Source: a virus. Taken from it: DNA of 24,711 nucleotides. The DNA lies in IMG/VR virus record IMGVR_UViG_3300005096_000094, positions 1 through 24,711 of that record. One strand, written 5' to 3'. Both the position numbers and the translations under genes were made by a program. Under the pieces are notes generated by a model, which was not told the DNA's origin, searched no databases, and worked only from the letters and a program-made list of their open reading frames with translations. Below, one piece after another: positions 1 through 24,711 of the stretch (positions are counted from its first letter, which is position 1; each line of letters opens with the position of its first letter).

Positions 1-80
1 GGTAATTAAACTCGCGGTTTTTTTCTAGATTTGGTGCCCTATAGGGGGTTCCGGTTCCGTGTTCATTTAGTCTTGTTGAG

Positions 81-2201
81 GTGTTTGTTTTGGTTGGAGC
101 ACTAATAGCAGGCACCCATACGAAGTCGCTATATACCGCTGAGGGTGGCACGCCGAATACTGGTAAAAGTAATCGGGATGAATATTTTAACGAAGATGCT
201 CAACGATGGGATGGGGTGCTACCGAAAAACGATGATCCCGGTGCTGCTGATGGTGATTCAAATCATTATTTAGTTCTCGATATTCGTGGTCAATATGGCC
301 CACCCGTTTTCACTAATTTATTGTTCGACGATAGAAATTCAGCCCGGATCACGCTTTATTGGGACGGCCCGGCTGCGAAGTTACACGTCGTTAGCATTCA
401 CGGCACAAAATCAATTTCGTGGATGGTGAATTACGATCCGCTAATTGATGACTATTCGTACGGGATAGGGGCGGGCGGTAGGGATGGTGGAATAACAATC
501 CCCCAAGTTAACCGGATAAGTGTTGGAAAAACTTTCGCTTTAACAAAAACGCCAAATGGAAAGTTATGGCTTTTTGGCACAAGTACAAACAGTCTGAAAT
601 TTCAGTGTAGTAGTGATGACGGCGCTAGCTGGCTACCAAATGAAATTAATTTGGCTGCAATAAATGGAGTAGGTTCTGTCGATTGTTGTTGGTTTACAGA
701 GTTGGGCGTTAATTACCCATGTGTTTTTGCATCGGAAGACGACTTAATAACCGGGGCAGAACAGTACTTTTTTTATATAGACGAAGATAATTTAGATGTA
801 ACAGTCCCTGGGAATTGGATCAATGACAGTGCAAATATCCCTGCATTAGATGCTGGTGCATTAGCAGATGACCACGTCTGCATGGCAGTGCATGTGCCAA
901 CGGGCAAAACATTCATCGTATACAAAGATAGTCTTAACAACATAAAGTTTGTTACCAGAACTTCTAGCGGTGTGTGGGAAGGGACTTACGAACCATGGAA
1001 TGCGTCGTCGTTAAAGACGCGCCCTACGCTCGCTATAAAAGACATAGATGGCGCTTCAGGGCAGGAACTTATTATATTTGTTACCAGAGGTGCTAATGGT
1101 CAGCAGGTAACGTATAGAACCACACCACTCGATGTAATTAATTTTTCAGCGTCGACAGTTATCATTGAAGACACGAGCAACACCAACCGTAATTTTAATG
1201 ATACTCGGGTAATTCAGGGGGACTTAACGTATACAGCTGAGTCTGGCGTACTCGTAATTGCAGATCATGTGCTTAATGCTGAGCAGTGGTACGGCTCGAT
1301 AGCCATTACTGCTCCACAGATTATTGATGTACCTGCTGCATCGCAGAGCATTACTAGTTATTCGCCTGCTGTTGCAGCATCAGAAAATCAGTTAATTGAT
1401 GTCCCTCGTACTGATCTGAATTTAATCAGTCTCGCGCCGGTCATTGATGTTACTGCGCATGTGCGCAGCAATGTTCCGGCAGCGTCGTTGTTCTTGACTG
1501 GAGAACAGCCGGTCATCGATGTGAGTGCTGATGAGATAGTTGATGTGCCGTTAGCTGCGCTTAACATTAATGCTAGTGCACCAGACGTAAATGCATCTGG
1601 TAATCAGTTGATTGATATTCCGGCGGCCGCGCTTGGGCTTGTCGGTTATCTGCCTGTTGCTGTGGCATCAGAACATCAGTCGGTCAATATACCGTTAGCT
1701 GTGTTGGAGTTGAGCGGTTTCGCGCCGAATATTAATGCTGATTCGAGCATTAATGTTGCGGTGCCCGTCGCGGCGCTTTCTGTTGTCGGGTTATCGCCTG
1801 CAGTAAATGCAGGCGGTAATCAAACGGTCAATGTACCGTTGACCGCGCTTAGCCTTGTCGCTAATGCGCCAGTTGTGAATGCAGCTGATGATCAGGTGGT
1901 TGATGTTCCTGCGGCAACGTTAACGGTCACCGGTTATCTACCGCTGATTGCTACTGGTGCGAATATTACAGTTGATCCTGGTAGTGGTGCGTTGACGTTA
2001 ACAGGGCAGGCCCCTGCGGTTGAAACTACTGGGCTGGTTACAATAGAGGTGCCTGTTGCGGCACTTGGTGTCACGGGATATGTGCCGATTATTGATAGCG
2101 GTTTAGTGTTGGTGACGCCAGACGGCCGGGTATTTGTGATTGCGGCTGATGATCGAGTTTTTGAAATCCAGTTAGATGATGGTGCTTGTACGATCCAATG
2201 A
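81..2201 (+). CDS. Large phage fiber or decoration-type protein: Asp-box domain plus eleven 24-residue repeats
   Basis: This 706-residue protein has two parts. Residues about 20 to 410 look beta-rich and contain one sialidase-type Asp box, SSDDGASW at 177-184, suggesting a BNR-like propeller. Residues 414 to about 676 are eleven degenerate repeats of the pattern VPxAxLxLxGxxPxVxA. The C-terminal tail (TPDGRVFVIAADDRVFEIQ) is of a kind I recall from phage structural proteins. The start is the GTG at 81, the first start codon in the frame, which is open back to 45; TTG 90 is possible, and a beginning lost to a frameshift near the window edge cannot be excluded. It overlaps the next gene by ATGA. 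A virion surface role, perhaps glycan binding, is inferred; no catalytic set is visible. Confidence 0.75.
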   Translation: MFVLVGALIAGTHTKSLYTAEGGTPNTGKSNRDEYFNEDAQRWDGVLPKNDDPGAADGDSNHYLVLDIRGQYGPPVFTNLLFDDRNSARITLYWDGPAAKLHVVSIHGTKSISWMVNYDPLIDDYSYGIGAGGRDGGITIPQVNRISVGKTFALTKTPNGKLWLFGTSTNSLKFQCSSDDGASWLPNEINLAAINGVGSVDCCWFTELGVNYPCVFASEDDLITGAEQYFFYIDEDNLDVTVPGNWINDSANIPALDAGALADDHVCMAVHVPTGKTFIVYKDSLNNIKFVTRTSSGVWEGTYEPWNASSLKTRPTLAIKDIDGASGQELIIFVTRGANGQQVTYRTTPLDVINFSASTVIIEDTSNTNRNFNDTRVIQGDLTYTAESGVLVIADHVLNAEQWYGSIAITAPQIIDVPAASQSITSYSPAVAASENQLIDVPRTDLNLISLAPVIDVTAHVRSNVPAASLFLTGEQPVIDVSADEIVDVPLAALNINASAPDVNASGNQLIDIPAAALGLVGYLPVAVASEHQSVNIPLAVLELSGFAPNINADSSINVAVPVAALSVVGLSPAVNAGGNQTVNVPLTALSLVANAPVVNAADDQVVDVPAATLTVTGYLPLIATGANITVDPGSGALTLTGQAPAVETTGLVTIEVPVAALGVTGYVPIIDSGLVLVTPDGRVFVIAADDRVFEIQLDDGACTIQ
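1320..2108 (+). repeat. Eleven in-frame degenerate repeats of about 72 bases (24 residues)
   Basis: The units begin with a V/I-D-V/I-P type motif and carry xAxLxLxGxxPxV, often ending in N-Q or D-Q before the next unit; units starting VDVPLAAL, IDIPAAAL, VNVPLTAL and IEVPVAAL show the pattern well. The period is 22 to 25 residues. Conservation is at the protein level and the DNA copies have diverged, so recent slippage is unlikely. Such repeats probably form a rod or stacked beta fold; this is inferred. Confidence 0.85.
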
Positions 2202-2644
2202 ATCAATCAGAATTAAAAGAAGCAAAAGAGCATTTAACACGCGTAATTGCACCGACATTAACGCCTAACATTCGTGGTTTATTTCAAGTTCGGCTGCTGG
2301 GTCTGCATCGATATCACGCTGAAATAGTCATCAATATTGTTAATCAACAACGCAAGGTTTTGAAGGCATTTGGTAGGCAGATTATAAAGGTTGGTGACGC
2401 GGTAGTCGTCGACCAGTTTTCATCTCACGTAACGTTGGCGCCCAATACACCATCTGTTGAGGCCTATTTTCAGGCCTGGCTGATCGGCGTTAATGCTGAA
2501 AATACTGAAGCAGAAATATCATTGCGTCTTGTAGACGGCGATCGAAAAGAGTTAATAAATTTTGGTTCAACGGTGCGTGAGCCGGGGAAAGCCATCACGT
2601 TGATGGGCGTGGATATTACAGCAACTATTATACCTAAGGGCTGA
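2198..2644 (+). CDS. Conserved-looking phage protein of unknown function, 148 aa
   Basis: The ATG at 2198 overlaps the stop of the preceding gene (ATGA), so translation is probably coupled; a TTG at 2186 would add four residues but is less likely. After a short charged N-terminal helix (SELKEAKEHLTRV) the protein alternates hydrophobic and polar residues in probable beta strands (FQVRLLGLHRYHAEIVINIV, AYFQAWLIGV, AEISLRLV), suggesting a beta-sandwich. There is no signal peptide, membrane segment or catalytic motif. Its place between a fiber-like gene and the terminase suggests a virion accessory or assembly partner. I do not recognise the family. Confidence 0.7.
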   Translation: MNQSELKEAKEHLTRVIAPTLTPNIRGLFQVRLLGLHRYHAEIVINIVNQQRKVLKAFGRQIIKVGDAVVVDQFSSHVTLAPNTPSVEAYFQAWLIGVNAENTEAEISLRLVDGDRKELINFGSTVREPGKAITLMGVDITATIIPKG

Positions 2645-2647
2645 CCA

Positions 2648-2959
2648 ATGAAAAAAATCAAAGAGATTGCAAAAAGACGGCTTAAAGAAATTGAGCTTGC
2701 AACAGTGCGCATTAAGGCGAAGATAGAAAGCATGCCGGATGATCCGCGTAAAGAGGCGTGGGAAAAGCGTCTTGCTGAATATGAAATCAGCAAGGCCTCG
2801 CTTGCGATTGAATTAAAATCTGGTGTGGCAGTTAAAGTCAAAGACAAAAAACAGCAGCAGTTAATTGCTGCAATGAGGGGTGGCGATCAGGTGCCATCAC
2901 CAACAGGTGGTGTGACAGTGCCGGTACCGGCCGGTGATTTAAGTATGGAGGGTAAGTAA
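2648..2959 (+). CDS. Small helical, lysine-rich phage protein, 103 aa
   Basis: Residues 1 to about 60 are highly charged with heptad-like hydrophobics (KKIKEIAKRRLKEIELATVR then RKEAWEKRLAEYEISKASLA), consistent with a coiled coil or helical hairpin broken at MPDDP. The C-terminal 40 residues are rich in Gly, Pro and Val and look disordered. It starts 3 bases after the previous stop and ends exactly where the next gene begins. Size and composition suggest an assembly or connector accessory, but nothing identifies a function. Confidence 0.65.
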   Translation: MKKIKEIAKRRLKEIELATVRIKAKIESMPDDPRKEAWEKRLAEYEISKASLAIELKSGVAVKVKDKKQQQLIAAMRGGDQVPSPTGGVTVPVPAGDLSMEGK

Positions 2960-3412
2960 ATGGCTGCTAATGCCTGGGCGTTCTATGACCATTTCCCGGA
3001 AATAAAGGGTGACGGCACCATTGATATGGATGCCGATACTTTTAATGCGGGTCTGTATCTCTCCACGTCAAATGCTGCGGATCTAACGTTGACTACTCGT
3101 GCGTCACTAACTAACGAGCACGCGGCTGCAAACGGTTACACGCAGCCAGGCAGTGCGCTGGCGTCTGTCACCTGGTCTCGTATCAATAACATTACAACGT
3201 TTGATAGTGCTGATGAAGTGTTTTCAGCGGCGGGTGGTTCAATCGTCGCGAGGTTCTGTGTGATTGATGATGACACTGTCAGTGCTCCGCTGATTGATCC
3301 TCTGTGTTGTTACGCGCTAATGGACAATACACCCGCAGATGTAACGGTGACTGATACAAATGCACTGACAATTGCAATGAATGTTAATGGCATTGCTACA
3401 TTCTCAACCTGA
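2960..3412 (+). CDS. Probable virion protein of a widespread phage family, 150 aa
   Basis: The ATG directly follows the previous stop and has a strong Shine-Dalgarno site, GGAGGG at 2947-2952. The opening, WAFYDHFPEIKGDGTIDMDADTF, then LYLSTSN, LTNEHAAANGY and GGSIVARFCVIDDD, resembles a common phage family of about 150 residues whose members I remember as uncharacterised structural proteins near fiber or capsid genes. Predicted all-beta, with no catalytic motif. It overlaps the next start by one base (TGATG). Decoration protein or fiber adaptor are the likely roles; this is inference from family recollection and context. Confidence 0.7.
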   Translation: MAANAWAFYDHFPEIKGDGTIDMDADTFNAGLYLSTSNAADLTLTTRASLTNEHAAANGYTQPGSALASVTWSRINNITTFDSADEVFSAAGGSIVARFCVIDDDTVSAPLIDPLCCYALMDNTPADVTVTDTNALTIAMNVNGIATFST

Positions 3413-3723
3413 TGCCCGTTTATGATCTCAGCAAGACAGCGCCGGTTATCGCCGTTGACAAAAGTCGGCGGGATTTCTGGGAATGGGATTTCTCCCGTTG
3501 GGCAGATGCTGGTGACACAGTTGAGTCACTGGTTATTACAGCGCCAACTGGTATCACGCTGATTTCACAAGCGCCTGTGAAGGCGGGCATGGCAGTGCAA
3601 GCGTGGTTCTCTTTTGAGGGTGCGACTGAGGGCCAGGAATATAAAGTAGAAGCGCATGTGGTAATGACTCCCAGTGGACGGGAAAATGATTTCCCGATTA
3701 ATTTTTATGTGTTTGAGCGTTAG
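3412..3723 (+). CDS. Small Ig-like or beta-sandwich phage protein, 103 aa
   Basis: Translation is probably coupled to the upstream gene because the stop and start share a base and no Shine-Dalgarno site is visible. The sequence contains WEWDFSRWADAGDTVESLVI, APTGITLISQAPVKAGMAVQ and EYKVEAHVVMTPSGRENDFP, a strand pattern like the small Ig-like domains that accompany phage fiber and decoration proteins. No signal peptide or catalytic residues. It is the last gene of the block before the terminase. Probably a virion accessory paired with the 150-residue protein. Confidence 0.65.
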   Translation: MPVYDLSKTAPVIAVDKSRRDFWEWDFSRWADAGDTVESLVITAPTGITLISQAPVKAGMAVQAWFSFEGATEGQEYKVEAHVVMTPSGRENDFPINFYVFER

Positions 3724-3749
3724 TGGCGGGATAATAGAGGTATTGTTTT

Positions 3750-4298
3750 ATGCCTACTCAAGCTGAAATAGCAGTTCATTTGTTTATGGACGTTCGCAGC
3801 GTGTACGAAGCGTTGCCAAAGATTGCGGCGCAAATTAATCAAAACCCGACTGATCAGAAATGGTGGCAGAATGTCAGCATGGATGATATTCGTCGTGGTT
3901 TTATTTTGCATCAGCGTGAGATGGCTGCAGGGCGAGGTGGTGATCAAGCCACCTCGCTAGCAAAGGCCCGAACGCGCGAATCCGAAGTTAACACTATGCA
4001 CAAAGAGCTTCAGCTCGTTAAAGATGCTGGTGTTGTTGTTGAATCTGAAATTTATGAGCGTGAATTAGAGCAGGCAATTAATGCCGCACGTCAACAGTTA
4101 CTGAGTATTTCGGAGGGGCTGAAAACAGAAATTGACGCTCGATATGGGATAGATCTTGATGCATCCATTATTGACGAATCCATCTACTCTGCTCTGTCCG
4201 AGCTGGCTGGATACGACCCTGAACGCGAAGCGGTTGATAGCGAGGGCGTGGAAACGCTGGATGCCACCGCCGAAAATGACAACCAGGCAGTGGGCTAA
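3750..4298 (+). CDS. terS: Terminase small subunit, Nu1-like
   Basis: This 182-residue protein (lambda Nu1 is 181) opens with a helix-turn-helix at residues 2 to about 25 (TQAEIAVHLFMDVRSVYEAL), the DNA-recognition module that binds packaging sites. It is followed by WWQN and a helical region from 60 to 130 rich in Glu, Arg and Gln, suited to oligomerisation and contact with the large subunit. AGAGG at 3736-3740 is a good ribosome site. The C-terminus is acidic and its end overlaps the large subunit start. It should recognise concatemeric phage DNA and present it to TerL. Motif, length and adjacency agree. Confidence 0.9.
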   Translation: MPTQAEIAVHLFMDVRSVYEALPKIAAQINQNPTDQKWWQNVSMDDIRRGFILHQREMAAGRGGDQATSLAKARTRESEVNTMHKELQLVKDAGVVVESEIYERELEQAINAARQQLLSISEGLKTEIDARYGIDLDASIIDESIYSALSELAGYDPEREAVDSEGVETLDATAENDNQAVG

Positions 4299-6153
4299 CG
4301 GTTATAGGTTTTTGTCGGTTAAGGCTAGCGCTCGATCAGGTAAATATAAGTCCAGTGTTACACCGTACATAGATGGCATTCTGGATGCCGTGGATGATCC
4401 TCTTATTCATGAAATAGTTGGCATGAAGTCGGCGCAAATTGCGTGGACTGAATTGGTAAATAATGTTATTGGCAAGCGTGCTGATATTGATCCTCTCAAG
4501 ATCATTGTCATGTTCCCTACGCTTAAGGCGTCGAAGAAATATAGTATTAAAAAGTTTCGCCCGATGGTCGAGGCGACGCCTCGATTAAGATCAAAGATTG
4601 ATCTGAGTGGTTCGAGAAAGAGTGGTAATACATGGGATTTCTGGAATTTCCCGGGTGGCTCTGTTGAGTTTGTTACCTCACGTGCTATTTCGGATTTAAA
4701 GTCCGATGCTATTCCTCTGATCATCGTCGAAGAGCCTGCAGATGCGGCAACGGATGTTAACGACCAGGGTGACTCAATTGCGCTTATTCGTGAGCGCGCA
4801 AAGACCTATAACAAGTGGAAGATGATCATTGGTGGTACCCCATCTGTTAAGGGTGCATGTCCGGTTGAGGCGCATTATGAGCGCGGCGATAAGCGCAAAT
4901 TTTATGTTAAATGTCGTCATTGTGATGAGCGCCATGTACTCGGATTTGAAAATTTAATCTGGGAAGAAGGTAAGGCGGAGGATGCTTACTACCATGCTCC
5001 CTGCTGTGATACCGCGTGGAATGACAATGATAAGAACTGGGCTGTTAAGCATGGCGAGTGGCGTGCCACGGCTCCTTTTAAGGGCGTGGCTAGTTTTTGG
5101 ATAAATGAACTTTATAGTCCGTTTCCCGGTTCAAAATTGGCGCTTTTGGCGCAGAAGTGGGAAGACGCTAAAGAAGAGGCCGCACAGGGAAAGGTTGAAA
5201 AGTTGGTGGTGTTCACCAACTCCTCGATGGGAATCCCGTACCAGCATGCAGACCTTGATCTCGATATGGAGGAGATGGCCAGGCGTGCAATTGGTTATCA
5301 AGAATTCCACGTTCCGGCTGGTGTGTTGCGTTTAACTGCTGGCGTTGATGTCCAGAAAGACCGTTTGGCTGTCACTATCTGGGGTTTTGGACGGGGCATG
5401 GAGCGCTGGTTGATCTATTGGGGTGAGCTACCCGCTAAGGAAAAAACGGCAGATAAGAAAGACCCGGTGTGGGATGCGCTCGATAGTTTGTTGTGGGATG
5501 CCAGCAAGTTTAAGCATGAGCTTGGTTATCCCATGCATGTTGCCGCTGCTGGGCTGGATTGTTCGGACGGTAATTTTTCTGAAATCGGTTACTGGTATGT
5601 GCGAGATCGCAAAAGAAAACGCCACAACATATTGGCGATCAAAGGAAGTAGTCACGACTACGGTACCAAAGAGATCTTTACTAAGCCTGCACCGTTAGAC
5701 CGGCGCGGTAAGAACAGTAGTAAAGCTGCAAAAATGGGCGTCCATGTTCACATTGTTGGCACGTACAAAGCTAAAGATTATCTCATTGGAGAGCACGGCT
5801 GTTTTCATTTGCCGGGTGAAGGAGCAGGGCGTGTTCATTGGTATGAAAATGTTCGCACGGATTTTTTAGAACAGATATTTTCTGAAATCAAAGTGCCATC
5901 CCGCAGATCTGGCGGGAGAATGGAATATAAGGTTAAGTCCGGCGTTCGTAATGAAGGGCTCGATTGTACTGTGATGTCTGAGCATTCAGCCCGTGAGCTT
6001 AGATTGCATACATGGGACGATTCGCGGTGGGATGATCTTGAGAATCAATTGAAACAGGTGGATTTATTTTCGGCTACTTCAGTTGCTGTTGGCGAAAATC
6101 CAGCGGCGAATAAATCAGCATTGGCCGATTTGGGTCAGCATTTTAATGGGTAG
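4276..6153 (+). CDS. terL: Terminase large subunit, lambda gpA family (packaging ATPase and nuclease)
   Basis: The start is placed at ATG 4276 because family proteins begin with a WAxxYRFLS-type segment (here MTTRQWANGYRFLS); ATG 4261 would add five residues. Length is 625 aa (lambda gpA 641). The N-terminal ATPase has a deviant Walker A, K51-SAQIAWTE, a Walker B-like IIVEE at 149-153 and the GGTPS coupling segment at 186-190. C213/C216 and C243/C244 form a probable zinc-binding knuckle. The nuclease part begins at about 350 with AGVDVQKDRL (D358), followed by AGLDC (D428) and the C-terminal RNEGLDC block (D563). It cuts and translocates DNA into the prohead. Its 5' end overlaps terS by 23 bases. 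Confidence 0.96.
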   Translation: MTTRQWANGYRFLSVKASARSGKYKSSVTPYIDGILDAVDDPLIHEIVGMKSAQIAWTELVNNVIGKRADIDPLKIIVMFPTLKASKKYSIKKFRPMVEATPRLRSKIDLSGSRKSGNTWDFWNFPGGSVEFVTSRAISDLKSDAIPLIIVEEPADAATDVNDQGDSIALIRERAKTYNKWKMIIGGTPSVKGACPVEAHYERGDKRKFYVKCRHCDERHVLGFENLIWEEGKAEDAYYHAPCCDTAWNDNDKNWAVKHGEWRATAPFKGVASFWINELYSPFPGSKLALLAQKWEDAKEEAAQGKVEKLVVFTNSSMGIPYQHADLDLDMEEMARRAIGYQEFHVPAGVLRLTAGVDVQKDRLAVTIWGFGRGMERWLIYWGELPAKEKTADKKDPVWDALDSLLWDASKFKHELGYPMHVAAAGLDCSDGNFSEIGYWYVRDRKRKRHNILAIKGSSHDYGTKEIFTKPAPLDRRGKNSSKAAKMGVHVHIVGTYKAKDYLIGEHGCFHLPGEGAGRVHWYENVRTDFLEQIFSEIKVPSRRSGGRMEYKVKSGVRNEGLDCTVMSEHSARELRLHTWDDSRWDDLENQLKQVDLFSATSVAVGENPAANKSALADLGQHFNG

Positions 6154-6156
6154 ATC

Positions 6157-6372
6157 ATGGCAACAGATTATGCAGCACAATTGGTACAAGCTAAAGCCGC
6201 ATTGCATGCGTTGGTTATGGGTGATGCAATTGTTAGCGTTACGGTGAATGGTCGTACGAATCAGTACACACCAGCCACGGAGGAGAAACTACGTCGTTAT
6301 ATCGCAGAGCTTGAGTCGGAAGTTGGCGATGTATCTAGAGGTTATCGCGGACCTGTTAGGCATTACAGCTAG
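6157..6372 (+). CDS. W: Head-tail joining protein, gpW-like
   Basis: At 71 residues this matches lambda gpW (68). It has the family arrangement of an N-terminal helix (AAQLVQAKAALHALVMGDA), a beta hairpin with a conserved turn (IVSVTVNGRTNQYTPA) and a second helix (EEKLRRYIAELESEV). gpW binds under the portal after packaging and makes the site for FII and the tail. It starts 3 bases after terL and ends 2 bases before the portal gene, the same position as W in lambda. High confidence from length, pattern and order. Confidence 0.93.
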   Translation: MATDYAAQLVQAKAALHALVMGDAIVSVTVNGRTNQYTPATEEKLRRYIAELESEVGDVSRGYRGPVRHYS

Positions 6373-6374
6373 TC

Positions 6375-7994
6375 ATGAGTGCTAATCAGGATCAATCGCT
6401 AATCGTGGATATGAATGGGAATAATTTCCCGGCGTCGTCTATGAGTGGTTATACCGGCGGGCAGTCGAATCATGACATGCTGAGTTGGAATCCGCCTGTA
6501 CGTTCGCCAGATGCGGAACTGTTGCCGGACATGAATGGCATGGTGGGTCGTGCGCACGATATGCAGCGCAATATGCCGCTTGCGTCTGGTGCTGCGCAAA
6601 TTCATGTTGATAATATTATTGGTTCGGGTCTTCGTCTGTCGGCAAAACCTAACTATAAAGCACTTGGGTTGGATGCTGATTGGGCGGCTGATTGGTCGCG
6701 TCTCACAGAAGCAAAGTTTCGTGCATGGGCTGATGATCCTGAATGTTATATCGATGCAGGACGACGTTTGACTTTTGGTGCAATGCAGGTGCTCGCGCAA
6801 CAACAGTTTTTAGGACCTGGTGAAATGCTTGGTGTCGCCGAATGGTTGCCGGATCGTGGTTGTCAGTATGCCACTGCTATACAAATGATTGATCCTGCGC
6901 GCCTTAGTAATCCAAATGGTCAAATGGATACGGCTACTCTTCGTGGTGGTGTTGAGATGGATAAATACAGTGCTGCACATACTTATCATTTTCGTAGTGC
7001 ACTGCAGAGTGATATGCGTTTTGCAGGCAGTGAAACTTATCGTTGGGAGCCTGTAAAGCGTGAAACGACCTGGGGTCGTCAGCAGGTTATCCATCTATAT
7101 GAGCAGAAACGACCTGGTCAATCACGTGGCATCACAGGGCTCGCGACTGTTATTTCTAACAGTTTCAAGTTGAACCAGCTGCAGAATGTCACCATGGATG
7201 CAGCGGTACTGAACGCAATGTATGCGGCAGTGCTTAAAACAGATATGAACTATGCGCAAGCCGCCGAAACACTTGGGGCTGAGGATGTCGCGCCTTATCT
7301 TACTGGTGTAATGAGTGCGGGACAGTCTTTTTATGGCGACCGTGGTGTGCGCGTTAATGGTAAGCAGGTTACGCGCTTAATGCCTGGTGATGAGCTTGAT
7401 TTTAATTCAGTCAACCAGCCGGGCCCCAACTTTGCCCAGTTTGAAAAATCATTTCTCAGGAATCTTGCCGCGGGTTGGAATCTCACTTACGAGCAGCTCG
7501 CAAGGGATTATACGCAAACTAATTACAGTGGTGCACGTGCTGGGTTAATGGAAGCGTGGAAGTTCTTTACTGCTAATCGTGATCTTTATGGGGCACGGTT
7601 TGCGGCAATGGTTTATTCCCTCTGGTTAGAAGAGGCAATCGATAAGGGTGATATTGAACTGCCGTCCAGCGCACCAGATTTCTACGAAGCAAAATCTGCT
7701 TATTGTCGTTCTAAATGGATTGGTCCGGGTAAAGGTGAGATTGATCCTTTAAAAGAAACCAAAGCGAAACGCGAGAAGATGGAGGCATTTACGCTCACGT
7801 ATGAAGATGCGTGTGCTGAGGATGGTAAAGACTGGGAAGACAATCTGGAGCAGATTGCTAGAGAGAGAAGGCGCATGGCCGACCTTAGTTTGACGATGGC
7901 CGATATCGTCCCCGCCCAGGGTGATGACGCTTTTCCGAGTGATGAAGAAAATGAAGCGGGCGAAGCGGATGGTGTTGCGGGGGGGGGGGCTTGA
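6375..7994 (+). CDS. B: Portal protein, lambda gpB family; frame ends just after an 11-G run
   Basis: This 539-residue protein (lambda gpB 533) forms the dodecameric DNA channel at the capsid vertex. Family features are ASGAAQIHVDNIIGSGLRLS near residues 72-92, WADDPECYIDAGRRLTF, FLGPGEMLGVAEW, IQMIDPARLSNP, IHLYEQKRPGQSRGIT, and the late segment LTYEQLARDYTQTNYSGARA near 370-390 before a Trp-rich helix. The frame stops at 7992-7994, directly after a G11 homopolymer that encodes the terminal GGG. A second frame carrying a portal-like extension follows immediately, so the natural C-terminus may be longer. Possible explanations are a base error, a real indel, or slippage. Confidence 0.94.
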   Translation: MSANQDQSLIVDMNGNNFPASSMSGYTGGQSNHDMLSWNPPVRSPDAELLPDMNGMVGRAHDMQRNMPLASGAAQIHVDNIIGSGLRLSAKPNYKALGLDADWAADWSRLTEAKFRAWADDPECYIDAGRRLTFGAMQVLAQQQFLGPGEMLGVAEWLPDRGCQYATAIQMIDPARLSNPNGQMDTATLRGGVEMDKYSAAHTYHFRSALQSDMRFAGSETYRWEPVKRETTWGRQQVIHLYEQKRPGQSRGITGLATVISNSFKLNQLQNVTMDAAVLNAMYAAVLKTDMNYAQAAETLGAEDVAPYLTGVMSAGQSFYGDRGVRVNGKQVTRLMPGDELDFNSVNQPGPNFAQFEKSFLRNLAAGWNLTYEQLARDYTQTNYSGARAGLMEAWKFFTANRDLYGARFAAMVYSLWLEEAIDKGDIELPSSAPDFYEAKSAYCRSKWIGPGKGEIDPLKETKAKREKMEAFTLTYEDACAEDGKDWEDNLEQIARERRRMADLSLTMADIVPAQGDDAFPSDEENEAGEADGVAGGGA

Positions 7995-8241
7995 TAGTTT
8001 CAAACGTGATGTGGATGCTTATGGTGTCGGTGTGCGAGCGGGTGCGCTAACGCCTCAGCCTGAGGATGAAAGGCACTTTAGGGAAAAGGCTGATTTCCCT
8101 GTGATGTCGGAAAAAGTAGAGGATGCATGGGCTAATGACGGTGGTGTGCGTAGGCCAGTTACATTGCAATCTGGTGTTGCATTTGACGCTACGCAGGATC
8201 AGATAAAGGATGAGTCTGAAGAATCGTCGTCTGAGAAATAA
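7921..8241 (+). CDS. Probable portal C-terminal extension in the +1 frame
   Basis: The frame is open from GTG 7921, but its first 20 codons are only the shadow of the portal's acidic tail. The meaningful part begins after the G-run at 7990 with LDSFKRDVDAYGVGVRAG, then ALTPQPEDERHFREKADFP, VMSEKVEDAWANDGGVRRPV and an acidic end. I recall DAYGVGVRAG-LTPQ-type segments at the end of, or just after, lambda-type portals in other phages. If the G-run were 10 bases rather than 11, the portal would read straight into it and be about 622 residues. Otherwise a short gene could start at GTG 8011, though no clear ribosome site is visible. The coding character is convincing; the link to the portal is inferred. 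Confidence 0.65.
   Translation: MMTLFRVMKKMKRAKRMVLRGGGLDSFKRDVDAYGVGVRAGALTPQPEDERHFREKADFPVMSEKVEDAWANDGGVRRPVTLQSGVAFDATQDQIKDESEESSSEK
7979..7989 (+). repeat. Homopolymeric run of 11 G at the portal 3' end
   Basis: Eleven consecutive G residues lie at the point where the coding signal changes frame. No other G-run of this length was noticed in the window. Such runs are prone to replication slippage, transcriptional slippage and sequencing error. Loss of one G joins the portal to the downstream extension. Confidence 0.95.
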
Positions 8242-8255
8242 AAACCCAAAGACAA

Positions 8256-8310
8256 GGCGTGTAGGCGCCAAAACGTAGGTCAGGGACTACAGTCGTGTGT
8301 CCTTTTTTTT
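8256..8310 (+). promoter_or_regulatory. Possible structured leader with alternative hairpins and a T8 tract before the protease gene
   Basis: Between the portal extension and the protease start is an 83-base gap, the largest in the 3750-11046 block. It holds a GC hairpin (GGCG/CGCC, 8256-8269, 6-base loop) and a second hairpin (8275-8290: GTAG, one bulged G, TC, pairing with GACTAC). A competing 4-bp stem, GGAC 8284-8287 with GTCC 8299-8302, sits directly against T8 at 8303-8310. The last pair resembles a weak intrinsic terminator that excludes hairpin 2, an attenuator-like layout. The protease ribosome site GGAG 8315-8318 follows. The pairings are seen; regulation is inferred. Confidence 0.35.
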
Positions 8311-8324
8311 ATTTGGAGCAAAGT

Positions 8325-9662
8325 ATGTACGACAGAATCGCAGCACAAGTATTTAACACTCCGCTGTTGGTAGAGGCTGCACGGTTGGATGTGGTTGCTG
8401 CTGTGGTTGCCTTGCGTATGGGTATTCAGGGGGTCACTGCGCCTGAGTGGGATGAAAAAGCACCTGAAATGACGGTGCCAGAAGATGCGGAGTTTAATGC
8501 TGATGGTGGCTACTACGTCACGACAGACGGCATTGGCATCATCGGCATGATGGGCACGATGATCCACCGTGGCGGCTTTATGAGTTCACTCAGTGGTCTC
8601 ACCAGTTACACGGCTATAAAAAAACAGTTTAAACATTCCATGGTTAACCCGGCGGTAAAAGGTGTTTTGCTAGATGCCAATACGCCTGGTGGTTCGGCTG
8701 CGGGTGCATTTGATACTGGCGACTTTATCTACCAGTCGCGTGGTACTAAGCCTGTCTACTCAATCGCTGAAGACATGATGACCTCAGCCGGGTACCTGTT
8801 GGGTTCGCCGGTAGACCGTGTCTATACCACGCAAACAGGACGCGTAGGCTCCATTGGTGTTGTGATGCAGCATATGGACTTTTCAAAAATGAATGAGAAG
8901 CGTGGTCTTGCCCCAACATATATTTATGCTGGTGACCAGAAGATAGACGGTGCGCCTGATCTGCCATTGAGCCCTGAGGCGCATGCACGTTTTCAGGAGG
9001 ATATTAATCAGCTCTATAACATGTTTGTAGCGGCAATTGATCGCAATCGTTCTAATCTTTCAACAGATGTTATTCGAGATACACAGGCCGGTGTCTATAT
9101 GGGACAGCAAGCAGTCGATATTGGTCTGGTGGATGAAGTCGCCAACATCGAAGAAGTTTTGGATCAGATGAGATCCGATATCAAGGGTGCGGGTTCGCGC
9201 CATATTTCAACTATTGGTATGGAGGATACAACAATGCCAGCAGAAGCAAATCAGGGAGAGCAGGATAAACAGCTCAGTACTGATACTAAAACTGGGTCAT
9301 CAATCAGCGAGCCCGATGCAAAAGCAACGCAAGCCAAAAAGGCCGAAACTGCAACCGCAAATGGTGCATCGGCAGAGCGTGCCCGGATCAAAACAATTAT
9401 GTCCAGCGATCATGCTACGGGGCGTAAAGAGCAGGCTGAGCATCTGGCGTATAGTACGGAGATGTCAGCGGAAGCCGCCATCGATGTGCTAAAGGCAGGC
9501 GCGTCATCTGTGAAGCCGGCTGGTAAAAAGCTGGATGATGCGATGGCGAAAACTAAACAGCCTGGGATTGGTGCGGAGGGCGGTCAGGCGGAAGTAAATG
9601 ACGTTGATCGCCTGTGCTCAAACTTTGCAATGGCTTCGGGTCAAAAAAAGGGGATTAAATAA
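8325..9662 (+). CDS. C: Head maturation protease, S49 family (lambda gpC-like), with scaffold C-terminus
   Basis: The start is ATG 8325 with GGAG at 8315-8318; a longer frame back to GTG 8295 would read through the T-tract. Length is 445 residues (lambda gpC 439). The SppA/ClpP-like fold shows GVLLDANTPGG at 113-123, catalytic Ser154 in MTSAGY and the probable catalytic Lys206 in AGDQKIDG, a 52-residue spacing typical of gpC. The segment from about 300 on is Gln-, Lys- and Ala-rich, low in complexity and helical, as expected of the scaffold part. The enzyme degrades scaffold and processes the portal inside the prohead. The stop overlaps the gpD start (TAATG). Confidence 0.94.
   Translation: MYDRIAAQVFNTPLLVEAARLDVVAAVVALRMGIQGVTAPEWDEKAPEMTVPEDAEFNADGGYYVTTDGIGIIGMMGTMIHRGGFMSSLSGLTSYTAIKKQFKHSMVNPAVKGVLLDANTPGGSAAGAFDTGDFIYQSRGTKPVYSIAEDMMTSAGYLLGSPVDRVYTTQTGRVGSIGVVMQHMDFSKMNEKRGLAPTYIYAGDQKIDGAPDLPLSPEAHARFQEDINQLYNMFVAAIDRNRSNLSTDVIRDTQAGVYMGQQAVDIGLVDEVANIEEVLDQMRSDIKGAGSRHISTIGMEDTTMPAEANQGEQDKQLSTDTKTGSSISEPDAKATQAKKAETATANGASAERARIKTIMSSDHATGRKEQAEHLAYSTEMSAEAAIDVLKAGASSVKPAGKKLDDAMAKTKQPGIGAEGGQAEVNDVDRLCSNFAMASGQKKGIK
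9234..9662 (+). CDS. nu3: Nested in-frame scaffold protein, Nu3-like
   Basis: Within the protease frame, ATG 9234 (codon 304) is preceded by a perfect GGAGG at 9221-9225 with 8 bases between, much stronger than an internal Met would have by chance. The product would be 142 residues, starting MPAEANQGEQDKQ, rich in Ala, Lys, Glu and Gln, with helical segments ERARIKTIMSS and EAAIDVLKAGA. Lambda Nu3 is made the same way from inside C and directs capsid assembly before gpC removes it. The ribosome site and composition are seen; separate expression is inferred from lambda. Confidence 0.8.
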   Translation: MPAEANQGEQDKQLSTDTKTGSSISEPDAKATQAKKAETATANGASAERARIKTIMSSDHATGRKEQAEHLAYSTEMSAEAAIDVLKAGASSVKPAGKKLDDAMAKTKQPGIGAEGGQAEVNDVDRLCSNFAMASGQKKGIK

Positions 9663-10024
9663 TGAATGCAATTGCTGGTTCTTCAACCGTCTCGTCTACG
9701 CCTGACAATCTAATTGCTGGTAGTGATGGAATTGTCACGGATAGCGCCACCCTGTTGTCTGGGCAAAATTTAGTACGCACTAACGTGGTAGGTCGCGTGA
9801 CTACGTCGCGAAAACTTATCGAGTGCGATCCTGGTGCTGCTGATGGTAGTGAGGTGCCGGTTGGTATTCTGGTGCATGACTGTGATGCTTCAGCAGCAGA
9901 TGCAATCTGTCAATTCTACAAGGGTGGCAAGTTTCGTATGTCAGAAATTTCGTGGCATGCAGGCTTCACAACAGATGGTCAGAAGAAGGCCGCTTTTGAT
10001 CGAACCCCACTTACAATTGTTTAA
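9662..10024 (+). CDS. D: Head decoration protein, lambda gpD family
   Basis: This 120-residue protein (lambda gpD 110) has the family signature LLSGQNLVRTNVVGRVT followed by a short strand region, CDPGAADGSEVPVGILVHDCDA, and the end segment FYKGGKFRMSEISW. gpD trimers bind the expanded capsid and stabilise it against the pressure of packaged DNA. The start overlaps the protease stop by one base, so translation is coupled. It precedes the major capsid gene as in lambda. Confidence 0.93.
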   Translation: MNAIAGSSTVSSTPDNLIAGSDGIVTDSATLLSGQNLVRTNVVGRVTTSRKLIECDPGAADGSEVPVGILVHDCDASAADAICQFYKGGKFRMSEISWHAGFTTDGQKKAAFDRTPLTIV

Positions 10025-10035
10025 GGAGCGGATAA

Positions 10036-11046
10036 ATGTCTTTTGATACCTCAACCCTATTGGGCGTTCGTCAGAATCAGGATTATTTCGTACCATTTTT
10101 GGTGCAGTTATTTTTTCCCAATGTTGTCAATTCAACTAGTGAGTATGTCGATTTTGATGAGCTCGAAATTGATGAAACACTGGCGCCGTTGGTTTCGCCG
10201 TATGTGGCCGGTAATGTCTCAGCTGAGCTGGGTAAAGTGCTTCGCCGCATTAAGCCTGCGTATGTAAAGCCTAAGGATATTATTCGGCCTGATCACGTTA
10301 TTAAGCGCAGAGCTGGTGAGCAGTTGGGTGGCGTCCTTAGCCCGGGACAGCGTTATGATGCGACTGTTGTGGATTTGCTTAATAAGCAAGAAAGGCAAAT
10401 TTCGCGCCGTGAGGAGTGGATGGCTGCAGAGGCGTTGATTAACGCTCAAATTACGTTGGAGGGGGAAAATTACCCTGCTGTTGTTGTCGATTATGGGCGT
10501 AATGCTGCGAATACAATCACGCTAGTTGGTACGGATGTGTGGTCTGATACGGTGAATGCAACGCCGCTCGATGACCTTGAGGATTGGAACGCAATTTCAG
10601 ATGCACCAATTACCGACTATGTAATGAACTCGGTAACCTGGAAGAAGTTTAAGAAGCACCAGGAAGTTAAGGATATGCTCGATAAGACCAAAGGGCTTTC
10701 TGATCGTAGTCAGCTTGAGTTGGGGCCTGATAATGAAAAGTGGGCATCATTTAAAGGTTATATCGGTACGTACGCAATCTGGGTTTACGACGGATGGTAT
10801 AAAAATGCTGCAGGTGTCAAGGTTAAGTTTGTGCCAGACAACCTGGTGATTGGCGGTTCAAATGCTATCGATGGCGTTTTGGCTTACGGTGCTATTTTGG
10901 ATAAAAAGGCAGGATTCCAGTCGTTGTCGCGTTTTCCGAAAATGTGGGAAAAAGAAGATCCTGCTGTTGAATATGTAATGACTCAGTCAGCACCAATGGC
11001 GATCCCGGTTGGTAAAAACAGCATTGTTGTTGCGACCGTAGACTAA
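10036..11046 (+). CDS. E: Major capsid protein, lambda gpE family
   Basis: Length is 336 residues against 341 for lambda gpE. Family features are LLGVRQNQDYFVPFLVQLFF at the N-terminus, EIDETLAPLVSPYVAGNVS, GEQLGGVLSPGQR, QISRREEWMAAEALINAQIT near 130 and the C-terminal FPKMWEKEDPAVEYVMTQSA. The fold is HK97-type and forms the icosahedral shell. The ribosome site AAGGAG at 10023-10028 overlaps the upstream stop and is among the strongest in the window, as expected for the most abundant protein. A hairpin follows the stop. Confidence 0.95.
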   Translation: MSFDTSTLLGVRQNQDYFVPFLVQLFFPNVVNSTSEYVDFDELEIDETLAPLVSPYVAGNVSAELGKVLRRIKPAYVKPKDIIRPDHVIKRRAGEQLGGVLSPGQRYDATVVDLLNKQERQISRREEWMAAEALINAQITLEGENYPAVVVDYGRNAANTITLVGTDVWSDTVNATPLDDLEDWNAISDAPITDYVMNSVTWKKFKKHQEVKDMLDKTKGLSDRSQLELGPDNEKWASFKGYIGTYAIWVYDGWYKNAAGVKVKFVPDNLVIGGSNAIDGVLAYGAILDKKAGFQSLSRFPKMWEKEDPAVEYVMTQSAPMAIPVGKNSIVVATVD

Positions 11047-11063
11047 TCTGTCGTTGGTAATGT

Positions 11064-11083
11064 GGCGGTGTTGAGTCATCGCC
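11064..11083 (+). other. Hairpin in the gap after the major capsid gene
   Basis: GGCGGTG (11064-11070) pairs with CATCGCC (11077-11083), with one G-T wobble and a 6-base loop. No T-tract follows, so it is not a normal intrinsic terminator. It could stabilise the 3' end of the capsid mRNA or lower downstream expression; both are inferred. Confidence 0.5.
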
Positions 11084-11106
11084 TTAACTATATAAGGTGA
11101 TTAATT

Positions 11107-11508
11107 ATGTCAGAAAAACTTTATTTAACTGGCTCTATTTCGGTTGGGCGGGGTAAGAAAGGAAAGGAAAAGATTGGTGCAGGTACGAAAGTCACCAGCA
11201 TTGATTGGCCAGATAAAAAGTATGGTATCGGTGATAAAGATCTTGAGCGTATGTTGCGCAGTGGGTCGGCATCATTTGATTCTAGTGGAGATTTTCAAGC
11301 TATTCCCGCTCAAAAAATCAATATTACTGTTGATCAAAAACGGCTGGCCGCATTCAGCAAAGCAATCGCTTTGCTAGAGTCGAGTAATGAAGGGCATTGG
11401 AATCAAGGCGGTGCGCCAGAAGTCTCCGCGCTAAAAGAACAGGGTTTTGAGACTACCGTAGAAGAGCGTGATGCCGTATGGGGAATCCTTGAGCCACTGC
11501 TAGGTTAG
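11107..11508 (+). CDS. gpFI-like DNA packaging or head accessory protein
   Basis: This 133-residue protein is in the position of lambda FI (132 aa), directly after the major capsid gene. Residues 1-55 (KKGKEKIGAGTKVTSIDWPD then GIGDKDLERMLRSGSA) are a small beta domain. The C-terminal 50 residues, with HWNQGGAPEVSALKEQGFET followed by VEERDAVWGILE, resemble a short helical module I recall in many phage head accessory proteins (HWxxxGxPxVxALE...ERDAAW). gpFI helps terminase dock on the prohead in lambda. The ribosome site is AAGG(T)G near 11095. The family call rests on position and the C-terminal motif. Confidence 0.7.
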   Translation: MSEKLYLTGSISVGRGKKGKEKIGAGTKVTSIDWPDKKYGIGDKDLERMLRSGSASFDSSGDFQAIPAQKINITVDQKRLAAFSKAIALLESSNEGHWNQGGAPEVSALKEQGFETTVEERDAVWGILEPLLG

Positions 11509-11517
11509 TTCTAAACC

Positions 11518-11545
11518 GCAGGCTTTTAACTTTATAGTAGCCTGC
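11518..11545 (+). promoter_or_regulatory. Inverted repeat enclosing a possible -10 box upstream of the cytochrome gene
   Basis: GCAGGCT (11518-11524) and AGCCTGC (11539-11545) are a perfect 7-bp inverted repeat around 14 AT-rich bases. A TATAGT box lies at 11533-11538 in the loop, and ACT/AGT can add an inner stem. No T-tract follows. The best -35 (near 11510) matches only about half of the consensus, so this would be a weak or regulated promoter, with the repeat acting as an operator or RNA hairpin. The repeat is certain; the promoter role is tentative. Confidence 0.4.
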
Positions 11546-11578
11546 ACAACCCAACCCAAAACCAAGGAGAAATAAACA

Positions 11579-11914
11579 ATGAGAATTCGCATATTATCCC
11601 TCGCCCTGGCGCTTCTGGGTCCAGCTTTTATGTTGCCCAGCTACTCAGTAGCTGGCGATGTTTTAGCTGTACCAGAAGTGTTCCAGGCATCAAGTGATGT
11701 GCTCTATACCATTGATCAGCCCGCGCAGTGTGCAAGCTGCCATAGCCAGAGTATGAGCGCGCAGGCGGTCGCGAAGTATTTGGGCGTCACTAGTCCGGTA
11801 GTCGTTAAGTTTGTGGGTATTAGAGAGCGTCATAAGCAGTCTTGTGTTAACTGCCACAAAAAAACAACAGGTGCTCAGGCGGTCGCCTCGCATCGAATGT
11901 CACGCTTAATCTAG
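11579..11914 (+). CDS. Secreted diheme c-type cytochrome-like protein (moron gene)
   Basis: This 111-residue protein starts with a clear Sec signal peptide (basic MRIR, hydrophobic 5-20, probable cut after SVA at 25). The mature part has two CXXCH heme c sites, C51-ASCH55 and C89-VNCH93. Each is followed after five residues by AQAVA, so the protein seems to be two copies of one module 38 residues apart. H85 and H105 could serve as distal ligands. Maturation would take place in the periplasm using the host Ccm system. The ribosome site is AAGGAG at 11564-11569. The gene sits between the FI- and FII-like head genes, where lambda has none, and is followed by its own terminator. Electron transfer or respiration of the infected host is a plausible role. 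No specific cytochrome family is recognised. Confidence 0.85.
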   Translation: MRIRILSLALALLGPAFMLPSYSVAGDVLAVPEVFQASSDVLYTIDQPAQCASCHSQSMSAQAVAKYLGVTSPVVVKFVGIRERHKQSCVNCHKKTTGAQAVASHRMSRLI

Positions 11915-11934
11915 TAAAACAAAAACGATAAATC

Positions 11935-11963
11935 AAAAGGCCGGGTAATTGCCCGGCCTTTTT
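11935..11963 (+). terminator. Strong intrinsic terminator after the cytochrome gene
   Basis: AAAAGGCCGGG (11935-11945) and CCCGGCCTTTT (11952-11962) form an 11-bp perfect stem with loop TAATTG, ending in five T (11959-11963). The complementary strand also ends in a short T-run, so some bidirectional activity is possible. It lies inside the late operon, so it must be read through or antiterminated for the tail genes to be made. Confidence 0.93.
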
Positions 11964-11980
11964 AATTGAAGGGAAAGGTA

Positions 11981-12319
11981 ATGCCAAAGCGTGGTGATGA
12001 TTTAGACGCTATTACTGCAGCGGTAGGTCTTGAGCACCTGGCGAATGCAACGGTCACTATCACCCCAAAACCCTATATTGCAGTACACCCAGATATAAAT
12101 AAATCCGTACCGGTGGACGTAATCGCCGAACAGCGTTACCCGGAGGGTACAAAGATCGAGGCTTTTGTCTGGACGATATTGGCTGAGAAGAAGGTTTTTG
12201 ATGATGCTGGTATCGGTGTGGGTGCCATGGTGCGCATGCCGGATGGTAAGGATAAGGCTATTGTGGAGCGTGAGCCGGTGGAATCTGATGATGTTGTGAC
12301 GATGTGGGTATTGCAATGA
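11981..12319 (+). CDS. Head-tail attachment or head completion protein, gpFII-like
   Basis: Length is 112 residues (lambda FII 117) from ATG 11981, with an AAGG-type ribosome site at 11969-11979; a TTG 15 bases upstream is less likely. The order of strands, ending in GVGAMVRMPDGKDKAIVERE then PVESDDVVTMWVLQ, is the pattern of small head completion proteins that bind below the portal and accept the tail. It lies immediately before gpZ, as FII does in lambda. Sequence similarity to FII itself is weak by eye, so position carries much of the call. Confidence 0.68.
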   Translation: MPKRGDDLDAITAAVGLEHLANATVTITPKPYIAVHPDINKSVPVDVIAEQRYPEGTKIEAFVWTILAEKKVFDDAGIGVGAMVRMPDGKDKAIVEREPVESDDVVTMWVLQ

Positions 12320-12320
12320 T

Positions 12321-12974
12321 ATGGGTGCTCTTTCCCTTAGGGTTGATTTTAATACTGCAGATGTTCGTCGTTTTGTAAGTGGTATAGAAGAGCATTTGAG
12401 AAAAGACGCTATTGTACCGGCGCTTAATAAAACAGCAGCAAAAGTGAAGACCGAGGTTGTTAGAAAAATAGCGAAAGAAACAAAGACTCAGCAAAAGCAA
12501 TTCAGAAAAAAAATCAAGATTATTAAGGCACGTAAGGGCAGCGCAAAAAGTCGCGCCAAAAACTTTGCAGTCGTTGATGCTAATGATGCTAAGTCAATCA
12601 ATCTCATCGAATATGTCCGGCCCTCTCAGCGCAAGGTGGGGTTTTTCAATGAAATTAAAAAAAGAAAAAAAGGTAAAAAAAGTGGGCGGGTCTATCGTGC
12701 CAAGGGCGTTATAGCTACTATCGGTAAAAGTCGCAGAACGTATGCAGGTTCGTTTATCGGCAGTTCAAAAGGCGGTGGTTTAAGGGTTTTTCGCCGGGTT
12801 GGCAGGCGAAGAGATAAGATCACGCAGGTGCCGGGGCCATCACCAGCAAATTATTTTAAACGGCCAGAGACACATCAGTTTATGCGCCGCATTGCTAATG
12901 AGCATTTCCCGATTGAATTGAATCGCGCTGCGAAAATGGTGATTGCCAGGCAGGCGCGTAAGAACAGTAGGTAA
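12321..12974 (+). CDS. Z: Minor tail protein Z-like (tail completion)
   Basis: This 217-residue, very basic protein (lambda Z 192) begins one base after the FII-like stop. The N-terminal VPALNKTAAKVKTEVVRKIA is the family signature, followed by an Arg/Lys-rich central part (RKKIKIIKARKGSAKSRAKN) and the C-terminal FKRPETHQFMRRIANEHFP segment. In lambda, gpZ is needed for correct entry of the DNA end into the tail and for infectivity. The Lys/Arg content fits contact with DNA. Good confidence from motif and order. Confidence 0.85.
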   Translation: MGALSLRVDFNTADVRRFVSGIEEHLRKDAIVPALNKTAAKVKTEVVRKIAKETKTQQKQFRKKIKIIKARKGSAKSRAKNFAVVDANDAKSINLIEYVRPSQRKVGFFNEIKKRKKGKKSGRVYRAKGVIATIGKSRRTYAGSFIGSSKGGGLRVFRRVGRRRDKITQVPGPSPANYFKRPETHQFMRRIANEHFPIELNRAAKMVIARQARKNSR

Positions 12975-12986
12975 GGGACTTCGTGC

Positions 12987-13448
12987 ATGATAGATCACAA
13001 AGAAAAGCAGGTCGTTGATGCATTTGTTTCCACGATCACCGGTCTTAACACGGCAGGCGTTAATGTTGAGCTTGAGCGCCAGTTTGACTGGCCGCCAGAG
13101 ACTGTGTGCGCCATTGAAGTGGAGCAGGGGCCTGATGATCCGGTGGATGATGGTGATCAGTCCTGGGGCCTGGTGACCAGTTGGGCTACGCTATTTGTAA
13201 CGCTAATTCATAAGGGAAAAAAGGGCGATGCAGCGAATGCGCTTGCTGCTATGCGCGCTGAAATTAACGTGGCGTTGTTGGCGTATCATGCCGCGCAAGA
13301 AAATCCGCTGGGCCTCGATTTTGTCTCTGATGTCAGAGAGGTAAGCGCTGGTCCCGTCGGCACTGATGAATTTAACGAAACAGAGTCAATGCGTATTATT
13401 CAGTGGCGTGTTCGGTACACACGGTCATTATTAGATCCAACTCAGTAG
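12987..13448 (+). CDS. U: Tail terminator protein, gpU-like
   Basis: This 153-residue protein has the alpha-beta layout of phage tail terminators: a starting helix (EKQVVDAFVSTITGL), strands around CAIEVEQGPDDP and WATLFVTLIHKGKKG, a helix with NALAAMRAEINVALLAYHAA, and a final strand SMRIIQWRVRYTRSL. Hexamers cap the tail tube and provide the joint to the head. It lies between Z and the tube gene as in lambda. AAGGGA near 12973-12978 is the ribosome site. Longer than lambda gpU (131 aa). Confidence 0.82.
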   Translation: MIDHKEKQVVDAFVSTITGLNTAGVNVELERQFDWPPETVCAIEVEQGPDDPVDDGDQSWGLVTSWATLFVTLIHKGKKGDAANALAAMRAEINVALLAYHAAQENPLGLDFVSDVREVSAGPVGTDEFNETESMRIIQWRVRYTRSLLDPTQ

Positions 13449-13459
13449 AGGAATTAATT

Positions 13460-13678
13460 ATGGTGGCAAGTACAAAGCCGTTGCAGTTGCAACCGGCAGG
13501 GGTTCGCTTTGTCGGTAAAGGCAGCTCTGAAGCAGAGGCAGCGTATGAGGTTGCTGAGGCAGAGAAATTGAAGGCCGCGATCTCGAAGATTAAATCATTA
13601 AAAGAGCCTTCTGCGCAGGCTGTTGAGTCGGTAAAAAAAGAGGAGGTGGCCAGTGCTAACAAGAAAAAGAACGATTAG
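13460..13678 (+). CDS. Small phage protein between tail terminator and tube, 72 aa
   Basis: ATG 13460 has AGAGG at 13447-13451, so the longer frame back to 13403 is not preferred. The N-terminus QLQPAGVRFVGKGSSEAEAA is followed by a charged helix (EVAEAEKLKAAISKIKSLKE) and a Lys-rich tail. It overlaps the tube start by 26 bases, and its last codons contain the tube gene's AGGAGG site, so the two are probably co-regulated. Lambda has no gene here. Function unknown; a small tail assembly helper is a guess. Confidence 0.7.
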   Translation: MVASTKPLQLQPAGVRFVGKGSSEAEAAYEVAEAEKLKAAISKIKSLKEPSAQAVESVKKEEVASANKKKND

Positions 13679-14600
13679 ATGTGCGATCGAGGCGGTAACG
13701 AATGTCGCTGAAACGCTTACATCTGCTGATGCAATTACCGCCGAGAATATAAGCGTTTCTCTAGCGAACGAAAAACGTGTTGAACCGCCTGCAGTTGGTG
13801 CAGACATGGCAGCGGCAAAATCGCTGTTTGTTAGTGCGCTAGTAGAAGTGACGTTTGATCTGCGCGTGAAGGGAGCAGCTGCGGCATATAGTGCAACTGT
13901 ATTACCAGAGATGAACGTGCCACTGCAAATTTCTGGCGTCGGCATCACGATTGATACAACGCCGGGTGCTGAGTCTGCAACCTACAGGCCTTCTAGCGTT
14001 ACCAGCACTCATAAAACAGCTACGTTTGAGGTTTATAACGATGGCTTGCTCTATGTGCTTACAGGATGTGTGGCGGGCTGGTCTAGTGATATTAGTAATG
14101 GTGCGCAGGGCATGGTGTCGTTTACTGTTACAGGGCATTGTGTCGGTGTTGTTGATGCGGCCATTCCTACAGATGCGCCGTCAACAATCGAGGCGCCAAA
14201 AGTGATCGGCCTTGGTTTTGATATTGGTGGTTATGGTGCGGTGATCAGTAGTCTCAAAGTTGATCCTGGTCTATCGCCGGTATGGCCAGATGATGTTAAT
14301 GCAGTTGATGGGTTTGGCAATGCGGTAATCATTGACCGTAAATTTAAAGGCACCATCGATCCGCTGGCGGTGCTGGTTGCTACGCATAATTTCGAGGCCA
14401 GATTTCGCGCAGGCACAGAGATGGTGATCACTACGGGTGATGTGGGTTCTGTGTTGTATAACAAGTATAACTTGACATTCGGGCGGGCCTATTATGACTC
14501 GATTGGTGGTGGTGACCGCGATGGCATTGCATCTAACGAAATGGGATTTAGTGCGCTGCCTGTATTAGGTGATGACGAATGGGTATGGGTATTTAACTAA
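13653..14600 (+). CDS. Major tail tube protein (functional gpV analogue)
   Basis: This 315-residue protein starts at GTG 13653, with a near-perfect AGGAGG at 13641-13646 spaced 6 bases. The pattern is long and beta-rich: MNVPLQISGVGITIDTTPGA, KTATFEVYNDGLLYVLTGCV, a GMVSFTVTG strand typical of tube subunits, and the late YNLTFGRAYYDSIGGGDRDG. Tube hexamers form the channel around the tape measure. The position between terminator and G chaperone and the strong initiation site support a major tail protein. It is longer than lambda gpV (246 aa), so an extra surface domain is possible. The overlap with the G start is one base. Confidence 0.82.
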   Translation: MLTRKRTIRCAIEAVTNVAETLTSADAITAENISVSLANEKRVEPPAVGADMAAAKSLFVSALVEVTFDLRVKGAAAAYSATVLPEMNVPLQISGVGITIDTTPGAESATYRPSSVTSTHKTATFEVYNDGLLYVLTGCVAGWSSDISNGAQGMVSFTVTGHCVGVVDAAIPTDAPSTIEAPKVIGLGFDIGGYGAVISSLKVDPGLSPVWPDDVNAVDGFGNAVIIDRKFKGTIDPLAVLVATHNFEARFRAGTEMVITTGDVGSVLYNKYNLTFGRAYYDSIGGGDRDGIASNEMGFSALPVLGDDEWVWVFN

Positions 14601-14989
14601 TGGATAATAACAACGATTCAGAAAATTTTGAGCCATTTTGGTTTACGCCAAATCGTTATCGAACGCCCAAAGAAGAGGTTGAAGAGGGTGCGCCGGAATA
14701 CAAAGACGGTGCGCCACGTTACAAACTCAAACCGTTAAATGGAATTGAAGTGGCTGATTATGTTGGCCGCATTAATGTTAACGAGCACGGTGTTTATGTA
14801 TTTCATCCCGGTGTCGTGGCAAGCCTGGTGTTCTCTTTTTGTTCAGGCTGGGAAGGCGTTGAATTTGAAGGTGAGGCGGTTGCTTATGACCTCAAAGAAA
14901 TCGGTAAAGTGCAGGGGCTGGATCTGCACGCCTGTGCCGGCGCCATTATCGACCGCTCATATTTGAGTGAGGACGACCTAAAAAACTAA
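14600..14989 (+). CDS. G: Tail assembly chaperone G
   Basis: This 129-residue acidic protein lies between tube and tape measure genes, the universal place for siphovirus tail chaperones. It contains YKLKPLNGIEVADYVGRINV, a central helical part and the end EDDLKN. The final codons CTA AAA AAC TAA hold a slippery heptamer, so a share of ribosomes would shift to -1 and make a G-T fusion. G and GT bind the tape measure during tail assembly. The start overlaps the tube stop (TAATG). Confidence 0.85.
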   Translation: MDNNNDSENFEPFWFTPNRYRTPKEEVEEGAPEYKDGAPRYKLKPLNGIEVADYVGRINVNEHGVYVFHPGVVASLVFSFCSGWEGVEFEGEAVAYDLKEIGKVQGLDLHACAGAIIDRSYLSEDDLKN

Positions 14990-15036
14990 TCACTGCAATC
15001 GAAGTTAGGTCCAATGCCAAAGACTTTGATTGCAGT
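14980..15036 (+). promoter_or_regulatory. Programmed -1 ribosomal frameshift signal (A AAA AAC plus stem-loop)
   Basis: In the G frame the heptamer A AAA AAC occupies 14980-14986, directly before the TAA stop. After a 5-base spacer, ACTGCAATCGAAGTT (14992-15006) pairs with GACTTTGATTGCAGT (15022-15036): 15 pairs including two G-T wobbles, with a 15-base loop. Slippery heptamer, spacer length and stem match the textbook -1 frameshift layout. Lambda uses a different heptamer (G GGA AAG) at the same genetic position. Confidence 0.93.
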
Positions 15037-15321
15037 ACCTGCAGAGAGAAATATTGTGATGTAGATAAGCGTTACCCAGATTCACTGGGGCGCGCGCCTT
15101 ATCCGTTATGGGAGATCGATCATCCGGCATTGGATGGTCAGATCCTAAAGTTTTCTACTTGTCCATTACCCTCTATTACTAGCAAAACAACACTGTTATT
15201 GATGTTGCACGACAACTATAAACGCGGGGTTTTTTATAGCCCGGGCGATTCGTATTTTAAGCAGCCTAATTTTTACCTTGCTTCAATGAAATTTCTGGAG
15301 AGAAACCGTGAGTGTTCCTAA
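14986..15321 (+). CDS. T: T domain of the G-T fusion chaperone, expressed by -1 frameshift
   Basis: After the shift the reading frame runs 111 codons from CTA 14986 to the TAA at 15319-15321 and has no good start of its own (only TTG 15130), as expected of a frameshift extension. It encodes LITAIEVRSNAKDFD, a cysteine cluster C-STC-REKYC and the end YFKQPNFYLASMKFLERNRE. With G it forms a fusion of about 240 residues. In lambda the T part recruits tube subunits to the tape measure complex. The Cys cluster may bind metal. It overlaps the tape measure start by 14 bases. Confidence 0.88.
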   Translation, partial: LITAIEVRSNAKDFDCSTCREKYCDVDKRYPDSLGRAPYPLWEIDHPALDGQILKFSTCPLPSITSKTTLLLMLHDNYKRGVFYSPGDSYFKQPNFYLASMKFLERNRECS

Positions 15322-17299
15322 GGCGAGATTTGATATTGTTGCTGGGGATAAATCCAAAGCTGCGTTCAAGTCGTTCAACTCCAGTGTAAAAACATCTGGT
15401 ACGAACGTTAAGCGCCTTACTGCGGGTGTGTTGGGTTTGGTGGGTGTAACTGGCATCGGCGCATTAATTAAAATGAATGCCGATGCGGCGGACTCGAATG
15501 CAAAATTATCGGATAAATTGGGTGTTTCAACTGAAAGATTGGCGGGGTTGCGTTTTGGTATCGGGCAAATTGTTGGTGATGCTGGTGGCTTTGAAGAGGC
15601 GTTAACAAAGGCATCTAAGAGGCTAGGTGAGTTCAACGCGACTGGTGGTGGTGCTGCTGCTGTTTGGTTAAAAGAGTTAAGCCTTGATACGCGTGAACTT
15701 GCGAAATTAAAACCTGATGAGCTGTTTTTAAAATATGCAGAGTCGGTGCGTGGTCTGAGTGACCGCGGCCAGCAGATGGCGGCTATGTCTGCGCTAATGG
15801 GTGATGAGTCTCGCAAATTTCTCGGCGTGATCGATGCTGGACCAGATGCACTGGAAGCCTACGCTAAAGAAGCTGAGGCGTTAGGCATTGCACTCAATAG
15901 AGTTGACAGTGCAAAGATTGAAGCTGCCAACGACGCAATCACCAGGTCATCTTTAGTCTTTTCTGGCATTGGTACGCGTATGGCGGTGGAGTTGGCGCCA
16001 TTTTTTGAAACAGCAGCTAATAATTTTGCTGATCTTGCAGTCGAAAATAATGGATTTAGAGATGAAATTATTAATGGTATCGAAACCATAACATCGAGTG
16101 TTGCTTATCTTGGTGATTCATGGCTCAGCTGGAAGCTAATCTGGAAAACTTTAGAAGTTGGTTGGTTTGATTTTCAATCGGGTACGATTGATGGTCTTGC
16201 TGCGATAGATCGTGGAATTTCTAGCGTAGCTAATGCGCTGCCGGGGTTGAATGTTACGCCTAATGATGATCTTCAAAAGTGGGCAAAAGCCGGGCGTATT
16301 GAACTTGGTGCGGCACGGGCAGAGTTGTCTGCGATGGAAAATCAGCCGATGTCGGTAGATCGGGTAAAGAATTTTTTCGACACTGTGCGTGCTTCGTCTC
16401 AAGCAGCAGCTGAAGAGGTTGTGGCTAGTCGTAAAAAATTAAGAGATGATCTTTCTGGCGCTAATGGTGACGACGTCGGTGGTGATAGTACAACAACTGT
16501 CGCACAAGAAAAGGCGCTAGCATCGCACCGGTTGTTTCTGCTCGGTCGGATTGAGGCAACAGAGCAATCAGGTAAATCTGAAAACCAACGTTTTTTTGAA
16601 GCGCTCGAAAATCGAGAATTAATGCTTCAGGAAGCGCAGGCCCGAGGCGTTGGTTCGGCTGTTAGAAATTCTGAGCTGTTAGTTGATATTGAGCAGCAGC
16701 GCGAAGACAAGGTGCGGTCGATAACTCAGGCAGCAATAAAAGAAAACGAAAAAGCAGAAAAGTCGCGAGCTAAAGCGCGTATCGGTATTGCAACCGGCAT
16801 GCTTGGTAATTTGAGTTCGTTGATGAGTAGCGACTCAAAAAAGCAATTTGAGTTAGGGAAGAAAGCAGCTCTGGCTGGCGCGTTAATTTCGGGTGCTGCA
16901 GCAGTAGTTTCCAGTTATGCGGCGGGTGCCAAAATTGGTGGCCCATGGCTCGGGGCGGCTTATGCGGTAACCGCAGGCGTTGCGACCAAAATGCATGTCG
17001 ATTCGATCCGAAACCAGGAATTTAATGGCGGTGGTGCTATTAGTGGTGGCGGTGGTGGCGCAGGCGGTGGTGCTCAGCCGGTGTTTCAGGCTAATCCCAA
17101 TTCAGGATTGCCAGTTCAGGGCGTAGAACAAACGGGATCAGTTACTAATGTATATCTACCAGATCTCCCTGACACTGGTTATGTGCCCGTTGAAGTTCTT
17201 GATGTGATTTTTGATGAGCTGGCTAATCGCGTTAAGAATGGCGATGCGGTGTTTATCCGTCGTGGGTCACGGCAAGCCCAGGAAATATTATCAGCATAA
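15308..17299 (+). CDS. H: Tape measure protein
   Basis: This 663-residue protein starts at GTG 15308 with GGAG at 15297-15300. It shows the tape measure pattern: N-terminal FDIVAGDKSKAAFKSFNSSV and the repeated LGVSTERLAGLRFGIGQIVG then KPDELFLKYAESVRGLSDRG segments, long Ala- and Gly-rich helices, a hydrophobic stretch at about residues 517-562 (LAGALISGAAAVVSSYAAGA), and a Gly-rich linker near 574-590. It sets tail length and passes into the host envelope with DNA. With roughly 0.15 nm per residue the tail should be near 100 nm, somewhat shorter than lambda's (gpH 853 aa). Confidence 0.92.
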   Translation: MSVPKARFDIVAGDKSKAAFKSFNSSVKTSGTNVKRLTAGVLGLVGVTGIGALIKMNADAADSNAKLSDKLGVSTERLAGLRFGIGQIVGDAGGFEEALTKASKRLGEFNATGGGAAAVWLKELSLDTRELAKLKPDELFLKYAESVRGLSDRGQQMAAMSALMGDESRKFLGVIDAGPDALEAYAKEAEALGIALNRVDSAKIEAANDAITRSSLVFSGIGTRMAVELAPFFETAANNFADLAVENNGFRDEIINGIETITSSVAYLGDSWLSWKLIWKTLEVGWFDFQSGTIDGLAAIDRGISSVANALPGLNVTPNDDLQKWAKAGRIELGAARAELSAMENQPMSVDRVKNFFDTVRASSQAAAEEVVASRKKLRDDLSGANGDDVGGDSTTTVAQEKALASHRLFLLGRIEATEQSGKSENQRFFEALENRELMLQEAQARGVGSAVRNSELLVDIEQQREDKVRSITQAAIKENEKAEKSRAKARIGIATGMLGNLSSLMSSDSKKQFELGKKAALAGALISGAAAVVSSYAAGAKIGGPWLGAAYAVTAGVATKMHVDSIRNQEFNGGGAISGGGGGAGGGAQPVFQANPNSGLPVQGVEQTGSVTNVYLPDLPDTGYVPVEVLDVIFDELANRVKNGDAVFIRRGSRQAQEILSA

Positions 17300-17300
17300 T

Positions 17301-17930
17301 ATGACTACAATCACTTACATCGCAAAGCGTCAATTCGTAACCGATAATTTTCTAATTTCCAGTACAGATATCTCTGCATCTGATGTTGATAATTCGTTCA
17401 ACAGTTCCGTTGTTGATCTTTCTGGTATTGCGGATGATTTCTGGATTAAAGTTTCAGGCGGTACCAATATTGGCTGGCACCAGGTAGTGACCGCGACCGC
17501 TAACAAAATCACCACCAATTCTACGTTAAACACCGAGTCGACGGGCGTTAACATAACGCTGGACGGTTATGAGCACGGCGAAGGTGCGCAGTATCAGTTA
17601 GAGACTGCATCGCAACAGGCGATCGATACTGTTACAGCTATTGGACCTCGCCCAAGAAAATCAATCGATGGCACACCAGAAACCATCATTCATCGTGTTG
17701 ATACTAGCTGGGATATTCTAACCGGCATTATTATGCCGGATCAGGTGGGATACTGGGATGAGTTCATACATTCTGTGCTGGGCGGTGAGTCTTTCACACT
17801 TGACCCGTATGGCACTATTGCTGTGCCAGATAAACCGGTAATAGTAGTGTTAGATGTACGCTCATTAAAACTTGAGCGCCTGCAGAATAGCCAGCTTCGC
17901 CAGCTCCCATTTAAAGCGCGGCAGCTCTAA
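17301..17930 (+). CDS. Distal tail protein (Dit-like)
   Basis: Start at ATG 17301, one base past the tape measure stop; the longer frame back to 17211 lies inside the tape measure. The 209-residue product ends with SIDGTPETIIHRVDTSWDIL then MPDQVGYWDEFIHSVLGGES and FTLDPYG, a layout I associate with phage distal tail proteins (a strand, then a helix, then GGE-F-DP). Such proteins join the tube to the tip. Lambda has M, L, K and I in this interval, none of which is recognisable here. It overlaps the J-like start by one base. Could also be called an M/L-like minor tail protein. Confidence 0.68.
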   Translation: MTTITYIAKRQFVTDNFLISSTDISASDVDNSFNSSVVDLSGIADDFWIKVSGGTNIGWHQVVTATANKITTNSTLNTESTGVNITLDGYEHGEGAQYQLETASQQAIDTVTAIGPRPRKSIDGTPETIIHRVDTSWDILTGIIMPDQVGYWDEFIHSVLGGESFTLDPYGTIAVPDKPVIVVLDVRSLKLERLQNSQLRQLPFKARQL

Positions 17931-20900
17931 TGCGTGCGGATTCTGTTGAGCTAGTTGAGGCTAATGCGTCCAGCGAAAAAGACTCGCGTTTTATAATTGT
18001 GCAATCGTTGGATAATGCGGATACCGATCTGCTTTATTTGCCGTCTCACGAAGATGTTGCATTGCCGGGTGGTGGCACTGTGTTTGCTGGGTTGATCGAG
18101 GGGGTATCTGCGACTAGTCAGAAGCTAAACCCTGATCAGGGTCGCGCTGAGATCGGCTCAATTAATTACAGTATTGTTGATGCCGCCGCGCAACTCACTA
18201 ATTACCTGAGCGCAAAATATGGCTTTGGCTATAGTATATATGGCAAACGGACGCAGGTTTTTTTTGGTTATAAAAATTTCACGTCTGCACAATATACATT
18301 AGTTCAGACACAGCAGGTGAGTAGCAATGAATACCTGGATGGTGTTTATTCAATTGGGTGTCATGATATCCAGCGTGCAATGCGCAAGGATATTTTTGAG
18401 CCTAAGAAAACAAAAATAACAATTCCGATATTAGAATCTGACACAGTAGATGGTGCTGGGTCACCGATTCCATTTGTATTATCTGTCTCTTCTACTGCCG
18501 AGTTTGAGTTGGTTGAGCATGGCAATAGTTATTCTGATGCACCCGATCAAACAGTTGGTTATCTGCGTTCGAATGATACTTTTATTCGCTACAGCGGAAA
18601 AACAGCGAGCACTTTTACTGGCTGTATTGTTGTGTTCGGCACTCGCATGGAGTCATTTGATGCGGGACAAGATATCGAAGAGCTTATATATCTCGAAATG
18701 CCAGCGCCGAAACTAGCATATGCAGTTAAAACTAATATCCTGCATAACCAAAATGGCGCGAGAACCCCCGCTCATTGGGGTTTGGGAATTGCGCCTTCAC
18801 TTGTGCGGCTTTCTGATTTTACTAATCGTGTCGACTGGTGGGACGAAAATAATGATAGTGCAACCGCTTCTCTACGGTTCCTGGGTGAGACGAGAACAGA
18901 TGGAAAGCAATTTTTAGAAGAGCAAGTCTATCTAGTGATGGGTGCGTATTCGCCGGTTTATGCCGATGGATCGTTGGGTTTTCGTAGTATGGTATCTGTT
19001 GTTCCTGGTGCATCTACTATATTAGAGTTAAATAATTCTAATGTGTTTAATTATGGCGCTTTACGGCAGGATTATCAGGCGCTCCGAAATCAAATCCATA
19101 TCTTCTGGAATTGGGATCCGATTAAAGACGATTTTTCACGAGACAATTTATTAGTTGGTACTAAAAGTATTGACCAGTATGTGTTATCTGATGTCATGCG
19201 GATCGAGGCGCGTGGGTTGCACGGATCTATTTATTCTGAAGAATTTTTGAAAGTTCGGTTTAACTCAATTGCCGATCGCTACTTAAATCCACCTGAGCGA
19301 ATAAATGTTGATGTTAATTTTGGATTAAATGGTACAGAAATCGGTGATGCGTTACAGGTAAATCTCAATAACGTACGTGATTTTGTTAATGGTGACTTAC
19401 TTGAACTTAATCGCCCGATGGAAGTGCAACAGTCCAGGGTGGACTGGATTAATGGTGGGTTAAATTTAGAGCTCTTTGGTTCGAATAGTCGTGGCGAGAT
19501 ATTATCAATAGCATCTACTGTTGTGTTGCCAGATGCTTACTATACGCAAAACTCGAATGGAGAGATAAATCTAAAAGAATATCTCGATAACAAATATGGT
19601 GTCGGTGTTGTTTTTGATGATGTGACAACGCCGGGTGTTGGACGATTTATTGCTGATTGTGAGTTAGTCGGTGCGGAATTAATGGCAGATGCAATCTATT
19701 ATTACGGTGGGTCACTACGAGTCATTGCTAATGTAATAGTATCGATTACAGATAATGTATGGTTGCGTCGTCGTGGACATATGCAGGTTGACGGTAAGGT
19801 TAATGGTGTTGGTCTTGGTCATCCTGGTGACATCGCACACACATCTATCCCGGTGGGTGGTGAAAACGAAATCCATTTAAGTGTTGGCCGGAGTGGCTAC
19901 TTTGGTAAAACACAGGCTATCGGTGGCATAGAGCGTTATTTAATTTCTAGTGGTGCCAATGGTACAGGTGTTGCAAGTTGGCGCTCTTTTGTTAGAGGAG
20001 TTGCGGGTGGTAGTAATGACAGTAGTTATATTCCACCGACTACCGAGTCCAATAGCATATTCGATACGCCAGAAATTACATATGATGGTCAGAATTTATT
20101 GGGTGTTCCGCGAGATCTGCGGGGTTCGTCTGGTGGTGCGGGTGGTCCATTTTTAGATCGTTATATTTCAGGTGGGCAAACGCAACTTTTAACGCTTGAG
20201 CAGCCTGGCGGCGATGGCGGTAATGGCGGTGCAGCGTTAATAACAGAGGGACGCGGACTTGATTTTGGGCCTGGAGGGTCAATAGATTTAAGTGGCACAG
20301 ACGGTTCTCCCGGGGTTAAACAAGAATATTCTGGCGGTAGAATTTTATATTCTGGTGGTGGTGCAGGCGGTGAACCTGGGTGTTGGCTTGATATAAAAGA
20401 TGGCGACTCACCACTGTTTTATTTTGGCAAGTTTGTTGCTAACAGAGGTATTACGCCATCATCTGCGCCGCCGTTACCGAGCGCTGGCATTATTAGCATT
20501 GACGGCTATTCATATCCCAGATCTAGTTATTACCCGGGGATTTCTGGCGATCTGGATAGATCGGATGCTGTGCGTCGAGATGTCGCAATTATCGGCGGTG
20601 AAATCCCGATAGCAGATCCTGATATCGGGATACTCACCGCTCCAACTGGTGTGTCAATTATTACTGGCACTGGCGCGTTGGATCGTCACGCCGAAGGCAC
20701 TGTGATTGCTGGTGCAAGGCTGAGCTGGGTATCAAGTACTGATGGCCGCACACTCGGTTATGAGGTTAGGTATAAACTCAGCAGCGAAACCGAATATCGT
20801 TATGCGCTTATGATGATTATAGGGCGGGAATCAGTTGGAGCATTTATTAGCGGTTTAATCGGCGGCACGACAATGGATTTTGGTGTACGCGCTGCGGGTG

Positions 20901-21916
20901 CTAATCGGATTAAATCGGACTGGGTTAATTTGCTGAATGAATTGATTGTTGGCAAAGAAGATCCGCCGCCTGACGTTACTGGATTGCTTGTGCATATGAC
21001 CGGTAACGGCCTTGTTTCCGCTCGATGGGATCAGGTTGATCTTGATCTGGCGCCGGATTTTTCGCATTATGAATTTCGTTATGGGCCACAAAATAATGCA
21101 TTAGGTTGGGATGATGCGACGCCAATTAATGTGCGGTTAGATGCAAACAAAGTCATTGCTGAGATACCGCCGGGCCCAAAACGCTTTTTTGTCAAAATGA
21201 AAGACACGAGTAAAATAGCATCCGTGCTTGCTGCGCAGTACGATATGACTGTAACCAGCGCTTATGATGTGATTGAGTCAGTGGATCAACAGCCCGATTG
21301 GCCAGGCGTTCTGGGTGGCTTTGAAAAGACGCTTGGCGATAGTTTAGCGCCGATGCAATCCAGGCACTCAAATCAGCTAGCGGAAGGTGAATTGCTCGGT
21401 GAGAACTGGGTGGCGTATCCTGTGGCTACCTGCACTTATACATCGCCTGTTGTTGATCTCTCATTTGTTGGCCCTGTTCGAATCTGGGGTGATATTGATT
21501 CGCACCTGGGGCCTGGTGAATCGGGCATTGCTAATCCTGCGCTGCAGGTGCGGGTGAGTGATAATAATGCGGCATGGACTGTTTGGCAGGGCTGGGAATC
21601 CGATATTGTCACGACTCGTTATGTGCAGTACAGGCTGGTGCTTGATACTGCGCAGGGTAGTGCCATTATTGACGCTATGCAGTGCGTAGCAGACGCGCAG
21701 GAATGGAAGCAGCAGATTAAGGGTGTGGCGGTGGGGGTGGGTACTACGGCGGTGGTGTTTCCGCTGCAGCACCATACGCCTCCTTTTGTGCGGATTAACC
21801 CGGTGGGTGATGCGACTTTGCAGGTCTCTTATGATCCGGGATCAGTGACGGGCCTCGGGCTTGATGTGCTGGCAGACAAGGCCGGTATTGTAGATATCGA
21901 AACAGAAGGTGTGTAA
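17930..21916 (+). CDS. J: Large tail tip protein, J-like, with Gly-rich and Fn3-like regions
   Basis: This 1328-residue protein (lambda J 1132) is the largest in the window and follows the Dit-like gene. Residues 1 to about 560 have the hub-like tip character (ERINVDVNFGLNGTEIGDAL, LQVNLNNVRDFVNGDLLELN). Residues about 730-825 form a Gly-rich region with GGAGG, GGDGGNGG and GGGAGG clusters. Fn3-like beta domains follow at about 904-1000 (APTGVSIITG, GYEVRYKLSSETEYRY) and 1011-1105 (PPDVTGLLVHMTGNGLVSAR, HYEFRYGP). The C-terminal 220 residues are beta-rich (DLSFVGPVRIWGDID) and may bind receptor or carry the fiber. The role in host recognition is inferred from position and size. Confidence 0.85.
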   Translation: MRADSVELVEANASSEKDSRFIIVQSLDNADTDLLYLPSHEDVALPGGGTVFAGLIEGVSATSQKLNPDQGRAEIGSINYSIVDAAAQLTNYLSAKYGFGYSIYGKRTQVFFGYKNFTSAQYTLVQTQQVSSNEYLDGVYSIGCHDIQRAMRKDIFEPKKTKITIPILESDTVDGAGSPIPFVLSVSSTAEFELVEHGNSYSDAPDQTVGYLRSNDTFIRYSGKTASTFTGCIVVFGTRMESFDAGQDIEELIYLEMPAPKLAYAVKTNILHNQNGARTPAHWGLGIAPSLVRLSDFTNRVDWWDENNDSATASLRFLGETRTDGKQFLEEQVYLVMGAYSPVYADGSLGFRSMVSVVPGASTILELNNSNVFNYGALRQDYQALRNQIHIFWNWDPIKDDFSRDNLLVGTKSIDQYVLSDVMRIEARGLHGSIYSEEFLKVRFNSIADRYLNPPERINVDVNFGLNGTEIGDALQVNLNNVRDFVNGDLLELNRPMEVQQSRVDWINGGLNLELFGSNSRGEILSIASTVVLPDAYYTQNSNGEINLKEYLDNKYGVGVVFDDVTTPGVGRFIADCELVGAELMADAIYYYGGSLRVIANVIVSITDNVWLRRRGHMQVDGKVNGVGLGHPGDIAHTSIPVGGENEIHLSVGRSGYFGKTQAIGGIERYLISSGANGTGVASWRSFVRGVAGGSNDSSYIPPTTESNSIFDTPEITYDGQNLLGVPRDLRGSSGGAGGPFLDRYISGGQTQLLTLEQPGGDGGNGGAALITEGRGLDFGPGGSIDLSGTDGSPGVKQEYSGGRILYSGGGAGGEPGCWLDIKDGDSPLFYFGKFVANRGITPSSAPPLPSAGIISIDGYSYPRSSYYPGISGDLDRSDAVRRDVAIIGGEIPIADPDIGILTAPTGVSIITGTGALDRHAEGTVIAGARLSWVSSTDGRTLGYEVRYKLSSETEYRYALMMIIGRESVGAFISGLIGGTTMDFGVRAAGANRIKSDWVNLLNELIVGKEDPPPDVTGLLVHMTGNGLVSARWDQVDLDLAPDFSHYEFRYGPQNNALGWDDATPINVRLDANKVIAEIPPGPKRFFVKMKDTSKIASVLAAQYDMTVTSAYDVIESVDQQPDWPGVLGGFEKTLGDSLAPMQSRHSNQLAEGELLGENWVAYPVATCTYTSPVVDLSFVGPVRIWGDIDSHLGPGESGIANPALQVRVSDNNAAWTVWQGWESDIVTTRYVQYRLVLDTAQGSAIIDAMQCVADAQEWKQQIKGVAVGVGTTAVVFPLQHHTPPFVRINPVGDATLQVSYDPGSVTGLGLDVLADKAGIVDIETEGV

Positions 21917-23088
21917 TGACTGAAACATATAAACAAACGGATTTTGATGATCCAACGCAGACCGGCCCGGCTTATCCTGTTTACCCCCGGCAGGTAGATA
22001 AAAATTTTGCAGTCCATAATAGTATTGCCGGTGCGTTTGCAGCTCATGAGGCGGCGGTACCGGATATGACTGCGGTAGTAGATGCTGGATCGGTGTTATC
22101 CGGAGTAGTGTTTACTGGGCAATTTCAGCAAGGCACTGAGCTAATTGCTGCACCGTCGATTAATCCGCGAAATGATTTAGTTGTGGTTAATGATGCAACT
22201 GGGGTTGTATCAGTAATTACAGGTGTAGAGGCAGTGAGCCCGGCTGATCCGGTGATTTTATCAGGACAAATCCCGGTTGCTAGAATAAGGCTTTTAACAT
22301 CTACCGTGGTTATTACTAATGCTATTATTGACGATCTTCGGTCGCTGATTCGAAGTGTTTCAGACAAAAAGGGGGCTGATGTTGCTGCTGCTCCTGTTTT
22401 GCCGCTTATAAATGATGGCAGATATAATCATGTTAATGGTCCTGGAGTTGTCATTTCGTCGGCTAGTTCTGTGTATGTCGGGGCTATTAAAATATTGTAT
22501 ATTGCGAGCAATATGGAGATGGAGCATCATTATCAGGATCTCGTGCTTCCTGGTCGTGCTAATATTAAATTGCAAACTGGTGACGTTATTGAACTCGTTG
22601 AATACTCAGTTGGGAAGTGGTTGTGCACTAATTTCCAGCCTTTTGAGACCGCGCCATTTAGGCTTTTGTCTGCATCTAAAGAAAATACCGAGGCGTATTT
22701 TAGCACTTCTTTGGTTAGTGATACCGAGCTTGCCGGGTTTCCGCTGGATGCCTCTGGGCGATATGAAATAGAAGGTTATTTGCCTGTGGCAAGTGGTAAT
22801 GCTAACCCTGATTTTAAATTTTCATTTTTAAATTTGGGCGGAGGCGATAGTGGTTTTATTTCAGTTACAGCGATAACGGGTACTTCTCAGACCGTTGCTT
22901 TGGGTAGGGAGGATACTTTGTTTACAGTTTCTTTAACCCAAAACGTTTATACTGGCATACATATAAAGGGTGTTGTCAATATCGGACCTGTGGGTCGATT
23001 CGTTTCATTGCAGGCTGGTACAGTGGCATCGAATACTGTTGTAAGTCTGTGGGCAGGTGCGGTTCTTACGTTTACCAGGCGGGATTGA
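21916..23088 (+). CDS. Terminal tail fiber or receptor-binding protein
   Basis: This 390-residue protein overlaps the J-like stop (TAATG) and ends the + strand operon. It opens TETYKQTDFDDPTQTGPAYP, continues with a beta domain (VDAGSVLSGVVFTGQFQQGT, SGQIPVARIRLL) and a middle GRYNHVNGPGVVISSASSVY segment. The C-terminal jelly-roll-like part is LASASKEN-type: FRLLSASKENTEAYFSTSLV, GRYEIEGYLPV, then GFISVTAITGTSQTVALG. Such short C-terminal domains are often trimeric and variable. No enzymatic motif is visible. It probably assembles with the J-like protein at the tail tip. Confidence 0.78.
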   Translation: MTETYKQTDFDDPTQTGPAYPVYPRQVDKNFAVHNSIAGAFAAHEAAVPDMTAVVDAGSVLSGVVFTGQFQQGTELIAAPSINPRNDLVVVNDATGVVSVITGVEAVSPADPVILSGQIPVARIRLLTSTVVITNAIIDDLRSLIRSVSDKKGADVAAAPVLPLINDGRYNHVNGPGVVISSASSVYVGAIKILYIASNMEMEHHYQDLVLPGRANIKLQTGDVIELVEYSVGKWLCTNFQPFETAPFRLLSASKENTEAYFSTSLVSDTELAGFPLDASGRYEIEGYLPVASGNANPDFKFSFLNLGGGDSGFISVTAITGTSQTVALGREDTLFTVSLTQNVYTGIHIKGVVNIGPVGRFVSLQAGTVASNTVVSLWAGAVLTFTRRD

Positions 23089-23097
23089 ATTTATGCT

Positions 23098-23520
23098 TTA
23101 CTGCTCAACCCACGGTTGCAACCAGGGCAAACTATCAACAATTCGATATTTTCCTGTCCATCTTTGCTTTAATCCAGAGCGCGTCCAGGCGGCGATAACA
23201 AACCCACCGCCTTGATCGGTATCAGGTATGAGCCGATCGCACTGCTCAGTAACTAACGTGATGACGTATGGAGTATCTGAACCATCCTCCCATAGCAATT
23301 CTAGTGCTTCACGTCCGTCGTTCTCTGCCCACGGGCCACGGGATACGATGACTTCTGTTGCGGGTTTCATCTCGCGCAGCACGGATTTCTGAGTGTCCGG
23401 TATTAGAATACGCCCGGCGCCGGCGCTCCATGATAGATAAAAATAGCCTTTTTTAGCGTGCTCGGTATCCCAGTAGTTGGTGCTGATAATGCGTTGGCCA
23501 CTATTTTCGATTGTTATCAT
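23098..23520 (-). CDS. Conserved hypothetical phage protein, 140 aa
   Basis: Last gene of a four-gene minus-strand set, ending only 9 bases from the fiber gene it faces. The sequence starts MITIENSGQRIISTNYWDTE and has YFYLSWSAGAGRILIPDT, VIVSRGPWAENDGREALELL, WEDGSDTPYVITLVTEQCDR and the end KYRIVDSLPWLQPW. I recall this pattern (STNYW at the start, ALELLxEDGSDxP in the middle, PWLQPW at the end) as a frequent phage protein of unknown function. Its start lies 6 bases after the helix-turn-helix gene, so the two are probably co-transcribed. No function can be assigned. Confidence 0.8.
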   Translation of the reverse strand: MITIENSGQRIISTNYWDTEHAKKGYFYLSWSAGAGRILIPDTQKSVLREMKPATEVIVSRGPWAENDGREALELLWEDGSDTPYVITLVTEQCDRLIPDTDQGGGFVIAAWTRSGLKQRWTGKYRIVDSLPWLQPWVEQ

Positions 23521-23526
23521 AATTTT

Positions 23527-23859
23527 TTAGCGCTCCAGATTTAGCAGCATCATTAACGCGTCGGCCGCCTCATCAGCAAAAACATACTGTAAAATGTACT
23601 GTCGTATGTAACTAGCAATGCGCTTTGGGCAGGGCACTACCCCGCTTCGCCAGTCCATTAATCGCTGCGTTTTTGTTTTAAGGTCAAATTTATTGTTGAT
23701 CTCATCGATAATGTCCTGGTGGGAGTCAATATCATCCCGCCGCAGCTGTAGCACAATATAAGCGGCCACCGATTTGTCAGCATATCGCTCGACATTAGAG
23801 TCCGCTAGTAGCTGTTGGAGCCGCTGCGCGGTATCTGTGTGGATGTGGTCGTTAATCAT
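23527..23859 (-). CDS. Small probable helix-turn-helix protein, 110 aa
   Basis: The C-terminal half contains a plausible DNA-binding helix-turn-helix at about residues 47-85 (IDEINNKFDLKTKTQRLMDW, RSGVVPCPKRIASYIRQYIL), with the WRSG turn typical of phage-type regulators that recognise an operator. The N-terminal half is helical (RLQQLLADSNVERYADKSVA). It overlaps the upstream gene by 4 bases (ATGA) and directly precedes the 140-residue protein. It could regulate its own operon or the late genes, or act with its neighbour. A tentative call; no effector domain is visible. Confidence 0.65.
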   Translation of the reverse strand: MINDHIHTDTAQRLQQLLADSNVERYADKSVAAYIVLQLRRDDIDSHQDIIDEINNKFDLKTKTQRLMDWRSGVVPCPKRIASYIRQYILQYVFADEAADALMMLLNLER

Positions 23860-24371
23860 GCGCGTGTTTTCGGTTGGGATTGATAAAAAACATCTGCTGA
23901 TTTTCCAGCAAAACCGATCATTCCGCTAAATCCTTTTCCATCGTTGGCCCACTCATCGGCCCTGCGTCTAATCCAGTACTCCATGTCCTGGATGTCAACG
24001 CCGCCAGCATAATGATTTAAAACTTTAACTCCAGTTGCTGCGGCGTTATAAAATTCATCCCAATCATTAGCCTGTATTAATTTAATAAATCGATTCTCGT
24101 TTATATCAAATCCAGTGGGCCGTTTATCAACTGAACATTTTCCCCAGGATTTTATAAACCCAGCGTCAGAATTATCTTTTTTTGATTTTGCCATTAAGGC
24201 CAGCATTGTTGCTTTTCCCTCGTCCTGGTTTTTGGGCCAGGGGAAGTTTATTTTTTTTAGCCGAAAGAAAGTTTTGGACATCATTATTTCGTTTAAACTT
24301 TTGCAGTGACGTAATTCAACTACGTCATGGTGTCCAATATCAAAATCAGAAATTTTTAATATTATTTTCAT
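23856..24371 (-). CDS. Hypothetical protein, 171 aa, minus-strand cassette
   Basis: The ATG at 24371 overlaps the upstream stop by 4 bases (ATGA), so translation is coupled. The product starts MKIILKISDFDIGHHDVVEL and contains FFRLKKINFPWPKNQDEGKA, NENRFIKLIQANDWDEFYNA and DMEYWIRRRADEWANDGKGF. It looks soluble and mixed alpha-beta, with several Trp residues and no signal peptide or recognised motif. The gene looks more AT-rich than the tail genes. Function unknown; an accessory factor for host interaction is only a contextual guess. Confidence 0.65.
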   Translation of the reverse strand: MKIILKISDFDIGHHDVVELRHCKSLNEIMMSKTFFRLKKINFPWPKNQDEGKATMLALMAKSKKDNSDAGFIKSWGKCSVDKRPTGFDINENRFIKLIQANDWDEFYNAAATGVKVLNHYAGGVDIQDMEYWIRRRADEWANDGKGFSGMIGFAGKSADVFYQSQPKTRA

Positions 24372-24685
24372 GCGTTTTCACTCATCATTTCAGCATGTTC
24401 TATCAATTTTTTGATACTAGGTCGGGGTTTGACCTCGTTTCCAGTAAACTCATTAGTTTCTGGCATCATGATTCCCTGGTAATCATTGGTGTGCGCAATT
24501 ATTTCACTGTTGAAAAAGATATCGGAGCCTTTCCCGCAAAAAATACCATTGTTATTTGCATCTGAGTGATTCAAATAATCGAACATTTCCTGTGCTGTTC
24601 CGAATGACCTGGAGTTAGTATATGCACGTGATCCATCACCATTGTATCCGTTGACATCGATTTTCGATATTTCATATTCAGACAT
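24368..24685 (-). CDS. Hypothetical protein, 105 aa, first gene of the minus-strand cassette
   Basis: It begins the visible minus-strand operon, with a GGGGAA ribosome site about 8 bases upstream of its ATG at 24685. The sequence (MSEYEISKIDVNGYNGDGSR, AQEMFDYLNHSDANNNGIFC, EIIAHTNDYQGIMMPETNEF) is acidic and soluble with no known motif. It is translationally coupled to the 171-residue gene. The promoter would lie beyond the 26 bases left in the window, so the operon may start further right. Confidence 0.6.
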   Translation of the reverse strand: MSEYEISKIDVNGYNGDGSRAYTNSRSFGTAQEMFDYLNHSDANNNGIFCGKGSDIFFNSEIIAHTNDYQGIMMPETNEFTGNEVKPRPSIKKLIEHAEMMSENA

Positions 24686-24711
24686 AATAAATTCCCCTTA
24701 ATCACCGGTTC

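Follow-up and report, generated by a model that had tools for sequence, protein, structure and literature searches.

Why should a tailed phage hold, between two genes of its head operon, a gene for a small exported protein with two heme-attachment motifs, and what might such a protein do? The window analysed here, an IMG/VR virus record 24,711 bases long, contains late genes of a lambda-like tailed phage (coordinates refer to the window and its plus strand unless another contig or strand is named). The gene in question, at 11579-11914, encodes an exported-looking protein of 111 residues with two CXXCH sites, and the open reading frame, its coordinates, its length and both sites are exactly as the initial annotation had given them. 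We give a probability of about 0.42 to the interpretation that the product is an accessory, exported, periplasmic diheme c-type cytochrome that would carry electrons and whose gene has been added to the head operon.

The protein has the look of a small exported protein with heme-attachment sites, and most of its features are shared with the one other allele that we have found. A Shine-Dalgarno-like AGGAG (11565-11569; AGGAAG in the homologue) precedes the start codon, and the first 25 residues form a candidate signal peptide (11579-11653), likely cut after SVA, in which a basic n-region, a hydrophobic core and an alanine at -1 can be recognised by eye. The mean hydropathy of its best 11 residues is 2.4, and 2.6 in the homologue, whose signal peptide ends in AMA and differs in sequence but keeps the same design, diverged but valid as judged by eye and hydropathy; the annotated signal peptide is therefore seen in both alleles by these two means. 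The first heme-attachment site, CASCH (residues 51-55, 11729-11743), is invariant, and the second, CVNCH (residues 89-93, 11843-11857), reads CANCH in the homologue. His85 (11831-11833), four positions before the first cysteine of the second site, is also invariant and is the one candidate distal ligand conserved between the two alleles, Met59 being replaced by isoleucine and His105 by proline in the homologue. His85 could serve as distal ligand of one heme. The second heme lacks a conserved histidine or methionine partner; it may have five ligands only, or its sixth may come from a lysine or from another subunit. CXXCH is present in no other stop-to-stop frame of at least 60 amino acids in the six frames of the whole window, and because both sites are in addition kept in the homologue, the pair of motifs is not a product of chance. 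An AlphaFold2 model built from the two sequences was too poor to use (pLDDT 50, pTM 0.31).

The proposed location between FI- and FII-like head genes holds, and the order of the head genes matched by Pfam fits it: a lambda-type decoration protein D (HDPD, E 9e-23), capsid protein E (E 3.6e-61) and a GPZ-like protein (E 2e-13) follow one another, and gpW is also recognised in the window, the labels FI, FII, terminase and portal being given by position. The protein of the upstream FI-like gene (11107-11508) has matches among PHROGs of unknown function only (phrog_2498, E 7e-6), and that of the downstream FII-like gene (11981-12319), which has the conserved start MPKRGDDLDA, has no family match in Pfam or PHROGs. 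Hairpins lie on both sides of the diheme gene. The upstream one (11518-11545, -13.9 kcal/mol, z -3.3) has no U run, and a hairpin of similar kind (z -2.8) precedes the homologue on the related contig L002, described below; the downstream one (11935-11962, z -3.9) is terminator-like with its U run mostly within the stem. A consensus scan calls this second hairpin a terminator on the minus strand only, which we think reflects the position of the plus-strand U run mostly inside the stem. A scan for sigma-70-type matches found no promoter just upstream of the diheme gene.

Searches with the single protein gave no relative in viral contigs, in phages (E<=1) or in plasmids (E<=0.1), and homologues were reached through the neighbouring genes, starting from matches to the capsid protein. 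Contig 3300029949_000034 (L002) has a homologue at its positions 11541-11879 and contig 3300029226_000146 (L008) has the same allele from its position 9335, so that the gene occupies the corresponding position of the operon in related phages. L002 and L008 are 96-97% identical to each other over two long stretches and therefore count as one further allele and not two. At the protein level this allele is 60% identical to that of the window, and both CXXCH sites, His85 and the segments SPVVVKF and TTGAQAVAS are kept in both. Conservation of CXXCH among homologues, as expected of a c-type cytochrome, is thus found across two alleles, and homologues devoid of these sites, named in the initial annotation as an observation that would count against heme attachment, were not seen, the single further allele having both. 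When a DNA pattern was taken from the region of the first site, it matched L002 and L008 only, the homologue as query gave no match in phages, and none of 174 candidate stretches in genome_contigs was confirmed as a cellular homologue. We also note that the capsid proteins of L002 and L008 differ (89% and 53% identical to that of the window, respectively) and that their FI-like proteins are identical only past about the first 30 residues, a pattern that we read as mosaic exchange of the capsid block.

Absence of the gene from other relatives is informative about how it came to its present position. A region of at most 3 kb following the capsid match was scanned for frames with two CXXCH motifs in 32 loci, which are partly non-independent (one of them, L015, is 99.98% identical to part of L008). 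Such a frame occurs in two of the 25 loci with the full 3 kb, L002 and L008, and in none of the seven shorter loci; a single CXXCH in a frame of at least 30 residues occurs in seven of the 32, in five of these on the other strand. A two-CXXCH frame is missing downstream of the capsid gene in Alteromonas phage P24 and in Marinobacter phages PS3 and PS6. The most informative locus, a short phage-derived contig of a Gammaproteobacteria MAG (L018), has the arrangement FI-terminator-FII without the diheme gene, and its FI and FII are homologous to those of the window (E 2e-20 and 2e-12 in single comparisons). The counterpart of the 11935-11962 hairpin stands directly after FI in this empty site. 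The terminator-like hairpin is separated from the FI stop codon by 26 bases in L018 and by about 427 and 415 in the window and L002, respectively. The diheme gene thus lies after FI and before a hairpin that the empty site has as well, and the simplest reading is that the gene was gained in one phage lineage, although L018 may instead have lost it. Terminator-like hairpins follow both the capsid gene (1875-1939) and the FI gene (2318-2383) of L018, and the head operon therefore appears to be punctuated by intergenic hairpins.

Comparison of the window with L002 also draws attention to regions remote from the head genes. The 21 kb of L002 compared contain no counterpart of five genes upstream of the presumed small terminase (81-3723); these include one for a 706-residue protein with repeated VPxAAL-like segments, as seen by eye, one for a phrog_644 protein and one for a gp77-like fibre-tail adaptor, and probably form a fibre or adaptor module in an unusual position. 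At 23856-24371 on the minus strand, a gene encodes a 171-residue protein resembling Cas11e/Cse2, the small Cascade subunit of type I-E systems (PADLOC PDLC01344, E 2e-7; Pfam PF09485, E 1.5e-4, with 22.6 bits against a cut-off of 24.6). PADLOC has no match in its three minus-strand neighbours, and the protein has no relative in phages or viral contigs and no PDB sequence match; the gene is near the contig end, and further genes may be missing there. A lone phage-borne Cas11 look-alike of this kind could be a decoy or an anti-CRISPR.

The diheme gene appears to be under coding constraint, but of a looser kind than its neighbours. Of the 93 differences in 102 aligned codons, about 58 are nonsynonymous, compared with 76% expected (p 0.002). 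The dN/dS of the full gene is 0.39, whereas FII has 0.12 and the capsid gene 0.13, all measured against L008; constraint looser than in the neighbouring genes would fit an accessory gene. In a core of 54 codons coding constraint is not clear, the differences being distributed 3/8/9 over the codon positions with a dN/dS of 0.43 (p 0.055), and the shifted frames giving 0.92 and 0.32. The alleles differ by indels in the N-terminal third, and they differ at the C-terminus as a consequence of a pentanucleotide repeat: CCTCG is present once in the window (11886-11890) and three times in the L002 and L008 homologue, so that the window copy is ten bases (two units) shorter and its last residues are read in another frame. 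Beyond the repeat, three of the seven base differences (two AAA/AAG and one TAA/TAG) are silent in the frame of the homologue, hinting that the homologue's C-terminal tail may be the older one. The repeat could be a slippage switch, or its variation simple drift. The weaker constraint and the C-terminal frameshift are both signs of an accessory gene, perhaps one under loose selection.

At the DNA level, the core of the gene differs unusually little between the two lineages. Between the window and L002, identity in 100-base windows is 82-91% over aligned positions 11751-12001, compared with 64-73% within FI and 63-71% within FII. Synonymous differences in the core number 7.5 in 35.8 sites (0.21), whereas all other gene pairs compared have values of 0.44-0.82, and the chance of so few is 0.006 at the rate of the small terminase, the least diverged gene, and 2e-9 at that of the capsid gene. 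This suggests that the core and the hairpin may have been exchanged between phages recently, with nucleotide constraint as a possible alternative in this comparison of two alleles. The segment 11725-11930 has no unusual folding (z -0.73), and none of the 20 listed Rfam matches reaches its gathering score. G+C content is 50.9% in the diheme gene, 45.3% in FI and 49.6% in FII, a modest difference.

Can the protein be assigned to a cytochrome family or traced to a cellular source? The two heme contexts resemble each other, in that AQAVA follows five residues past each CXXCH site and CAGGCGGTCGC occurs at 11762-11772 and again at 11876-11886, both as annotated. The contexts share five matches, and at least as many are present in 118 of 20,000 CXXCH-keeping shuffles (112 of 20,000 are as good for the homologue, a result that is not independent of the window copy). 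The internal similarity is thus modest, and with about 0.6% of shuffles equalling it, the internally duplicated heme module that had been proposed from it appears weakly supported.

Apart from PF09699, searches of Pfam, PHROGs, NCBIfam, PADLOC and PDB sequences gave matches that are CXXCH-driven, sub-threshold or insignificant. The window protein scores 26.7 bits (E 4.5e-6, the best E-value obtained) and the homologue 26.1 bits against PF22113 (MtrC/MtrF domain II/IV), with a gathering cut-off of 30. Of nine CXXCH-keeping shuffles, eight also match (E<=0.1), of which one reaches 26.1 bits and the other seven 15.4-21.5; we dropped this assignment because the real proteins rank top but not clear of the shuffles. 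PF22113 is common in the class sampled (25 of 56 genomes at E<=0.001, 15 of them over the cut-off). Against PF09699 (Paired_CXXCH_1) the window protein scores 21.3 bits, 0.7 over the gathering cut-off of 20.6, and the homologue 16.4, with two of nine CXXCH-keeping shuffles listed at 14.2 and 17.2 bits. The homologue matches Cytochrom_C at 21.3 bits, equal to the cut-off of 21.3, over 30 residues, and the window protein is not among the matches to PF13435 (cytochrome c554) at E<=1. From these comparisons no known cytochrome family can be claimed, and the search of phage genomes likewise gave no match. The initial designation as a diheme c-type cytochrome-like protein fares well as to the exported-looking form and the two conserved CXXCH sites, but less so in that no family stands out clearly beyond the shuffles and only one candidate ligand histidine is conserved. 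We note that CXXCH-driven profile matches can mislead the annotation of short phage proteins.

A profile of the diheme protein (A1) was searched in 369 genomes of the class of L018 and 398 of its phylum, samples that overlap, and gave one match at E<=0.001 in the class sample and five at E<=0.01 in the phylum sample. The best cellular match (L041) is a 578-residue multiheme protein with a c554 domain (E 9e-5), with z scores against shuffles of 2.6 for the window protein and 4.5 for the homologue. Its five relatives have z scores of -1.0 to 0.9 and -0.5 to 1.5, respectively, and we rejected it as evidence of origin because these relatives are no better than shuffles and because it is the best pick of several hundred genomes. 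No other clear relatives were found in phage, plasmid or sampled Pseudomonadota genomes. As to the host, an MCP search of 54 genomes of the order of L018 gave E<=1e-20 in L018's own genome only, the window has no tRNA, and the best capsid matches include Alteromonas and Marinobacter phages and also a Clavibacter phage; L018 together with the Alteromonas and Marinobacter matches suggests that the host may be a gammaproteobacterium.

There are several plausible explanations to consider, of which we regard an electron carrier as the likeliest, with envelope modification and a passenger role as serious rivals. For an electron carrier, an accessory, moron-like gene would have joined the head operon of one lambda-like tailed phage lineage; its product would be exported by Sec, as the signal peptide suggests, would acquire two covalent hemes from the host Ccm machinery at the two conserved CXXCH sites, and would serve in the periplasm as a small diheme cytochrome that hands on electrons within the host envelope, with host respiration possibly sustained or redirected late in infection, where both the timing and the benefit are presumed. 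An exported CXXCH protein in a Ccm-bearing host normally gains covalent heme through the Sec and Ccm pathways, and heme binding is likely here. A bound heme need not make an electron shuttle, and the single conserved distal histidine for two CXXCH sites would suit a protein with one five-coordinate heme that serves at the envelope in lysogenic conversion or superinfection exclusion, or as a heme sensor, scavenger or peroxidase. Phage morons often act at the envelope, but four family libraries give no functional signature and the sequence points to no partner, and we consider such a role somewhat unlikely. CxxC...CxxC pairs form zinc sites too, and that the exported product holds zinc or some other metal in place of heme, or uses its CXXC pairs as disulphides, is improbable given that histidine follows both pairs in both alleles, that the signal peptide is as in c-type cytochromes and that exported zinc ribbons are uncommon.

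Whether the gene has a function at all is a separate consideration. A captured piece of a host multiheme cytochrome, now a neutral or decaying passenger, might be expected to have the dN/dS of about 0.39, the N-terminal indels, the C-terminal frameshift and the 3/8/9 distribution in the core that we observe. However, the two alleles each retain the open frame, a signal peptide and the pair of CXXCH sites while flanking synonymous sites are near saturation, the full gene has a synonymous excess (p 0.002), and no close cellular source emerged from the 174 genome_contigs stretches, and on balance we consider a passenger unlikely. The low divergence of 11751-12001 and of the core synonymous sites, the lowest seen, could also reflect a conserved DNA or RNA element, recombinational or regulatory, that reaches into the terminator and for which the reading frame is incidental. 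We regard this as highly improbable, since the segment has neither an unusual fold nor an Rfam match at gathering score, the alleles have the frame, the start and the CXXCH pairs in common along with a signal peptide, and recent exchange explains the low divergence equally well. Returning to the electron carrier, a more elaborate version can be envisaged in which a phage-specific family of minimal diheme cytochromes was built by duplication of a heme module, spread as an exchangeable block of the head operon, and taps or reroutes host periplasmic electron flow late in infection, with the pentanucleotide repeat perhaps switching the C-terminus; as a whole this is distinctly doubtful.

If heme is bound, the case shows that the genomes of tailed phages can include, within a conserved part, a small and self-contained electron carrier of the periplasm that is no evident copy of a host enzyme; one short gene would then make phage manipulation of respiration late in infection testable. 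We found no description of this gene in the literature on phage cytochromes, multiheme AMGs and morons, a survey in which subscription journals are little covered; the excerpted text of PMC10159854 has nothing on viral cytochromes, and a marine study, as far as its excerpted text extends, did not observe cytochromes or similar electron carriers in the nitrogen-cycle phages that it describes (PMC8115048). With modules of PF22113, PF09699 and PF13435 the protein shares two CXXCH sites at comparable spacing. The gene resembles a phage moron, as outlined in part of PMC2266997, in being an extra gene at a conserved junction between phage genes that is absent from a relative, here the empty site of L018, but it differs in that no sigma-70-type promoter of its own was found just upstream and in that the empty site has the terminator-like hairpin as well, which therefore need not have arrived together with the gene. 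The nearest described cases, within the available portions of the two papers, are phage soxD (PMC8190135) and the multiheme cytochromes of Borgs (PMC9605863). Phage soxC and soxD are auxiliary metabolic genes of sulfur phages, and SoxD has cytochrome c motifs; like the diheme gene, soxD is phage-borne, is expected to encode a c-type heme protein and to touch host electron transfer, but SoxD can be recognised as homologous to a subunit of a host enzyme and the diheme protein has no recognisable host homologue. Neither of the two phage SoxD proteins has the second heme motif, and one is without the first as well (PMC8190135, in part), whereas the diheme protein keeps both CXXCH sites. Borgs are likewise extrachromosomal elements with c-type cytochromes that may widen the redox capacity of their hosts, but they are giant elements of archaea in which a single protein can have as many as 32 heme motifs (PMC9605863, in part), and here a protein of 111 residues with two such sites is encoded within the head operon of a tailed phage.

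Follow-up and report, generated by a model that had tools for sequence, protein, structure and literature searches.

A conserved slippery heptamer, covarying stem and Shine-Dalgarno-like element at a probable G/GT tail chaperone locus of a lambda-like siphophage

Frameshifted tail chaperone genes described previously

Tail assembly chaperones produced as a short G form and a frameshifted GT form are described as widespread among tailed phages in PMC5009743, which cites Xu 2004. In phage lambda, T lies in the -1 frame after G, between the genes for the major tail protein and the tape measure protein, with the heptamer near the end of G and the fusion made by a -1 slip, according to Levin 1993 and Xu 2004 as cited in PMC5009743. 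Within an HK97-like chaperone cluster, two genes gave 6% and 7% frameshifting (PMC3711429). The heptamer A AAA AAC has been reported beside the gp12 stop of Acinetobacter phage Loki (PMC5313236), and in the tail chaperone genes of Caulobacter phage phiCbK (PMC3556154) and the haloarchaeal virus HCTV-2 (PMC5009743).

We analyzed a 24,711-nucleotide stretch of viral DNA (IMG/VR record IMGVR_UViG_3300005096_000094, positions 1 to 24,711; hereafter the window) that has the same G/GT layout as lambda. It differs from lambda in its heptamer, A AAA AAC rather than G GGA AAG, and the 66 nt after the end of lambda G fold only weakly better than shuffled sequences (z -1.87). An earlier note on this DNA had treated the heptamer as a variant of the conserved mechanism, a claim that is weak, as the three reports above already place A AAA AAC in tail chaperone genes. 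With the conservation of heptamer and T frame described below, the locus is a new member of the G/GT frameshift type, and the phenomenon itself is already known.

The gp12/gp13 locus of Loki (LN890663; L052) likewise has A AAA AAC followed directly by UAA, and a stem formed by GUGCUUGC and GCAAGCAC is similarly placed (L052 10020-10067, z -2.85). In contrast to the window, a further gene separates T from the tape measure gene in Loki, whose T is unrelated and not matched by the T profile of the window's family. An RNA model built for the element (R1) detects it in the window, in relatives L001 and L046 and in Alteromonas phage P24, and reaches Loki only at E 1.7; therefore the Loki stem is separate. 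The Loki case suggests that the layout of heptamer, stop and stem either originated or has been retained more widely. Burkholderia phages KL1 and AH2 also have GT-type frameshifts with stem-loops predicted downstream at their frameshift tail proteins (PMC3483164), although their heptamers are GGGAAAC and AAAAAAG, the stems were predicted by mfold, and the portions of PMC3483164 available to us describe no covariation test. Stems of this kind at GT genes may already be listed in Xu 2004. What is added here is a conserved three-part signal with covariation as its support, together with an unannotated T family that has four invariant cysteines.

The locus and its probable frameshift junction

The plus strand of the window carries the head and tail module of a lambda-like siphophage. 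Genes for terminase GpA, a lambda-family portal, an S49 peptidase, head decoration protein D and capsid protein E are followed on the same strand by a GpZ-like protein and then the tail tube gene. The latter (13653..14600) encodes a probable major tail tube protein with a weak match to Pfam Phage_tube_2 (E 4.9e-5, below the Pfam cut-off) and lies directly upstream of G (14600..14989), a tail assembly chaperone ORF of 129 aa in the zero frame that ends in A AAA AAC UAA. The -1 frame T domain, 111 codons and a stop, occupies 14986..15321, and the tape measure gene (15308..17299; phrog_9483 tail length tape measure, E 1.5e-97) starts with a GTG that overlaps the end of T. From tail tube through G and T to tape measure, the genes follow the G/GT arrangement, with the tail tube match weak. 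The source phage is a lambda-like siphophage whose nearest named relative is a marine Alteromonas phage.

Between the head and tail genes, at 11579-11914 (+), the window also encodes a protein of 111 aa that probably carries a signal peptide and has two CXXCH motifs (CASCH and CVNCH), weak Pfam matches to cytochromes and no match in the phage collection. Haem binding by proteins of this type may not be conserved, because the similar protein of the closest relative, L001, has CKSCR and CNTCR instead. The same gap in relatives holds differing small exported proteins (L001 1931-2338, L002 2192-2560), and in P24 a protein that looks lipoprotein-like, so the spot may be a cargo-gene position. In L001, unlike the window, a lipoprotein-like gene (7689-8288, minus strand) separates the tape measure gene from the tail gene that follows it. 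At 81-2201 (+) lies a 706-aa protein that matched no Pfam family and has C-terminal degenerate repeats of ~20-25 residues (VPxAxLxxxGxxPxV).

The junction itself contains every part that the earlier note had listed, and the positions and counts given there are correct. A slippery heptamer, A AAA AAC, lies in phase (cuA AAA AAC UAA) at 14980..14986 (+), with the UAA stop of G directly 3' of it at 14987..14989. A 5-nt spacer, UAAUC (14987-14991), leads to a stem-loop at 14992..15036 in which 14992-15006 pairs with 15022-15036 over 15 bp; its energy is -22.9 kcal/mol (z -5.86), and none of 200 shuffles was equally stable. From the slip, no stop interrupts the -1 frame for 111 codons, through 15318 (stop at 15319-15321), and the earliest ATG, GTG or TTG within it is a TTG at 15130. 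An Rfam scan of the window returned nothing. A pseudoknot between the loop (AGGU) and ACCU after the stem, picked out by eye in the window, was dropped, as L001 does not have the AGGU loop.

The resemblance of G to known tail assembly chaperones is distant. The window's own G matches no Pfam, PHROG or NCBIfam family (NCBIfam gave only chance matches), and no tail-chaperone Pfam family was among the matches of G or T members. Neither G nor T has significant sequence similarity to lambda G or T, and hhalign against the single lambda sequences gave probabilities of 0.1-0.2%. Among 39 G relatives, 10 hit phrog_313 'Tail assembly chaperone' (best E 1.6e-4). The AlphaFold model of G (pLDDT 85.8), predicted with a GenBank-derived protein left out, has BFVD matches that are annotated as tail assembly chaperones (E 3.1e-4 and 7.7e-4) and weakly resembles the HK97 chaperone 2ob9 (Z 3.8, 86 aligned, rmsd 5.7). 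Sequence and predicted structure thus lend moderate support to a distant relationship between G and known tail assembly chaperones.

Probable frameshifting and its alternatives

Programmed -1 frameshifting, as the earlier note proposed, fits the gene order, the in-phase heptamer, the stem, the missing T start and the conservation described below, and two chaperone forms are very probably made from one message in this way. Most ribosomes would read G and terminate at the UAA at 14987, while a minority would shift into the -1 frame on A AAA AAC, aided by strain from the 15-bp stem ahead and Shine-Dalgarno-like pairing behind, and read the 111 further codons of T, yielding a G-T fusion. On the lambda model, G would bind the tape measure protein and T would recruit tail tube subunits; with such roles, the slip rate would set the ratio of G to GT.

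The strongest alternative, which we nevertheless consider very unlikely, is that T is a separate protein made by re-initiation or from a start codon of its own downstream of the G stop. The close overlap of the G stop and T is common in translational coupling. However, the TTG at 15130 is 49 codons inside T, past three of the four cysteines (C17, C20, C25 and C60, numbered from the K at 14983) that are invariant in 42 T sequences, and most relatives have no early start codon in the T frame. The conserved region of T moreover begins at the heptamer, with K1 and L2 invariant, although the seeded search described next favoured this result.

These relatives came largely from alignment-based searches. 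Searches with single proteins of the locus found only one relative, and alignments were needed for more. In tblastn searches against phages, T matched only P24 and G matched nothing, and T had no match among plasmids. With three T sequences as query, 48 loci in IMG/VR and a single Thalassotalea MAG contig were recovered, and the heptamer A AAA AAC was present in 41 of 41 distinct junctions, with the G stop 0, 3 or 12 nt past it; many loci, in this search and the next, are interrelated, so such counts are not independent. L001 keeps the heptamer, stop, stem and T. P24 has an A AAA AAC UAA identical to that of the window and a T ~33% identical. Because one of the two peptide patterns used in the seeded search adjoins the junction, the search was repeated junction-blind, with the first 14 T residues left out of the query. 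All 30 further distinct loci found in this way have an in-phase slippery heptamer. The G stop lies within 15 nt in 25 of them (A AAA AAC in 13, A AAA AAA in 10, G GGA AAC in one and A AAA AAG in one) and 24-108 nt beyond the heptamer in the other five. An invariant A AAA AAC was rejected on these grounds, and the heptamer is strongly, not absolutely, fixed. The earlier note had named relatives lacking both heptamer and T frame as evidence that would count against frameshifting; the relatives keep the T frame and a slippery heptamer.

The downstream stem is conserved as a structure. In a gap-free alignment of 39 distinct sequences with an 11-bp core, 94% of core cells pair, compared to 27-46% when the arms are slid as a control, and both partners have changed in 38 cells; RNAalifold recovered the same helix unaided. 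The stem arms encode conserved T peptides, AIEV and FDC, and for this reason a codon-preserving null was used, in which codons at a position were shuffled only between sequences that share the amino acid there. None of 5000 such shuffles reached the observed pairing (0 of 2000 with the set thinned to 26 sequences), although the nulls ignore the tree and these counts are not exact probabilities. The codon for I6 or V6 covaries with that for D16, N16 or Y16 (AUC:GAU, GUU:AAC, AUU:AAU, GUC:GAC), and third positions differ from L001 in only 3 of 18 codons of the stem region versus 43 of 91 elsewhere in T. Among junction-blind relatives, the one with G GGA AAC keeps 10 of 11 pairs, two with an extra loop codon have 9 and 11 of 11 in shifted register, and the stem varies (6-11 of 11) in the remaining A6-A8 relatives. 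In some junction-blind relatives the junction carries nine consecutive A's, followed by C (A9C) or G (A9G), and in four A9G relatives (L085, L088, L093 and L095), which look like one lineage, the stem is lost (3-5 of 11 pairs). The absence of the stem in these weighs against the frameshift reading, and a switch to another mode of slipping, transcript slippage included, is possible there.

Slippage of RNA polymerase on the A run, which would make a shifted message, draws on these nine-A runs and on the stemless A9G relatives, where that mode of slipping may operate. We give it still less credence for the window, whose run has only six A's. In all seeded relatives the A run sits in the heptamer phase and is followed by C, one relative keeps the stem with G GGA AAC, and slippage by ribosomes, not by RNA polymerase, would lead one to expect a covarying stem 5 nt downstream.

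Neither the heptamer nor the length of the T frame is remarkable alone: AAAAAAC occurs 10 times on both strands of the window against 6.2 expected, and some of the window's long -1 frames arise where the next real gene shares that frame. Several window genes have -1 frames as long as T or longer, which speaks for the idea of a decayed gene or chance open frame without product, but that idea, the least probable of all, is already contradicted by conservation, with invariant cysteines, relatives down to ~28% identity and purifying selection on T against L001 (109 codons; dN 0.15, dS 1.55, dN/dS ~0.09). The combination of parts, kept in every distinct junction of the seeded search with a T frame under purifying selection, exceeds chance.

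The upstream element and the T family

Frameshifting would probably also be promoted from upstream. The earlier note had overlooked, along with the covariation of the stem, a Shine-Dalgarno-like element, GAGUGAGGA, inside G at 14965..14973 (+), 6 nt before the heptamer, a gap kept in most relatives. Across the relatives, the 23 nt before the heptamer pair with the 16S tail at -5.93 kcal/mol, compared to -4.10 in synonymous nulls (0 of 200), and a thinned set with a larger codon pool gave -6.33 versus -4.57 (0 of 2000). The site is not each gene's extreme, as ~19% of in-gene windows are equally strong at the median. The element is a probable 5' stimulator.

The layout of Shine-Dalgarno-like element, heptamer and stem resembles that of E. 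coli dnaX, which also has an upstream Shine-Dalgarno-like element, an A-rich heptamer and a downstream stem-loop (PMC5009743). In dnaX, however, the heptamer is A AAA AAG, the efficiency is ~50%, the -1 product is the shorter one and the gene is unrelated (PMC5009743). The window's signal would work like the dnaX cassette and is not a member of that family. A_AAA_AAC is reported to slip far less than A_AAA_AAG on E. coli ribosomes (PMC5009743), which weighs against the frameshift reading. Because of this difference, we would guess that the stem and the Shine-Dalgarno-like element may compensate for the weakness of the heptamer.

The four invariant cysteines of T suggest a metal site. The window's own T matches no Pfam, PHROG or NCBIfam family, and the family as a whole has no convincing Pfam match, no NCBIfam match and only marginal PHROG matches. 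The AlphaFold model of T (pLDDT 76) had no significant fold match in BFVD or the PDB. A wider reading, on which we are evenly divided, is that these loci form a widespread and largely unannotated GT family with a four-cysteine, probably metal-binding T whose first 20 codons also serve as a covarying RNA stimulator, the AIEV and FDC codons being reverse complements. Joined by the Shine-Dalgarno-like element, this would make a three-part cassette of the dnaX style, adjusted to boost slipping on a heptamer of low efficiency in E. coli and since relaxed in the A9G lineage.

Together the loci offer more than 60 alignable natural versions of one bacterial -1 signal, with a covarying stem, a Shine-Dalgarno-like element and a varying heptamer, a set useful for testing trade-offs among the three. 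As the earlier note anticipated of simple gene callers, the T half of this tail chaperone family, present in many environmental phage contigs and in P24, can be absent from annotations: the GenBank record of P24 has no CDS over T, which sits there between G and the tape measure gene.
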